Positions 1 to 64,000 of a DNA stretch of 64,000 bases are shown here, in pieces; position 1 is the stretch's first letter, and every line of letters begins with the position of its first letter. Below the pieces are notes generated by a model. That model saw nothing but the letters and a program-made list of their open reading frames with translations, did not search any database and was not told the origin of the DNA. Source of the stretch: Bifidobacterium aquikefiri (GTDB taxonomy: Bacteria > Actinomycetota > Actinomycetes > Actinomycetales > Bifidobacteriaceae); assembly GCF_002259795.1 (NCBI RefSeq), contig NZ_MWXA01000005.1, positions 62,001 through 126,000 of the forward strand. The letters are read 5' to 3'. The position numbers and the translations under genes are program-made.

Positions 1-1050
1 TGAACGGGCCGCCTGTTCGATGCCTTCTTCGATGGCCTGATGTATTTCGTTGCGAATCCAGTTCTTCTTGGCAAACTCGAAGTTGAAGATTTGCCCAAGC
101 TCTTTCGGACTCGAATACAGATATTGTCTCGCTGGATTTACCCATGCTTCTGCAACGGCGAAACGAGGGGGATCATATTCATCGAAGACCGTGCGCCACT
201 GCCTGAAGATTTCGTGAACCTCGTCACGATCATACAGCGGGTGGCTGCCATCTATTGGCAGCGGAAGCGTCGCGAGGGCGCTCCAGTCATTCAAATCGGT
301 GCGGTTGAGATCCTTGGCGAGACCGTGCGCAACATCGACTCGGAACCCATCGGCTCCATGATCGCTCCAGAATCGCAGTGTCTTGATGAAGTCCTCTCGC
401 ACATCACGATTGTCCCAATTGAAATCGGGCTGTTCCTTTGCGAAGAGATGCAGATACCATTGACCGTCTGCTACGCGAGTCCATGCAGAACCACCGAAAT
501 TGCCAATCCAGTCAGTAGGAGGCAGCTCACCTTGAGCTCCGCGTCCGTCGCGGAAAATATAGCGCTGCCTTGCTGCCGAATTCGGTTCAGCAATGAGCGC
601 CTCCTGGAACCAGGGATGCAGATTCGAAGAATGATTTGGCACAATATCGACAACGATCTTCAGACCGTGGGCATGGGCGGCGGCAGATAGGTCGTCAAAA
701 TCAGCCATTGTTCCGAGTTTGGGATCAACGTTGCGGTAGTTTGCAACGTCGTATCCACCATCGGCCAATGCTGAAGGATAGAACGGTGACAGCCATATGC
801 AGTCAACGCCCAGTTGCTGCAGATAATCGATCTTGCTCGTGATTCCGGCTATGTCACCGAGTCCAGAACCCGTCGAGTCTTTGAATGAACGAGGGTAGAT
901 CTGATAGACAACGGCCTGCTTCCACCATGTCTGGGGAGAACTGGCATTGAGATCGGCCAATTCCAATGGTTGATTGTTGCCAGTTTCTGAGGTATCTATA
1001 AAAGCGCTTGCATCAGAGTTATTTGCTACTGAAGCGTTAGGTAAGTTCAT
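1..1050 (-). CDS. GH13 alpha-glucosidase / oligo-1,6-glucosidase, 3' part outside the window
   Basis: A cytoplasmic hydrolase that should release glucose from alpha-linked oligosaccharides (maltose or isomaltose type). The first 350 codons are present and the C-terminus lies beyond position 1. The frame reads ...WWKQAVVYQIYPRSF near residue 36, the usual opening of the family barrel. GH13 region I (DIVPNHS), region II (GFRVDVAHG, nucleophile Asp) and region III (EAWV, acid/base Glu) are all visible; region IV should be just past the edge. ATG at 1050-1048 follows a GAGGAG ribosome site. There is no signal peptide. The N-terminus has about 35 residues before the catalytic domain, rich in Asn, Ser and Ala. 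It is divergent from the LacI-type regulator at 1304 and probably controlled by it. Substrate specificity is inferred only. Confidence 0.9.
   Translation of the reverse strand, partial: MNLPNASVANNSDASAFIDTSETGNNQPLELADLNASSPQTWWKQAVVYQIYPRSFKDSTGSGLGDIAGITSKIDYLQQLGVDCIWLSPFYPSALADGGYDVANYRNVDPKLGTMADFDDLSAAAHAHGLKIVVDIVPNHSSNLHPWFQEALIAEPNSAARQRYIFRDGRGAQGELPPTDWIGNFGGSAWTRVADGQWYLHLFAKEQPDFNWDNRDVREDFIKTLRFWSDHGADGFRVDVAHGLAKDLNRTDLNDWSALATLPLPIDGSHPLYDRDEVHEIFRQWRTVFDEYDPPRFAVAEAWVNPARQYLYSSPKELGQIFNFEFAKKNWIRNEIHQAIEEGIEQAARS
1001..1012. promoter_or_regulatory. Possible LacI-type half operator inside the glucosidase start
   Basis: The 12 bases AAAGCGCTTGCA lie about 15 codons into the glucosidase gene and contain the same AGCGCTTGCA core as the palindrome at 1125-1144. 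LacI-family repressors often bind a main and an auxiliary site; that this is one is inference. Confidence 0.35.
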
Positions 1051-1124
1051 TTGGTATTCTCCTCGTTGAGATGCTCAACAGCCACGTAGTGCAGAGGTGT
1101 GAGATATTTCTTTATCACAGATAA

Positions 1125-1144
1125 TTGTAACAGCGCTTGCACAA
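1125..1144. promoter_or_regulatory. LacI-family operator-like palindrome
   Basis: An imperfect 20-bp palindrome centred on AGCGCT, with TTGT at the left end matching ACAA at the right. It lies in the 253-bp gap between the divergent glucosidase and lacI-type genes, 75 bp before the glucosidase start. CpG-centred sites of this kind are typical of the LacI family, so it is the best candidate operator for the adjacent regulator. Confidence 0.6.
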
Positions 1145-1303
1145 TGTTTCACCGGGTGTCATGCATATTCCCTGCAATCTTTCCAACGCGAGCATGAATG
1201 GGAAGCTCATATGAGTATTGGTGCATGACTTGCACTCTATATGTCATAAACTACTCAAGGAAGAATCGATCTGTTAAGCAGACAAGAAATGTTGGAGGCC
1301 TGA

Positions 1304-2341
1304 ATGGGCAGGATCACACTACATGATGTAGCCGAAGCTGCAGGAGTGTCAGATTCCACGGTATCGCGAGCCTTGCGTGGACTGAACAAGGTCAATCCGA
1401 AAACCAGAATCAAAATCGAGGAGATCGCCAAACAGTATCATTTCGTGCTCTCAAGAAGTGCTTCATCATTGGCTTCGGGCAAAACCATGAAAGTTACCAT
1501 GCTTTTTACCGAGGCTTTGAACACATGGTTCAATTCCTCGTCTCTGCAAGGTACCTACGAAGTTCTTTCGGAACATGGATATGATCTGATTCCCCATATT
1601 GCACAAAGCGCGACATCGCTCAACAATTATTTTGAATCCCTTATTGGCAATCAAAACAGCGATGCGCTCATGGTCGTCTCCCTGAGCCTGACTGAACGGC
1701 AGAGAGACATTCTTGGTCGAACTTCCATGCCTGTCATTGGATTCGATTCCAGGGGCATCGAAGGATTTGACGCCACTGTCAGAATCGATGAGGAGGACGC
1801 CATGGCAGCGGCAGTGCGTCTGCTGAACTCGCTGGGGCATCGTAACATCGGCTTCGTATCCATGCCTAATGTTTCCGGACTGCTCTTCAGTTCTCAGCTT
1901 CGCGGCGAAGCATTTCGCAAAGCCGCCAGAAGTCAGGGATATTCCGAAAATGCGATCGAGCACTTCAATCCTGGAAGCCGTGATGAGTTCAGATCGATGG
2001 ACGATGCCGCTTCGTCCGTGGTCGCAAGCATTCTCTCAAGTCCAGTGCATCCGAGTGCAATCTGTGTGGAAACGGACGATTTCGCAGTGGCTTTGATTTC
2101 CAGCCTACGAAGATTCGACATTCGTGTGCCTCAGGACATCTCAATCATAGGTTTTGACGACTATTCGCTTGCACCACTTGCTGGGCTGACAACATTCCAT
2201 CAGAATCCCGTGGAAATGGGTCGCATCGCCGCACAGCAAATTTTGTCATTGCTCGGAGGCGAGCAGCTTGCACAGCCGCATGTGAAGATGCACGCCTCTC
2301 TTGTGCTGCGTGATACCACTGTGGCATTTCTCGATAAATAG
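1304..2341 (+). CDS. LacI/GalR-family transcriptional regulator
   Basis: A 345-residue DNA-binding repressor. Residues 3-25 form the classic LacI helix-turn-helix (ITLHDVAEAAGVSDSTVSRA), followed by the hinge and a periplasmic-binding-protein-like sugar sensor domain (about 60-340) ending in the usual ...IIGFDDYSLAPLAGLTTF region. The start ATG follows TTGGAGG by six bases. It is divergent from an alpha-glucosidase, so the effector is probably a maltose- or isomaltose-type sugar (inference from context). The helicase gene follows in the same direction with a short gap. The family assignment is firm; the ligand is not. Confidence 0.93.
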   Translation: MGRITLHDVAEAAGVSDSTVSRALRGLNKVNPKTRIKIEEIAKQYHFVLSRSASSLASGKTMKVTMLFTEALNTWFNSSSLQGTYEVLSEHGYDLIPHIAQSATSLNNYFESLIGNQNSDALMVVSLSLTERQRDILGRTSMPVIGFDSRGIEGFDATVRIDEEDAMAAAVRLLNSLGHRNIGFVSMPNVSGLLFSSQLRGEAFRKAARSQGYSENAIEHFNPGSRDEFRSMDDAASSVVASILSSPVHPSAICVETDDFAVALISSLRRFDIRVPQDISIIGFDDYSLAPLAGLTTFHQNPVEMGRIAAQQILSLLGGEQLAQPHVKMHASLVLRDTTVAFLDK

Positions 2342-2408
2342 CGTGCCAAGGAATAGTCTTGAATGCAGATATCATGTACTCGAAAATATTGAGAGTGAGG
2401 TTTTCAGC

Positions 2409-5036
2409 GTGTCATCGTCTCCAATAGGATTTTCAGGGCCTTCATCAGGAGAAAGTTCAGCGTCGATGCTCCCGGAGGAAGAGGTGACGCTTCGAGACCT
2501 CATACCAAGCCTTGGTGAGGATTCCAGATCCATCGGTGCCGACGAGATCTACGATCGCTTCTTTGCCTGGGTTCAAAGCCGCGGCATCACACCATGGCCA
2601 CACCAGGAAGATGCGGTGTTGAGCCTGCTTTCGGGAAACCATGTGATCCTGAGCACACCGACAGGATCAGGCAAGTCGTTGGTCGCGCTTGGCATGCACT
2701 ATGCGGCCCTTTGCACAGGCAGACGCTCATACTACACGGCACCAATCAAGGCGCTGGTGAGCGAGAAATTCTTCGATCTGGTGAAGCTGCTCGGCCGTGA
2801 GAACGTTGGCATGATTACCGGCGACACGCACATCAACACGGATGCGCCGGTCATCTGCTGCACGGCAGAAATCCTTGCGAATCAGGCACTGCGAGAAGGC
2901 ATACATGCTGAAGTCGGATGTGTCGCAATGGATGAATTCCATTATTACGGCGATTATGAACGGGGCTGGGCATGGCAGGTGCCTTTGCTGACTCTGCCCA
3001 GAACACAGTTCCTGCTCATGTCGGCCACGCTTGGCGATGTGAGCGATCTGGCCGCTTCCCTTGAGGATTCGACCGGTACCGATGTTGACGTGATCGACGA
3101 TGCTCCGCGCCCGGTCCCATTGAGCTACGAATATGTCGACACGCAACTGCCATCAACGCTTGAAGAACTCATCGGCAAAGGCGATACCCCGGTTTATATC
3201 GTGCATTTCTCGCAGGATGCAGCCTTGGAAACGGCTCAGGCGCTGTCAAGCACCGGCATCTCAGACAAGCAGCAGCGCGAGAATATCAAGGAAGCCATCA
3301 AGGGAACTCGATTCACGACAGCGTTCGGCCAGATTCTGCAACGTCTGCTTCGTACCGGTGTAGGCGTCCATCATGCTGGCATGCTTCCCCGATATCGCAG
3401 ACTTGTCGAGCAGCTCGCACAGCAGGGGCTGCTTCCGGTTATTTGCGGAACCGATACGCTTGGCGTGGGTATCAATGTCCCGATTCATACCGTGGTGCTT
3501 ACGGCGCTTACCAAATTTGACGGACGTCGACAACGCCGTCTGCGCTCGCGTGAATTCCATCAGATCGCTGGACGCGCAGGACGTATGGGCTTCGATTCCG
3601 AAGGTCTTGTCGTTGCCGAAGCTCCAGAATATGAGATTGAGAATGCCAGGGCAATCGCCAAGGCCGGCAACGATCCCAGGAAGCTCAAACGCATCAAGCG
3701 CAAGAAACCGCCGGAGGGATTCGTTACCTGGAACGAAAGTACCTTCAACAAGCTGATTGAGGCGCAACCTGAGAAGCTGACACCTCACCTCGACATCACC
3801 CATTCGATGATTCTCAACGAAGTGGTACAGGGTGGAGACGCTCGTGCACGCGTTGATCGCCTGATTGACGATTCGTTGCAGACGGACCAGCAGAAAACGC
3901 AGCTGCACGAGCGCGCAGGAGAAATCTTCCAGACGCTGATCGACTCCGATGTCATTGAAATCGAGCAGGACGACGATGGCAACGATGATTTCTTCACAAC
4001 CGTCGATCTGCCTGAGGATTTCGCACTCGATCAGCCACTTTCACCCTTCTTGCTGGCTTCACTGGAGCTGCTGGATCCGCAATCGCCAACATACGCACTG
4101 GATGTCATTTCGATGGTTGAGGCCACGCTGGAAAACCCACGTCAGGTATTGCGCGCTCAGGAGCGACAGGCGAAGGACCAGGCGATGATGACCATGAAGG
4201 AAGAAGGCGTGGAATACGACGATCGCATGGATCGTCTTGCTGAAATCACCTATCCGAAACCTCTTGAAGAGCTGCTCGAATCGGCATATGAACAGTATTG
4301 CAAGGACGTTCCGTGGGCGAATGATTATGAGCTGAATCCAAAATCCGTAGTTCGAGACATGATAGAAACCGCATCCGATTTCAAGGGTTACATTGGCAGA
4401 TATGGGATTTCTCGATCCGAAGGCACGCTGCTTCGATATCTGAGCGATGCGTATAGAGCATTGAGCCGTACCGTCCCTGTCGAAAAATGTGACGATCAGC
4501 TAGAAGACATCATCTCTTGGCTCAGGGTGGTTGTACGCTCGGTCGACTCCTCACTGGTCGACGAGTGGGAATCCGCTGGAGAAACCGAGAACCCTGGCGA
4601 TGGGCTCACTGCAGCGCCACCGATAGGAGAAGCTCAGATTGTTGCAGATCGACCAGGCTTGCAGGTGCTCATCCGCAATGCGATGTTTACTCGAGTCCAG
4701 CTGGTGGCATTCGACGATGCCGAAAAGCTCGGCGACTTGGATTCCGAGTGGAGCTATGGCGTTCATCGTTGGGAAGATGCACTCGATGACCTCTATGATG
4801 CTCATGAATCGATTGGTGTTGACGGCGAGGCACGTTCCTCCACATTCATCACGTTTGACGAGCATCTGGAACGTAGCGATCATCGATGGTTTGTCCGTCA
4901 GATTTTCGACGACGTTGATGACGACCATGATTGGGGGATAGCGGCATACGTTGACCTGGACGAAACGCAGAATCGTGGCGAAGCCGTCTTCGATGATTAT
5001 ACGGTCGGCCCAATTGAAGAATTGAACCTGGATTAG
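2409..5036 (+). CDS. DEAD/DEAH-box helicase of the Ski2-like DUF3516 type
   Basis: An 875-residue superfamily 2 helicase, probably acting on RNA. Walker A (TPTGSGKS) is near residue 83, the DEFH box (VAMDEFHYY) near 175, motif III (MSATLGD) near 204, and motif VI appears as HQIAGRAGRMG. The long C-terminal half is the DUF3516 type seen in actinobacterial proteins related to Ski2/Mtr4; it is acidic and ends in a run rich in Asp. The GTG at 2409 is chosen because GAGTGAGG lies eight bases upstream; a longer frame from 2301 overlaps lacI and has no ribosome site. The stop is followed almost at once by rarA, so the two are probably cotranscribed. The cellular substrate is unknown. Confidence 0.88.
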   Translation: MSSSPIGFSGPSSGESSASMLPEEEVTLRDLIPSLGEDSRSIGADEIYDRFFAWVQSRGITPWPHQEDAVLSLLSGNHVILSTPTGSGKSLVALGMHYAALCTGRRSYYTAPIKALVSEKFFDLVKLLGRENVGMITGDTHINTDAPVICCTAEILANQALREGIHAEVGCVAMDEFHYYGDYERGWAWQVPLLTLPRTQFLLMSATLGDVSDLAASLEDSTGTDVDVIDDAPRPVPLSYEYVDTQLPSTLEELIGKGDTPVYIVHFSQDAALETAQALSSTGISDKQQRENIKEAIKGTRFTTAFGQILQRLLRTGVGVHHAGMLPRYRRLVEQLAQQGLLPVICGTDTLGVGINVPIHTVVLTALTKFDGRRQRRLRSREFHQIAGRAGRMGFDSEGLVVAEAPEYEIENARAIAKAGNDPRKLKRIKRKKPPEGFVTWNESTFNKLIEAQPEKLTPHLDITHSMILNEVVQGGDARARVDRLIDDSLQTDQQKTQLHERAGEIFQTLIDSDVIEIEQDDDGNDDFFTTVDLPEDFALDQPLSPFLLASLELLDPQSPTYALDVISMVEATLENPRQVLRAQERQAKDQAMMTMKEEGVEYDDRMDRLAEITYPKPLEELLESAYEQYCKDVPWANDYELNPKSVVRDMIETASDFKGYIGRYGISRSEGTLLRYLSDAYRALSRTVPVEKCDDQLEDIISWLRVVVRSVDSSLVDEWESAGETENPGDGLTAAPPIGEAQIVADRPGLQVLIRNAMFTRVQLVAFDDAEKLGDLDSEWSYGVHRWEDALDDLYDAHESIGVDGEARSSTFITFDEHLERSDHRWFVRQIFDDVDDDHDWGIAAYVDLDETQNRGEAVFDDYTVGPIEELNLD

Positions 5037-5046
5037 AGTGGAGCAT

Positions 5047-6441
5047 ATGAGTCAAGATTTGTTCAGTGCCGCCGAAATTCCCGAAGATGCCATGACCAGA
5101 CCGCTTGCCGTGCGCATGAGGCCTACCACCTTGCAGCAGGTCTTAGGCCAGTCGGCAGTATTGAAACCAGGCTCACCACTGCAACGGCTTGCCACGCCGG
5201 CTTCGAAGGGTTCGGTGACGTCACCCAGTTCGGTCATTCTCTTCGGTCCTCCAGGAGTGGGCAAAACCACACTCGCGCATATAGTGGCTCAGCAATCGGA
5301 ACGCGAATTCGAAGAACTCTCAGCCGTGACTTCAGGCGTCAAGGATGTTCGCGAGGTGCTGCAGCGTGCTCGCGAACGCTTGGTCACGCAGGGCACGGAA
5401 ACCGTGCTGTTCATTGATGAAGTGCACCGTTTCTCGAAGTCCCAGCAGGATGCTCTGCTTCCGAGCGTTGAGAATCGTGATGTGACCTTTATCGCGGCAA
5501 CCACCGAAAATCCCAGCTTTTCCGTGATTTCCCCACTGTTGTCGCGTTCCGTCGTCGTCAAGCTCGAGGCACTGGACGACCATGATCTTGTTTCCGTGAT
5601 ACATCGTGCAATAGAAGACAGTCGAGGTTTGAACGATCAGGTCAAAATCGACGATCAGGCGGTCGATCAGATCGTTCGTCTCTCTGGGGGAGATGCGCGC
5701 AAGGCCCTCACCATTCTGGAAGCCGCAGCCGGGTCGATGACTGGAGACAAGAAACGCAAAAAGGGCAGCAGAAAGCCTGTCATCAGGCCAGATGTGGTGT
5801 CTTCAGTGATGGATATCGCCACTGTTCGCTATGACAGGCAGGGTGATGACCATTACGATGTCATCAGTGCATTCATCAAATCCATGCGTGGTTCGGATGT
5901 CGATGCAGCGCTGCACTATCTCGCACGCATGATTCGCGCAGGCGAAGATCCACGGTTCATAGCACGGCGTATCATGATCGCTTCAGCTGAAGAGGTGGGC
6001 ATGGCGGCACCGCAGATACTGCAGACCACGGTAGCTGCTGCTCAGGCTGTCGCAATGATTGGTATGCCCGAGGCTCGAATAATTCTCGCCGAGGCAGTCG
6101 TCGCCGTGGCCACGGCGCCAAAATCGAATGCGAGCTATAAGGCGATGGATGCCGCGCTCGCCGACGTTGATGCTGGTCGTATCGGTGAAGTGCCCCTGCA
6201 CTTGCGCAACGCCCCCACCAAGCTCATGAAGACCTGGGGCAACCATGAGGGCTATCAGTATGCCCATGATGCACCAGGGGCCGTCGCTGAGCAGGAATAT
6301 ATGCCTGAGGAACTCAGGGGACATGAATATTACCACCCCAATGATCGAGGTTATGAGCATGATATCGGTCCGCGGCTCGAACGTATCCGCGAGATCCTGC
6401 ATGGTAGCAAGCCGACCGGTCCACACAAGAAACTATCGTGA
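5047..6441 (+). CDS. rarA: Replication-associated recombination protein A (RarA/MgsA AAA+ ATPase)
   Basis: A 464-residue AAA+ ATPase related to clamp-loader and RuvB-type motors, acting at stalled replication forks. Walker A (GPPGVGKTT) is at about residues 67-75 and Walker B (LFIDEVHRF) near 122; the sensor 1 region (AATTENPSF) and the C-terminal MgsA domain (GEDPRFIARRIMIASAEEVG) follow. ATG at 5047 gives the family-typical opening MSQDLFSAA; a GTG at 5038 is a possible alternative because the spacing of GTGGAG to the ATG is short. The gene begins ten bases after the helicase stop. A TPP riboswitch starts just beyond its stop codon. The C-terminus carries a Tyr- and His-rich stretch (HEYYHPNDRGYEHD), as in other RarA proteins. 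Confidence 0.93.
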   Translation: MSQDLFSAAEIPEDAMTRPLAVRMRPTTLQQVLGQSAVLKPGSPLQRLATPASKGSVTSPSSVILFGPPGVGKTTLAHIVAQQSEREFEELSAVTSGVKDVREVLQRARERLVTQGTETVLFIDEVHRFSKSQQDALLPSVENRDVTFIAATTENPSFSVISPLLSRSVVVKLEALDDHDLVSVIHRAIEDSRGLNDQVKIDDQAVDQIVRLSGGDARKALTILEAAAGSMTGDKKRKKGSRKPVIRPDVVSSVMDIATVRYDRQGDDHYDVISAFIKSMRGSDVDAALHYLARMIRAGEDPRFIARRIMIASAEEVGMAAPQILQTTVAAAQAVAMIGMPEARIILAEAVVAVATAPKSNASYKAMDAALADVDAGRIGEVPLHLRNAPTKLMKTWGNHEGYQYAHDAPGAVAEQEYMPEELRGHEYYHPNDRGYEHDIGPRLERIREILHGSKPTGPHKKLS

Positions 6442-6445
6442 AGTT

Positions 6446-6532
6446 GCAAGACACGGGAGCTGGAAAGCTGAGAGGGAGATCAACATCTCCGACCGTTGAA
6501 CGTGAAGCGGCTAGTACCGTCGAACGAAGTCA
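6446..6532 (+). ncRNA. TPP riboswitch (THI element)
   Basis: The conserved thiamine pyrophosphate aptamer core is readable in order: ACGGGAGC, then the CTGAGAGGGAG bulge and stem, a closing CTCC, then GACCGTTGAACGTGA (the variant of ACCCTTTGAACCTGA) and GGCTAGTACCGTCGAACGAAG (variant of the GGATAATACCAGCGTAGGGA end) split by position 6508. It begins just after the rarA stop and lies about 110 bases before the YkoE-like gene it should control. I see no strong terminator with a T-run afterwards, so control of translation initiation is more likely than termination. The P1 stem looks weak by eye. Confidence 0.85.
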
Positions 6533-6643
6533 ATTCCTATCTTGGTAATCCTTCTCGTGATACCTATGTCTGTGTTCGTTCAATGGCACATGAGTCATTC
6601 GTGTGCAATCCAGCGTGCGCAGACGAGATTATCGGAGGAGAGC

Positions 6644-7366
6644 ATGTCTGCACCTACGCAACATACAACACGTAATTCAACCTCAACCGCAACCGCGGCA
6701 GAGGAATCTACCGCGCCATCAACGCCGGCAACCCAACGTTTGCAAGGGGTAGCCGCACCCAAACGTCGCACCAATGCCCGTTGGCGCCCGATTGACATCA
6801 CCGTCGCATCGGTCATTGCCGTTGCTTGCGGTTTGGTCTTTTGGATGTTCGATCTGGTCGTAACCGCACCATCGGCGTTCCTCGAAGGCCTGATTCCAGG
6901 ACTGTCCGGTCTGATCAGTGGCTTCTGGTACATTGCCGGGCCTCTTGCCATCATCATCGTGCGCAAGCCTGGCGCAGCGATCTACGCAGAAACAATCGGG
7001 GGATTGCTTGAATTGGCACTTGGCAATCAGTGGGGCTTCTCTGGCTCGCTGGTAGCTGGACTCGTTCAGGGCGTTTTCAGCGAACTCGTGTTCGCTATCG
7101 TCATGTATCGGATGTGGAATGCGTGGACTGCCACACTTTCCGGGCTGGTTACCGGGCTCGGTGGCTCGCTCTATTCACTGATCGTATTGCAGTCTGGGTT
7201 GAACGCAGGTGGCGCCTACGTGGTCACGAACATCATTGCGAATTGCATTTCCGGTGCTGTCATTTCCGGAATTCTGATGTGGTATCTCTACATTGCCATT
7301 GCCAAGTCTGGAGCATTGTCACACTTTGCTTCCGGTCGCATGGTGTTTGACAAGGTGAGCAGCTGA
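6644..7366 (+). CDS. ykoE: ECF transporter substrate-binding component, YkoE type (thiamin or HMP)
   Basis: A 240-residue membrane protein that binds a thiamin-related vitamin and hands it to an energy-coupling-factor ABC module. About 45 soluble Ser/Thr/Ala-rich residues are followed by five to six hydrophobic segments beginning ITVASVIAVACGLVFW, with the family-typical AAIYAETIGGLLELALGNQWG. The ATG at 6644 follows GGAGGAGAGC; a frame extended to 6542 lacks a ribosome site. Control by thiamine is supported by the TPP riboswitch upstream. In Bacillus and many Gram-positives ykoE is followed by the ATPase ykoD and transmembrane ykoC; here the next gene is on the other strand, so the energising module must be encoded elsewhere. 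Confidence 0.85.
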   Translation: MSAPTQHTTRNSTSTATAAEESTAPSTPATQRLQGVAAPKRRTNARWRPIDITVASVIAVACGLVFWMFDLVVTAPSAFLEGLIPGLSGLISGFWYIAGPLAIIIVRKPGAAIYAETIGGLLELALGNQWGFSGSLVAGLVQGVFSELVFAIVMYRMWNAWTATLSGLVTGLGGSLYSLIVLQSGLNAGGAYVVTNIIANCISGAVISGILMWYLYIAIAKSGALSHFASGRMVFDKVSS

Positions 7367-7369
7367 TAC

Positions 7370-7438
7370 CGATTCCCCATCACTCTCATATGGTGCTGGA
7401 CGACATCACTGATATGGCGAGAGAAATAGGGGGAATCG
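7370..7438. terminator. Possible bidirectional terminator between convergent genes
   Basis: CGATTCCCC at 7370-7378 is matched by GGGGAATCG at 7430-7438, with inner CTCTC/GAGAG able to extend the stem. It fills the gap between the convergent YkoE-like and oxidoreductase genes. The loop is long and there is no clear T-run, so the terminator role is tentative. Confidence 0.4.
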
Positions 7439-7461
7439 ATCGATCCGGTTCCGTTGAACCA

Positions 7462-8508
7462 TCAATCCTCGAACGGATAGGTCATTCCCCAGATATCTCT
7501 GATGTTGTCCTCCAATGAGACCAATCGCAATGTATCTTCATGCGTCATTTCAGGGCATTGAGTCTCGCCATCAAGGATCGCGTTGGCAGCAGAGGCAACT
7601 TCATATTCGTATCCCGTAAGCTGCTGAGGAATGTCAACGTGCCTCGAAAGACGATGCCCGTCTTCATAGATATCAATGCCATCGATGTTATTGATATTGT
7701 TACAAATCATGTATCCATTGCTGCCCCAGACAATGCCTTGGGCATCGCTCATGCCCAGCATGGAGCAGGATGCCACGCCCATATGCCCATTCTCATAATG
7801 CAAGGTAGTCGAGCTTTGTGCATCAACGCCGGTTTCGAAGAAGGACGCGCTGCTCTGGAGCGACGACAGCTGCTGCGGTCCTAAGACCATATCGATGAAA
7901 TTGAGCGGATAGATGCCAACATCCAAGAGTGCTCCACCGGCAAGGTTCGGGTCGACCATTCGTTTGACACCAGTCAGCGGATATCCAAGATTTGCCGTTA
8001 CCGTGGTGACATCTCCGATAACGTTTGATAGCAGCAGATCATCAATGATTGTGCGCGAAGGCATATAACGAGTCCAGATAGCCTCAGTGCAGAGCAACCC
8101 TGTGGATTCTGCAACGCCGAGAACTGCATCTGCCTGTTCGCGGTTGGCGGTGAATGACTTTTCCACCAGAACATTCTTACCGTTGCGCATGCACAGTATC
8201 GCATGTTCGGCATGGAAATTATGCGGTGTTGCTATATAGACCAAGTCAACGTCATCGTCTTCAGCCAGCTCCTCGTATGACCCGTAATGCACAGGAATGG
8301 TGAAACGGTTGGCAAACTCTGCTGCTCGACGCTCATCACGAGAGGCGACTGCATGCAGTGCCACGAGATTGCGATAGCGCTCGTCGTTGCTCATTGCCGA
8401 TATGGTTCTTGCCATGGCGTTGGCTATGTTTCCTGCACCAAGAATCGCGATGGAAACTGGTTTTCCCTCGTCTTCGAAGGCACTGCGATTGCCATTCATG
8501 CTGCTCAT
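7462..8508 (-). CDS. Gfo/Idh/MocA-family NAD(P)-dependent oxidoreductase
   Basis: A 348-residue cytoplasmic dehydrogenase of the glucose-fructose oxidoreductase / inositol dehydrogenase superfamily. The N-terminal Rossmann motif reads SIAILGAGNIANAMART; the substrate domain follows the VEKSFTANREQ segment. In most family members this segment is EKP; here Pro is Ser, which is seen in some dimeric-dihydrodiol-dehydrogenase-like members. ATG at 8508 is preferred because AAGGGGTGG ends five bases before it; a GTG at 8517 overlaps that site. Members oxidise sugars, inositols or related alcohols; the substrate cannot be told. It stands alone, convergent with the YkoE gene and following the cyclophilin gene on the same strand. 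Confidence 0.9.
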   Translation of the reverse strand: MSSMNGNRSAFEDEGKPVSIAILGAGNIANAMARTISAMSNDERYRNLVALHAVASRDERRAAEFANRFTIPVHYGSYEELAEDDDVDLVYIATPHNFHAEHAILCMRNGKNVLVEKSFTANREQADAVLGVAESTGLLCTEAIWTRYMPSRTIIDDLLLSNVIGDVTTVTANLGYPLTGVKRMVDPNLAGGALLDVGIYPLNFIDMVLGPQQLSSLQSSASFFETGVDAQSSTTLHYENGHMGVASCSMLGMSDAQGIVWGSNGYMICNNINNIDGIDIYEDGHRLSRHVDIPQQLTGYEYEVASAANAILDGETQCPEMTHEDTLRLVSLEDNIRDIWGMTYPFED

Positions 8509-8629
8509 GAAATCCACCCCTTTGTTTCAAACCTGAGAAAGTGCTTACACCTGGAATGCCTTACCAAGCAGCAGAGCATGCGTGGTTGAAGAAACATTCC
8601 AGGAATTCACCAAACGTGATCCTCTACGC

Positions 8630-9169
8630 TCAGAGAATCTCGATGCTTTCAATCATAACTGGATCAAGTGGTGCGTCACTGGGATCCGTGGAAACACCAT
8701 CAAGAGCATCAACGACAGCCTTGGAAGTGTCGTCGCTGACCTCGCCAAAGATTGTGTGATGACCATCGAGCCACGGTGTGGCCACGGTGGTGATGAAGAA
8801 CTGTGAACCGTTGGTTCCGTGCACCTCACCTGAAACGGGATCTCGCTGAAGTCCGGCGTTTGCCATGGCGAGCATGTAGGGCTTGTCAAAATGCAGATCG
8901 GGATCGATTTCATCATCGAAGGTGTAACCCGGACCTCCGGTACCATTACCGAGCGGGCATCCGCCCTGAATCATGAAGTCCTTGATGATGCGATGGAAGG
9001 TCAAGCCGTTATAGAACGGCTCATTGCTCGGTTCACCAGTGATGGGGTCAGTCCAGGTCTGGGTGCCCTTGGCAAGAGCGATGAAGTTCTTGACGGTGGC
9101 AGGAGCCTTGTCGTCGAAGAGCGAGATTGCGATATCACCAGCGGTGGTGTGCATGATTATGTGTGTCAT
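8630..9169 (-). CDS. Cyclophilin-type peptidyl-prolyl cis-trans isomerase
   Basis: A 179-residue cytoplasmic cyclophilin that speeds proline isomerisation during folding. The catalytic Arg segment FHRIIKDFMIQGG, the GTGGPGY loop, the substrate-pocket MANAG and the GSQFFITT and HTIFGEV blocks are all present. No signal peptide. ATG at 9169 (MTHIIMHTTAG) is preferred because GAAAG is nine bases upstream; ATG at 9175 is possible. It stands between the oxidoreductase and the divergent oleate hydratase, and seems to be a single-gene unit. Confidence 0.94.
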   Translation of the reverse strand: MTHIIMHTTAGDIAISLFDDKAPATVKNFIALAKGTQTWTDPITGEPSNEPFYNGLTFHRIIKDFMIQGGCPLGNGTGGPGYTFDDEIDPDLHFDKPYMLAMANAGLQRDPVSGEVHGTNGSQFFITTVATPWLDGHHTIFGEVSDDTSKAVVDALDGVSTDPSDAPLDPVMIESIEIL

Positions 9170-9393
9170 GGTCATAGTCTTTCATGCGAACCAGACCACC
9201 ACGATGAGGAAAATATGCGTTGAGTGAAGTTCCACGAGGCACCATACTCTCCTGCACCTCAACCCAAAACACGGGTGTCGGCATATGTCTGCATTGAATC
9301 GTTACGGAGTAGAGTCGGATGGAATGACTGGGACCAGCCAGAGCAGTTGCAGCAGTTGCATTCATGGTCGACACGAGGAGGAGTTGATTGAGC

Positions 9394-11091
9394 ATGGCAA
9401 AGGCATACATGATAGGTGCAGGAATCGGGAACCTTTCAGCGGCGGTATACCTGATTCGTGATGGGCATTGGGATGGCAGCAACATCACGATCATGGGTTT
9501 GGAGAAGCACGGAGCCAACGACGGCAATACCGTACAGGAGTTCGAGAATGAATTTGTCGTTGCGAACATCAACAATGCCCGCGGTTACATCAATCGCGGC
9601 GGAAGAATGCTCAATGAGGAGACCTACGAGAATCTGTGGGATATCTTCCGCAGCATTCCCTCGCTCAATGCTCCAGGAAGGTCTGTCACCGAGGAAATTC
9701 TCGAATTCGACCATGCTCATCCCACCCATGATGTCGGCCGACTGATAGATTCACTCAATGGCGTACGCAACAATGGAGACAATAACGATTACTCCCACAT
9801 GCAATTCAACACGCTTGATCGTCTGCTGCTCACCAAGCTCATGATGATACCTGAATCACAGGAACGCTCGCTGAATGATGTCAGCATCGAACAATGGTTC
9901 TCATCAAGTCCACATATCTTTACCACCAATTTCTGGTACATGTGGGAGACGACCTTCGCATTCAAACGAAACAGTTCGGCCATGGAACTGCGACGATATA
10001 TGAATCGCATGATTCTTGAATTCAGTCGTATCAACACCCTTTCCGGGGTTACCAGAACTCCCTACAACCAATACGAAAGCCTGATCATGCCATTGCGGGC
10101 TTGGTTGGAGGACCAAGGCGTTCACTTCGTCAATAACCGCATGGTCACGGACTTCGAGTTCAAAGACACCAGGCTTCGCGATGAGATTGTCGTCACTGCA
10201 CTGAGGTACCGAGATGTTGACCAGACCGTTGCTGAAGCAGGCACCCAGGCTGCAGAGGGAAAGATTGACATAGAACCTGAAGACCTTGTCTTTGATACCA
10301 ACGGTTCGATAACGGACAGTACTTCGTTGGGGGATCTTGATACCCCGGTTGTTGAAGACATGAGCTATGCCCCGAGTGCAGCACTGTGGAAGCAGGCCGC
10401 TGAACATTTCTACGATCTCGGTCACCCGGACAAGTTCTTCGGTGACCGCAGTCAGAGCGAATGGACCAGCTTTACCGTGACCACCAACACGCATATGCTG
10501 ATCACCGATATATCGCAGATAACGCAGCAACATCCAGGCAATGCCCTGAACACGTTCATCGACAGCCCTGAACTACTTTCGTTGGTGGTGCATCATCAGC
10601 CTCACTACAAGTTCCAGAAAGAGAATGAAGGAGTTCTGTGGGGTTATGCGCTGTATCCAAGAGCCGTGGGACGATACGTCCACAAACCCTTCATTGAAAT
10701 GACCGGCCGCGAGATGCTTGAGGAGACGCTTGGCTTCCTTGCCGCTGCCGATTCAAGAACCGAGGGAATAGCAGATCATCACGATGAAATACTCGATTCG
10801 ATCGTGAATGTGGTTCCAGCGCATATGCCCTATGCAAGCGCACTCTTCAACCAGCGCTCGGTCGGAGACAGGCCTTTGGTGGTACCACGTCATTCTCACA
10901 ATCTGGCTTTTGTCAGCGAATTCGCAGAAATGCCCTTCGATATGGTATTCACCGAGCAGTATTCGATTCGTTGCGCTCAGGTGGCCGTATATAGGTTCCT
11001 CGGTATTCCAGTCTCAAAGCTCACGCCTTTGCACCACTACGAAAAAGATCCAAGAGTTCTGTTCAACGCCGCGCGCACCATGTTCCGCTGA
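9394..11091 (+). CDS. ohyA: Oleate hydratase (myosin-cross-reactive antigen family)
   Basis: A 565-residue FAD-dependent enzyme that adds water to the 9,10 double bond of unsaturated fatty acids, giving 10-hydroxy acids; in bifidobacteria and lactobacilli this is linked to tolerance of host fatty acids. The FAD-binding start is AYMIGAGIGNLSAAVYLIRDG; the conserved RGGRMLNEETYENLWD and FRSIPSLNAPGRSVTEEI blocks follow. Compared with long family members (about 590-630 residues) it lacks the N-terminal extension before the Rossmann fold, which puts it in the shorter subfamily. An AGGAGG site precedes both TTG 9388 and ATG 9394; the ATG is chosen. A perfect hairpin follows the gene, suggesting a single-gene transcript. 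Confidence 0.93.
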   Translation: MAKAYMIGAGIGNLSAAVYLIRDGHWDGSNITIMGLEKHGANDGNTVQEFENEFVVANINNARGYINRGGRMLNEETYENLWDIFRSIPSLNAPGRSVTEEILEFDHAHPTHDVGRLIDSLNGVRNNGDNNDYSHMQFNTLDRLLLTKLMMIPESQERSLNDVSIEQWFSSSPHIFTTNFWYMWETTFAFKRNSSAMELRRYMNRMILEFSRINTLSGVTRTPYNQYESLIMPLRAWLEDQGVHFVNNRMVTDFEFKDTRLRDEIVVTALRYRDVDQTVAEAGTQAAEGKIDIEPEDLVFDTNGSITDSTSLGDLDTPVVEDMSYAPSAALWKQAAEHFYDLGHPDKFFGDRSQSEWTSFTVTTNTHMLITDISQITQQHPGNALNTFIDSPELLSLVVHHQPHYKFQKENEGVLWGYALYPRAVGRYVHKPFIEMTGREMLEETLGFLAAADSRTEGIADHHDEILDSIVNVVPAHMPYASALFNQRSVGDRPLVVPRHSHNLAFVSEFAEMPFDMVFTEQYSIRCAQVAVYRFLGIPVSKLTPLHHYEKDPRVLFNAARTMFR

Positions 11092-11098
11092 ATACAGC

Positions 11099-11132
11099 GC
11101 ATCTTGTGATCCTCCGAAGGATCACAAGATGC
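11099..11132 (+). terminator. Hairpin after oleate hydratase
   Basis: A perfect 14-bp stem GCATCTTGTGATCC with a six-base loop starts seven bases after the ohyA stop. No T-run follows, so it may act with Rho or as an RNA-stabilising structure rather than as a classic terminator. Confidence 0.6.
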
Positions 11133-11143
11133 GTGTTCAACGC

Positions 11144-11263
11144 GAGATTTCGAGTTTTGTTGCCTTTGCAAAGTACACAGTGCAGAAATCATTGAAATAA
11201 ACACCGCCAGAAAGCGAATTTGGAGCTTTCATACCTTGTAAAGGCAACAAAACTCGAAATCTC
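11144..11263. repeat. 120-bp element with 24-bp perfect terminal inverted repeats
   Basis: Positions 11144-11167 are the exact reverse complement of 11240-11263 (24 of 24), beginning GAGATTTCGAG on the left. The 72-bp centre has no gene. The element lies between the ohyA hairpin and nadE, ending 20 bases before the nadE start, so it includes or overlaps the nadE promoter and leader. I see no target-site duplication. It may be a miniature transposon-like element, a long regulatory hairpin, or a pair of opposed operator copies. Confidence 0.75.
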
Positions 11264-11283
11264 AGTAGCGATAGGATGTTGAT

Positions 11284-12933
11284 ATGACAATTGGGAATAA
11301 CGGCATTCGTTTTGCGCTTGCACAGATCGATACCTGTGTCGGTGACTTGGATGGCAATGGAGAAAAAGTACTGGAATTTACGAGAAAGTCGGTAGCCAAC
11401 AAGGCGACTGTCGTGGTCTTTCCAGAGATGACGCTGACGGGCTACCCAATCGAAGATCTTGCCTTCCGTGCAACCTTCCGCAATGCGGCATGGGACAAGG
11501 CGAATGCACTCGCATCGCAATTGAAGGACGAAGGTTTTGCAGACGCATATGTTGTTGTAGGGACTGTGGGAACCGACAATGAACGCGGGTTGCCACGCAA
11601 TCGCATGGTTATACTGCACGATGGCATCGTCTGGGCCGGCTATGACAAGCATTTTCTTCCCAATTACGGTGTCTTCGACGAGTTTCGAATATTCACTTCG
11701 GGGCAGAAATCAGTCGTGCTTGAGATAGATGGATACAGGATTGGTGTAGCCATATGTGAGGATATCTGGCAGGACGGTGGTCCTGTCGCTGAATTGGCAA
11801 CGAAGAACATCGATGTGCTGCTCACCATCAATGGCTCTCCCTATGAGGCAGGCAAAGGTCATACCCGTCATGAGTTGGGTGCTCGGCGCGCCAAGGAAGT
11901 ACACGCCCCAGTCGTGTATCTCAACCAAGTCGGAGGTCAGGACGATCTCGTGTTTGATGGTGGAAGCTTCATCATCGACGAAGATGGTGCATTGCTGGAA
12001 CGTTCCCCGCAGTTTGTCGAGCATCTCGACTTTTGGGACTTGACTCATGATGCATCCATGTCGAGTGCATCAGCGCTCAGTTCGGAACTTGCAACTGACG
12101 AAGAGATGTATCGGGCATGCGTGCTGGGTCTGCGCGACTATATGCTCAAGAATCATTTCGCTGGTGTATGCATAGGCCTTTCCGGTGGAATCGATTCGGC
12201 ACTGGTGGCGACCATGGCATCCGACGCCTGCGGCGGGGATAATGTGTGGGGCATTTCGATGCCAAGTACATATTCTTCTCAAGGCTCACGTGACGATGCT
12301 CGACTGCTCGCTTCGAATCTTGGTGCTCACTACCAGACAGAGTCGATTGAGCGAGTCTTCGATTGCTATCAGCGGCAGCTTCATCTCGAAGGCATCGCCG
12401 CAGAGAATATACAGGCGAGAATCCGAGGTGTGATTGTGATGGCTTATTCCAACAGCAAGGGTCTGTTGGCTCTGGCCCCTGGAAACAAGTCGGAATTAGC
12501 GTGTGGATATTCAACCATCTACGGCGATGCAGTCGGTGGCTTTGCACCTATCAAGGATGTGCTCAAGACCAAGGTATGGGATTTGGCGCGTTGGCGCAAT
12601 CGCTATGCCGAGTCACATGATGACTTGCCTCCGATACCAATCAGTTCGATCGAAAAGGCTCCCAGCGCCGAACTTCGTCCGGGGCAGAGGGATTCGGATT
12701 CCTTGCCTGAGTATGCCCTGCTCGATAAGGTTCTTGAGGCTTACATCGAACTCGCACACGGTAGAGCCGACCTCTTGGCTGACGGCTTTGACGAACATAC
12801 CGTCGATACGGTCATGCGTCTGGTCGACAGAGCGGAATGGAAACGACGGCAATATCCGCTTGGTCCGAAAGTGACCGCGTTGGCATTTGGACGCGATCGA
12901 CGCTTGCCGGTGACGAATGCGTTCAGAGAATAA
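11284..12933 (+). CDS. nadE: Glutamine-dependent NAD+ synthetase
   Basis: A 549-residue cytoplasmic enzyme that amidates nicotinic acid adenine dinucleotide to NAD+ using ATP and glutamine. The N-terminal nitrilase-like glutaminase has the expected triad: Glu48 (FPEMT), Lys122 (YDKHF) and Cys158 (AICEDIW). The C-terminal synthetase has the ATP pyrophosphatase loop SGGIDS at 300-305 and the conserved NIQARIRG and GNKSE blocks. Length fits the two-domain family, though it is shorter than the ~680-residue mycobacterial form. The ATG is 20 bases downstream of the inverted-repeat element, which may influence its expression. Confidence 0.95.
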   Translation: MTIGNNGIRFALAQIDTCVGDLDGNGEKVLEFTRKSVANKATVVVFPEMTLTGYPIEDLAFRATFRNAAWDKANALASQLKDEGFADAYVVVGTVGTDNERGLPRNRMVILHDGIVWAGYDKHFLPNYGVFDEFRIFTSGQKSVVLEIDGYRIGVAICEDIWQDGGPVAELATKNIDVLLTINGSPYEAGKGHTRHELGARRAKEVHAPVVYLNQVGGQDDLVFDGGSFIIDEDGALLERSPQFVEHLDFWDLTHDASMSSASALSSELATDEEMYRACVLGLRDYMLKNHFAGVCIGLSGGIDSALVATMASDACGGDNVWGISMPSTYSSQGSRDDARLLASNLGAHYQTESIERVFDCYQRQLHLEGIAAENIQARIRGVIVMAYSNSKGLLALAPGNKSELACGYSTIYGDAVGGFAPIKDVLKTKVWDLARWRNRYAESHDDLPPIPISSIEKAPSAELRPGQRDSDSLPEYALLDKVLEAYIELAHGRADLLADGFDEHTVDTVMRLVDRAEWKRRQYPLGPKVTALAFGRDRRLPVTNAFRE

Positions 12934-12999
12934 AGAAGAACTCACCATTAGAGAACACGTACGTTGTATCCAATACATGTGCAATAAGGGAGGCATGCA

Positions 13000-13203
13000 A
13001 TGGCTGATGAAGACAAGGACAAGCTCTGGTATTTCAATACCGTGAAGCAGGAGGCAGAGCAGGGCAGAATTTCCCCAGTTGGTGACAGAATGGGACCATA
13101 CCAGACACGAGAGGAAGCGATGAATGCCTGGGAGATTTTCAACAAACGCAATGAGCACTGGGAGAATCAGGATCGGGAGTGGAATGGCAATGGTTCTCGC
13201 TGA
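13000..13203 (+). CDS. Small SPOR-like conserved protein
   Basis: A 67-residue protein resembling small actinobacterial proteins annotated as SPOR-domain-containing. It starts MADEDKDKLWYFNTVKQE and has the pattern WYFNT...G...DRMGPY.TREEA..AWEI that recurs in those proteins. It is highly charged with no signal peptide or membrane segment. ATG follows AGGGAGGC. It lies 66 bases after nadE in the same direction and before the pflB promoter. The function is unknown; true SPOR domains bind denuded peptidoglycan outside the cell, which does not fit a cytoplasmic protein. Confidence 0.75.
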   Translation: MADEDKDKLWYFNTVKQEAEQGRISPVGDRMGPYQTREEAMNAWEIFNKRNEHWENQDREWNGNGSR

Positions 13204-13331
13204 GTGAGAGTTGTATGTAGAGTCATATAAAATAACAAAATGCTACAAATTGACTCAATATCGAACAAAGTTTGCAAGTATTTGTTTTTACATAGCATAA
13301 ATTGTTGCTTCCGGCTCGGCGCCCAGTGAAA

Positions 13332-13347
13332 TGTGACTCAAATCACA
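13332..13347. promoter_or_regulatory. CRP/FNR-type binding site upstream of pflB
   Basis: TGTGACTCAAATCACA: perfect TGTGA/TCACA half-sites with the six-base spacer used by the CRP family. It lies about 98 bases upstream of the pflB start, in a 241-bp gap rich in A and T. In other bacteria pfl genes respond to CRP- and FNR-type regulators. No regulator of this family is in the window, so the link is inference. Confidence 0.65.
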
Positions 13348-13444
13348 CTATTCCGGCAATTGTCCTTCAGCAGCAAAGACTAAGATTACAGATATCCGGC
13401 AACGTGAAGATGCGTTTGCCGAACCAATCACCCAAGGAGTGACC

Positions 13445-15817
13445 ATGACAGCAGTTGAATCAACAGCCTTGTCACAGGAAGAGCTTCAAGCCAAGGCTTG
13501 GGACTCGTTCAAAGCAGGAAACTGGCAGAAGGACATTGACGTTCGCGATTTCATCCAAAAGAACTACACCCCATACGATGGCGACGAGTCGTTCCTGGCT
13601 CCTGCCACAGAGAAAACCAAATTCCTCTGGAACTATCTCGATGACAACATCCTTTCCGTGGAGCGCAAGCAGCGCGTCTATGATATTGAAACCCATATCC
13701 CATCCGATATCGATGCTTTCGCAGCAGGATACATTGATGGCAAGGATGCAGCGGACACGCAGGACAATGTAATAGTCGGCCTGCAAACCGATGTGCCATG
13801 CAAGCGTGGCATGATGCCAAACGGTGGCTGGCGGATGGTCGAGCAGGCCATTCTTGAGGCTGGCAAGACACCTGATCCTGAAATCAAGAAGATCTTCACC
13901 CGGTATCGCAAGACACACAACGATGGCGTATTCGGCGTATACACTCGCCGCATCAAGATTGCCCGTCACAACAAGATTCTGACCGGTCTGCCAGATGCAT
14001 ACGGCCGCGGCCGCATCATCGGCGATTATCGACGCGTTGCGCTCTATGGGGTGAATGCGCTCCTCGCCTTTAAGAAGCGTGACAAGGATTCAGTACCTTA
14101 TCGCAACGATTTCACCGAGCCAGAGATAGAGCATTGGATTCGGTTCCGCGAGGAGCACGACGAGCAGATAAAGGCATTGAAGAAGCTCATCAAACTCGGC
14201 AATGAATATGGTCTTGACTTGAGCCGTCCTGCACAGTCGGCCAAGGAAGCAGTGCAGTGGACCTATATGGGTTACCTTGCGTCCGTCAAGAGCCAAGACG
14301 GTGCTGCCATGTCTATCGGTCGCCTCTCGGCATTCTTCGATACCTACTTCGAACGTGATCTGAAGAACGGTGTCATCGACGAGACTGATGCACAGGAGAT
14401 CATCGACAACATCGTGATGAAACTTCGCATTGTGCGTTTCCTGCGTACCAAGGACTACGACAACATATTCTCCGGCGATCCATACTGGGCGACATGGTCG
14501 GATGCCGGCTTCGGTGACGACGGTCGTTCGATGGTTACCAAGACATCCTTCCGTCTGCTCAATACGCTGACACTTGAACATCTTGGACCTGGTCCGGAGC
14601 CAAACATCACCATTTTCTGGGATCCAAAGCTTCCAGCCGGATACAAGCGCTTCTGCGCAAGAATTTCCATCGACACCTCAGCCATTCAGTACGAGTCCGA
14701 CAAGGAGATTCGTGCTCATTGGGGTGACGATGCAGCAATCGCATGCTGCGTATCCCCAATGCGTGTCGGCAAGCAGATGCAGTTCTTTGCAGCTCGCGTC
14801 AACAGTGCAAAGGCGTTGCTTTATGCCATCAATGGTGGCAAGGATGAGATGACTGGCATGCAGGTCATCGATGAAGGTGTCATCGAGCCCATCAAGCCAC
14901 AGGCCGATGGAACACTCGACTTCGAGCAGGTCAAGGCCAACTATGAGAAGGCCCTTGAATGGCTTAGCGAAACCTATGTCGAAGCGTTGAACATCATTCA
15001 TTACATGCATGACAAGTACGCTTATGAGTCCATTGAAATGGCCCTGCATGACAAGGAGGTCTACCGTACCCTCGGTTGCGGCATGTCCGGTCTTTCTATC
15101 GCTGCGGACTCGCTTTCGGCGATCAAGTATGCGAAGGTCTATCCGATCTATAACAAGGATGACTCCAGCTACGAGCACGTGGATGGCGCATCTGACAATC
15201 TTGTCGTCGGATACAGGACTGAAGGGGAATTCCCTGTCTATGGCAATGACGATGACCGCGCTGATGAACTTGCGAAGTGGGTTGTCTCAACCGTCATGGG
15301 TCAGGTCAAGCGTCTGCCTGTATATCGCGGAGCAGTACCAACTCAGTCGATTCTCACGATCACATCAAATGTCGAATACGGCAAGAATACCGGTTCATTC
15401 CCATCGGGACACAAAAAGGGCGATCCATATGCTCCAGGTGCAAACCCAGAGAACGGCATGGATTCGCACGGCATGCTTCCTTCGATGTTTTCAGTTGGCA
15501 AGATCAACTATGACGATGCTCTCGATGGCATCTCTCTGACCAACACCATCACTCCTGATGGCCTTGGTCGAGACGAGCAGGAGAGAATCGGCAACCTTGT
15601 GGGCATTCTCGATGCAGGCAATGGCCATGGTCTCTATCATGCCAACATCAACGTTCTGCGCAAGGAACAGCTTGAGGATGCAGTCGAAAACCCAGAGAAA
15701 TATCCTCATCTTACAGTTCGCGTTTCCGGTTATGCGGTGAACTTCGTGAAGCTCACGAAGGAACAGCAGCTTGATGTCATTTCCCGTACCTTCCATCAAG
15801 GTTCGGTAACCGACTGA
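13445..15817 (+). CDS. pflB: Formate C-acetyltransferase (pyruvate formate-lyase)
   Basis: A 790-residue glycyl-radical enzyme converting pyruvate and CoA to acetyl-CoA and formate without oxygen; in bifidobacteria it gives extra ATP and shifts lactate toward formate, acetate and ethanol. The adjacent catalytic cysteines are at 434-435 (AIACCVSPM) and the radical glycine at 762 (RVSGYAVNF), both intact. The ATG at 13445 follows AAGGAG; a GTG six bases earlier overlaps that site. It is followed by pflA, which installs the radical, with a strong hairpin between them. A CRP-type site lies upstream. Confidence 0.98.
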
Positions 15818-15866
15818 AGGCTTTTCAACAAGCTCACGGCGCAATCATTCGCTAGATGGTAGCTTG

Positions 15867-15891
15867 GGGGCGGGGCAACGAGTCCCGCCCC
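15867..15891 (+). terminator. GC-rich hairpin between pflB and pflA
   Basis: Perfect 8-bp stem GGGGCGGG/CCCGCCCC with a nine-base loop, followed by TTCG. It probably lets only part of the pflB transcripts continue into pflA, giving much more enzyme than activase, or protects the pflB message end. Confidence 0.65.
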
Positions 15892-15914
15892 TTCGCTATT
15901 CAAGGAGGACAATG

Positions 15915-16883
15915 ATGTCTCAGGCAACGGCGACTCGAATATCACAGCCACAGGTGAAGAGTCCGGGAGTTACGGCATCTCTCGTAGAAACGCCCCAGAT
16001 TGAACAAACACATGGTGGATTTCACGTCACACGCCAGCATATGCTCAAGGAATCGAAGACCTATCAAAGCCAGACCCTCATGGGTGGACTGTCCGGCTTT
16101 GAATCGCCAATTGGACTTGATAGGCGAGATCGACTTAATGCCTTGCGCTCTGGGGATATTGGTTTCGTCCATTCTTGGGATATCAACACCTCTGTCGATG
16201 GACCAGGTACACGCATGACGGTTTTCATGAGTGGGTGCCCGCTTAGGTGCCAATATTGTCAGAATCCCGACACATGGAAGATGCGCGACGGTCAACCTGT
16301 GTATCTCAAAGCCATGATTGACAAAGTCGAGCGGTACAAGGATTTATTCCAGGCAACAGGTGGTGGCATCACATTCTCTGGAGGTGAATCGATGATGCAA
16401 CCGGCATTCGTGTCACGAGTGTTCAGAGCTGCAAAAGAGATGGACGTGCACACGTGCCTGGATACTTCAGGCTTCTTGAATCGCAACTACACCGACGACA
16501 TGATTCGTGACATCGATCTTTGTCTGTTGGACGTTAAATCGGGAAACGAGGAGACTTATAGAAAAGTTACCGGGGGGGTTCTGCAACCGACCATTGACTT
16601 CGGCAAGCGCTTGTCGCGATTGGGCAGCAAGATATGGGTGCGCTTCGTTCTCGTTCCAGAGTTGACGGATTCCATCGAGAATGTCGAAGGCGTCGCACGC
16701 ATCTGCGAACAATTCGGTGATGCTGTCGAACATATCGATGTGCTCGGTTTCCATCAGCTTGGACGACCAAAATGGCATGAATTGCGGATACCATACCCTT
16801 TGGAGAACGCCAAGGGGCCATCGCGAGAGTTGCGCGAACGAGTGCGCAAACAGTTTGAGTCACACGGTTTTACTGTCTACTAG
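15915..16883 (+). CDS. pflA: Pyruvate formate-lyase activating enzyme (radical SAM)
   Basis: A 322-residue radical SAM enzyme that abstracts hydrogen from the PflB glycine. The iron-sulfur motif C-X3-C-X2-C reads GCPLRCQYCQNPDTW, followed by the GGGITFSGGE segment that binds SAM. About 85 residues precede the catalytic core, longer than the ~246-residue E. coli enzyme but in keeping with bifidobacterial forms. Two adjacent ATGs follow AAGGAGG; the second (15915) has the better six-base spacing. It lies 97 bases after pflB in the same direction, behind a hairpin. Confidence 0.95.
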   Translation: MSQATATRISQPQVKSPGVTASLVETPQIEQTHGGFHVTRQHMLKESKTYQSQTLMGGLSGFESPIGLDRRDRLNALRSGDIGFVHSWDINTSVDGPGTRMTVFMSGCPLRCQYCQNPDTWKMRDGQPVYLKAMIDKVERYKDLFQATGGGITFSGGESMMQPAFVSRVFRAAKEMDVHTCLDTSGFLNRNYTDDMIRDIDLCLLDVKSGNEETYRKVTGGVLQPTIDFGKRLSRLGSKIWVRFVLVPELTDSIENVEGVARICEQFGDAVEHIDVLGFHQLGRPKWHELRIPYPLENAKGPSRELRERVRKQFESHGFTVY

Positions 16884-17008
16884 ACTCGCTTTCCCCTTAT
16901 GTAATGCGACTATGGAGATTGTGATTTACTCTTCTTTGATTTGGATTACGTGAAGAATTTGCATGATACACTCGCAATTCCGTATCAGATTCGAGTAGTC
17001 TAAGAGCC

Positions 17009-17734
17009 ATGGCTGAGATTTATCAATTTCCAGCGGCGCGTCAGGAATTTTCAGGCCATCAGCAATTTTCAGGCCATCAGCAATTTTCCTCTGATGCCAC
17101 TGCACATCGTGAAGGTGACAATAAGCGGTCCGCAGTATTGCAACAGTTTGAGCAAGCCAATGTTCCTTCTGCCGTATGGCAAGCTGTCGAATCTATCCGA
17201 GCCATGCCAAAAATCCCGGGAATGACGTATTCAGAAATGCCGACTCCATCCTCAATTGCTGACTATGGAATCGGGATTGAGATTCAATATCCGGTCATTC
17301 TGGATAAGAAGTGTAGAAAGACGCAGACCGAGACATCATTCCATGGCTGGATCATGGTTCTCCTCGCACATGCTTCAGATGTCGGTACACATGCTCAATG
17401 GCAGTGCGTAGCCTACATGCGTGAACCGAAATTTGAAACGAACTTCGATGACTCTGAGACACATGCGCTCCTCGCCAACGTCCAGCAAAGACTGCGCAAT
17501 GCCAATGCGGTGCAGATCTCTGGAACGATATCCTCGACGGAGAACCATAGCTTCGGCATGGATGAGTCGAAAATCCAAGATAGTTATGAGATTCGTGCCT
17601 CATGGACTCCTCGCCTCGATGGTCAGGGTGGCCAGACTGCTGCAGATTATGTACATCTTTGGTCACAACTCATGCTCGACTTCGGTTTGGATCTCATGGA
17701 TCAGTGCGAGAGGGATTCTGATCCTCAACGGTGA
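17009..17734 (+). CDS. DUF3000-family actinobacterial protein
   Basis: A 241-residue protein of unknown function. Its core, about residues 45-230 (PSAVWQAVESIRAMPKIPGM...GWIMVLLAHASDV), matches the DUF3000 pattern found in actinobacteria, where the gene usually lies just upstream of RNase D, as here. The N-terminus contains a low-complexity segment FSGHQQFSGHQQFS produced by an 18-bp tandem duplication. No signal peptide or membrane helix. ATG 17009 has only a weak purine-rich site (AAGAGCC). The conserved pairing with RNase D suggests a shared role, perhaps in RNA processing, but nothing in the sequence proves it. Confidence 0.75.
   Translation: MAEIYQFPAARQEFSGHQQFSGHQQFSSDATAHREGDNKRSAVLQQFEQANVPSAVWQAVESIRAMPKIPGMTYSEMPTPSSIADYGIGIEIQYPVILDKKCRKTQTETSFHGWIMVLLAHASDVGTHAQWQCVAYMREPKFETNFDDSETHALLANVQQRLRNANAVQISGTISSTENHSFGMDESKIQDSYEIRASWTPRLDGQGGQTAADYVHLWSQLMLDFGLDLMDQCERDSDPQR
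17048..17088 (+). repeat. 18-bp tandem repeat inside the DUF3000 gene
   Basis: The unit TTTTCAGGCCATCAGCAA occurs twice exactly (17048-17065 and 17066-17083) and starts a third time (TTTTC). It encodes repeated FSGHQQ. Being a multiple of three, gain or loss of units keeps the frame. Confidence 0.9.
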
Positions 17735-17891
17735 ATGTCGCATGACCTTTCGCGCGCTTCCTCAGCACCGGCTGTGAGAGAAGGCATTGCCTGCCGCATG
17801 CTTCCCACTGGTTCTCCGCACCCGGTAGTATTTCGATAGTATTGCAATGGCCACGTATTGGCCACGTTGATGGAACGGGGAGCTGAACACA

Positions 17892-19184
17892 GTGTCAATC
17901 GAGCAGATGCCACGCTTATTGTCGGAGCCACATGCCGGAGTGCCGGATGTTATCTCCACACACGAAGCATTTGAGCGAATGTGTGAACGGTTTTCCACCG
18001 GTGCAAGCTCACTTGCCGCTGATGCAGAGCGCGCTTCAGGCTTCCGGTACGGGCATGAGGATTGGCTGGTTCAGTTCAAGCGGGAAGGATGTGGAATCGC
18101 TCTGGTCGATCCAATCGCACTTGCAGATGATGGTGACTACTGGGCAGATTTCAATGATGCCGTTGGCGATACGACGTGGATCATTCATGATTCATTGCAG
18201 GATTTGCCTGGATTCACCGAGCTTGGTCTTGAGCCGAAGCAGCTCTTTGATTCAGAATTGGCCGCCAGAATGCTCGGACTGCACCATGTGGGACTTGCAG
18301 CTGTGACGGAGCATTATCTCGATCTGACATTGGCGAAGGAACATTCCGCTGCAGACTGGTCATATCGACCGCTTCCTAGGGATTGGCGCAATTATGCAGC
18401 CTTGGATGTTGAATTGCTCATACCTCTGGAACGCAAGATGCGTGATGATCTGGACAATCAGGGCAAGACGGGTTGGGCAGAGGAGGAGTTTGCATATCTG
18501 CTCAAGAAAGGTTCACGGAATCGCCATAACCACCCACAGCCGTGGCGACGGGTTTCGCACATAACATCCCTGCACAATGACCGCTGGGGTCTGGCGATAG
18601 TACGCGCCCTATGGACCGAGCGAGACCGTCTGGCACGGCTCTATGACATCGCTCCGTCGTTGTTGCTTTCCGATGCCTCGATCATTGAGGCTGCTCGACA
18701 GAAACCGCACAATGCCAAGGAATTTCGGGCAATTAGATCGATCAATCAACGCGTTCGCATGCATACCGGTGGTGAGCAGGACAAGATGTTCGAACGATAT
18801 GCCCCCATACAGCGCAGCATTAAACCCTCACATTGGAAAGACATCATTCAGCAGGCCTTGGAGCTGCCGAGTGCCGAGCTTCCTGTTCCACCGGTCTCAC
18901 CCGTTGTCTCCGAAGAGAACAAGGCACCCCATTCGATGAAGTTCTGGCGCGAGAAGCATCCTCAGAGGTATGCTGGACTGATGGCCGCGAAGTCTGCAAT
19001 TTCGCAGATTTCGCAGGATACGAAAACACCGATGGACGTGATTCTTAAACCACAGTACTTAAGGAACCTATGTTGGACCGACGAACCTGAAAAGCGCGAC
19101 GTGGCTGAGTTCCTTGCAGATCAAGGTGCACGCAACTGGCAGATTGACTTGGTTGACGAGTCCATAAGTCGAGCTATTATGTAA
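17892..19184 (+). CDS. rnd: Ribonuclease D-like 3'-5' exonuclease with HRDC domain
   Basis: A 430-residue DEDD-family exonuclease that trims 3' ends of tRNA and other small RNAs. Exo I appears as ADAERASGFRY, Exo II as HDSLQDLPGF with FDSELAARMLG, and Exo III as NYAALDVELL; a C-terminal HRDC nucleic-acid binding domain follows (about 235-310). GTG 17892 has GGGGAG nine bases upstream. It is preceded by the DUF3000 gene and followed 46 bases later by tig, an arrangement shared with other actinobacteria. Confidence 0.9.
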   Translation: MSIEQMPRLLSEPHAGVPDVISTHEAFERMCERFSTGASSLAADAERASGFRYGHEDWLVQFKREGCGIALVDPIALADDGDYWADFNDAVGDTTWIIHDSLQDLPGFTELGLEPKQLFDSELAARMLGLHHVGLAAVTEHYLDLTLAKEHSAADWSYRPLPRDWRNYAALDVELLIPLERKMRDDLDNQGKTGWAEEEFAYLLKKGSRNRHNHPQPWRRVSHITSLHNDRWGLAIVRALWTERDRLARLYDIAPSLLLSDASIIEAARQKPHNAKEFRAIRSINQRVRMHTGGEQDKMFERYAPIQRSIKPSHWKDIIQQALELPSAELPVPPVSPVVSEENKAPHSMKFWREKHPQRYAGLMAAKSAISQISQDTKTPMDVILKPQYLRNLCWTDEPEKRDVAEFLADQGARNWQIDLVDESISRAIM

Positions 19185-19230
19185 CGGTTGCCTACGGGCA
19201 TAATAATGTACGTATGAATTGGAGCGCAGC

Positions 19231-20643
19231 GTGAAAATCAGTGTCAGGAACCTCGAGCCAACCAAGGTAAGGCTCACCGTCACCGTGGAAGCAGAGGAGC
19301 TGAATCCATATCTGGATGCCGCTCGTAAAGAGATCGGCAAGCAGGTCAACATTCCTGGATTCCGTAAGGGGCATGTGCCAGGAAAGATTATCGATCAGCG
19401 TGTCGGATTTGCATCCGTTGCAGGAGAAGCCGTCAACAATGGTGTTCCCGAGCTGTATTCGAAGGCCTTGAACGAAAAGAAGATCCATCCGATGGATCAG
19501 CCAAAGCTTGACGTCAAGGAAGTGCCTCAGTCGCCCAGTGATGAGACCAAGCTCAAGTTCACCGCAGAGGTCGAGGTACGGCCAAAGTTCGAACTGCCGG
19601 CAGTCGAGGGCATGGCCATCGAAGTTGCAAGGCCGGAAGTGACCGATGAGGATGTTGACAAGCGTATTGAAGCGTTGCGTCAACGGTTCGGCACGCTTGT
19701 CGGCGTTGATCGTCCTGCCAAGAAAGGCGATTACGCAAACATCGATCTCGATGCAAAGATTGACGACAAGTCCGTCGATTCTCAAGAGGGTGTGAGCTAC
19801 GAACTCGGTTCGGCCACCATGCTTGACGGTCTTGACGAGGCTTTGGATGGGCTTTCTGCGGGCGAAGAGACGACCTTTGAGGGAACTCTTGAGGCAGGTG
19901 AGCACCAGGGCGAAAAGGCTCAGGTCAGTGTCAAGGTGAACTCAGTGAAGACCGAGGAATTGCCAGATATCGATGATGACTTTGCTCAGGAAGCATCTGA
20001 GTTCGACACTCTTGAAGAGTTGAAGGCGGATGTTCGCAAGCAAAGCGAGGCGGATGCCGAAGGACGTCAGGCAACCGAAGCCCGTGATGCGTTCATCACC
20101 AAGCTCGAAGATGGACTTGAGCTCCCAGTGCCCGCAGGCGTCAAGGCCAATATGGTCGAGGAGCGTTTGAAGAACGCTCAGACCCAAGGCGACGCAGCCA
20201 AGGATGCAGCACCAACCGATGACCAGAAGAAAGAAGCCGAAGAGGCCGTCGAGAAGGAATTGCGCGATCAGATGGTGCTCGATTCACTTGCCGAGCAGCT
20301 TGATGTCAAGGTATCCCAGACCGACGTGACCAACTTCCTTTCTTCCATTGCACAGCAGTATGGCATGGATCCCAACAACTTCATCAATGCCATTGTCAAC
20401 AACGGTCAGCTTGGTTCCGCAGTTCAGGAAGTCGGCCGCTCGAAGGGTCTGCTTGCAGGAATGCGTGCCGTAACCTTCAAGGATACCGATGGCAATGTTC
20501 TCGATTTGAGCAAGTTCCTTGGCGATGAGGCTCAGGAGGAAGAAAATGAAAGCGTTGAGGCAGCTTCCGCTGCAGCAGCCGTGGCCGATCAGGTAGCTGG
20601 CAAGGCTGACAAGAGCTCGGAGACTGAAGCATCGGCTGAGTGA
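19231..20643 (+). CDS. tig: Trigger factor
   Basis: A 470-residue ribosome-bound chaperone. The N-terminal ribosome-binding domain includes the signature GFRKGHVPGKII (about residues 44-55); the FKBP-type isomerase domain follows near 160-245, then the C-terminal chaperone arms. The tail after about 430 is acidic and Ala/Glu-rich. GTG 19231 is chosen since TTGGAG is seven bases upstream and the product MKISVRNLEPT matches the family start. It is followed by a strong terminator and then clpP1-clpP2-clpX, the usual tig-clp cluster. Confidence 0.96.
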   Translation: MKISVRNLEPTKVRLTVTVEAEELNPYLDAARKEIGKQVNIPGFRKGHVPGKIIDQRVGFASVAGEAVNNGVPELYSKALNEKKIHPMDQPKLDVKEVPQSPSDETKLKFTAEVEVRPKFELPAVEGMAIEVARPEVTDEDVDKRIEALRQRFGTLVGVDRPAKKGDYANIDLDAKIDDKSVDSQEGVSYELGSATMLDGLDEALDGLSAGEETTFEGTLEAGEHQGEKAQVSVKVNSVKTEELPDIDDDFAQEASEFDTLEELKADVRKQSEADAEGRQATEARDAFITKLEDGLELPVPAGVKANMVEERLKNAQTQGDAAKDAAPTDDQKKEAEEAVEKELRDQMVLDSLAEQLDVKVSQTDVTNFLSSIAQQYGMDPNNFINAIVNNGQLGSAVQEVGRSKGLLAGMRAVTFKDTDGNVLDLSKFLGDEAQEEENESVEAASAAAAVADQVAGKADKSSETEASAE

Positions 20644-20678
20644 CACGCCGACCATGAAGCGCTGAACGTAGTTGCATC

Positions 20679-20720
20679 GCTCCGAACATCTGCCACGAGA
20701 CACGATGTTCGGAGCTTTTT
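20679..20720 (+). terminator. Rho-independent terminator after tig
   Basis: Perfect 12-bp stem GCTCCGAACATC/GATGTTCGGAGC with a 13-base loop, followed directly by TTTTT. This separates tig from the clpP transcript. Confidence 0.9.
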
Positions 20721-20860
20721 CATACGTCCTTTCGCGCATAGTCACTTGCCATGTTTACGTTGGCATCATAGCTGAATTCAGATAGCCCATAGCTCAAATG
20801 GGAATGAACGTACCTTGATGGCTGTAGGCTCATACAGGTAATCAAATGTAAGGAGACACG

Positions 20861-21478
20861 GTGAGCAACACCCTTGCGAGTCCGCCGGTAATGGCGGAAG
20901 GAGAAGTTCCTACCGCATCAAATCCAATTTTCAACCGCCTGTTGAAGGATCGCATCATCTGGTTGGGTGATGAGGTCAAGGATGATAATGCCAATGTCAT
21001 ATGTGCCCAGATGCTCATGTTGGCAGCTGAAGATCCTTCACGGGATATTTGGCTGTATATCAATTCACCCGGTGGTTCAATCACCGCCGGTATGGCCATC
21101 TACGACACCATGCAGCTCATTGAGCCTGATGTTGCCACGGTAGCCGTCGGCATGGCTGCATCTATGGGTCAGTTCCTGCTATCGAGCGGGACCAAAGGCA
21201 AGCGATTCATCACATCGCATGCACGAGTGCTGATGCACCAGCCATCTGGTGGCATTGGAGGCACAACAACCGATGTGCGTATCAATGCAGAGCTCATCAT
21301 GGACATGAAGAAGACTCTCTCTCAGCTGACTGCTGAGCAGACGGGCCATACTCTCGATGAGATTTACAAGGACAACGAATACGATCATTGGTTCACAGCC
21401 GAACAGGCCTTGGCATATGGATTCATCGATAAGATCGTGACCACGCCTGGCACCATGAACTCAGAGAAGGGGGAGTGA
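20861..21478 (+). CDS. clpP1: ATP-dependent Clp protease proteolytic subunit 1
   Basis: A 205-residue serine peptidase forming one ring of the mixed ClpP1P2 barrel found in actinobacteria. Ser101 (GMAASMGQF) and His126 (VLMHQPSG) are present, with the catalytic Asp near 175. GTG 20861 follows AAGGAGACAC. The next gene, clpP2, starts two bases after its stop, so the two subunits are translationally linked. The 140-bp promoter region upstream shows no ClgR box that I can recognise. Confidence 0.96.
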
Positions 21479-21480
21479 CG

Positions 21481-22152
21481 ATGGTATCGGAAGAAGCACG
21501 CTTTGTTGCACGCGCTGATCGTTTGGCCGGAGCGCGTGGTGTTGCAGGATTCATGCCGCGAAACCGTTACATCCTGCCACAGTTCGAGGAGAAGACACCA
21601 TACGGTTTCAAGCGTCAGGATCCGTATACACGCCTTTTTGATGACCGCATCATCTTCATGGGTGTTCAAGTTGACGATACGTCAGCGGATGACATCATGG
21701 CGCAGCTCCTGGTTCTTGAAAGTCAGGATCCGAATCGCGACGTGATGATCTATATCAATTCGCCTGGTGGCTCCATGACTGCCATGACGGCAATCTATGA
21801 CACCATGCAATACATCAAACCGGATGTACAGACCGTCTGCCTTGGTCAGGCTGCATCAGCTGCCGCCATACTGCTTGCATCGGGAGCCAAGGGCAAGCGT
21901 CTGATCCTTCCCAATGCGCGAGTCTTGATTCATCAGCCCGCCATGCAGCAGGACTTTGGCAAGGCAACTGAGATTGAGATCCATGCACGTGAAATGCTGC
22001 GCATGCGTGAATGGCTTGAAAATACGCTTGCCAAGCATACTGGCCAGGATGTCGAGAAGATTCGCAAGGATATCGAAGTCGATACGATTCTGACCGCAGA
22101 TCAGGCCAAGGATTATGGCATCGTGGATTCGGTTCTGGTGAACCGTTCCTGA
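21481..22152 (+). CDS. clpP2: ATP-dependent Clp protease proteolytic subunit 2
   Basis: A 223-residue paralogue of ClpP1. Ser126 (LGQAASAAAILLAS) and His151 (VLIHQPAMQ) are intact. An N-terminal extension of about 30 residues (RNRYILPQFEEKTP region) is characteristic of actinobacterial ClpP2. ATG 21481 is preferred since GGGGGAG lies five bases upstream; a GTG at 21475 overlaps the clpP1 stop. A terminator follows, so clpX, 510 bp downstream, has its own promoter. Confidence 0.96.
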   Translation: MVSEEARFVARADRLAGARGVAGFMPRNRYILPQFEEKTPYGFKRQDPYTRLFDDRIIFMGVQVDDTSADDIMAQLLVLESQDPNRDVMIYINSPGGSMTAMTAIYDTMQYIKPDVQTVCLGQAASAAAILLASGAKGKRLILPNARVLIHQPAMQQDFGKATEIEIHAREMLRMREWLENTLAKHTGQDVEKIRKDIEVDTILTADQAKDYGIVDSVLVNRS

Positions 22153-22217
22153 ATGATTGTTGTAACAGCTGTGATTACTGTATAAGCAGCAATCACAGCG
22201 CAGCACAATGTACACTT

Positions 22218-22250
22218 ATAGCGGGTCAATACTCATGACCCGCTATTCGT
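22218..22250 (+). terminator. Terminator after clpP2
   Basis: Perfect 11-bp stem ATAGCGGGTCA/TGACCCGCTAT with a seven-base loop at 22218-22246. A second hairpin, GCTGTGATT (22168) with AATCACAGC (22191), lies just upstream, between it and the clpP2 stop. Confidence 0.8.
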
Positions 22251-22341
22251 ATATCACAGCACCGCTAAATATAAATATGTGTCTCTCCTGACCGGCGGCC
22301 CTATTCCGTTTATGTCATCTCGAGCGAGTGTAGCCTCTTAC

Positions 22342-22438
22342 GTCATCCCGAGCGAGCGCAGCGAGTCGAGGGATCTCCGCTTTTGGCGTCCAATAAGGGA
22401 GATCTCTCGACTTCGACTTCGCCTTCGCTCGAAATGAC
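22342..22438. repeat. Dispersed palindromic repeat, copy 1
   Basis: A 97-bp imperfect palindrome with ends GTCATCCCGAGCGAGCGCAG and ...CTTCGCTCGAAATGAC. It sits in the 509-bp clpP2-clpX gap, which otherwise holds the terminator, a truncated extra copy starting GTCATCTCGAGCGAG at 22314, and the clpX promoter. Related copies are at 35210 and 54159. This resembles the REP/BIME-like intergenic repeats common in many bacteria. Confidence 0.85.
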
Positions 22439-22661
22439 AAACCAGATGACGGGAATAAGTATGATTTGGATGACGAACAGACTCAGGGGGCCGAGAGTTC
22501 AGGATGAACCCGTACAACCCAAAATCGTACATAGCCGAATATGTACAGTGATAAAGATTGGCAAACGAACAGCATTGGTGAAGACAGCGTTCAATCTTCG
22601 CCAATACCAGTCACCATAGGTATAGTTATGCTCGATATGGAGCAAGGTGAGGGAGGCTTGG

Positions 22662-24092
22662 ATGGGACGGGTCGTCAGCTACAACGAAGACATTCCACGC
22701 TGTGAATTCTGCGGCAAGACAGAACGTCAGGTTCATAAGCTCGTGACTGGTCCGAATTCGGCCATCTGCGATGAATGCATTCGTCTGTGCGTGGATATCA
22801 TCTCCGATGAGCGCGTGCATGATGCTGAGGCCAATGCGCTGCAACTGCCTTTCCCCAGCACCATCTTTTCATATCTCAACACCTATGTCGTTGGCCAGGA
22901 TGAGGCCAAGCGATCACTCTCCGTAGCGGTTTATAACCATTACAAGCGTGTCAATATGGAATTGCAGGCAGCGGCCGATCACTGGCACTCCTCTGATGCC
23001 AATAAGCCCCGGGATCTTGACACGGATAAGGCACATCATGAGAGGAAATCCCACTCACAGGGGGCACATCCGAAAGCTGCGGCATCTCCATCAGCATTGT
23101 TGACCAACGCTAGCGAAGACATTGAACATTCACTCGGTGAGGTTGAAGTTGCAAAGTCGAATATTCTGCTTCTTGGGCCAACCGGCGTTGGCAAGACCTA
23201 TCTGGCACAAACACTTGCGAAGGCGATGAATGTGCCATTCGTCATTACCGATGCCACTACCCTGACCGAGGCGGGCTATGTCGGGGACGATGTGGAAACG
23301 GTTCTCCAGCGTCTGCTTCAGGCAGCGGACGGTGATGTTGAACGTGCACAGCACGGCATCATCTATATTGACGAAATCGACAAGATCGCCCGAAAATCCG
23401 GTGAGAATACTTCAATAACTCGAGATGTCAGCGGTGAAGGTGTGCAGCAGGCATTGCTGAAGATTCTTGAAGGAACCATTGCCAGCGTTCCCTTGGAAGG
23501 GACACGCAAGCATCGCGATCAGGATGTTGAACAGATCGATACTCGTGGCATTCTTTTCATCTGTGGCGGGGCTTTCGTCGGACTGGACGATGTCATTCGC
23601 ACACGTCTTGGTGGCCGCGAGAGTGGCTTTGGGGCGAAGTGGCATACGCACGAGGCTACAACGCAGGAACTGCTGGAGCAGGTCAGCGCAGATGATCTCG
23701 CCGAATTCGGTCTGTTGCCAGAATTTATCGGTCGGTTGCCAATAATCAGTGTGCTGCGCGATTTGACACAGGATGACCTGCAGTCGATTCTTACCGAGCC
23801 CTCGAACGCTCTAGTCAAGCAATATCGCCGACTGTTCGCTGCCGATGGTGTGGATCTGCAATTTACTGATGGTGCCATTGCAGAGATTGCGCAAACTGCA
23901 ATGGACCGCAAGGTAGGTGCACGAGGACTTCGATCCATCATTGAAAAGACATTGGAAGAGACCATGTTTGAGATTCCCGAACGAGATGATGTCGATACCG
24001 TAATCGTCGATGGCAAGACGGTCATGGGATTATCGAAACCACGCTATGTTCAATCGGGTCGTGGTCGCGGATCACGCCGCAAGACGGCATGA
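22662..24092 (+). CDS. clpX: ATP-dependent Clp protease ATP-binding subunit ClpX
   Basis: A 476-residue AAA+ unfoldase that feeds ClpP1P2. The N-terminal zinc-binding domain has Cys pairs CEFCGK and CDECIRLC; Walker A (GPTGVGKT) lies near 171, Walker B ([11 protein letters not shown]) near 235, and the pore loop GYVGDD and sensor region follow. Between the zinc domain and Walker A there is an insertion of roughly 45 residues rich in His, Ser, Ala and Lys, which makes it longer than the ~425-residue usual ClpX. ATG 22662 follows GAGGGAGG by five bases. The downstream acetyltransferase begins 16 bases after its stop. Confidence 0.96.
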
Positions 24093-24108
24093 TATATACA
24101 AGGCTTGG

Positions 24109-24627
24109 ATGATTTTCGTGCTGCACGCCGACGCATTGAGCATTCGCAGAATCGAATCAGCAGATAATGGGCGTATGAAGTCCATCATTCAGCATGGTCT
24201 TGCCAGCTTTGGTCTGGATGTTCCCGGCACTGCATATTATGATCCGCAACTCGGCGCGTTGAGCGATTTCTATGACGCTCCCACTTCAGAACTGGGCCGC
24301 GCTTATTTCGTCGTCATCGACAGTGACGATCACGTGCTTGGGGGAGCGGGTTATGCGCATTTTTCCGGTCTTGGACCAGAGATTGCTGAGTTGCAGAAGC
24401 TGTATATCTCACCGCAAGGTCAGGGAAGTGGAGCGAGCTATCGGCTGATTGACTGCGTTGAGAGGGCGGCACGGTCTGATGGTTATCGCCAACTCTATCT
24501 GGAAACCCACCATGCACTGGTTGCAGCGATGCATGTATACGAGCGTTGTGGTTTCACCCAACTTGCCACGCCACTGGCCACCCCTGACCATCTCACCATG
24601 GATCGCTTCTATCTCAAATCTCTCTAG
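24109..24627 (+). CDS. GNAT-family N-acetyltransferase
   Basis: A 172-residue acetyl-CoA-dependent acetyltransferase. The acetyl-CoA binding region reads LQKLYISPQGQGSGASYRL (the Q/RxxGxG/A loop as QGQGSGA), followed by the LYLETHHALVAAMHVYERCGF block of the fold. ATG 24109 is preferred with AAGG upstream; a longer frame from 24010 would overlap clpX. It probably shares a transcript with clpX. The substrate, either a small molecule or a protein terminus, cannot be told from the sequence. Confidence 0.85.
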   Translation: MIFVLHADALSIRRIESADNGRMKSIIQHGLASFGLDVPGTAYYDPQLGALSDFYDAPTSELGRAYFVVIDSDDHVLGGAGYAHFSGLGPEIAELQKLYISPQGQGSGASYRLIDCVERAARSDGYRQLYLETHHALVAAMHVYERCGFTQLATPLATPDHLTMDRFYLKSL

Positions 24628-24685
24628 CCAGTTTTGATCCCCGTTTTATCGTCCCTTTCAGCTGAGTACAGGATTCCTCCGCGCA

Positions 24686-24747
24686 GGTTGTGCGTGGTGA
24701 GTCGCATTGTGCTCGAACTCACTCAAAACCGACTTACCAAGCACGAT
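24686..24747. repeat. Inverted repeat related to the 46-kb element
   Basis: Left arm GGTTGTGCGTGGTGAGTCGC (24686-24705) is partly complementary to the right arm CGACTTACCAAGCACGAT starting at 24730. The same arms, but matching perfectly, occur at 45976-46037, so this looks like a second, decayed member of a ~62-bp inverted-repeat family. It fills part of the 276-bp gap before the metal importer. Confidence 0.6.
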
Positions 24748-24828
24748 CTGCAGAACAACTGACTCCAAAAGCACAAGCTGAGGGTTTTGCCATGACACTT
24801 GGGGATGTCTCGTCTGTACTCTATGTGA

Positions 24829-24850
24829 CAATAGTAATTATTCTCATTAA
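24829..24850. promoter_or_regulatory. Possible metalloregulator box before the metal importer
   Basis: An AT-rich stretch, AATAGTAATTATTCTCATTA within 24830-24849, resembles the AATNATT-type sites used by Fur/Zur-family repressors. It lies about 55 bases before the start of the metal-binding lipoprotein. The match is by eye and imperfect. Confidence 0.35.
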
Positions 24851-24903
24851 GAGAGTGAGATATTGAGTCGGGTATTCTATTGTATTAGAAAGTTGGGGAC
24901 ATC

Positions 24904-25833
24904 ATGCAGTTGAAACAAGTCAGCAAAGCCGTCGTTGCAACCATGCTTACCGGAGTGATGGCGTTGGCTGCCGCAGGATGTGGCACGTCGTCGGCAACAA
25001 GCGGCAATGGCAAGATCGATATTCTTGCAGCTGAGAACGAATATGGGGATGTCGCGAAGTCCATCGGAGGCTCACACGTGAACGTGACCTCAATCATCAG
25101 CAATCCAAATGCCGATCCCCATGATTTTGAGGCAAGTCCTTCCGATGTGAAGCTCATCGCGCAAGCCAAGATCGTGGTTCAGAATGGTGTCGGATATGAT
25201 GACTGGCTGAACAAGATGCTCAAGGCGCACGAGAGTTCAGATCGCACGGTCATCAATGCACAGGAAGTGCTCGGGCTTCCAGACAGCACAAAGAACCCTC
25301 ATCTGTGGTATGAACCAAAGACCATGCCTGCCGTCGCGTCGAAGATCGCAACGAAGCTCGAATCGATCGATCCAAATCATGCAAGCGACTACAAGAAGAA
25401 TCTGCAAACCTTCAACACATCGATGAAGTCATATACCGAAGCTCTTGTCGAATTCCAGACGAAGCATCCAAGCGTTGCGGTTGCAGCGACGGAACCGGTT
25501 GCCAACTATATGCTGGATGCAGCAAAGGTTGATATCAAGACACCTTGGACGCTGCAGGCTGCAATCATGAATGATCAGGATCCATCAGCTCAGGATTCAG
25601 CGACTCAGATGGCGCTGTTCTCGAACAAGTCGGTTCACGCCTTCGTCTATAACCAGCAGGTCACATCAGATTTAACTGCAAAATATAAGGCAGCTGCCAA
25701 GAAGAACGGCATTCCAATCGTAGCCGTCTATGAAACAATGCCTGCGAAATATCACTATGTACAATGGATGACATCTGAACTTGCCGCACTTGACAAGGCA
25801 GTTTCGCAGCAGCAGTCTACTGAAAGCCTATGA
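24904..25833 (+). CDS. Metal (zinc/manganese-type) ABC transporter substrate-binding lipoprotein
   Basis: A 309-residue cluster A-I (ZnuA/TroA-type) binding protein anchored by a lipid. The signal peptide ends in the lipobox ALAAAGCG with Cys26. Likely metal ligands are the His of NADPHDFE, the His of NPHLWYEP, the Glu of AATEPVAN and an acid near the C-terminus. The His-rich loop that marks many zinc-specific ZnuA proteins is missing, so zinc or manganese are both possible. It is the first gene of a four-gene importer: the ATPase start overlaps its stop (ATGA), followed by two permeases. Confidence 0.9.
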   Translation: MQLKQVSKAVVATMLTGVMALAAAGCGTSSATSGNGKIDILAAENEYGDVAKSIGGSHVNVTSIISNPNADPHDFEASPSDVKLIAQAKIVVQNGVGYDDWLNKMLKAHESSDRTVINAQEVLGLPDSTKNPHLWYEPKTMPAVASKIATKLESIDPNHASDYKKNLQTFNTSMKSYTEALVEFQTKHPSVAVAATEPVANYMLDAAKVDIKTPWTLQAAIMNDQDPSAQDSATQMALFSNKSVHAFVYNQQVTSDLTAKYKAAAKKNGIPIVAVYETMPAKYHYVQWMTSELAALDKAVSQQQSTESL

Positions 25834-26741
25834 TGCCTCAATCAATGTCTTTGAAGAACCAGGATGAAGGTTCTGTATCAACGAAAGCCACAGCAACCTC
25901 ACATGAGCGCTCAGTTGCATTCAACGGGCGCAGTCTGTTGGATGTGCATGGTATCCATGTTGAGATCGGTGGCACGGAAATTCTCAAGGGCATTGACTTA
26001 AGCGTTGCACCCGGTGAATTTCTGGGTCTTATAGGTTCGAATGGTGCGGGCAAGACAACCCTGCTCAGAACGATTCTCGGCGATATCGAACCTTCCAGCG
26101 GAACGGTTTCGATCATGGGAAGAAAACGCGCCAAGGCGGGTATGGTTGGCTACGTTCCCCAAAAAATTCAATTGGATCCAGATCTGCCCATTCGAGCCAA
26201 GGACTTGGTTGCCCTTGGCCTTGATGGGCAGCGCTTCGGCATTGGCATTCGAAGCAGCCATTTTTGGGATCAGGTAGAACATGCCATGCGAGCTGTTGGT
26301 GCTTGGGAATTCGCTGACAGACCCGTTGGCAGGCTCTCAGGAGGTCAGCAGCAGCGTGTGCTCATTGCAGCAGCACTGGTGGCCAATCCCAAACTGATGC
26401 TTCTTGACGAACCTCTGGCGAACCTGGATCCTGCAAACGCCGATGACATAGTGAGTCTCCTCAACTCGATTCGCACCCGGGAAGGCATCAGCATCATCCT
26501 TTCTGCACACGATATCAATCCCCTGATCGATTCGCTCGATAAGGTCGTATACCTTGCCAGTGGCAATGCAGTCGTCGGAAAAACGGATGAGGTCATCACC
26601 ACCGAGGTACTGAGCAAACTTTATTGCCATCCTATCGAAGTGTTGCATGCGGGGGGGCGGGTTATGGTGATGGCTGGTGACAACGCCCACGCGCATGCCC
26701 ACGATGCCGATCCGTTTGGGGCCAAGAAGGCAGAAGATTAA
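25830..26741 (+). CDS. Metal ABC transporter ATP-binding protein
   Basis: A 303-residue ABC ATPase powering the adjacent permeases. Walker A (GSNGAGKTT), the Q-loop (GYVPQK), signature LSGGQQQRV and Walker B (LMLLDEPL) are intact, and the switch His is in LSAHDINPL. About 35 polar residues precede the ATPase fold. The C-terminus has a short His/Asp-rich tail (NAHAHAHDADPF) that could bind metal, perhaps as a cytosolic sensor or chaperone (inference). ATG overlaps the lipoprotein stop by four bases. Confidence 0.92.
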   Translation: MMPQSMSLKNQDEGSVSTKATATSHERSVAFNGRSLLDVHGIHVEIGGTEILKGIDLSVAPGEFLGLIGSNGAGKTTLLRTILGDIEPSSGTVSIMGRKRAKAGMVGYVPQKIQLDPDLPIRAKDLVALGLDGQRFGIGIRSSHFWDQVEHAMRAVGAWEFADRPVGRLSGGQQQRVLIAAALVANPKLMLLDEPLANLDPANADDIVSLLNSIRTREGISIILSAHDINPLIDSLDKVVYLASGNAVVGKTDEVITTEVLSKLYCHPIEVLHAGGRVMVMAGDNAHAHAHDADPFGAKKAED

Positions 26742-26834
26742 GTTGATGCATATCAGCTTGCAGCACGCCTACGATTATTATGCGTTCATAGGCGTGAGTG
26801 GCGGCATGGTGGCACAAGGGAAATAAGGATTGCA

Positions 26835-27719
26835 ATGAACCTATTGATGGACCTGTGGCAGGTCCAAGAAATGCGAACTGCCTTGTTGGTCGGTTCGACA
26901 GTTGCGATTGCGACTGCCTGTATTGGAGTACTCACCGTGCTCAGAGGTCAATCGTTCGCTGGTCATTCTCTGACCGATCTTGCTTCGGTTGGTGGCTCCG
27001 CCGCATATCTGCTAGGAATCAACCAATTGTGGGGGTTCCTCGTAGCAAGTGTCTTGGCAGGATTGGGCATGCATGCGATTGGCATCGAACGAATCCGTGG
27101 ACGTGATGTTGCCACCGGTATCGTGCTCGCTACGGGCATGGGTTTCACATCGCTGTTCATAACGCTTTCCATGACGGGCAAATCAGGTGGCAGTGCTGCC
27201 GTGGCGGTGCTCTTTGGCTCATTGTTTGCCATCAATCCCCAGACTGTGCCACTGATCTGCCTACTTGCGGTTGTCAGCATCGTCGCGATGGCCTTGATAT
27301 GGCGTCCGGCCTTGTTCGTAACGGTTTCGCCGCAGCTCGCTCATGCCAATGGCGTGCGTAATGGTCTTATCAATGCGGTGTTCATGTGCATTCTTGGCAT
27401 TGGCGTTGCACTCGGATCTATTTCTGTCGGTGCGATTCTTTCGACGGCTCTACTGATAGGGCCGGCTTCCTGTGGACTGATTCTTGCTCGCCGCATGCGT
27501 GATGCCATCATTACAGCAGGCGTTCTGGGCTTCGCGAGTGTGTGGATTGGGGTCATACTTTCGTATGAGAGTTATCACTGGACTGGCGGCAAGTCGTGGT
27601 CGGTGAGCTTCTGCATCGTTGCACTGATCCTGCTCATGTATCTTGTCTGCCGAGTGCTGCGCTCCCTTGGTCTGGTCCATGGCAATGCCCGCAGAAAGGC
27701 CGTGGTCGCTCATGTTTGA
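26835..27719 (+). CDS. Metal ABC transporter permease (ABC-3 family), first
   Basis: A 294-residue integral membrane protein with about eight to nine hydrophobic segments. The family-typical GQSFAGHSLTDLASVG near residue 38 and the SVGAILSTALLIGPA block in the second half fit ZnuB-type permeases. A 93-bp gap with a 7-bp stem hairpin (ACGCCTA at 26765 with TAGGCGT at 26789) separates it from the ATPase gene. It pairs with the overlapping second permease, presumably as a heterodimer. Confidence 0.9.
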   Translation: MNLLMDLWQVQEMRTALLVGSTVAIATACIGVLTVLRGQSFAGHSLTDLASVGGSAAYLLGINQLWGFLVASVLAGLGMHAIGIERIRGRDVATGIVLATGMGFTSLFITLSMTGKSGGSAAVAVLFGSLFAINPQTVPLICLLAVVSIVAMALIWRPALFVTVSPQLAHANGVRNGLINAVFMCILGIGVALGSISVGAILSTALLIGPASCGLILARRMRDAIITAGVLGFASVWIGVILSYESYHWTGGKSWSVSFCIVALILLMYLVCRVLRSLGLVHGNARRKAVVAHV

Positions 27720-28500
27720 GGCATATTTGATGAATACCTGGTATGCCAGCACCGTCGTTGCCTTGAGTGCTGGAATCATTGGTGTCTTTGTTGTATTGCG
27801 CGGTGACTCGTTTCTTGCTCATGCCATTCCTCATGGGTCATTTGCCGGAGCGGCCGTAGCCGTCACCATTGGCTTGAGCCCGGTCACGGGTATGGGCATT
27901 GCCGCGCTGCTTTCCGCTCTTGCCATGCATTTCCTTGGCAAAAAAGGCAGACGGGATGTGGTCATCGCCTTGCTGCTGGTGTTTTTGCTCGCTGGGGGAG
28001 CCTTCATGCTCAGTCTGAGCGGCGATTACAGCAATGAAGTCTATGCGCTGCTTTTCGGTCAGGTTTTGGCCGTGACCGATTCGGACCTGCTTACCATGTC
28101 GATTCTTGCCATTGTCGCTGTCACACTGGTGCTCTGCATGATTCGGCCCTTGCTGGCCTCGTCCATCATGCCTGAACAGGCGAGCGTGCAGGGCGTGAAC
28201 AATAATCTTGTAGCGTTGCTCTTCACCATCGTGATTGCCTGTGTCACCACGGCAAGCGTACCGATTGTCGGAGCTATGCTGCTGTTCAGTCTGCTGGTCG
28301 CTCCTCCAGCTGCCGCTTGCGCCCTGGCGCGTAATCCGATTCATGCGATTACGCTCTCGTCCATCTTTGCCCTGTGCTGCATGTGGCTTTCCGTGGCCCT
28401 GTCAGTACTGACAGATCTGCCGATCGGCTTCTTCGTTGCCACCTCAAGTGCCTGTGTCTATGCAGTTGCCAAGGTCATTGCGCACATCTGGAAACACTAG
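27712..28500 (+). CDS. Metal ABC transporter permease (ABC-3 family), second
   Basis: A 262-residue membrane protein paralogous to the preceding permease, with the hallmark GDSFLAHAIPHGSFAGAA and the SVPIVGAMLLFSLLVAPPA block. ATG 27712 overlaps the end of the first permease by eight bases; ATG 27730, with TGAGG eight bases before it, is a realistic alternative. It ends two bases from the stop of the convergent ATPase gene, so no terminator can lie between them. A two-permease metal importer is common in actinobacteria. Confidence 0.88.
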   Translation: MFEAYLMNTWYASTVVALSAGIIGVFVVLRGDSFLAHAIPHGSFAGAAVAVTIGLSPVTGMGIAALLSALAMHFLGKKGRRDVVIALLLVFLLAGGAFMLSLSGDYSNEVYALLFGQVLAVTDSDLLTMSILAIVAVTLVLCMIRPLLASSIMPEQASVQGVNNNLVALLFTIVIACVTTASVPIVGAMLLFSLLVAPPAAACALARNPIHAITLSSIFALCCMWLSVALSVLTDLPIGFFVATSSACVYAVAKVIAHIWKH

Positions 28501-28502
28501 AT

Positions 28503-29822
28503 TCACAGGGCTGCTTCATCGAGGGTGAGTATGTCGTCATCGGCATCGTAATCGAACAATTCTCCGTAGCGCCCCCATTCAATGGCGATATGAAATTGCT
28601 TTCTCGCAACATCTTCCGGCTCTTTGTTGCGTAGAAGATCAACGATAAGGTCACCGTGCAGACTTCCGTTCCTGGATTGGCGAAGCGCCCTGTCAATGGC
28701 TCGGACCAGTGGAACATGGCTCATTGCTATGTCTGCAAACACGACTTTGCTGTTCAAAATATCAGCATCATTCCAACGATGTCCGACTTCGGTCACCGTT
28801 ACATGACCTCTATTGACATCGAGCATGCCGAGTAACGTGCCCGCATCAAGGAGAGGGAAAAGATCATCGACTTCGAATGAGAGTGCGGACGCCAATTCTG
28901 CAAGATCGATACCGTCAGGATAGCCTGCAACAATTTCGAGAAGACCGGCAAGACCTCCAGGAGTGGCATCGGGGAGCATGCGATTTGTTGGCGATTCAGC
29001 TGCCATCTGTTTGACTCCAGACAACGGGTTGGGTGTGCGGGGCGACTTGGACATGGTTTCGTTGCCTCTCCCAGTCAAAATCGAATAGAGCCTGTCAACC
29101 ATGTCTTCGAATTCTGGTGCATGTTTGTCTCTCGGACGGGGAAGGTTGACATCCACATTGGCAATGACGTGCCCAGGATGCGAACCAAGCACCACCACTC
29201 GATCTGCCATTTGCACTGCTTCTTCGATGTTATGCGTCACAATCAGAATGGATCGTAGCTTGCCCTCACCATTCGACCAGAGATTCAACACTTCCTGACG
29301 AAGGTTTTCAGCGGTGAGCACATCCAATGCGGAGAATGGTTCATCCATGAACAGCGCGTCTGGCTGGAGCACCAATGCGCGCGCAATGCCGACTCGCTGT
29401 CTCATGCCGCCGGACAGTTCCTTTGGATACGCTGATTCGAAGCCATCGAGACCGATGGAATCTATGGCTTGCAATGCTGCCTGTGCGCGTTCCTTTCGAC
29501 CGACACCACGTGCCTGCAAACCAAGTTCGACGTTTGACTTGACCGTGAGCCATGGCATGAGAGCAAAGGTCTGGAAGACCATGGCCACACCGGGATTTGG
29601 TCCATGGAGCTCCTTGCCACGATAGCTGACACTTCCACTGGTTGGAGGCACCAAACCGGCAAGAGTGCGAAGGAAGGTTGATTTGCCTGCGCCAGAACGG
29701 CCAAGAATGGCAACGATTTCGCCTTCCTGCAATGTGAGAGACATGTCCTTCAATACCGTAAGTTCTTCACCCTTGTCGCTCATGAAGGTTGTATTGACGT
29801 GAGAGGCCTGAATCATGTTCAT
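28503..29822 (-). CDS. NitT/TauT-type ABC ATPase with C-terminal AAA-associated domain
   Basis: A 439-residue cytoplasmic ATPase. The first ~260 residues are an ABC domain of the nitrate/sulfonate/taurine family: Walker A (GRSGAGKST), signature LSGGMRQRV, Walker B (ALFMDEPF), switch His in THNIEEA. A linker leads to a ~130-residue C-terminal domain (about 305-435, GLLEIVAGYPDGIDLAELA...RKQFHIAIEWGRYGELFDYD) matching the AAA-associated domain known behind such ATPases; in some it may sense a ligand. AAAGGAG lies five bases before the ATG. The partner permease is just upstream (75-bp gap). No binding protein is nearby. Confidence 0.88.
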   Translation of the reverse strand: MNMIQASHVNTTFMSDKGEELTVLKDMSLTLQEGEIVAILGRSGAGKSTFLRTLAGLVPPTSGSVSYRGKELHGPNPGVAMVFQTFALMPWLTVKSNVELGLQARGVGRKERAQAALQAIDSIGLDGFESAYPKELSGGMRQRVGIARALVLQPDALFMDEPFSALDVLTAENLRQEVLNLWSNGEGKLRSILIVTHNIEEAVQMADRVVVLGSHPGHVIANVDVNLPRPRDKHAPEFEDMVDRLYSILTGRGNETMSKSPRTPNPLSGVKQMAAESPTNRMLPDATPGGLAGLLEIVAGYPDGIDLAELASALSFEVDDLFPLLDAGTLLGMLDVNRGHVTVTEVGHRWNDADILNSKVVFADIAMSHVPLVRAIDRALRQSRNGSLHGDLIVDLLRNKEPEDVARKQFHIAIEWGRYGELFDYDADDDILTLDEAAL

Positions 29823-29897
29823 AGCTACTCCTTTATGTGTGTATTACGTGCTGTTCTGCGATATTTACAAGGGATGTTCGATCGTCAAGTTCCGCGA

Positions 29898-31667
29898 TCA
29901 GGACGTCAGGGAGAATCGTCGTTCTGCAAGATTCTCCAATGGATGCCAGAATATGCGATTGACAATCACCACGAACAGAGCCATGATCGTCACGCCCAGC
30001 AGTGTTTTCGACATATTGCCCGACGCCGTGGATGCGGCGATGTACGAGCCCAGACCGGTGGCAGTCAATGTGGTGTGACCATAGGCAACAGTTTCGGAAA
30101 CAATTGATGCATTCCACGCGCCACCGGCAGCGGTGATGCCACCCGTGCACCACGAGCCGAACACCGCAGGAAGAATGAGCTTGCTCCACCGCTGCCACCC
30201 CGAAAGTCTGAAGCTATGGGTCATTTCTTGCAGATCATCAGGAATCGAGCTCGCACCTGCGATGACGTTAAAGAGAATGTACCACTGCGTTCCCAGAGAC
30301 ATCAGCAGCATCGTGCCCCAGTTGATATCTATGTGCCATGCAATGAACCACAGCGTCACCAGCGGAAAGGTGAAGTTCGCAGGGAAGCTCGAAAGCACTT
30401 GAATCAACGGTTGGAAAATGCGAGAAAGGTGTGGATTCATGCCGATACTTGCACCAATGGGAACCCAGATGATGGAGCAGACAATGGTAAGCAGCATGAC
30501 GCGAAGGAAGGTCAGCAGACCAAGACCGAGAACATGCCAGATTTCATCGAGTCCGGTGCCTCTTCGTATGGAGTCGATCCATGCAAGGATGCCTATGGCA
30601 ATGGCGATGGTGATAACAGTGCCAAATGCCAGATCACCGATGCGCGAACGGGTCGAATGAACACGCCAGCGTGAACCAGTACGTCCCAAAGATCGCGTCA
30701 CCATGTCCAAGCCATCGCCAACCGGACGGCAGAGTGAAGCAAGTACATCGTTGAGATGCGACTGACGAATAATGGTAAGTACCAAGCTGCGCCTTTGCAT
30801 CACAGAACCGCTTGACGTGATTCGGAACTTTTCCGCCCATGCTGTCAGTGGCTTCCAGAGGCAGAAATCAATGAGCACCACAACAATGATCATGGTTAGA
30901 ATTGCCCATCCAATATTGCCTAATTGACGATGCTGTGATGCCTCTGCCACGTAACTGCCGATGCCGGGAAGTGCATAGGTATGGTTATTGACCGAGATCA
31001 TTTCCGATGCAGTCAGGAAGAACCAGCCGCCGCCTACACTCATCATGCAATTCCAGAGCAGGGGGATCATTGCATTCGGCATGTCAAGTTTCCAGAAGCG
31101 TTGCCAGTGGCTGAGTCTGAGAATCTTTGCAGCCTCATCAAGTTCCGCTGGTTCGCTGAGCAGGGAGCGGTGGAAGGAGAAGGTCATGTTCCAAGCCTGA
31201 CTGGTGAATATTGCAAAGATGGAAGCGGCCTCGACTCCAAGAATTGAACCAGGGAAGAGCACCAGCCATAGCGAAATGGTTGCCGAAAGGAATCCAAGAA
31301 TCGGTACTGACTGAAGAATGTCGAGCAGAGGAATCAGGATCGCACCAAGCCTTCGACTTCTCGCTGCCGCCAGTCCATATATCACGGTAAACAGCAGCGA
31401 AAATGCAAGTGCTATGAACATGCGCAGGACCGAGCGCATCGCATAATAGGGCAGGTTGCCAGGGTCCGTTGAAATTGTTGATGGTATACCGTGCGGTCCG
31501 ACTGCCTTGTCAATGTCTGGAAGCATCACAGCGATGGCTCCTATCAAGGCAAGAATTCCAATGATGACAATGACATCGGAAAACAATGAATGCTTGGTGT
31601 GTGTTGTTTCCTCGGCAGTGTTTCCTGTGGTGACGCTACTCATGGTCATAGTGAAAGCTGAAGCCAT
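29898..31667 (-). CDS. Fused double-permease of NitT/TauT-type ABC importer
   Basis: A 589-residue membrane protein with two binding-protein-dependent permease domains in one chain. The first (about 25-280) has an EAA-like loop LDEAAKILRLSHWQRF; the second (about 350-585) repeats it as DLQEMTHSFRLSGWQRW. About 10-12 membrane segments are visible. Because both halves of the usual dimer are fused, it needs only the adjacent ATPase. ATG 31667 follows GAGGCTCGCC; a longer frame from 31757 lacks a ribosome site. Such fused permeases with domain-extended ATPases occur in Firmicutes and actinobacteria, with unknown substrates. Confidence 0.85.
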   Translation of the reverse strand: MASAFTMTMSSVTTGNTAEETTHTKHSLFSDVIVIIGILALIGAIAVMLPDIDKAVGPHGIPSTISTDPGNLPYYAMRSVLRMFIALAFSLLFTVIYGLAAARSRRLGAILIPLLDILQSVPILGFLSATISLWLVLFPGSILGVEAASIFAIFTSQAWNMTFSFHRSLLSEPAELDEAAKILRLSHWQRFWKLDMPNAMIPLLWNCMMSVGGGWFFLTASEMISVNNHTYALPGIGSYVAEASQHRQLGNIGWAILTMIIVVVLIDFCLWKPLTAWAEKFRITSSGSVMQRRSLVLTIIRQSHLNDVLASLCRPVGDGLDMVTRSLGRTGSRWRVHSTRSRIGDLAFGTVITIAIAIGILAWIDSIRRGTGLDEIWHVLGLGLLTFLRVMLLTIVCSIIWVPIGASIGMNPHLSRIFQPLIQVLSSFPANFTFPLVTLWFIAWHIDINWGTMLLMSLGTQWYILFNVIAGASSIPDDLQEMTHSFRLSGWQRWSKLILPAVFGSWCTGGITAAGGAWNASIVSETVAYGHTTLTATGLGSYIAASTASGNMSKTLLGVTIMALFVVIVNRIFWHPLENLAERRFSLTS

Positions 31668-31832
31668 GGCGAGCCTCTTTTCGGTGGTTGCCCATTCACA
31701 CTCAAACCTGCGGTGTCGCGAAAGGTGAAACTGGCTTTGCTTCGTGGCGCTGCGCACATGCCTTGCTGCCGTGCTGACCGATTGCCCGAATTGCTGATTG
31801 TAATGTACAGCAGCACAGTGTCAGCTCACATC

Positions 31833-31850
31833 GTCACATTGAAATGTAAC
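31833..31850. promoter_or_regulatory. Palindrome upstream of the double-permease operon
   Basis: On the minus strand the bases GTTACATTTCAATGTGAC form an imperfect palindrome, 14 of 18 symmetric, with ACATT/AATGT arms. It lies about 170 bases upstream of the permease start. A related ATGTTACATTAATCAATG is at about 32057. Both could be operator copies for this operon or for the divergent TMEM175-like gene; this is inference. Confidence 0.35.
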
Positions 31851-32277
31851 TGCGGTCGGTTTGTTGAATGGGTGAAATTGTATGAAAAACGTAACTCGTG
31901 CATAAATGAATATCGGATTGATGTGCACTATCACTATCCATGACTTCCACCCCCTAAGTTCAATAAACGATCATCGGCGACCATGCCATGAATTCAGACT
32001 GCGGTTGAGCTTTCCTCAAGATGTCATCGTTCAAGCTTCAACTTCACGGGGCAGTGATGTTACATTAATCAATGCCTTGACTCGACAAAAATTGTTGACC
32101 GACGAACAGTGTCTCCACTATGCTGCGGCAGCAACCCGTATCCCCGTGGTAGTCTCGCCTACCGACAGCTAAAGAATAGACTCGTAACTTTTTATTTGTC
32201 AACTTGTGGAATTCGCGAGTCTTGCCCGTATTCCCCTCATTTTCACTGGCAGCGCAGTGATCCTGGGAGTAGATAGT
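31851..32277. other. Divergent intergenic region, possible small open frame
   Basis: About 430 bp (610 bp from gene to gene) with promoter-like AT-rich stretches. A plus-strand frame at 31906-32172 could encode 88 residues; its second half (VIVQASTSRGSDVTLINALT...) reads like protein, but there is no ribosome site and I recognise no family. It may be a decayed gene or chance. Nothing else is clear. Confidence 0.35.
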
Positions 32278-33246
32278 GTGCGGGATACTACTTGCGTGAA
32301 GAAATTCAAGGAAAGATTCGATGTGTTCAGCGATGCAGTCTTTGCCATCATCCTTACCATCATGGTTCTGGATGTTCCGGTTGAGGTGACAAGTGGTCAA
32401 CTGGATTATATGGAGCTTGCCCAGAACATTGGCGTGTATGTGGTGAGCTTCTGTTTCGTCGCCAATTGCTGGTACAAGCATGCGCTGATGTTCAACGAGG
32501 TTGAAGAGGTACCGCATACGATCATCATTCTCGACTTTCTGCTGCTCCTTGTGGTATCCCTGATCCCTGCATTCACCAAGCTCATGATTTCGGATATCGC
32601 CCAAGGCACCGTCATGCTGTGTGGCACGGCGTATCTGATTGTCACGATTCTCGAGGTGATCATAGCCAGAGCGATGCTGCCAACAAAATATCAGGACGCG
32701 GCACAGATGAAGCGGGTCTATACCTATATATTCGGTTCCGCCTATCTGACCAACAGCGCGCTGTTGGTCGTCTTTATCGCCCTCGCATACTTCCGTCCAT
32801 ACTTTGGGCTGGTGCTGTTCATCATCATCCCCATACGTTCCTTTATCTCGAATGCCGGGAAACAGCAGAATTTCAATGATATCTCGCAGTTGGACAGTCA
32901 GGGTGTATCAAGCTTCATGAAGCTCTCGCAAGCCGACAGGCGTAGATTCCTCATGATTCTTCGCCGCTACATTGGACAGATGCGCAGCGTGGATCTCAGC
33001 AGAGACGACAAGAATGCTGCATGGCTGCGTTTCGTCAATGACGTTCAACGTTCGTTCGGAATAGACGAAGAGCAGGCGTCGCAATGGTTCCATGACGCAA
33101 CGTTGGAGCACAAGACCTATCAGACAAGTCGCGCCCGGCAGGAATCGAAGTCTCAACAACAGCACGGCAGGAGTGGGATGCAGTCTGAAACGCTGCAGTC
33201 TCGCCGCGGAAGAAGAAATCGTCATCACCGTGGCAGAAGACACTAG
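32278..33246 (+). CDS. TMEM175-like (DUF1211) potassium channel-type membrane protein
   Basis: A 322-residue protein of the bacterial TMEM175 family, whose known members are potassium channels. The hallmark RxxxFSDAVFAI sits at residues 13-24 (RFDVFSDAVFAI), followed by about six hydrophobic segments up to residue ~200. The C-terminal ~120 residues are soluble, then strongly basic (SRRGRRNRHHRGRRH at the end), longer than a minimal member. GTG 32278 is chosen because GGGAG is eight bases upstream; a further GTG at 32296 is possible. It reads toward the diflavin reductase, 90 bases downstream. Confidence 0.82.
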   Translation: MRDTTCVKKFKERFDVFSDAVFAIILTIMVLDVPVEVTSGQLDYMELAQNIGVYVVSFCFVANCWYKHALMFNEVEEVPHTIIILDFLLLLVVSLIPAFTKLMISDIAQGTVMLCGTAYLIVTILEVIIARAMLPTKYQDAAQMKRVYTYIFGSAYLTNSALLVVFIALAYFRPYFGLVLFIIIPIRSFISNAGKQQNFNDISQLDSQGVSSFMKLSQADRRRFLMILRRYIGQMRSVDLSRDDKNAAWLRFVNDVQRSFGIDEEQASQWFHDATLEHKTYQTSRARQESKSQQQHGRSGMQSETLQSRRGRRNRHHRGRRH

Positions 33247-33336
33247 CCAGCCTTGACCCATGCTGGAATACTTACTATAGATTGAACCTGCAGCAGTGGG
33301 TTTGGGAACATTGACGACAAAGACAGGATAACTGGC

Positions 33337-35142
33337 ATGCAAGAAACTCGACATATAACGATTCTCTCAGCTTCCGAAACGGGTAATTCCCGAGGGGTTG
33401 CCGAAGATCTGCTTGCAACGGTGCAGCCGATCTTCAGCAATGTTCGTATTGTCGATTCCATTGATTACGAATGTGAAGACTTTGCTGAAGAGGACATTCT
33501 TATCATGGTCACTTCGACGCAGGGAGAAGGAGAGCCGCCATTCGAGGCAGAGGATCTCTATGACTTCATCATGGGCAAGGATGCTCCAAAGCTAGTCAAG
33601 ATGTCATTTGCTGTGCTTGGTCTGGGAGACAGCGCGTACGGCGAAAGCTACAACCTGATGGCACGCCAGTTCGATGCACGATATGAACAGCTGGGTGCCC
33701 GAAGAATCATGAAGCATGGCGAATGCGACTTCGATTATGAATTGGCAGCACAGCAGTGGATTCATGAACTCATGCCAGTCTTGCAGAAAGAACTGGGACT
33801 TTCGCAGGGTGCACCGCAGAGCAAATCCAAGATGCAAACCAGCATGGAAGTTGGCGATGCAGTGGTAGAAGATGCAGTGGTAGACGATGCAGCTATAAGC
33901 TCAGCCAAAACCGAAACGAGCGATGTCTCGAACCTCTCGGTTACAACTCAAAAGCCATCCCAACCAGATGCAGAGCACCGTTCTGCAGCACCTACACACG
34001 ATTCATCACCGGTGGAGTCACACGCTAAGGCGGGAAACACCAACAAGAGTGCAAAGTCAGGCGGCTTCCAAGAATTTCGAGCCACTCTCGAAGAACGAAG
34101 ACTGCTGACATCGTCCACTTCAGAGAAGCAGGTGTACAGCATACGCTTGCGTCTTCCTTCGTTGGAGACCACTTTTCTTCCTGGTGATATGGTCACCGTC
34201 CAGTATCCGAATTCCAACAAGACCGTTGAACGTCTTCTGAAGAACGCATTCGCAGACAAGGCATCTCAGGTTGATGCTCGCATCGTGGATATTCTTCAAA
34301 GTTCGAAGGATATTACGCGCAACACCCCCGCCCTGATTGAGCGGTATACGCAATATGCTCCGGAAAGTCCCTTCGCTGGACTACCGACTGATAGTCAGGT
34401 TCTCAAGGACTATGCGCAGACTCATCCGCCCTATGCGTTATTCCAAGACTTTCCTGCCCAAATCGCCCCAGACCAGATGCTTGCTCTGTTCACATCGAGC
34501 AATAGGCGACTATATTCGATTTCAAACGCGGCTTCGGTCTCGTCTGGATATATTGAACTTACGGTGACCAGAGTTCAATTCGGTTTCCGAGACGAACACA
34601 TTGTGGGGGAGTGCACCAACTATCTGACGAGTGCACCGATTGGCACTCCTATCACGATTTCAATTCTCTCGAACAAACGATTCCGGCTTCCTGAGGATCG
34701 GTCGTCAGATATCATCATGGTCGGTCTCGGTTCGGCAATCGCTCCCTATCGAGCCTTCCTTCAGGAACGAGCACTGCGCGCTGGTGACAGCGGAAGAAAC
34801 TGGCTCATCGTTGGCAATCGAAATCCCAAGCAGGATTATCTCTATCAGGATGAGCTCGAACGGTATCGTGATCAGGGCATTCTCGAATCTCTTGACATTG
34901 CCTGGTCTCGCTATGGAGATGTTCGTGAGCACGTTCAAAATGTTGTATTGCATCAAGCGCGCAAGCTTTACGAGTGGCTCGAATCGGGAGCGTACCTCTA
35001 TATCTGCGGCCACGACCACGCAGTGATTGCATCCATAGAGCAAAGCCTTACACGAGCGGTGATGCTCAGTGGCAGATTGTCGAGTGAAGAGGCAGCGTCC
35101 TATATTGCCGCACTGCAACGCACCAACCATATTCAGCAGTAG
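33337..35142 (+). CDS. CysJ-like diflavin reductase (flavodoxin-FAD-NADPH domains)
   Basis: A 601-residue electron-transfer flavoprotein resembling the alpha subunit of NADPH-sulfite reductase. The FMN domain (1-150) has SASETGNSRGVAED, STQGEGEPPFEAEDL and LGLGDSAYGESYN. A linker of ~90 residues, rich in Ser, Asp and Ala, includes a 15-bp tandem repeat. The FAD domain shows RRLYSIS, and the NADPH part shows GLGSAIAPYRAFLQER and YLYICGHDHAV. No haem subunit (CysI) is nearby, so its electron acceptor is unknown. AGTTTC-type promoter signals are not clear. ATG follows a weak AGGAT site (CAGGATAACTGGC). Confidence 0.88.
   Translation: MQETRHITILSASETGNSRGVAEDLLATVQPIFSNVRIVDSIDYECEDFAEEDILIMVTSTQGEGEPPFEAEDLYDFIMGKDAPKLVKMSFAVLGLGDSAYGESYNLMARQFDARYEQLGARRIMKHGECDFDYELAAQQWIHELMPVLQKELGLSQGAPQSKSKMQTSMEVGDAVVEDAVVDDAAISSAKTETSDVSNLSVTTQKPSQPDAEHRSAAPTHDSSPVESHAKAGNTNKSAKSGGFQEFRATLEERRLLTSSTSEKQVYSIRLRLPSLETTFLPGDMVTVQYPNSNKTVERLLKNAFADKASQVDARIVDILQSSKDITRNTPALIERYTQYAPESPFAGLPTDSQVLKDYAQTHPPYALFQDFPAQIAPDQMLALFTSSNRRLYSISNAASVSSGYIELTVTRVQFGFRDEHIVGECTNYLTSAPIGTPITISILSNKRFRLPEDRSSDIIMVGLGSAIAPYRAFLQERALRAGDSGRNWLIVGNRNPKQDYLYQDELERYRDQGILESLDIAWSRYGDVREHVQNVVLHQARKLYEWLESGAYLYICGHDHAVIASIEQSLTRAVMLSGRLSSEEAASYIAALQRTNHIQQ
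33856..33892 (+). repeat. 15-bp tandem repeat in the diflavin reductase linker
   Basis: GATGCAGTGGTAGAA is followed by GATGCAGTGGTAGAC and a partial third unit GATGCAG. It encodes repeated DAVVE/DAVVD in the linker between FMN and FAD domains, where length change should be tolerated. Confidence 0.85.
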
Positions 35143-35209
35143 TGTGCGTTGAGTAAACAGGCTGTTTCGGTTTTGGTATGTTCGTGTTCACCGCGAGTGC
35201 CGTTCCTCC

Positions 35210-35296
35210 GTCATCTCGAGCGAAGGCGCAGCCGAAGTCGAGAGATCTCACCCTTGGCCCCAACAACGCAGATCCCTCGACTACGCTCGGGATGAC
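35210..35296. repeat. Dispersed palindromic repeat, copy 2
   Basis: An 87-bp palindromic unit with ends GTCATCTCGAGCGAAGGCGC and ...CTACGCTCGGGATGAC, over 90% like copy 3 at 54159 by eye. It lies in the 432-bp gap between the diflavin reductase and the Liv operon. Smaller satellite units (AAACGCTCGGGACGACAAGG near 35330) follow it on the right. The rest of the gap holds only a terminator. Confidence 0.88.
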
Positions 35297-35453
35297 GGGA
35301 AAGAGGGACGCTCGGGAAGGTCAGGAAAAAGAAACGCTCGGGACGACAAGGAAGAAGAACGATCGGCATGGCAGAAGGGGCATGTGTTTCAATGGCATAT
35401 AGCCTTTACATGTCAAAACCGGAAGGGCTAGTAAGCACCAGTTATGTCATGAC

Positions 35454-35487
35454 AATGCCTCGTTACGTATATGCGTAACGAGGCATT
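35454..35487. terminator. Terminator-like hairpin after the Liv operon
   Basis: Perfect 14-bp stem AATGCCTCGTTACG/CGTAACGAGGCATT with a six-base loop, 88 bases past the binding-protein stop on the minus strand. No T-run is visible on either side, so a Rho-independent role is uncertain. Confidence 0.55.
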
Positions 35488-35574
35488 GCAGTTCTTATCC
35501 GATCTCGGGGCATTCAGGTCTCAGGGTTCATACGAATATGCAGACCCGGGCTTTACACGCCCAGATTACGAAGC

Positions 35575-36831
35575 TCATGCCTTAGGCACTTCACCTTCCT
35601 CAGCATGGTTGAATACTGGCTTGTTGTCGCCGTTGAATTGGTAGATGCCAATGCTGGCAGAGCTTGGATCGTTGCTCGAGTTGAAGGCACCGATACCGGA
35701 CTGACCCTTGTAATGAATTGCCTTCTTATCCTTCAGCAGACTCAGGCATGCCTTATAACTCGTGCATGCCGTGCCACCCTTGGCTCCTGATACTGCAGCC
35801 AGATTGTCCTTGATGGTCGTGCCGTCTGTCGCACCGCCCTTTTCAGCAGCAAGCGCTGCGAGAATCACGCCATCATAGGTTTCTGCAGAATAGGTGAAAT
35901 CAGCAAGTTTCGGCGTCACCGTCTTCAAACGCTTCTGGAAGGCATCGCTGGGGTGTGCACCTGGAATCGTGCCCTGAGCCCCCTTGAGCATGCCAGCCTC
36001 GAAATCCTTTGAATAGTCGGCGGTATTGCCATCAACCATGTAGAGCTTGGTCTTGGTGTCTACGCCTTGGCTGCTCATTTCCTTCAGCAGCTGCTTGGTC
36101 TGATCGAATGCGATGACCAGGACTGCATCGGGCTTGGTTGCCTTGATGGAGGTTACCAATGACGAGAAGTTGGTCTCTGAAGGATCGAAGGTATCCTTCT
36201 CGCCATAGACAATCTTCACACCTGCGGCCTCGGCTGACTTGACCACAGCATCACGAAGATTCGTGCCATAGGTGTCGTTGAAGACTGCAATGGCGAGATT
36301 CTGAACGCCATTTTGAGCAATCAAATTGCCCATCACAGCACCTTGAACGGAATCAGGCGGTACCGTTCTGAAGAAGTATGGACTGATGCCCGAAAGCGTC
36401 GGCGATGTTGCACCCATGGAAATCATGGGCACCTTCGCCTCGGCAATGGATTTATAGGTATTGAGCACCACGGAGCTCGATGCCGGTCCGAGAATCACGG
36501 ATGGATTTTTTGACAGCACTGACTGTGCACCAGCAGTGTTCTGGTCCGCGTGGTCGGCATCGGAGATATCGGCGCTCACTGTCTGGATCTTGGTATCAAG
36601 GACTCCGCCAGCGGCATTGATATCCTTCGCTGCCAGCTTCCACGCACTGGTTTCCGCCGGTCCAAGATAGGCCAAGGAACCCGTCTCAGGGAACAGCCCG
36701 CCCAATACGAATGCTTTTGATGACCCTGAAGAACTTGATGAGGATGAACCACAGCCTGATAGTGCGAGAACCAAAGCAGTGCCTGCAGCGAGTGCTGAAG
36801 TCAGATACTTTCTTGATGATTTCTTGTTCAT
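35575..36831 (-). CDS. livJ: Branched-chain amino-acid-type ABC transporter binding lipoprotein
   Basis: A 418-residue periplasmic-binding-protein type I lipoprotein. The lipobox is LALSGCGS with Cys27, followed by a Ser-rich tether. The mature protein opens VLGGLFPETGSLAYLGP and keeps the GPASSSVVLNTYK and SMGATSPTLS ligand-pocket segments of the Leu/Ile/Val-binding family. Specificity could be branched-chain amino acids, other amino acids, or amides. It is the last gene of the operon livH-livM-livG-livF-livJ, transcribed right to left, 74 bases after livF. AGGGA precedes the ATG. Confidence 0.92.
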   Translation of the reverse strand: MNKKSSRKYLTSALAAGTALVLALSGCGSSSSSSSGSSKAFVLGGLFPETGSLAYLGPAETSAWKLAAKDINAAGGVLDTKIQTVSADISDADHADQNTAGAQSVLSKNPSVILGPASSSVVLNTYKSIAEAKVPMISMGATSPTLSGISPYFFRTVPPDSVQGAVMGNLIAQNGVQNLAIAVFNDTYGTNLRDAVVKSAEAAGVKIVYGEKDTFDPSETNFSSLVTSIKATKPDAVLVIAFDQTKQLLKEMSSQGVDTKTKLYMVDGNTADYSKDFEAGMLKGAQGTIPGAHPSDAFQKRLKTVTPKLADFTYSAETYDGVILAALAAEKGGATDGTTIKDNLAAVSGAKGGTACTSYKACLSLLKDKKAIHYKGQSGIGAFNSSNDPSSASIGIYQFNGDNKPVFNHAEEGEVPKA

Positions 36832-36905
36832 GTTTCCCTACTCTTCCTTTATTCTCTGTTTGGTACAACACGGAAAAATTCGATATTGCCGAAAAGTGGA
36901 TCCGA

Positions 36906-37706
36906 TCAGGAATCCTCTTCTTCAAGATTGCCGAGATAGAGCGAAATGACCTTTGGATCGTTCAGCAGATCTCGACCGGAACCGGTATAGGCATTGCGTC
37001 CTTGATCCAGAACGTATCCGCGATGACAAATTTGAAGGCATCTGCGGGCATTCTGTTCAACGATGATTACGCTCACGCCGGCTGCATTTACCTGACGCAC
37101 ACGGATGAAGGTCTCGTCCTGCAACATCGGGCTCAGACCGGCAGAAGGCTCATCAAGCAGGAGAACCGTGGGCTTCATCATCAGTGCGCGTCCCATCGCG
37201 ACCATTTGCCTTTCACCGCCAGAGAGTGAACCGGCAGTCTGATCCTTGCGTTCGGCGATTCGCGGAAAGATGGATGCCACGTAGTCGAAGCGCTCCTTAA
37301 ATGCCTTGGGATGCTGATATGCACCCATCTGCATGTTTTCGCTGACCGTCAGACTTGGAAATACATTCTCGGTCTGAGGCACAAATCCCACACCTCGAGT
37401 GACCAGCTTGTCGGCACGCATATTGGTTATGTCGTTGCCTTTGAGAACCAACGAACCAGAATTGATGTGCACCAGTCCAAAGAGTGATTTCAGCAATGTA
37501 GATTTTCCGGCACCGTTGGGTCCGATGATCCCGACGATTTCGCCATCATGCAAGGTCAGTGAAGCACCGTTGAGGATGTTGACTCCCGGTAGGTATCCGG
37601 CGATGAGATTGTCCGCCTCCAGCAGTACTTCCTTGGTGCCCGTATCGATCATTGCATTGCTGTGGAGCTCACTATCATGTGACCTTTCTTCGACTGCCAA
37701 TGTCAT
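36906..37706 (-). CDS. livF: Liv-type ABC transporter ATP-binding protein LivF
   Basis: A 266-residue ABC ATPase. Walker A (GPNGAGKST), Q-loop (GFVPQTENVFPSLTV), signature SLSGGERQMVAMGRALM and Walker B (VLLLDEPSAGL) are intact. The C-terminus is a short LivF-like end (ISLYLGNLEEED). Its ATG overlaps the livG stop by four bases (ATGA), which suggests coupled translation with its partner ATPase. Confidence 0.94.
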   Translation of the reverse strand: MTLAVEERSHDSELHSNAMIDTGTKEVLLEADNLIAGYLPGVNILNGASLTLHDGEIVGIIGPNGAGKSTLLKSLFGLVHINSGSLVLKGNDITNMRADKLVTRGVGFVPQTENVFPSLTVSENMQMGAYQHPKAFKERFDYVASIFPRIAERKDQTAGSLSGGERQMVAMGRALMMKPTVLLLDEPSAGLSPMLQDETFIRVRQVNAAGVSVIIVEQNARRCLQICHRGYVLDQGRNAYTGSGRDLLNDPKVISLYLGNLEEEDS

Positions 37707-38851
37707 ACCTGCTCCTTTCCATGAGCTGACTGTTCGCCGGATGAGAGGGGAGCAGTCGCTTCGGGGGATTCTTCAGATCCAGTCAATGCGGTGGTGACTT
37801 CTGCTGCTGATTCTTCGGTCACGACTGACTCAGGAATGTCTCCCAGGTCGATGTTTGCATGAGAACCGAGATAGGCGTCGATGACCGCCTTGTCGCTCAT
37901 GACTTCGGCAGGTTTTCCTTCGGCTACGATCTTGCCTTCTGCCATGACGGTGACCCAATCGGCAATGTGACGAACCATGTTCATGTCGTGTTCGACGAAG
38001 AGTACCGTTGTGCCCTCTTCCCTGAGTGAAAGAATATGATCGAGCAGGGATTGCTTCAGCGCAGGGTTCACTCCTGCCATCGGCTCGTCAAGCATGACGA
38101 GTTTCGGATTGCTCATCAAGGCACGAGCCATTTCGAGAAGTTTTCGCTGACCTCCTGACAGGGAACCCGCATAATCGTCCTTCTTCTTCCACAACAGGAA
38201 TCTCTTCAGCAGTTCGCTGGCCTGTTCAGTGATTTCCCGTTCGCGTGACTTCCACAGTCCTGGAACCAGTGAACGCAGCATCCCCTCACCGCGCTGGCGT
38301 TGCGATCCCAGAAGCATGTTGTCCATGACCGTAAGACGGTTCATGACCTTGGTGAGTTGGAAGGTTCTGACCATGCCTCTGCGCGCGACTTGCTCAGGGG
38401 AGACCTTGGCCAAATCCATGCCATCAAAGTTCCATGTTCCGGTGTTCGGTATGTCAAAGCCCGTCATCAGATTGAAAAAAGTCGTCTTGCCGGCACCGTT
38501 TGGTCCAATCAGGGCGGTGATGCCGTGCCGTTCAATCTCGAAATGATCCACATCGACAGCAGTCATTCCTCCGAATCTTCGCGTAACCTTATCCGCCACG
38601 AGAATGGGGTCAGGTTTCTTGATGCCCGGAATTGGCTTCACAAATTCGAGATCCTTGGCGACACGATCAACGAATGCCGTCGAGATAAGGCCTTTGGCCT
38701 GGTCCTTGTTCATAGGCCATTGAGCCATGTCCTGAAAAGCAGTCTGCTGGCTCAGGGATTCATGAGTGACGCTGTTAGCCTTGGGGGCGGTGGCAGAGGA
38801 TCTCTCCACTGGTACCTTGCCTTCAGGAGTGTTCTGTGATGTATCAGGCAT
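37703..38851 (-). CDS. livG: Liv-type ABC transporter ATP-binding protein LivG
   Basis: A 382-residue ABC ATPase forming the heterodimer with LivF. Walker A (GPNGAGKTT), signature SLSGGQRKLLEMARALM and Walker B (LVMLDEPMAGV) are present. Unlike the usual ~255-residue LivG, it carries ~80 residues in front of the ABC fold (rich in Ser, Thr, Gln, Lys) and a ~40-residue acidic tail. The extra parts have no motif I recognise. Its start overlaps livM by eight bases. Confidence 0.92.
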   Translation of the reverse strand: MPDTSQNTPEGKVPVERSSATAPKANSVTHESLSQQTAFQDMAQWPMNKDQAKGLISTAFVDRVAKDLEFVKPIPGIKKPDPILVADKVTRRFGGMTAVDVDHFEIERHGITALIGPNGAGKTTFFNLMTGFDIPNTGTWNFDGMDLAKVSPEQVARRGMVRTFQLTKVMNRLTVMDNMLLGSQRQRGEGMLRSLVPGLWKSREREITEQASELLKRFLLWKKKDDYAGSLSGGQRKLLEMARALMSNPKLVMLDEPMAGVNPALKQSLLDHILSLREEGTTVLFVEHDMNMVRHIADWVTVMAEGKIVAEGKPAEVMSDKAVIDAYLGSHANIDLGDIPESVVTEESAAEVTTALTGSEESPEATAPLSSGEQSAHGKEQV

Positions 38852-39827
38852 TGAAAGCCAGCTCCTTCCTATCTCCTAATAATCCTTGAGGTCTAAAGAT
38901 CACCAGACACATCAGTGCGACCCCCACGATGACCCATCCCAGAGATTCAATCTGGCTTGACGATATGACGGAGTCAGGAATTGCATTTCGCATGATTTCC
39001 TTGACAAAGGTCAAAAGCACCCACAACAGGCAGGATCCCAGAATTGGACCAAAAATCGTTGCAGCGCCGCCGAGAAGCAGAATCGTCCAGGTGTAGAAGG
39101 TGACCTGACGACCGAGTGAATCTGGTTGGACGGAACGAGGCAGCACAAAGATGATGCCGGCAATGGCGCCGAAGGAACCGCCCAGGAAGAGCGATTCGAG
39201 TTTGAAGCGTGTCACCGATTTGCCCAATGAGCGCACTGCATTCTCGTCTTCACGTATGCCTTTCAGCACGCGGCCCCAGGGTGAGTGGAACCAACGCCAT
39301 GTCAACCAGGCTGCAAGCATGACCAAACCCCAAGAGACAATGCGAATCCACCAGGAATCAGCCACATTGTTGGAATATGACCACAGCAGAATCGTTGAAC
39401 GGCCATCTGGCAGGGGAGAGCTGCTCTCGAATTGATTGGTGAAGTTTTGAGGTGAAATGCCCCCCGAACCACCGGTGATAGCCGTCATTGACGTAGATCG
39501 TGCAATGATTCGTATGATTTCAGCGGAAGCCAAGGTCACCATCGACAGGTAATCCGGACCAAGCTTCAGTGTCGGAATGCCCAGCAGAATCGCATATATT
39601 GCTGCCAAGATAAGTGCGGCAAGCAGCGATGCAAAAAGATTCCATCCCATGCCTTGCGTGATGGCGAATCCGTATGCGCCGAGGAGCATGAATCCCGCCT
39701 GCCCCATGTTCATCAGACCCGTCATGCCAAAGTGAATGTTCAGGCCGATGGCTGCAAGTACGTAGGCTGCCGTCGTTGGCGCAAACAACTGCGCAGTGGT
39801 GTCGGTGAGCAAAGTCATGAAATCCAT
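38844..39827 (-). CDS. livM: Liv-type ABC transporter permease LivM
   Basis: A 327-residue permease with about ten hydrophobic segments. The family opening AAIGLNIHFGMTGLMNMGQAGF and the GGAATIFGPILGSCLLW block are clear. It follows livH by 33 bases and overlaps livG by eight, in a tight operon. It pairs with LivH to form the membrane pathway. Confidence 0.93.
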   Translation of the reverse strand: MDFMTLLTDTTAQLFAPTTAAYVLAAIGLNIHFGMTGLMNMGQAGFMLLGAYGFAITQGMGWNLFASLLAALILAAIYAILLGIPTLKLGPDYLSMVTLASAEIIRIIARSTSMTAITGGSGGISPQNFTNQFESSSPLPDGRSTILLWSYSNNVADSWWIRIVSWGLVMLAAWLTWRWFHSPWGRVLKGIREDENAVRSLGKSVTRFKLESLFLGGSFGAIAGIIFVLPRSVQPDSLGRQVTFYTWTILLLGGAATIFGPILGSCLLWVLLTFVKEIMRNAIPDSVISSSQIESLGWVIVGVALMCLVIFRPQGLLGDRKELAFNA

Positions 39828-39860
39828 AGCGAGCCCCTTCTCATAATCTTCAAATACATG

Positions 39861-41276
39861 TCAGCCAATCCTTTGCAATTTTCCGAAAATGCCTTGTGGC
39901 CTGATGAGCAGCACGATGATCAATATCGCGAGTGCGCTTGCATAGCGCATATCGTTGGGAATGAAAAGCGAACTCATATCTGCCACGATTCCTATGACCA
40001 GCGAGCCGATAAGCGCTCCGTTAGGTGTGCCAAGACCGCCCAGGGTGACCGCCGAGAACATCAGCAGCAACAGCAATGCGCCGGTATTCCATTGGATGCC
40101 GTTGAAGTACACTCCGATGAGTACACCGGACAATGCTGCCAGTGAAGTGGAGAGAATCCACACGACACGAACGACTTCTTCCACATTGATTCCTGAGGCT
40201 GCGGCTAACGCGCTGTTGTCAGAGATTGCGCGTGTAGCTCGCCCCAGTCGAGTCTGGTACAGGAAGAATGTCACGCCAATGATGACCACTATTGCCACGG
40301 CAGCAGAAATCAGGGTTGGCGTATCTGTGGTGATGGGACCGATCTGATATCCCTGCGGCACATTGAGTGTGATGCCCTTGACATCTGCACCGAAGAAGAA
40401 TTGGAAGAGATATTGCAGTGTCATGGAAAGACCAATCGTGACAATCATCTGCTGCATCGCTCCAACATGCTTCTTACGCAGTGGAGACCAGACCAGATCA
40501 TTTTGAATCCATCCGGTGATACCGCCAACGACGACTGCAAAGATAGCAGATACAATCAGGGGCCAGTGCAGAATCTGTGTACCCACATAGGCCATCAACC
40601 CGCCAAGCGTCACCTGTTCGCCATGCGAGAATGAGCTGAGCCTAGTTGTTCCATATACGAGGTTCATTCCCATGGACATCAATCCGAGAAGCAGACCGAA
40701 CACTATGCCACTGAACAATTGGTCCCATACGCGAGCTGAGAAGTCCGCCCAAGGGTTGTCGTCATCGGCAGTGGATGTGGAGTCAGATTGCTTGGTGGAG
40801 CCTGAACTCGAACTTGAGCTGGATGCGGTGCTGCTCGGTGAGGACTGGTCCGAGCTCTGAGCCTCGTCAAAACGAACGACTTGTCGGGATTTGCTGAAGT
40901 CACCCTTCTTGATTTCAACCGTGGCTTTGTCTGCTTTCAAATCATGCGCAGAAGCGACCGTTGGATCGATACTTACGGTATAGGATCCGTCCTTGGCAAC
41001 TGAAAACGCCCATCTACCGCTTGCATCCGTCGTTGTCGCAGCACTTTCCACACCGCTCAAGGTCACGACCACACCAGAAAGTGCATGTTGAGACTCATCC
41101 TGGAGAATTCCGTTGACGCAACCATTGGAAGCGGTGGGATTACATGTCTGAACGGCTTCAGCAGCAGCTGCTGGCGTTGTAAAGCCCGAAGAAATACCTA
41201 GAGCAGCCATGCATACGATTGCAAAGATTGCCAGCGCTCTTCCCCAATGACTTCGAATAGCAAAAAAGTGATTCAC
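39861..41276 (-). CDS. livH: LivH permease fused to an N-terminal extracytoplasmic Ig-like domain
   Basis: A 471-residue permease; ordinary LivH is about 300. Residues 1-39 look like a cleavable signal peptide (ALAIFAIVCMAALGIS...AAAA). Residues ~45-115 match a carboxypeptidase-regulatory-like / CNA-B-type beta-sandwich (GCVNGILQDESQHALSGVVV...DASGRWAFSV...GSYTVSID). A Ser-rich linker (~118-150) leads to the canonical LivH permease (~165-471; GLMSMGMNLVYGTTRLSSFSHGE). It starts with GTG behind GAGGGGG and is the first gene of the Liv operon. The domain should lie outside the membrane near the binding protein; its role is unknown. Confidence 0.88.
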   Translation of the reverse strand: MNHFFAIRSHWGRALAIFAIVCMAALGISSGFTTPAAAAEAVQTCNPTASNGCVNGILQDESQHALSGVVVTLSGVESAATTTDASGRWAFSVAKDGSYTVSIDPTVASAHDLKADKATVEIKKGDFSKSRQVVRFDEAQSSDQSSPSSTASSSSSSSGSTKQSDSTSTADDDNPWADFSARVWDQLFSGIVFGLLLGLMSMGMNLVYGTTRLSSFSHGEQVTLGGLMAYVGTQILHWPLIVSAIFAVVVGGITGWIQNDLVWSPLRKKHVGAMQQMIVTIGLSMTLQYLFQFFFGADVKGITLNVPQGYQIGPITTDTPTLISAAVAIVVIIGVTFFLYQTRLGRATRAISDNSALAAASGINVEEVVRVVWILSTSLAALSGVLIGVYFNGIQWNTGALLLLLMFSAVTLGGLGTPNGALIGSLVIGIVADMSSLFIPNDMRYASALAILIIVLLIRPQGIFGKLQRIG

Positions 41277-41591
41277 AAGATTTCCCCCTCTCGGTGTGCT
41301 CTAAGATAAGGGCTGTAACTATCCAAAAGGGTTGCGCCAAGGTTTCGCAAAGATTACGTTGGTTAACAATTCGAAACAAAAGAACGCATCTTTCTGCTGA
41401 GTCACTCCCGATTCCTGTGTGTTGGAAAGCTTGTCAACAGGACATGATTGAAGCCACATTCGACCACAATGCCTGATTTCGCACTCGTTATCACTCCGCT
41501 TCTGCCATGGTGGACCATGCACACCCATGAGCTCTCACAACGCTCCAGCGCACACTATCCGGGGAGTATCTGTCAGAAAGGAATGCATGCA
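41277..41591. other. Divergent intergenic region
   Basis: About 315 bp between the divergent livH and M23-like genes. It must contain the Liv operon promoter on the minus strand, but I see no convincing -35/-10 pair, operator or hairpin. Confidence 0.5.
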
Positions 41592-42203
41592 ATGAATGAT
41601 CGAATGTCGTATGCGAATCGCGCATATCGAATTTTCGCGCACACCTATTTGAGGAAACAATTGCAAGACAAACAAGCCTGTCTACAGTTTGCATTGCCCT
41701 GCATGATTGCCTGCTGGATATGTGCATTGCCGTGGCTGCTGCAACCGGATTCCACAGCGTTGGCATCAACTGCAGCGCATGCCTCCGTTCATGCTGATTG
41801 CAGGGCCATTGCCATATGGCCAGTTGAAAATCCGACGATCACTCAGGAATTCATAGCACCCGCACAACAATGGTCATCCGGCCATCGTGGCATCGACATG
41901 CAGACACAGACTGGTCAAACACTCGTGTCGCCTGTTGATGGAGTTGTTTCATTTCAGGGGAAGGTGGCGCAAAAATCCGTAGTCTCCGTTCAACATGGCG
42001 CAATGACCTTCACCTTCGAACCTGCGGTTACATGGCTGGCTGCGGGCGAGCGTCTCACTCAGGGCCAACCATTCGCGACGGTTGAGAACATGTCCGATCA
42101 TTGCGAGGATTCTTGCCTTCACTGGGGACTCAAGCGAGGCAGCGACTATCTGGATCCCGCCTCTCGCGTTGCAAAGACACGGATAGTGCTGAAAGCACAG
42201 TGA
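41592..42203 (+). CDS. M23/LytM-like cell-wall peptidase domain protein
   Basis: A 203-residue secreted or membrane-anchored protein: a hydrophobic segment (ALPCMIACWICALPWLL, about 35-52) precedes a C-terminal LytM-type domain. The HxxxD metal-binding motif reads GHRGIDMQTQ. The second motif, usually HLHWG, is CLHWGLKRG: the first His is Cys, a pattern I recall from actinobacterial M23-like proteins near rpsB. It could bind peptidoglycan without cutting it. ATG 41592 has AAAGGA nine bases upstream; a frame from 41448 has no such site. Confidence 0.75.
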   Translation: MNDRMSYANRAYRIFAHTYLRKQLQDKQACLQFALPCMIACWICALPWLLQPDSTALASTAAHASVHADCRAIAIWPVENPTITQEFIAPAQQWSSGHRGIDMQTQTGQTLVSPVDGVVSFQGKVAQKSVVSVQHGAMTFTFEPAVTWLAAGERLTQGQPFATVENMSDHCEDSCLHWGLKRGSDYLDPASRVAKTRIVLKAQ

Positions 42204-42363
42204 ATAATTGTCTAGCTGAGTGACCGATACCTGCCCCATGTAGCAAATAAGCCACGAAATGTGATCATTACGTTATCGATCCCACACTCAGTCGCCAAAA
42301 ACCCAGTCGAAATGGCCTGAACACAAGGTAGAATCATGGGAGAAGCAAGACACAGGGAGCAGC

Positions 42364-44202
42364 ATGTACAAAGAATATACTCGTCCACTGAGTGAACCCA
42401 TCGATAGTGATGTCAATATTTTCTCCATACTTCAGAAACGAGTTGACCGGGCTCCTGAAGACAAGCTGGTTGAATACAAGGATGCACACGGCACCTGGCA
42501 GGCGTTCACCGCTGCAGAGTTTCGCAACATCGTAGTTGAGCTTGCCAAGGGCCTTATTGCTCGTGGCATCATGCCTGGCGATGCCGTCTCGATCATCTCT
42601 CATACCCGTTGGGAATGGACTGCCCTTGATATGGCCGTCATGTCCATAGGCGCCTTGACAGTCCCTGTCTATGAAACCAACTCATCTGCTCAGATTCGTA
42701 CGATCTTCAATGATTCCAAGGTGAAGATGGCATTTGTCGAAGACGACGACATGCGGGACAAGGTCGATTCGGTGCGCGATCAATGCGCATATCTCAATGA
42801 TCTCTATGTCATTGACCTAGGGGCCATAAACACCTTGCAGACCTATGGCAGAGGTGTCAAGGAAGAGGAGTTCCTTGAACGGGAATCAGCGGTCAAGGGT
42901 TCGGACTTGGCTACGATCGTCTATACGTCAGGATCGACTGGGACTCCCAAAGGCATAGAACTTTCGCACAGCAACTTCGTATCGATCACATACTCGGGTG
43001 TGAATACCATGCCTGATATCAGTTTGAAACCCGATAGGAGACTACTGCTCTTCCTGCCACTGGCTCATGTCTTTGCCCGCTACATGCAGTTCTTCTCATT
43101 TGCAGGCAACGTGACACTCGGATTGTCAAGCAATATGAAGACAATCCTCAACGATTTCAACAGTTTCAAACCAACATTTGTACTGGCTGTTCCCAGAATC
43201 TTCGAGAAGATATATAACGCTGCATCCCAGCGCGCCGGCACGGGCCTGACTGGGCGCATGTTCGTCGATGCTGCCAGAGTGGCACGTCTGAAGTCTGAGG
43301 CCCAGCAGAGCGGTGAGAAACTCTCCTTTGCAACTGCTGCAAAATACGCGGTCTACAACAAGCTGATCTATTCAGCGATCATGAGTGTATTCGGTGGCAA
43401 AGTCGAATATGCGGTCTCTGGAGGAGCGCCACTCGATGTCTCTATAGCACACTTCTTTAATGGGGTTGGTCTACCACTGCTTGAAGGCTACGGAATGACG
43501 GAAACTTCAGCACCGGCCAGCGTCAATCCAACCGATGGATACAAAATCGGTACCATTGGCAAGCCGTTGGGTGGCATCAGCATGGGTATCGACGAAGATG
43601 GAGAGCTCTGCATCAAGGGTGGCAGCGTCTGTGTAGGATACCATAATCACCCTGAACTTACTCACAGTCAGATTGTCGACGGTTGGCTCCATACCGGTGA
43701 TCTTGGCGATATTGACGAACAGGGATTCGTTACCATCACGGGACGCAAGAAAGATCTGATCATCACCGCCGGCGGCAAGAATGTCTCGCCAAGCGTGCTC
43801 GAAGCCTCAGTCATGACATCTCCTGTGGTAAGTCAATGCCTCGTCATTGGTGATCGCAAGCCATTCATCGCGGCAATCATTGCACTTGATCTGGCAGATA
43901 CAAACGCATGGCTCAAAGCTCAGGGAGCTGAAGAGGTTACCTCATTGGTTGAGGCCAAACATAATCCGATTGTCGTCACGGAGGTTGAACGCGCTGTGGA
44001 CACGGCGAACGATCTGGTTTCACGTGCAGAGTCCATTCGCAAGTTTGAAATCGTCGATGATGAATTCACTCAGGAGAATGGCATGATCACGCCAAGTCTC
44101 AAGGCCAAGCGATCTGCAATCATCGAGCGGTACCGCGATCTTATTGACAAGGTCATCTACGTACCACGTCAGAGTGCCACATCCCGCAATCGCAGAGCGT
44201 GA
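42364..44202 (+). CDS. Long-chain fatty acid-CoA ligase (FadD15-like), first copy
   Basis: A 612-residue AMP-forming ligase that activates fatty acids with ATP and CoA. The P-loop reads TIVYTSGSTGTPKGIELSH; the LEGYGMTET motif, the GWLHTGDLGDID motif and the GRKKDLIITAGGKNVSPS lysine region are intact. The actinobacterial hallmark FLPLAHVFARYMQ is present. It has a paralogue at 49310. GGAG lies five bases before the ATG. In organisms without beta-oxidation such enzymes may serve uptake or phospholipid recycling of host fatty acids. Confidence 0.93.
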   Translation: MYKEYTRPLSEPIDSDVNIFSILQKRVDRAPEDKLVEYKDAHGTWQAFTAAEFRNIVVELAKGLIARGIMPGDAVSIISHTRWEWTALDMAVMSIGALTVPVYETNSSAQIRTIFNDSKVKMAFVEDDDMRDKVDSVRDQCAYLNDLYVIDLGAINTLQTYGRGVKEEEFLERESAVKGSDLATIVYTSGSTGTPKGIELSHSNFVSITYSGVNTMPDISLKPDRRLLLFLPLAHVFARYMQFFSFAGNVTLGLSSNMKTILNDFNSFKPTFVLAVPRIFEKIYNAASQRAGTGLTGRMFVDAARVARLKSEAQQSGEKLSFATAAKYAVYNKLIYSAIMSVFGGKVEYAVSGGAPLDVSIAHFFNGVGLPLLEGYGMTETSAPASVNPTDGYKIGTIGKPLGGISMGIDEDGELCIKGGSVCVGYHNHPELTHSQIVDGWLHTGDLGDIDEQGFVTITGRKKDLIITAGGKNVSPSVLEASVMTSPVVSQCLVIGDRKPFIAAIIALDLADTNAWLKAQGAEEVTSLVEAKHNPIVVTEVERAVDTANDLVSRAESIRKFEIVDDEFTQENGMITPSLKAKRSAIIERYRDLIDKVIYVPRQSATSRNRRA

Positions 44203-44215
44203 GCTCAACGCTGTC

Positions 44216-45850
44216 CTATAAGCCAGCCTCCGCCGGCGTGATGTAATCCTTATCGAGCAGTATGGACTTCAGATTAGATGCAGATACAATCAACTGCTCA
44301 CGAGAAAGGGTCAACACTTTCGTACCCTCAATCGTGTCCTGAGCGATTGAGGGTATCGACTTGATGCCTTTGTCTGCGTTGAGTAGGGCAGTCGCATGGG
44401 CTATATCTGTTGCCAGACTCTTTCGATCCTCGATAACCGTCATCCACTGCATTCCATCGACAATCGATGGAATGTTATCGATATAGGAGCCATAGCCTGT
44501 GATAATCGGCCATGCGGTCGAGGCTTTCTCTCCTGCGGCTGCCGAGCTATTCGAATCGTCTTCACTTGATTGCGTTGGCGCACGTTTGGGATCAGGCGCC
44601 TTCTCCTTTTGAATATCCTGCTTGCCGGTAATATTGCCGACGATTCCAGAGATGCTGATCTGAGGATTGATATCTGACGAAGATCCCGTGTATCCGAGCT
44701 TCTTTAATTCAGTCGTGACACCAGATGCAACGAAATCATTCATAGCCAGAATGCCATTGATGGCAACGGGAACATCCTGACCGTCGGCGGTCTTGCCGAG
44801 TCGACTGGCGAGTGCGGTCTGGGCCGAGGAAGCCTTTCTTGCGTCAAAAACTACATTGCTCCAGCTGGAGTCTGTGCTCGATGCCGTCAAGGTATTCGAT
44901 GGACTGGTGGCACGTCCATCGCGATAGTATTTTCCCAGCACGCTCCAGATCCCTGCGAAGGCCTCGCGAGCGAAGAGATTTCCTGCCGAGTCTGTATCCG
45001 TGTCGTCATCAGCTTCGCGCGAAACAGGAATCATTACTTCAATATGCTTCGGATTTTCAGAGCTCGTAGAATTCAGGGCGAGCTTGCTGACCAGCTGCTT
45101 TGCCTGCACAATGCCGATTTCACGGGCAGTTGCCATCCTGACAAATAATTCAGGGGTGAATCCCTGAATGGGATTGGATACGACAATGACATGCATGCCT
45201 GAACTTTTTGCCAGACGCAGGGCAGCGACAAGACGTTCTCCGGCAGCCCGCTGTGTAACGGCCTCCGCATTGTCGTCGCCAGTTGCAGGTGATTGGGTTG
45301 GTGATGGAGATGCCGAGTCCGATGCCGAGGCTGAAGGCGAACTCGATGAAGTCGAGGAATCGGTAGTTGATTCGTTCCATGTCACCTGTTGATCTACAAA
45401 ATCTCCGTACTGTCGAATTGCGTTGTCCTTCGTGACAACTGGTGCGATGATGATGGTTTCCTGACTGGGTTTGAAGGTTGTTGACGCGCTGGAAGAGCTG
45501 GAACTCTGGGAGGTAACGTGCCCTACCACATAGTCCTGAACCGCTCGGCTCTGTGTATCGAGAGTGTCGGATGTTGTTGTCGAGATTGAATCCTTCTGAA
45601 AGCCCTCGGTTGCAGTCAAGGCATTCTGTACTTCCGGCGTAAGTTTTGTCCACTTATTCAATGGTGTGTGTTCCGAAAAGGTAACTCCATCAGCAGGCGT
45701 AAAAATTGCCACGGAACCTCGTGCTGCGGTGCCTGTTGCAGTGCTCTTCTCCGGAGCAGGCGTTGAAGAGCAAGCGGCTGTGGCCACCATCAAGCACAGA
45801 CTCAAAGCCATTGCGATGAAATGTTCCAGTCTTTTCCCTATGCAGTTCAT
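44216..45850 (-). CDS. Orphan lipoprotein, periplasmic-binding-protein type I-like
   Basis: A 544-residue lipoprotein: lipobox MVATAACSS, Cys near 27. Several stretches fit the sugar-binding PBP type I fold (ETIIIAPVVTKD, MHVIVVSNPIQGF, VPVAINGILAMNDFVASGVTTELKKLG, as in ribose/xylose-binding proteins). There are at least two long Ser/Asp/Pro-rich inserts, including SPSASASDSASPSPTQSP. No ABC permease or ATPase is nearby, so it may act with a distant transporter or as a surface sensor. ATG 45850 has AGGGA four bases before it; a GTG at 45865 is less likely. It is convergent with the first ligase (13-bp gap). Confidence 0.7.
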   Translation of the reverse strand: MNCIGKRLEHFIAMALSLCLMVATAACSSTPAPEKSTATGTAARGSVAIFTPADGVTFSEHTPLNKWTKLTPEVQNALTATEGFQKDSISTTTSDTLDTQSRAVQDYVVGHVTSQSSSSSSASTTFKPSQETIIIAPVVTKDNAIRQYGDFVDQQVTWNESTTDSSTSSSSPSASASDSASPSPTQSPATGDDNAEAVTQRAAGERLVAALRLAKSSGMHVIVVSNPIQGFTPELFVRMATAREIGIVQAKQLVSKLALNSTSSENPKHIEVMIPVSREADDDTDTDSAGNLFAREAFAGIWSVLGKYYRDGRATSPSNTLTASSTDSSWSNVVFDARKASSAQTALASRLGKTADGQDVPVAINGILAMNDFVASGVTTELKKLGYTGSSSDINPQISISGIVGNITGKQDIQKEKAPDPKRAPTQSSEDDSNSSAAAGEKASTAWPIITGYGSYIDNIPSIVDGMQWMTVIEDRKSLATDIAHATALLNADKGIKSIPSIAQDTIEGTKVLTLSREQLIVSASNLKSILLDKDYITPAEAGL

Positions 45851-45960
45851 GCAATCCCTTCGCACATCAGCATCGTCTCATGAGTACACATGAATTCAAG
45901 ACATCACCATTGTAGAACTTCAGCCATACTGAAGTTTGCATGGTTGTCTCGGGCATGCAA

Positions 45961-46118
45961 AAGCCCGTTGCTCAGGTTGTGCTTGGGAAGTCGCCTTTCA
46001 CTTGAGTTTGCTCGAAAAGCGACTTCCCAAGCACAACATACGCAACATTCAGCGGATAACGACCAGACACATTTTCGTGCCTATAACCCGGGTTATAGGC
46101 CCAACAGCAACGGGCTTA
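45961..46118. repeat. Nested inverted repeats in the icd-lipoprotein gap
   Basis: Outer arms AAGCCCGTTGCT (45961-45972) and AGCAACGGGCTT (46107-46118) enclose a perfect 19-bp inverted repeat, 45976-45994 against 46019-46037 (GTTGTGCTTGGGAAGTCGC and its complement, 24-base loop), and the palindrome at 46079-46100. Nothing coding lies within. The inner pair recurs, decayed, at 24686. It could fold as one 158-base RNA on either strand. Confidence 0.8.
46079..46100. promoter_or_regulatory. Perfect 22-bp palindrome
   Basis: Symmetric about its centre at CCC|GGG; the inner 18 bases are CTATAACCCGGGTTATAG, with GC on each side. It lies 38 bases past the icd stop (minus strand) and about 230 bases before the lipoprotein start. 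With no loop it makes a poor hairpin, so a dimeric regulator site is plausible. Confidence 0.6.
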
Positions 46119-46137
46119 TGCAAGTTGAACAGAATAT

Positions 46138-47370
46138 TCAGTCGCTAAGTTTCCTCGCGAGTGCCTCATCCAATGCATCCATGAAGCCTTCGGTATCCAG
46201 CCATGGCTGATTTGGCCCCACCAGCAGCGCGAGATCCTTCGTCATCTTGCCAGATTCGACGGTTTCGATGATTACCTGTTCCAGATTTTCCGCAAAATGT
46301 TGCAATTGCGAATTGCCGTCCAACTTGGCCCGATGCTTCAGACCACCGGTCCAGGCATAGATGGAAGCGATCGGGTTGGTCGAGGTTTTCTCGCCCTTTT
46401 GCCAGCGACGATAGTGCCGGGTCACGGTGCCATGGGCAGCTTCAGCCTCTACTGTCTGACCATCTGGTGTCATCAGCACCGATGTCATGAGACCCAGTGA
46501 TCCGAAGCCTTGGGCAACGGTATCTGACTGCACATCACCATCGTAATTCTTGCAAGCCCAGACGTATCCACCACTCCATTTCAATGAACTGGCAACCATG
46601 TCGTCGATGAGTCGATGCTCGTATGTCAGGCCTTCTGCGTCATAGCGTTGCTTGTATTCAGTCTCGAATATCTCCTGGAATATGTCTTTGAATCTACCGT
46701 CATATGCCTTGAGAATCGTATTCTTGGTACTCAGATAAACCGGATAGTGACGAAGCAGCCCGTAGTTGAAGCATGCCCGAGCGAAACCGCTGATGGATTC
46801 ATCAAGATTATATTGCACCTGAGCTATGCCGGCACCTGGGTAGTCATAGACGAGATGCTCGATTGGGGCAGAGCCGTCTTCCGGGGTGAAGGTAACGGTC
46901 AGCTTGCCTTTGCCTGGCACAGTAAAATCGGTGGCCTTGTACTGATCGCCGAATGCATGCCTGGCAACGATGATCGGCTTGGTCCAGCCGGGAACAAGCC
47001 GTGGCACATTCGAAATGACGATTGGTTCGCGGAAAATCGTGCCACCCAGAATGTTACGGATTGTTCCATTTGGCGACTTCCACATCTTTTTGAGACCAAA
47101 TTCCTTCACACGCGCCTCATCAGGAGTGATTGTCGCGCATTTTACGCCAACGTGTGTCTTCAAAATTGCATTGGCTGAGTCGATGGTCACCTGATCATCG
47201 GTTCTGTCGCGATTCTCGATGCCAAGATCGTAATAATCCAGATTGAGTTCGAGATACGGCAGAATCAGACGATTCTTGATGTCCTTCCATATGACGCGTG
47301 TCATTTCATCGCCATCGAGTTCAACAACGGTACCCTCGACTTTGATTTTGGAAGTGTTGGTTGTGGGCAT
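46138..47370 (-). CDS. icd: NADP-dependent isocitrate dehydrogenase
   Basis: A 410-residue enzyme oxidising isocitrate to 2-oxoglutarate with NADP+, which in a bifidobacterium serves glutamate supply rather than a full citrate cycle. The homodimeric eukaryote-like type is clear: [44 protein letters not shown] and the metal-binding [30 protein letters not shown] lies five to six bases before the ATG. It is divergent from the GuaB3-like gene. Confidence 0.96.
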
Positions 47371-47492
47371 GAATTCCTCCTAAGATCGCCTTGTATGGCG
47401 GCGGCTTGAATTCCATTGATACATCATTCATGTTAACCGATTGCATCATCGTTTTCGGCCATAGGTCGGGCACGAGCATTAGCCTATGGATT

Positions 47493-48617
47493 ATGTCTCA
47501 GGAAATCGAAATCGGGCTCGGCAAAAAGGCCCGTCTTGCATACTCACTCGATGATGTAGCAATAGTACCCTCACGTCGAACTCGCGATCCAGAAGATGTT
47601 TCCACATCTTGGCAGATTGATGCCTATGAGTTTGACATACCGGTTCTTGGAGCTCCAATGGACTCGGTTATGAGCCCTCAGACTGCCATTGCGCTTGGCA
47701 AGCTCGGCGGGCTTGGCGTGCTTGACATGGAAGGACTCTGGACACGCTATGAAGATCCGACGTTGCTGTTGCAGGAGATTTCAGAACTGCCTGCCGACAA
47801 GGCGACTGCGAGGATTCAGGAAATCTACCGTGAGCCTATCAAGGCTGAGTTGATTGCTGAGCGTATTCAAGAGATCCGCAAGGCGGGTGTGACCGTGGCA
47901 GGGGCGCTTTCTCCACAGCATACACAGGAATTCACATCAACCCTGATCCAAGCTGGTGTTGATCTGTTCGTCATTCGTGGCACTGCCGTGTCTGCCGAAC
48001 ACGTGTCCACCAGTCATCAGCCTTTGAATCTGAAGAAATTTATCTATGAACTTGATGTTCCAGTGATAGTCGGCGGTGCCGCAACCTATCAGGCCGCCTT
48101 GCATCTGATGCGTACCGGTGCCGCTGGAGTGCTTGTAGGTTTCGGTGGAGGTGCCGTTTCACCCACAAGAACCACCATCGGCGTCCACGCTCCAATGGCG
48201 ACATCCATCGCAGACGTTGCCGAGGCACGCCGCGACTACATGGATGAATCCGGCGGGCGCTACGTTCAGGTGATTGCCGATGCCGGTATGGGCACGTCGG
48301 GGAACTTCGTCAAGGCTCTCGCCATGGGTGCTGATGCGGTGATGCTGGGTGCTCCTCTTGCGCGAGCAAGCGAAGCCCCAGGTAAGGGCATGCATTGGGG
48401 CTCAGAGGCACATCATGAAACGTTGCCACGCGGCAACCGTGTTGAGGTGGGTACCGTTGCACCGCTTGAGCAGGTTCTCTTCGGGCCAAGTCACCAAGCC
48501 GATGGCGCGACCAACTACATTGGTGCTTTGCGTCGTGCGATGGCATCGACCGGATATGTCGATGTGAAGAACTTCCAGCGTTGCTCGGTCGTCGTCACAC
48601 CGTACGAACACATCTGA
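47493..48617 (+). CDS. guaB3: GuaB3-type IMP dehydrogenase family protein
   Basis: A 374-residue TIM-barrel protein of the IMP dehydrogenase superfamily, GuaB3 branch of actinobacteria. It opens EIEIGLGKKARLAYSLDDVAIVPSRRTRDP and lacks CBS domains. The catalytic loop, GPGSICTTR in true IMP dehydrogenase, reads GGGAVSPTR: the active-site Cys is absent, so this is unlikely to be a true IMP dehydrogenase; GuaB3 function is poorly known. ATG 47493 is chosen for the family start; the ribosome site is weak. A strong terminator follows. Confidence 0.85.
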   Translation: MSQEIEIGLGKKARLAYSLDDVAIVPSRRTRDPEDVSTSWQIDAYEFDIPVLGAPMDSVMSPQTAIALGKLGGLGVLDMEGLWTRYEDPTLLLQEISELPADKATARIQEIYREPIKAELIAERIQEIRKAGVTVAGALSPQHTQEFTSTLIQAGVDLFVIRGTAVSAEHVSTSHQPLNLKKFIYELDVPVIVGGAATYQAALHLMRTGAAGVLVGFGGGAVSPTRTTIGVHAPMATSIADVAEARRDYMDESGGRYVQVIADAGMGTSGNFVKALAMGADAVMLGAPLARASEAPGKGMHWGSEAHHETLPRGNRVEVGTVAPLEQVLFGPSHQADGATNYIGALRRAMASTGYVDVKNFQRCSVVVTPYEHI

Positions 48618-48661
48618 ACAAATAAGGGATAGTTCCTGAATTCATAACCTGCTCTCTGAGG

Positions 48662-48707
48662 GATATGAATAGGCCTGTCGTACACACTCGACAGGCCTAT
48701 TCATATC
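48662..48707 (+). terminator. Terminator after guaB3
   Basis: Perfect 19-bp stem, 48662-48680 with 48689-48707 (GATATGAATAGGCCTGTCG and its complement), loop of eight bases, 45 bases after the stop. Confidence 0.8.
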
Positions 48708-48786
48708 TTGACGACATGTCAAAACTCTGCGATGCTCAATTTACGTACGATTCACACCGTGAATGCTAGAAGTTGAGGAATAGGAT

Positions 48787-49269
48787 ATGGATGCTTCCAT
48801 CGAAGATACCCACCCCACGATCACTGGGCCTTACGTTAACAAGGTTCGCATCGTTGCAACCATGGACCCGATACCAATACGCATCGCTCGCTGCATTCCT
48901 TCCACCATCAGCAATGAGGAATGCCATCACCTTGCAGTCGTGGCCTGCCGCAATGCCTGCATAGCGATGGATGTGGTTCGCCAGCGTCTCGATTCCAAGA
49001 TGTTAGAGCGCTATCTCAAGCCTGAACTGATCGAACGACTACTCACCTTTTCCAAGCTACTGCATCAATCACGACCGAAGAAGGGTTTTGTCAAGGATGA
49101 GCTCAGACATATGCCGGTAGTTCCGCAACAGATTCATGGATTGCTGGTTGGACCTGAAACCTATGAGGTTTCAGTATGCTTCAGCATTGGAGAGAGCCAT
49201 TATTGGGCGAATGTTGTGCTGCAGATTGAACATGGACGATGGAGATGCTCATTGCTGGATATTGGGTAA
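48787..49269 (+). CDS. DUF6459 (Rv3235-like) family protein
   Basis: A 160-residue cytoplasmic protein. The C-terminal pattern VSVCFSIGESHYWANVVLQIEHGRWRCSLLDIG resembles the actinobacterial Rv3235/DUF6459 family, which ends in a WRC.AL.IG motif and often lies near secA. It has no signal peptide. GAGG lies eight bases before the ATG. The next gene, an acyl-CoA ligase, follows after 40 bases. Family assignment is by memory of the motif only; the function is unknown. Confidence 0.6.
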   Translation: MDASIEDTHPTITGPYVNKVRIVATMDPIPIRIARCIPSTISNEECHHLAVVACRNACIAMDVVRQRLDSKMLERYLKPELIERLLTFSKLLHQSRPKKGFVKDELRHMPVVPQQIHGLLVGPETYEVSVCFSIGESHYWANVVLQIEHGRWRCSLLDIG

Positions 49270-49309
49270 CGCACATGCACGATTCTGGCATAGTTCTATA
49301 GTGGTATGC

Positions 49310-51406
49310 ATGTTGCGAGAATTCAATGTAAAAACTAACCGACCAACGACGGACGACGACACTGTATACTCATTGCTGAGCAATCGAAGCAAACGTGATC
49401 CCGAGGATGTGATCGCTCAATGGCAAGACGAGAACACCAAGGCATGGCATGATGTAACGGCAGAGCAGATGCTTGACCGCGTGCGTCAGGTTGCCAAGGG
49501 GTTGCTTGCATTGGGAGTGACCAAGGGAAGCAAGATCATCATCTATTCCGCCACGAGTTATGACTGGGGGATAGTCGACTTTGCCTGTGCGGCCATAGGT
49601 GCCGTGACCGTACCAATCTATGAAACAGATTCGAGTAAGCAGGCATCTGCAATAACACAGGCGGTGGATCCGGTCGTGGCATTTGCCGGCGACAACGATC
49701 ACACACAGATCATGGAGCAGGTACGTCTTGACGATAACAAGCTGAAATTCGTCTTTAACTTTGAAAATGATGGTCTCAATGCTGTCAGCGACTTCGGCAA
49801 GGCAGTGACGGATGAAACTCTTGATGAGGGCATCGCAGACGTTCACGCGGATGATTTGTTGACGATTGTGTACACTTCCGGTTCCACAGGCAAACCCAAG
49901 GGGGTTATGCTATCGAACCGGAACTTCGCTCATATCATCTATGCCGGATATGAGGCCTTACCAGACATGCTGGCTGCGCCAACCCGTCTGCTGCTCTTCC
50001 TCCCATTGGCCCACTGCTTTGCCCGCTATATTCAATATGTGTGTATTGGGGCAGAGGGCGTCGTCGGATACGTTCCCAATGCCAAGCATCTTCTGGCCGA
50101 TCTGCGAAGCTTCAAACCGACATATCTTTTGGGTGTGCCGCGCGTATTTGAAAAGGTGTACAACGCAGCATCGCAGAAGGCAGGAGCTGGATTCAAGGGT
50201 CGGCTCTTCGCCAATGCATTCAAGCACTTCATACAATGGTCAAAGGATGAGCAGGAGAGCGGTAAACACGGTGTCATCGCACGCATGCGCCATTCCTTTT
50301 ATATGCGCACGGTAGGCTCCTCAATTCGTTCGGCACTCGGCCCAAATCTCAAATATCTGGCATGCGGTGGAGCACCGATGAACGCTGATCTGGCCAACTT
50401 CTTCAATGGTTTTGACGGCATCACCTTCATTCAGGGATATGGCATGACGGAAACGGCTGCACCTTGCTGCGTCAATGGCGAACACGACAATATCGTCGGA
50501 TCCGTAGGCCGCCCTGGCCCGGGCATTTCCGTTCGCATAGCCGACGACGACGAGCTTCTCGTCAAGGGGCCGAACGTATTTGTCGGCTACTATGGCCAGC
50601 CAGATCTGGCACAGGATACGGTTGATGGCGATGGATGGCTGCACACCGGTGACTTGGCTCAGCTCAACGACGAGGGCTTCGTGTTCATCACCGGCAGGAA
50701 GAAAGACATTATCATTACTGCCGGAGGCAAGAATATCAGCCCCGCTCCCATGGAAGATACGATTGCCTCATGCCCAATCGTCTCGCAGGCGGTGGTCGTC
50801 GGCGATGGCAAACCTTTCATCGCAGGATTGGTCACACTCGACCCTGACATGCTGAAAAACTGGCTGGAATCGCAGAAGTTGGATTCCTCCCTGACGCTAG
50901 CTCAGGCAGTCAGCAACGAGGCGGTTCGATCCTACATCCAGCAGTTTGTCGATCAGGCCAATAGCAGCGTCTCCCGCGCTGAATCGGTAAGAAAATTCCT
51001 GATTTTGGATGAAGACTTTACACAGGAGGATGGTACTCTCACTCCCAGCATGAAGGTTGTCCGTCCTCAAGTGCTCCGCAAATACGAGAATTTGATTGAC
51101 AAGGTGCTCTACGCTCCAAGGGCTGGTCAGCCGAGACCCGTGCCAGCCTCTGCAAAGCTGATGGAACGAGCATCCGAATCAATTACACCGCTGGTCAACA
51201 AAGCCCAGGAAAATGCCATGCCACGCATCAATGAAATGCTCGGAAGCATTGACCGCGCACGCAGCAACGTGTCTGATTCCCTTGCTAACGTTTCTGAGAG
51301 AATTCGTTCTCAAGCCGAGCAGAACTCGTCTGCGGACTCACGACCTTCCTCACATGAAGAAGGTTCCGATGCGCATGATGGCAACACCAAAGACTCGGAT
51401 ATCTAA
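49310..51406 (+). CDS. Long-chain fatty acid-CoA ligase (FadD15-like), second copy
   Basis: A 698-residue paralogue of the ligase at 42364. The P-loop is TIVYTSGSTGKPKGVMLSN; FLPLAHCFARYIQ, IQGYGMTETAAP, GWLHTGDLAQL and GRKKDIIITAGGKNISPA are intact. Unlike the first copy it carries ~100 extra C-terminal residues (VNKAQENAMPRINEMLGSIDR...), which look amphipathic and may bind membrane. ATG 49310 has a weak site (GTGGTATGC). The deformylase gene starts 15 bases after its stop. Which fatty acids each copy uses cannot be told. Confidence 0.92.
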   Translation: MLREFNVKTNRPTTDDDTVYSLLSNRSKRDPEDVIAQWQDENTKAWHDVTAEQMLDRVRQVAKGLLALGVTKGSKIIIYSATSYDWGIVDFACAAIGAVTVPIYETDSSKQASAITQAVDPVVAFAGDNDHTQIMEQVRLDDNKLKFVFNFENDGLNAVSDFGKAVTDETLDEGIADVHADDLLTIVYTSGSTGKPKGVMLSNRNFAHIIYAGYEALPDMLAAPTRLLLFLPLAHCFARYIQYVCIGAEGVVGYVPNAKHLLADLRSFKPTYLLGVPRVFEKVYNAASQKAGAGFKGRLFANAFKHFIQWSKDEQESGKHGVIARMRHSFYMRTVGSSIRSALGPNLKYLACGGAPMNADLANFFNGFDGITFIQGYGMTETAAPCCVNGEHDNIVGSVGRPGPGISVRIADDDELLVKGPNVFVGYYGQPDLAQDTVDGDGWLHTGDLAQLNDEGFVFITGRKKDIIITAGGKNISPAPMEDTIASCPIVSQAVVVGDGKPFIAGLVTLDPDMLKNWLESQKLDSSLTLAQAVSNEAVRSYIQQFVDQANSSVSRAESVRKFLILDEDFTQEDGTLTPSMKVVRPQVLRKYENLIDKVLYAPRAGQPRPVPASAKLMERASESITPLVNKAQENAMPRINEMLGSIDRARSNVSDSLANVSERIRSQAEQNSSADSRPSSHEEGSDAHDGNTKDSDI

Positions 51407-51421
51407 TGTTCAGGAGCAGTT

Positions 51422-51910
51422 TTGGCAATTCGTGACATTCGAGTAGTTCCCGATCCGATTCTTCGTACCGTTTGCGATCCAGTGCAATCAATCACGCCCG
51501 CCATCGAACGTTTGGTGCAGGATTTGCTCGATACAGTCAACGACCCTGGCAGGGCCGGGCTTTCGGCGAATCAGATAGGCGTACCTTTGCGCATCTTCTC
51601 ATTCAATATTGAGGAAGAACTCGGCTATGTCATCAATCCAGTGCTTGAAGAGACTTCAGGCGAACAGCTCGGTGCCGAAGGTTGCCTTTCACTGCCGGGA
51701 TTATGGTACGACACGCGGCGAGCGGAATTTGCGCGCGTTCGAGGCATCGATTTGTCAGGTGACGCAATCACCATTGAAGGCCATGGAATCAAGGCACGAA
51801 TGTTGCAGCATGAATGTGATCACCTTGATGGGCACGTCTATATCGATCGTCTGGAAAAGGATGTCAGACGCAAGGCGCTGCGGGAGCTTCGTTCACAGTC
51901 CCATGGATAA
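51422..51910 (+). CDS. def: Peptide deformylase
   Basis: A 162-residue metalloenzyme that removes the formyl group from new proteins. All three motifs are present: AGLSANQIG (motif 1), EGCLSLPG (motif 2, metal Cys) and QHECDHLDG (motif 3, HExxH). It starts with TTG behind AGGAGCAG, 15 bases after the ligase gene. Its position before rpsB-tsf fits a translation context. Confidence 0.95.
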
Positions 51911-52029
51911 CCACCGCTGACGATGACTCATGGTATTATGTTGGTTTGTGTGTCGATGATTCGATAGGCAGTCGCAGGCTCTATTGATTCGAACTTTCCT
52001 AGAAATGACACACGACATCGCGTCATGTC

Positions 52030-52056
52030 GGCGACGACCTGTGTCGGTCGGCCTTT
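52030..52056 (+). terminator. Attenuator-like hairpin in the rpsB leader
   Basis: GGCGACGACC and GGTCGGCC flank a TGTGTC loop and are followed by TTTT, about 60 bases before rpsB. The stem has two bulged bases. It could attenuate rpsB transcription or end the def transcript. Confidence 0.4.
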
Positions 52057-52114
52057 TAGGGTTGTACTCAGGTTCGCATGACCAGGCAATAACCGACAAT
52101 GAAAGGTATCTATC

Positions 52115-52981
52115 ATGGCACAGATCACCATGAGCGAAATGCTCAAGGCTGGCATCCACTTCGGACATCAGACACGTCGCTGGGATCCGAAGATGAAGCA
52201 GTACATTCTCACCGAGCGCAATGGCATTCACATCATCAATCTTTTCAAGTCGCTCGATTTGATCGACAAGGCCTATGATTTCATCAAGCAGACCGTCGCT
52301 CACAACGGCACCATTCTGTTTGTTGGAACCAAGAAGCAGGCTCAGGATGCAGTCAAGACTCAGGCAACCCGCGTCAACATGCCATATGTTTCCGAGCGCT
52401 GGCTGGGCGGCATGCTCACCAACTTCCAGACTGTCACCAAGCGTGTTTCCCGTCTCAAGGAACTCGAAGAGATGGATTTCAACGATGTTCACGCTTCCGG
52501 CCTGACCAAGAAGGAACTGTTGCTGCTTGAGCGCGAAAAGGACAAGCTCGAGAAGCAGCTTGGCGGCATTCGCAACATGAACCGCACCCCTTCGGTACTG
52601 TTCATCATCGACATCAACAAGGAAGCCCTTGCCGTTCAGGAAGCGCACAAGCTGCACATTCCCGTCGTTGCACTCGTTGATACGAACACCGATCCTGAGA
52701 CCGTCACCTACCCAATCCCAGCAAATGATGATGCCATCCGTGGCATCGAATTGCTCACCTCATTGATGGCTGACGCCGTTGCCGAGGGTCTGCTGGAGCG
52801 TTCCGGCAAGGCAGCCAAGACTGATGAGTCTGCAGAACAGCCAATGGCGGAATGGGAGAAGGATCTTCTTCAGACACCAGAGGGTGAAAAGGCTGCAGAA
52901 GGCTCAGAAACTGTTGAAGCCGCTGACAAGGCAGAGGCAGCATCCGTTGCAGAGCCAAATCAGGAAGCAAAGGCCGAGTAA
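52115..52981 (+). CDS. rpsB: 30S ribosomal protein S2
   Basis: A 288-residue ribosomal protein, longer than the usual ~240 because of a C-terminal acidic, Ala/Glu-rich tail (from about 235) typical of bifidobacteria. The core includes [30 protein letters not shown] and [16 protein letters not shown] follows GAAAGG. It is followed by tsf, as in most bacteria. Confidence 0.98.
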
Positions 52982-53059
52982 TTTCGGCACCATGAACTTG
53001 CATTCCGGTCGCAGTGCATAAGCGCTGCGACCGGCAATTTATCACAGAGGAGAGTTTCT

Positions 53060-53908
53060 ATGGCAAAGATTACTGCCGCACTCATCAAAGAGCTGCGTGA
53101 TGCAACTGGCGCCGGCATGATGGACGTCAAGAAGGCGCTCACCGAGGCTGAAGGCGATGTCGCGCGTGCAAAGGAAATCATTCGTGCCAAAGGCATTCAG
53201 GCTGCAGGAAAGCGCGAAGGTCGCAAGGCTCAGGAAGGTTTGATCGCATCCACCATCGCTGACACTGCCGATGGTCAGGTTGCATATGCGGTTGAATTGA
53301 ATTCGGAAACCGATTTTGTTGCCAAGACACCACAGTTTGTGGAATTTGGAGACGAAGTCGTTGCCGATGTCGCCAAGGCTGATGTCAAGACAACAGAAGA
53401 TGTACTCAAGGCTGCCTCAAAGTCAGGCACTGTCAACGAGACCATCGAAGAAGCTGGCGCGCTGTTCCATGAACACGTCAAGCTCGGTCAGTTCGCTCGC
53501 GTCGCTGGTCCACATGTCGAGATCTATGCTCATCACAAGTCCGTCGAACTTCCCCCATCAATCGTTGCCGTCATCGCGACGGATGATGCCGGAGCTTCGA
53601 TTGCGCATGAAGTCGCACTGCAGATTTCTGCAATGAGTCCAAAGTGGCTACGCCGCGAAGACGTTCCTGCTGATGTCGTTGAGACTGAGACTCGCGTTGC
53701 CACTGAGAAGTCACAGGCTGAAGGCAAGCCTGAAAAGATCATTCCACGTATCGTAGAGGGTCGTTTGAACGCCTTCTTCAAGGAGACGGTGCTCCTGGAG
53801 CAGGAATATGTCAAGGATACATCCAAGACGATTGGCGACCTGTTCAAGACAGCTGGAGCACAGGCTGTTGGCTTCGCCCGACTTGAAGTCGGCAAGGGTG
53901 ACGAGTGA
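53060..53908 (+). CDS. tsf: Elongation factor Ts
   Basis: A 282-residue exchange factor that reloads EF-Tu with GTP. The N-terminal signature LIKELRDATGAGMMDVKKAL and the core motif VELNSETDFVAK are present. ATG follows GAGGAGAG. It lies 78 bases after rpsB. A strong terminator follows. Confidence 0.98.
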   Translation: MAKITAALIKELRDATGAGMMDVKKALTEAEGDVARAKEIIRAKGIQAAGKREGRKAQEGLIASTIADTADGQVAYAVELNSETDFVAKTPQFVEFGDEVVADVAKADVKTTEDVLKAASKSGTVNETIEEAGALFHEHVKLGQFARVAGPHVEIYAHHKSVELPPSIVAVIATDDAGASIAHEVALQISAMSPKWLRREDVPADVVETETRVATEKSQAEGKPEKIIPRIVEGRLNAFFKETVLLEQEYVKDTSKTIGDLFKTAGAQAVGFARLEVGKGDE

Positions 53909-54013
53909 TTACGTGTTTGATGCACATCGGCTTGCTTCCATTGCCGTTGTCAAATCATGAATGATTATTTCGTCTTGATTCTTGATGTCCGCAAGGTATG
54001 AAGCTCCATTATC

Positions 54014-54068
54014 AATGCGAAAGGACGGTGAGTCTGCACAACTGTGAGACTCGCCGTCCTTTCGCATT
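54014..54068. terminator. Bidirectional-type terminator after tsf
   Basis: Near-perfect long stem: AATGCGAAAGGACGG...GAGTC (from 54014) pairs with GACTC...CCGTCCTTTCGCATT (to 54068), loop of about 11 bases. The T-rich right arm ends the rpsB-tsf transcript. Confidence 0.85.
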
Positions 54069-54077
54069 GTCATACCT

Positions 54078-54158
54078 CTGATCGTCCCGAGCGTTTCTCT
54101 TTCCTTGTCGTCTCAAGCATTCCTCTTTTCCTGATCGTCCTGAGCGTTTCTCTTTCCT
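54078..54158 (+). repeat. Direct repeats flanking dispersed repeat copy 3
   Basis: Two 28-bp direct repeats, 54078-54105 and 54131-54158, differ at one base (CTGATCGTCCCGAGCGTTTC versus CTGATCGTCCTGAGCGTTTC, then TCTTTCCT). Between them is a third partly related unit (TTGTCGTCTCAAGCATT). The same unit occurs in inverted orientation to the right of copy 2 near 35330-35360. Confidence 0.8.
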
Positions 54159-54246
54159 GTCATCTCGAGCGAAGGCGCAGCCGCAGTCGAGAGATCTCAC
54201 CTCTGGCTCCCAACAACGGAGATCCCTCGACTACGCTCGGGATGAC
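54159..54246. repeat. Dispersed palindromic repeat, copy 3
   Basis: An 88-bp palindromic unit, ends GTCATCTCGAGCGAAGGCGC and ...CTACGCTCGGGATGAC, near-identical to copy 2 and related to copy 1. It sits in the 526-bp tsf-pyrH gap with the terminator and satellite repeats; the remaining ~190 bp holds the pyrH promoter region, in which nothing else is evident. Confidence 0.88.
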
Positions 54247-54434
54247 AAGGAAGGAGAACGCTCACGCTTGCAGAGGAACAGCACACACGGATGTACACGT
54301 ACACACCAAAACCGGAGCAGCCTTTCTTTCTATGGACACAGTATTGTGCAGATGCATGCTTCGCTGCATTGTCGCAGTTCACAGATAATCTGATATACGG
54401 TTAAAACGGCTTGCGAGGCAATGAAAGGCTTCAA

Positions 54435-55211
54435 ATGACCTACGATGACGTGCCTGATGGTGATCAGGATAAGAGCAATAAACCGGTAGCACCGAGACGA
54501 GTTTTGCTGAAGCTCTCGGGAGAAGCGTTTGGTGGGGGAGCCGTTGGTGTTGACACCACGGTTGTAAGCCGTATTGCTTCAGAAATCGCCGCCGCGGTGA
54601 AGCATGGAGTTCAGGTCGCCATCGTTGTGGGTGGAGGAAATTTCTTCCGTGGCGCGCAGCTGAGCCAGGCAGGGATCGAACGTTCACGAGGCGACTATAT
54701 GGGTATGCTCGGTACTGTCATGAACTGCCTCGCACTGCAAGACTTTCTCGAACAGGAAGGCCAGGCCACTCGTGTTCAGACGGCAATCACGATGGGTCAG
54801 GTTGCTGAACCATATATTCCACAGAAGGCAATTCGGCACTTGGAAAAGGGCAGGGTAGTCATTTTTGGTGCGGGCGCAGGCATGCCTTACTTCTCAACGG
54901 ATACGGTCTCCATTCAACGAGCACTGGAAATCCACTGCGCCGAGGTTTTGATGGGCAAGAATGGAGTCGAGGGTGTCTACACCGCCGATCCTCATAAGGA
55001 TGCTACTGCCAAGATGTTCACACGATTGAGTTACAAGCGTGCTCTGGTTGATAATCTCGCGGTTATGGATGCTGCTGCTCTTTCCATGGCACGTGACAAC
55101 AACATGAGGATTCGTGTGTTCGGGCTCGAGAAGTCGGATAATGTCACCAAGGCATTGCAGGGCGAAGCTCTTGGCACATTGGTGTGCGATCAGGAATCAG
55201 TAACCGAGTAA
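54435..55211 (+). CDS. pyrH: UMP kinase
   Basis: A 258-residue amino-acid-kinase-fold enzyme phosphorylating UMP. The core motifs [28 protein letters not shown] and [17 protein letters not shown] are clear, with [14 protein letters not shown] later. About 20 extra polar N-terminal residues exceed the usual ~240 length. ATG 54435 has AAAGG six bases upstream; a TTG at 54411 is less likely. frr follows after 20 bases. Confidence 0.96.
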
Positions 55212-55231
55212 TCAACAGGTAAGGAACTCAG

Positions 55232-55786
55232 ATGGCAAATATCGTAGATCAGGCACAGGCTCAGATGAACAAGTCTGTCGAATCGACCAAGGAAAATTTT
55301 GTAGGCATCCGTACCGGGAGAGCCAACCCTGCATTGCTTAACGGGATTACCGTCGACTATTACGGTTCACCAACGCCACTCAAGGCCGTGGCTTCTATCG
55401 GTGTTCCTGAACCAAGGACTCTGGCCGTCACACCATTTGACACCTCTCAGGCTGCTGCCGTCGAGAAGGCCATCAGGGATTCCGACCTCGGTGTCAATCC
55501 GAATCGCGATGGCAACGTGATTCGAGTGACGCTACCGGAATTGACAGAGGACCGTCGCAAGGATTATGTCAAGTTGGCCAAGAGCAAGGCTGAGGACGGA
55601 AAGATCGCTGTACGAAACATTCGTCGCAAGACCAAGGAAAGCATCGAAGTCTCGGTCAAGGATGGCGATCTTGGTGAGGACGAAGGCAAGCGTCTTCAGA
55701 AGGATCTGGACACCGTCACCAAGAAGATCTCTGATTCCATTGACGAATTGCTTGAAGGCAAGCAAAAGGAAATTCTCGAGGTCTGA
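55232..55786 (+). CDS. frr: Ribosome recycling factor
   Basis: A 184-residue protein that splits ribosomes after termination with EF-G. The motif IRTGRANPALLNGITVDYYG, PFD at the hinge, and NRDGNVIRVTLPELTEDRRKD are typical. AAGGAAC lies before the ATG. It links pyrH and cdsA, the standard order. Confidence 0.98.
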   Translation: MANIVDQAQAQMNKSVESTKENFVGIRTGRANPALLNGITVDYYGSPTPLKAVASIGVPEPRTLAVTPFDTSQAAAVEKAIRDSDLGVNPNRDGNVIRVTLPELTEDRRKDYVKLAKSKAEDGKIAVRNIRRKTKESIEVSVKDGDLGEDEGKRLQKDLDTVTKKISDSIDELLEGKQKEILEV

Positions 55787-55839
55787 TAGTTATGAAGATT
55801 TCGCGGTAACCATTATTCGAATATTCGAAGTGTTAGGCC

Positions 55840-56808
55840 ATGCAGAACGAAACTGAAGATGCCTTGAAGGCAATCAACAAGCGTACCGGACGCAATATGC
55901 CCCAGGCAGTGGCAACCGGTGCGCTTCTGGTGATCATCATTCTTGCCACGCTCTTCATCAAAATCGACGTATTCGTTATTCTTATCGCCGTATTCATGGT
56001 TCTGGGTTTGTGGGAGCTGCGGGTCGATTTTGCAACGGCCGGACTGCACATACCATTCATTACGCTTTCAATCTGCTCACTTGCATCGATTCTGCTGACC
56101 TTCTATGCCCCACGGCCATTGATTGCGATGGGTCTGTCCATAATGCTCACTGCAATTCTCGTGGTGATTTCAGCAACGGTGCGACTGAGTTTTGGCACCC
56201 GTGTTCCGATGGCCGTGGCAACCAAGCTTTCGTCTTCCGAGTCATCGGCACGCTTGGAATCTTCATACAACCACGACAATGCGATAACGTCGAAGGGCGC
56301 TTTTTCGAACGTCGCAGTGTCGCTCTTCACCGTTACCTACATACCCCTGCTTGCGTGCTTCCTCGTTCTTCCGCTCCATATTCAACGCTTTAGCATCGTA
56401 AATGCCTGCATGCTGGTATTCTTGCCCGCCTTGAGTGATATTGGCGGTCTGTTTTTCGGAGCTCTGTTGGGCAAGCATAAGCTTTCACCGCGAATCTCGC
56501 CGAAGAAATCATATGAGGGATTGATCGGATCGATGCTCTTTGCCATGGTTGGTGCCTTTGTGGCTTCAGCAGTGACATTTGATGCAACGTTATGGAGGAC
56601 CCGATGGTGGGTGCCCATAATGCTGGGAATTCTTGTAGGAATTGTCGGCACATTCGGTGATCTCTGCGCATCAATGCTCAAGAGGGATCTTGGAATCAAA
56701 GATATGGGGCACTTGCTTAAAGGGCATGGTGGCGTTCTTGATCGCGTCGATTCCATCCTGATGTGTGCACCCTTCATTGCGGCAGTTCTGATTCTCACAC
56801 TGCAATAA
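55840..56808 (+). CDS. cdsA: Phosphatidate cytidylyltransferase
   Basis: A 322-residue integral membrane enzyme making CDP-diacylglycerol, the branch point of phospholipid synthesis. The signature begins SPKKSYEGLIGSMLF, and GTFGDLCASMLKRDLGIKDMG and LKGHGGVLDRVDSI follow. Six to eight hydrophobic segments are visible. ATG 55840 has TTAGG just upstream. It ends the rpsB-to-cdsA block. Confidence 0.95.
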   Translation: MQNETEDALKAINKRTGRNMPQAVATGALLVIIILATLFIKIDVFVILIAVFMVLGLWELRVDFATAGLHIPFITLSICSLASILLTFYAPRPLIAMGLSIMLTAILVVISATVRLSFGTRVPMAVATKLSSSESSARLESSYNHDNAITSKGAFSNVAVSLFTVTYIPLLACFLVLPLHIQRFSIVNACMLVFLPALSDIGGLFFGALLGKHKLSPRISPKKSYEGLIGSMLFAMVGAFVASAVTFDATLWRTRWWVPIMLGILVGIVGTFGDLCASMLKRDLGIKDMGHLLKGHGGVLDRVDSILMCAPFIAAVLILTLQ

Positions 56809-56961
56809 CATGCGACACAGCGTTTCACCATCCACGATATATACGCGTCGTATGTTATGAGTAGTCTGAAAAAACTGGTACCGTCTAACGCACGTTGATG
56901 ATGGGCAGACTCACCACGAGTTTGTACACGATTCACCACGGTTACACACGAGGAGCACAAA

Positions 56962-57732
56962 ATGTCGCTTGCCATAAGGGTTATCCCTTGTTTGGATGTT
57001 GATGCTGGAAGGGTAGTAAAGGGCGTTCATTTTGAAAATCTTCGAGATGCAGGTGATCCAGTCGAACTCGCCGCAGAATACTACAGTCAAGGTGCAGATG
57101 AACTCACTTTCCTCGATGTGACGGCCTCTTCTTCGCATCGCAATACGATGATTGATGTGGTGACTCGAACGGCAGAACAGCTCTTCATCCCACTCACCGT
57201 TGGCGGAGGCGTGCGAAGCATAGAGGATGTTGACTCTCTGCTGCGCTGTGGAGCGGACAAAATTGGTGTGAATACTGCCGCAATCAATAATCCTCAACTC
57301 ATTTCTGACATTTCGAATCGTTTCGGCAGCCAGGTTATTGTGCTATCCATCGATGCGCGTCGTGAGCAGGGTACGCAACACACGCAATCTGGATTTGAAG
57401 TCACGACCATGGGCGGTCGCAAGCGCACCGGCATTGATGCGCTCTGGTGGGTCAAGCGCGCAGAGGAGCTTGGCGCTGGCGAGATATTGCTCAATTCAAT
57501 GGACGCAGATGGGACCAAGAATGGATTCGATCTTGACATGATTTCGGCTGTGCGCAAGGAAGTGAGCATTCCTCTCATCGCCAGCGGTGGGGCAGGCAAG
57601 GTGGAAGATTTTCCACCCGCTGTAGCGGCGGGAGCCGATGCCGTATTGGCTGCCTCTGTGTTCCACTATGGAATCATCACTATTGCGCAGGTGAAACATG
57701 CACTGCACAATGCAGGGTACCAGGTCAGATAG
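56962..57732 (+). CDS. hisF: Imidazole glycerol phosphate synthase, cyclase subunit
   Basis: A 256-residue TIM-barrel enzyme of histidine synthesis that forms imidazole glycerol phosphate with HisH. The catalytic Asp segments are [18 protein letters not shown] and [20 protein letters not shown] and [11 protein letters not shown] line the phosphate sites. AGGAG lies before the ATG. hisI follows, but hisH is not in the window. Confidence 0.97.
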
Positions 57733-57871
57733 GACTCACCATGAGACACGTCACTCCAATTCGATGGCAAAACTCTACACTGTACAACAATTGAAACAGA
57801 AAGCATGAGTGGCCCGGCAAGGTGCTGCTCGCATTACTCAGGGTGTGAATAGATTGAAGGAAACTACGCAA

Positions 57872-58294
57872 GTGCCAGCCTCTAGAGACGCAGACGATGT
57901 GCAATACAACAACTCCGAAATTCTGGATCCACGCATTCGGCAACGGTTGAAGCATGACGCTCAAGGTCTTGTCGCTGCAGTTATTCAGCAATATGACAGC
58001 AAGGAAGTGCTGATGGTCGGATACATGAACGATGAGGCCGTCCGCCGCACACTTACCACAGGACGCGTCACCTTCTGGTCGCGTTCACGACAGGAATTCT
58101 GGCGCAAGGGCGACACTTCGGGGCATGTGCAGTATGTCAAGTCCTTCAATCTCGACTGCGATGGCGATGCCATTCTTGTCGAGGTCGATCAGGTCGGAGC
58201 TGCATGTCACCATGGCACACGTACATGCTTCCTTTCTGGTGGACCGCTGCCGGTTGTCGTCGGAACGCGTAGCGATGAAGAGAAGAGCATCTGA
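57872..58294 (+). CDS. hisI: Phosphoribosyl-AMP cyclohydrolase
   Basis: A 140-residue zinc enzyme of histidine synthesis. VAAVIQQYDSKEVLMVGYMN, TFWSRSRQEFWRKGDTSGH and the zinc-binding cysteines in LDCDGDAILVEVDQ and ACHHGTRTCF are present. GTG 57872 has GAAGGAAA about eight to ten bases before it; the frame also opens at GTG 57809, giving 161 residues. Its stop overlaps the trpE ATG by one base. Confidence 0.92.
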   Translation: MPASRDADDVQYNNSEILDPRIRQRLKHDAQGLVAAVIQQYDSKEVLMVGYMNDEAVRRTLTTGRVTFWSRSRQEFWRKGDTSGHVQYVKSFNLDCDGDAILVEVDQVGAACHHGTRTCFLSGGPLPVVVGTRSDEEKSI

Positions 58295-59910
58295 TGAATA
58301 ATGCTGAAGAACCGGACAAGGCTGCTGTGAACAAAGGCACAAACGCAGCGCATGACTACCATTGCAGTGTCAAGGACCTGCAATGGGGCTCAACGTGGCC
58401 AGACCGAGAGGAATTCCATCGCCTTGCGGATGCCGGCTACCGAATCATTCCCATTGTCAGAAGATTGCTCGGGGATACTCTGACACCGGTAGGCTTCTAT
58501 GAGAGGCTTGCCCATGGTCGCAGTGGGAGTTTTATCCTTGAAACGGCCGAATATGCTGGCTCGTGGAACCGTTATTCGTTCATTGGGGTGCATTCCATAG
58601 CCCAGTTACGCTCAAACCATGGTGAAGCCGATTGGCTCGGTCAGGTACCTACCGGTGTTCCCCAGCATGGCGATGTGATCGATGTGGCACGCGAGACACT
58701 GAACATCCTGAAGGCTCCAGAAGTGGAGGGGCTTCCCAATCTGACCAGCGGCTTGGTCGGTACTATCGGCTGGGATGCAACACGTCACTGGGAGAAAAAG
58801 CTTCCCCGTCAGGCAGTAAACGAAACTGGTCAGCCAGAACTTGTGCTGGCGTTGGCAACAGACATTGCTGTAGTTGACCATTTCAGTGGATCCGTATGGA
58901 TGATCGCCAATGCGGTCAATATCGACAACCGACCGACACGCGCAGATGCTGCCTATGATGAGGCAGTTGTGCGCCTCAATGCCATGCAGACCGATGCAGC
59001 GCATCCTAACCAGTCAACGGATTTCATTGGCACTCTCGATGTAGATAAGCCAAGGCCGGAGCTCAGATTCCGTACGGCCAAAAGCGATTATGAGCAATGG
59101 GTTGCGAAGGCGCAGCAGCATATCATCGATGGCGACGCGTTTCAGGTAGTGATTTCACAACGACTCGATCTTGATGCTCCTTCACGGCCATTCGATATCT
59201 ATCGAGTGCTGCGCACACTTAATCCCAGCCCATATATGTACTTCTTTGCATTGACGGATGCGGAGGGCAGAGATTTCAATGTCATCGGTTCGAGTCCAGA
59301 AACCCTGATCAAAGTCGACCGTGGCAGGGCACTGACCTTCCCAATCGCCGGCTCTCGTCCCAGGGGCGCAACTCCTGAAGAGGATCGGCGCCTGGCTGAG
59401 GAACTCCTGGCAGATCCCAAGGAACGCAGCGAACATATCATGCTCGTTGATTTGGCCAGGAATGATCTTTCGCGGGTCTGCGATCCCTCAACAGTGAGCG
59501 TTGTCTCGCTTATGGACATCAAGCGATTCAGCCATATCATGCATATCGCTTCGACGGTCACCGGCAGACTCGCGCCTGGTGCATCGACCTTTGACGTGTT
59601 CACTTCCGCATTCCCAGCAGGGACGTTGAGCGGTGCGCCAAAAACGAGTGCCATCAGCATCATTGACCGCATTGAAGGCATTGATCGGGGCATCTATGGT
59701 GGTACGGTCGGATACTTCGATTTCTCGGGCAACATGGATATGGCCATTGCTATTCGAACTGCCTTCATTCGCGACCATCAGGCGAGCGTACAGGCAGGAG
59801 CCGGCATCGTGCTTGATTCCGTGCCTGAGAACGAATGGCAGGAGACACGCAACAAGGCGGAGGCATCTGTCGAGGCAGTTCAGATCGCGGCCCAATTGGC
59901 ACAGATCTAA
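58294..59910 (+). CDS. trpE: Anthranilate synthase component I
   Basis: A 538-residue chorismate-using enzyme at the entry of tryptophan synthesis. The conserved ends FPIAGSRPRGATPEED, LVDLARNDLSRVCDP and FPAGTLSGAPK are intact. The first half contains the regulatory region with GRSGSFILETAE (a variant of the LLES tryptophan-binding site). It starts at TGATG, coupled to hisI. trpG and trpD are not in the window. Confidence 0.95.
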   Translation: MNNAEEPDKAAVNKGTNAAHDYHCSVKDLQWGSTWPDREEFHRLADAGYRIIPIVRRLLGDTLTPVGFYERLAHGRSGSFILETAEYAGSWNRYSFIGVHSIAQLRSNHGEADWLGQVPTGVPQHGDVIDVARETLNILKAPEVEGLPNLTSGLVGTIGWDATRHWEKKLPRQAVNETGQPELVLALATDIAVVDHFSGSVWMIANAVNIDNRPTRADAAYDEAVVRLNAMQTDAAHPNQSTDFIGTLDVDKPRPELRFRTAKSDYEQWVAKAQQHIIDGDAFQVVISQRLDLDAPSRPFDIYRVLRTLNPSPYMYFFALTDAEGRDFNVIGSSPETLIKVDRGRALTFPIAGSRPRGATPEEDRRLAEELLADPKERSEHIMLVDLARNDLSRVCDPSTVSVVSLMDIKRFSHIMHIASTVTGRLAPGASTFDVFTSAFPAGTLSGAPKTSAISIIDRIEGIDRGIYGGTVGYFDFSGNMDMAIAIRTAFIRDHQASVQAGAGIVLDSVPENEWQETRNKAEASVEAVQIAAQLAQI

Positions 59911-59926
59911 CGATCTGCACATAATC

Positions 59927-59945
59927 TTGAGACATATGGTCTCAA
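59927..59945 (+). promoter_or_regulatory. Hairpin in the trpE-trpCB gap
   Basis: TTGAGAC and GTCTCAA flank a five-base loop in the 79-bp gap. No T-run follows; it may affect message processing between trpE and trpCB. Confidence 0.45.
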
Positions 59946-59989
59946 TAAATGAACACCAAGAACAGTGAGTGGAAATAGCGAGGTGAATG

Positions 59990-62086
59990 ATGTCAGTCCT
60001 AGATGAATTGGTTGCAGGAGCGTTAGCTGATCAGCGCGAACGCGAAACCAAACTTTCCTTGACCCAGCTTCAGCAGCAGGTACGGAATATGACGAGCACA
60101 CCCTTGGACGCCACTCGATGGCTCAAGCAACCTGATTGCATTCCCATCATCGCCGAAATCAAACGTGCATCACCTTCAAAAGGTCATCTTGCCGATATCG
60201 ATGATCCCGCTGCGCTGGCATCGCAATATCAGAGCGGTGGTGCAAGCGCCATTTCTGTGCTCACCGAGCGTCATCGCTTTTTGGGAAGTTTTGATGACCT
60301 GGATGCAGTCCGCCAGGCGGTCCAGATTCCCGTCCTCAACAAGGACTTCATCGTCACCCCATACCAGATCTGGGAAGCCCGAGCCCACGGCGCCGATGTA
60401 GTACTGCTGATAGTGGCTGCCTTGGATGACGCGAAGCTTCGAGAACTGCTGGATCTTGCACATTCGCTCGGTCTCAACGCGCTGGTGGAAACACACACCC
60501 GCGAAGAGATCGATAGGGCGATAGCTGCCGGAGCGAGAATAATCGGCATCAATGCACGCAATCTCAAAGACTTGTCTGTTGACGTCACGAAGTACAAGGC
60601 ATTGGCTGCAAACCTGCCTGAGAACGTTATCCGTGTAGCCGAATCAGGTGTATTTGGGATCAAGGAACTCGAAATGTATGCCAGAGCTGGTGCAGATGCC
60701 GTTCTGGTGGGAGAGGGAGTTGCGACTGCGAGCGACCATGAGCTTGCCGTCAAACGCCTCGTTGAAGGAGGAAAAGTCGTGAAGGAATCAGAAAGTCAGC
60801 CGCTCAGTACCCATGACGGCCCTTATTTCGGACAATACGGTGGACGATATGTTCCAGAAGCCTTGGTTCATGCTCTTGATGAGCTTGAGAGCGTATACAG
60901 GCAGGCAAAGGCCGATCCTGAGTTTCACCAGGAGTTTGCACGACTGTGCAAGCAATATGTCGGTCGCCCTTCATCATTGACCGAAGCACCTCGCTTTGCA
61001 AAGCTCATCAGTGACAAAGTGAGCGCTCCTGTGCGGGTTTTCCTCAAGCGCGAGGACTTGAACCATACCGGGGCTCATAAGATCAACAATGCACTCGGCC
61101 AGGGTCTGCTGGTCAAGCGGATGGGCAAGCACCGTGTCATTGCAGAGACAGGTGCAGGTCAGCACGGCGTTGCCACGGCTACGGTGTGTGCATTGCTTGG
61201 TTTGAAGTGCCGCATCTACATGGGTCAGTTCGATGCACGCCGTCAGGCATTGAACGTCGCTCGCATGCGCATGCTTGGAGCCGAGGTCGTCGAAGTGACT
61301 CAAGGCACACGCATCTTGAAGGATGCCATCAATGAAGCCTTGCGCGACTGGGTAACGAATGTAGAAGATACGCATTATCTTCTGGGTACCGTCGCTGGCC
61401 CGCACCCATTCCCAACCATGGTGAGAGACTTCCAGAAAATCATCGGCGAAGAGGCGAAGGAACAGTTGCATGATGACTATGGGATAGAACATCCCGATGC
61501 GGTAATTGCCTGCGTGGGCGGCGGATCCAATGCGATTGGCATCATGAATGCGTTTCTTGATGATGATCGTGTTCGTCTCTATGCATATGAGGCGGGTGGC
61601 AATGGGCCGGAATCAGGCGATCATGCCATTCGTCTGACCGAGGGGACAGGACAGCTCGGTGTATTCCAGGGGGCTAAATCCTATCTGCTCGAAAATGCCG
61701 AAGGTCAGACGCTTGACACCTATTCGATTTCAGCGGGACTCGACTATGCCTCCGTTGGCCCTGAGCATGCATGGCTAAAGGATATTGGCCGGGTACATTA
61801 CGATTACGCCACCGACAAGGAAGCCATGAGCGCATTCCTGGATCTTTCCCGCAGTGAGGGCATCATTCCAGCGCTCGAATCATCTCATGCCGTCGCGGGT
61901 GCATACAAGGCGGCACAGGATCTGATAGACAAGGGTGTAGAGAATCCTGTACTGGTCGTTAATATTTCTGGTCGCGGCGACAAGGATGTGGCAACTGCAG
62001 GCAAGTGGTTCGGCTTCCTGACCGATGAACAAAGCAAGGCTCTGGACGCCAATGGTGCCCATGGCAACAGCGTGGATGGAGAATAG
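59990..62086 (+). CDS. trpCB: Fused indole-3-glycerol phosphate synthase / tryptophan synthase beta (TrpC-TrpB)
   Basis: A 698-residue bifunctional protein. The N-terminal TrpC (~1-260) has [37 protein letters not shown] and [12 protein letters not shown]. After a short linker the PLP-dependent TrpB (~275-690) starts [13 protein letters not shown]; the Schiff-base lysine is in [16 protein letters not shown] and the phosphate loop is VGGGSNAIG. Both sites look complete. I recall similar fusions in other bifidobacteria, but this was not checked. ATG 59990 follows GAGG; a tandem ATG at 59987 is nearer. trpA overlaps its stop. Confidence 0.96.
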
Positions 62087-63000
62087 TGATCGGCATGAAT
62101 GACACACACAATACCTTCGAATCATCTGCAGCTGCAACGTCTGATGTTCGCCATACTCAACCACTTGGGTTCACCAATGCGCCTAGCAAGACGGCCACAA
62201 GGCTGCAGGAGCTGGCTGATAACAATTCACCTGCATTCATCGGCTATCTTCCCTATGGCTTTCCCAACAAGGAATACTCGCTGAAGGCCTTCGAGACGCT
62301 GGTCAAACATGGCGTTGACATTGTAGAAATCGGTTTGCCTTACTCTGATCCCGTCATGGATGGTCCGGTCATTCAGGCAGCGTCGCACATTGCCTTGGAC
62401 AATGGCGAGCGCATTGCAGGAGTCTTCGATGCGGTCGAGACCGTGGCCAAGGCAGGTGGTGTGCCACTGATCATGAGCTATTGGAATCTGATCTTCCGCT
62501 ATGGTGTCGAACGGTTCGCCAGGGATTTTTCGAACGCCGGGGGCGCTGGACTGATCACACCTGATTTGATACCAGACGAAGCAGGGGAGTGGATCGAAGC
62601 TTCGGAGCGCTACGGTCTGGATAGGGTCTTTTTGGTGTCACCGGATTCCACTGCAGAGAGGCTTGCCATCGTTGCGAACAATGCCAGAGGCTTTGTCTAC
62701 GCTGCTTCACGCATGGGGGTGACGGGCGAAAGAACCACCATCTCATCCTCACCGGAGTTGCTTGTCGAACGTACCCGCCAGGCAGGTGCCGATCATGTCT
62801 GTGTCGGTATCGGTGTGTCCACGCCAGAGCAGGGTTCGAAGGTGGGCAGCTATGCCGATGGCGTCATCGTAGGTTCAGCCTTGGTCCACCAATTGTTGGA
62901 TGGCACGGGCAGACACGTCAAGCCTGAAGAACAGGGCCTGGCTGATCTGGCTCAGACGACACATGATTTGGCCGAAGCAATACACGGAGCTCGAGGCTAG
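62086..63000 (+). CDS. trpA: Tryptophan synthase alpha chain
   Basis: A 304-residue TIM barrel releasing indole to TrpB. The catalytic Glu is in VEIGLPYSDPVMDGP, with Asp nearby, and MSYWNLIFRYG and GLITPDLIPDEA follow. It starts with a GTG sharing one base with the trpCB stop; an ATG at 62095 is an alternative. About 40 N-terminal residues are extra relative to the ~265-residue norm. Confidence 0.96.
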   Translation: MIGMNDTHNTFESSAAATSDVRHTQPLGFTNAPSKTATRLQELADNNSPAFIGYLPYGFPNKEYSLKAFETLVKHGVDIVEIGLPYSDPVMDGPVIQAASHIALDNGERIAGVFDAVETVAKAGGVPLIMSYWNLIFRYGVERFARDFSNAGGAGLITPDLIPDEAGEWIEASERYGLDRVFLVSPDSTAERLAIVANNARGFVYAASRMGVTGERTTISSSPELLVERTRQAGADHVCVGIGVSTPEQGSKVGSYADGVIVGSALVHQLLDGTGRHVKPEEQGLADLAQTTHDLAEAIHGARG

Positions 63001-63090
63001 CTTTCGACTATGCCTGAAATCCATGGGTGAACAATCCTTGGGATATGCCCTAATATTATGTATGGCTTGTGAACATAGAAGTTGCAATTC

Positions 63091-63120
63091 GGTGCTGGCC
63101 GGCTGTGTGCTGCCGGCACC
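63091..63120 (+). terminator. Hairpin after trpA
   Basis: GGTGCTGGC pairs with GCCGGCACC (one G-U pair), loop of 12 bases, between trpA and lgt. No T-run follows, so termination is uncertain. Confidence 0.4.
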
Positions 63121-63177
63121 GTTCATGTGAGTGCACATGCTCTCGAAGCTTCATAACAGACAATTGAATGGGGAGTC

Positions 63178-64000
63178 ATGAACCTAGCCTATATTCCGTC
63201 ACCGTCGATTTCCGAATTCTCGATTGGACCGTTGACCATACACTTTTATGCCTTGACTATGCTTGCGGCCATTGTCGTTGCCGTGTGGATAGCAACCGTG
63301 CGATGGAAGAAACTTGGCGGAATCAGCGATCAGATTCTTGACATTGCCCTCTGTGCAGTTCCGGCTGGCATCATAGGGGCGCGAATCTATCACATCATCA
63401 CTACTCCTGAACGTTTCTTCGGTCCAACCGGGGATTGGATAGACATGTTTCGCATCTGGAACGGCGGATTAGGGATATGGGGAGCGATTGTGCTTGGAGC
63501 TCTTGCTGCCTGGGGCTGGTGCAGACATCGTCACTATCCCATGGCCCTGCTGAGTGATGTGATCGCGCCGGCCCTTCTGGTGGCACAGGCCATAGGTCGC
63601 TTGGGCAACTGGTTCAACCAGGAGCTCTATGGTGCACCGACCACACTGCCATGGGGACTCAAACTCAACATCACCGGTACTGCAATCGGCAGCAGTGAAC
63701 TCTGCTATGACGGCTCCTCATGCCCAACTGGCACTCTTTTCCAACCAACGTTTCTGTACGAGATGATATGGAACCTCATCGGTGCCGCACTCATTCTTTG
63801 GATTGGTCGCAGGGCGTCGAAAGCACTGAAGGCGGGTTCACTGTTTGCCATATATGTGATGTGGTACACGGCCGGACGCACATGGATTGAAATGCTGCGC
63901 ATAGATTTCGCACATGAATTCCTCGGTGTCCGCATCAACGTATGGGTATCCATGGTGTGCTTCATTCTCGGCGTGTTTGCCTTCATACTGATTCAGAGAT
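63178..64000 (+). CDS. lgt: Prolipoprotein diacylglyceryl transferase, 3' end outside the window
   Basis: A membrane enzyme that adds diacylglycerol to the lipobox Cys of prolipoproteins such as those at 24904, 36831 and 45850. 274 codons are present; the C-terminus is beyond 64000. The signature begins GRLGNWFNQELYG, the opening IGPLTIHFYALTMLAAI and YHIITTPERFF fit, and RTWIEMLRID is near the visible end. The ATG follows GGGGAG. trpA followed by lgt is a common actinobacterial order. Confidence 0.96.
   Translation, partial: MNLAYIPSPSISEFSIGPLTIHFYALTMLAAIVVAVWIATVRWKKLGGISDQILDIALCAVPAGIIGARIYHIITTPERFFGPTGDWIDMFRIWNGGLGIWGAIVLGALAAWGWCRHRHYPMALLSDVIAPALLVAQAIGRLGNWFNQELYGAPTTLPWGLKLNITGTAIGSSELCYDGSSCPTGTLFQPTFLYEMIWNLIGAALILWIGRRASKALKAGSLFAIYVMWYTAGRTWIEMLRIDFAHEFLGVRINVWVSMVCFILGVFAFILIQR

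Follow-up and report, generated by a model that had tools for sequence, protein, structure and literature searches.

The layered inverted repeats at the 3' end of icd in Bifidobacterium aquikefiri are very probably explained by a small non-coding dispersed palindromic repeat, REP-like in character and probably moved in trans, one copy of which landed in the loop of the intrinsic terminator of that gene. The repeat is most aptly described as a new family of REP-like type, within a known kind of repeat. A literature search confined to open-licence papers returned no description of this hairpin repeat in Bifidobacterium. The window, that is the whole stretch of 64,000 nucleotides that was analysed (G000:C14:62001-126000), has a G+C content of 51-54% and belongs to a draft assembly of 2,408,364 bases in 18 contigs. 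Positions without a contig name are those of the window.

Layered symmetry at the 3' end of icd

The first-pass annotation had described three symmetric layers in a single intergenic gap of about 270 bp: 12-bp outer arms, a 19-bp inner inverted repeat and a 22-bp palindrome. All three are present and perfect, and the gap measures 272 bp, from icd (46138) to 45865, where the next ORF on the same strand has its upstream end. The gene at 46138..47370 is taken to be icd from its sequence; its protein is 84% identical to that of B. ruminantium, 82% to that of B. commune and 98% to that of the sister genome G018 (2,359,920 bases, one contig). The features of the locus, and the other hairpin copy that the window contains, are as follows.

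46138..47370, minus strand: icd, presumed isocitrate dehydrogenase, 410 aa; the transcript runs into the feature
45961-45972 / 46106-46117: outer arms, 12 bp, perfect
46106..46117, minus strand: 5' arm of the icd terminator stem, AAGCCCGTTGCT on the minus strand; same stem in G018, with a 21-nt loop
45961..45972, minus strand: 3' arm of the same stem, AGCAACGGGCTT followed by TT; conserved in G018
45967..46094, plus strand: long form of the putatively inserted dispersed element (hairpin, linker and end motif); overlaps the terminator arm by its first 6 nt
45973..46040, plus strand: core hairpin unit, 68 nt; 91 bits with model R1
45976..45994, plus strand: left inner arm of the hairpin, 19 bp, perfect inverted repeat with the right arm
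46019..46037, plus strand: right inner arm of the hairpin, 19 bp, perfect inverted repeat with the left arm
46068..46089, minus strand: end motif GGGTTATAGGC...ATGTG, one mismatch to GGGYTATAGGCN6GTGTG; like the terminal inverted repeat of a second family (see below)
46079..46100, no strand: palindrome, 22 bp, perfect; consists of the element right end GCCTATAACCC next to an inverted GGGTTATAGGC
24684..24750, plus strand: second window copy of the hairpin, 62.9 bits; third arm 4 nt to its right

The 19-bp inverted pair is far beyond chance, and 50 dinucleotide shuffles of the window gave a mean of 0.08 seeds per shuffle for inverted repeats with arms of at least 14 bp and spacers of 3-60. The palindrome alone is only mildly unusual, since its size was reached in 2 of the 50 shuffles and the window holds a second perfect 22-bp palindrome (32748-32769, GACCAACAGCGCGCTGTTGGTC). 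The earlier view that the symmetry is unusual is weakened in one respect, in that long hairpins as such are not rare in the window. Further long inverted repeats lie at 48662-48707 (a 19-bp perfect hairpin), 54013-54069, 35453-35488 and 11144-11263, and are perhaps terminators or further repeats. Folding of the RNA of both strands, which had been proposed as a check, gave results far better than shuffles, with z values of -8.2 and -9.0 for the two strands and none of 200 shuffles as good in either case. A riboswitch or other known RNA at the feature was considered and rejected, no match there reaching the gathering threshold; the only match was an M-box magnesium riboswitch elsewhere in the window (32016-32173, minus strand, 105 bits).

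The outer arms are the old terminator stem of icd and are not part of the element. Immediately 3' of icd the sister genome carries GAGCCCGTTGC, a 21-nt loop and GCAGCGGGCTTT (the 3' side is also given as GCAGCGGGCTTTG), and this stem folds as an intrinsic terminator with a folding energy z of -3.96. The stem in the window is the same except for an A-U pair in place of a G-U pair, and it extends to 17 bp with one mismatch (45956-45972 / 46106-46122). It is rich in G+C, lies directly 3' of icd and is conserved in G018, with a short U-run of four U in the window and three in G018; at the remaining genus loci compared, the sequence 3' of icd is, by eye, a different one. Matching outer arms of at least 9 bp are found in 1 of the 34 copies of the hairpin described below, namely the window copy, and the three-layer nesting is therefore a one-off. 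General targeting of terminators was also considered and is not supported, this single case standing against 4% of mismatched flank pairs. In the predicted fold of the minus strand the outer arms of the window still close around the insert. Because the terminator arms can still pair around the hairpin, termination of icd is probably kept near normal, perhaps weakened. The icd site is of interest as a natural experiment, in which one terminator exists in two forms, uninterrupted and with a large insert in the loop.

The dispersed hairpin family

The inner pair belongs to a dispersed hairpin repeat of about 68 nt, of which it represents one copy. A DNA similarity search of the genome found 17 distinct places, the icd site included, and a covariance model built from 17 copies found at least 34 (33 at E<=0.001, the weakest at 0.04), again with the icd site among them; 17 of the 34 are in the model and 17 are new. 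Of 571 model candidates 150 were scored, so that 34 is a lower bound, and a truncated copy at C14:657757 (L013) stands outside the count. The relative noted at 24686 in the first-pass annotation was borne out both by the model, although it is among the copies from which that model was built, and by BLAST, with E 2.9e-6 in the searched set. All or most of the long form is matched at five other places (L002-L006) with 77-85% identity, and four of these reach the end motif. In the alignment 8 of the 21 stem pairs have changed on both sides and 92.4% of cells pair. The covariation score was reached by none of 500 shuffles; the number of further pair types, reached by 13 of 500, is weaker than the other measures of covariation, all of which are to be read with the structure being derived from the same alignment and with gene conversion between arms as another way of keeping inverted repeats.

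A third arm lies outside the hairpin in 14 of the 34 copies, at a threshold passed by 1% of 2584 background windows. In all 14 it has the direction of the adjoining arm, none being found in the opposite orientation, and it stands at a distance of 4 nt in 12 copies and 3 nt in two. The third arm of C14:386743 scores barely above the threshold, that of C17:173863 falls below it, and in the G015 ortholog of the latter a third arm is visible by eye. The full unit would probably consist of three arms, in the order arm, 3-4 nt, arm-loop-inverted arm. The window copy at icd has two arms only, most simply through a deletion between direct repeats, and those copies that start with GTTGCTCAGG (the window copy, L004 and L005) resemble products of a deletion between arms 1 and 2.

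The context of the copies was taken from a crude longest-ORF caller, with ORFs of at least 80 aa for the copies and at least 120 aa for the window background, and with no gene annotation. By this caller the copies are over-represented between convergent ORFs: 14 are in convergent, 15 in tandem and 3 in divergent context, with 2 unassigned, and among 47 gaps in the window 4 are convergent and 4 divergent. The comparison of convergent with all other gaps (14/32 copies vs 4/47 window gaps) gave a Fisher p of 0.0004, and that of convergent with divergent gaps alone was not significant (p 0.16). An ORF of at least 80 aa is overlapped by 13 of the 34 copies, with the same crude caller. In the 12 nt that follow the stem foot, with both strands considered, none of the 34 copies has TTTT, as against 2 of 34 control windows; the hairpin is therefore not itself a classic terminator. 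In RNA it could form a strong 3'-end structure, with the putative role of shielding the transcript upstream of it against 3' exonucleases.

At its right end the long form has GCCTATAACCC, which is exact in C16:28601 and C15:80008 and near-exact in C15:70270 and C12:355527; L005, the fifth long-form match, ends short of it. One half of the palindrome is this right end of the element, which abuts an inverted copy of the end motif. The motif GGGYTATAGGC...GTGTG has 43 matches in the genome at up to 2 mismatches, against 1 for a reversed control pattern, and it forms the inverted ends of a second dispersed family, MITE-like and about 350-700 bp long (pairs assigned by eye), of which the following are elements.

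L007, 933-1496: second-family element
L123, 1502-2054: second-family element
L129, 1062-1652: second-family element
L138, 1179-1614: second-family element

The element in L007 is flanked on either side by the 8 nt GCGCATGT and adjoins a hairpin copy, and the direct flanks of the other second-family copies inspected are imperfect or absent. Two more copies, in L137 and L141, lie at contig ends. Among the 43 matches, by eye, no pair of facing end motifs (GGGTTATAGGC) is spaced 0.75-3 kb apart, as would be the case for a parent transposon. Blocks like GAGATCTCTCGACTCGCTGCGCTCGCTCGAGATGAC and CCTATCCCGTGATGTGAGACG...GGATAGG also recur next to some of the hairpins (flanks of L002, L004, L006, L007, L013 and L015), which suggests further palindromic repeat families in mosaic arrays.

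Presence and absence in relatives

For most of the copies compared, no counterpart could be detected in the sister genome. The comparison was based on 24 flank anchors from the 32 copies outside the window, which were sought in G018 and gave 17 sites taken as orthologous and 7 with none; four weaker matches were dropped, and the 17 together with the two window sites make 19 sites. At icd the alignment of the flanks runs from both sides into the stem arms, and between the aligned blocks there are 132 nt in the window vs 18 in G018. At the 24.7 kb site the figures between the aligned flanks are 188 and 35 nt, and at C14:386743, C13:120219, C18:54869 and C14:482787 the G018 interval is 15, 36, 66 and 51 nt, respectively. 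The interval in G018 is thus shorter than the hairpin (15-66 nt) at 6 of the 19 sites, including icd and the 24.7 kb site, although a short sister interval by itself fits an insertion here and a deletion in G018 alike. At 11 of the 19 there is no clean insertion, owing to differing fillers, longer sister intervals, straight alignment or a single aligned flank: G018 has a non-hairpin stretch of about equal length at C12:119602, aligns straight through C14:369547 with no hairpin detectable, and has a longer interval at C17:195592 and C12:58945.

The hairpin model finds 1 of the 19 sites in G018, C11:103362, and a diverged hairpin is visible there at C1:136866. Since these two hairpins stand at orthologous sites, and both copies in the genome G015 are likewise at orthologous places, part of the family is old and inherited, and the family appears older than the species split. 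A separate family specific to G018 was considered and rejected, the hairpin being single-copy there in the DNA search. Contig C1 is 176,599 bases long, and the same figure stands in a plasmid row, apparently in the B. aquikefiri column, of an extract of PMC11500810; C1:136866 nonetheless has its ortholog on the single contig of G018.

The family shows a lineage bias. The DNA search found it in none of 58 other genomes, and the model, at E<=0.01, in 3 of 27 genomes of the genus including its own (two places in G015, one in G018), with no match at that threshold in the other 24 when at most 150 candidates were scored in each. In a draw of 121 genomes of the bacterial family, treated with stricter filters, five match at E<=0.001, namely its own, G015 and, weakly, G081, G106 and G110; G018 is not among the five under these filters. 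Two of these matches (L214 and L215), in other genera of the family, are long hairpins with similar-looking arms (GTTGTGCTTGGC... and TTGTGGTGCTTTTCGGTCGTTTTC...). A plasmid or phage origin was rejected, with no match in plasmids or phages and no occurrence of the arm pattern in viral contigs.

The first-pass annotation had proposed a small mobile or regulatory element, and had set against it the case of arms unique in the genome within a gap conserved base by base in relatives as a simple terminator. In the comparison, which was made with related species, the arms turned out not to be unique, nor is the gap conserved. The proposal is supported for the inner layers, with their 33 other places and the short interval in G018, but not for the outer layer, a pre-existing terminator of icd.

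Origin of the repeat and likeness to known systems

A composite regulator, akin to a riboswitch or an attenuator and acting on icd or the gene after it, in which all three layers make up one switch, would agree with a predicted fold that pairs all layers simultaneously on both strands. However, no Rfam family reaches its gathering score at the feature, the inner layer recurs at 33 places besides this one (32 of them at E<=0.001) with outer arms of such kind at the icd site only (1/34), and the inner layers are absent from G018. This reading is largely refuted, and we regard it as extremely improbable. It is unlikely, too, that the hairpins are a species-specific style of terminator, amplified for ending transcription rather than by moving. 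The frequent position between convergent ORFs, the retention in G018 of two hairpins at orthologous sites although their stems have diverged, and the weak scores of long hairpins in other genera of the family (G081, G106, G110) are in its favour; against it are the lack of TTTT near the stem foot noted above, the copying in the higher-scoring copies of loops and linkers that termination does not need, and the good terminator already present at icd.

Two further readings place the hairpin among known mobile elements. As a genuine REP element, mobilised by a REP-associated Y1 transposase (RAYT), it would be expected to be palindromic, dispersed and mostly between ORFs, as it is (21/34 copies overlap no ORF of at least 80 aa, by the crude caller), and to occur in composite arrangements, which it also does. 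But the draft genome, from which an enzyme could be missing, has no match to PF01797 (Y1_Tnp), a model that does match in 5 of 14 control genomes. Moreover, near the hairpin foot GTAG is found in 4 of 34 copies vs 2 of 34 control windows, CGTC in 0 vs 1 and GTGG in 4 vs 1. The family is not filed as a RAYT-type REP because no Y1 transposase was found and the GTAG/CGTC tag is not clearly enriched, in which it differs from REPs with RAYT transposases, and we hold this reading to be very unlikely. The hairpin could instead be the interior of a classic MITE. In that case the full element would be longer and bear terminal repeats GGGTTATAGGC, and the window copy would be what is left of it. The long form in the window does end in this motif, as do four other copies exactly or nearly, and the second family is bounded by the same motif on both sides, yet in 29 of 34 copies the motif is absent 20-75 nt to the right of the hairpin (the side scanned, in model orientation), and next to the hairpin no facing left copy with up to 1 mismatch is present in L002 and L003, L004 being without the motif at that stringency. 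As to terminal inverted repeats, a feature of MITEs, the unit is itself an inverted repeat, and in the copies inspected the end motif stands on one side only. A MITE origin seems to us rather unlikely.

The preferred reading remains a REP-like repeat that inserted into the icd terminator. The copies would have spread through a transposition or recombination activity acting on the palindrome, and probably in trans; no mobilising enzyme was identified in the draft genome, and inspection of the site alignments by eye, with flanks about 15% diverged, showed no target-site duplication. It is conceivable, if doubtful, that the family represents a distinct actinobacterial class, a three-arm mobile palindromic repeat handled by a non-Y1 enzyme, with arms 1 and 2 competing for arm 3, be it in transposition or in an RNA switch located at the 3' ends of genes. 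REPs prefer gene 3' ends. The hairpin family is expanded in one Bifidobacterium species, in which no Y1 transposase was found, and has diverged relatives in sister species at orthologous sites; it offers a tractable case for the study of how such repeats move and whether mRNA 3' ends are protected.

Among known systems, the REPs or palindromic units and BIMEs of Enterobacteria and Pseudomonas, as described in extracts of PMC2817692 and PMC3733652, are likewise short extragenic palindromes, dispersed and composite. They differ in size and number, the hairpin being 68 nt vs 20-40 for a REP and at least 34 copies being found vs the usual >100, and the tagged REPs surveyed are predominantly from Proteobacteria (extract of PMC3733652). 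The RUP, BOX and SPRITE elements of Streptococcus pneumoniae, compared here by description and belonging to a different phylum, are also small dispersed stem-loops that are over-represented between convergent genes and insert into one another (extract of PMC3049150). Target duplications are described in the same extract for RUP and BOX, but none was detected for the hairpin, which also lacks the U-rich tract present in SPRITE. The untagged REP-like families of M. tuberculosis and D. radiodurans, compared by description as well, share with it the absence of a conserved terminal tag (extract of PMC3733652).
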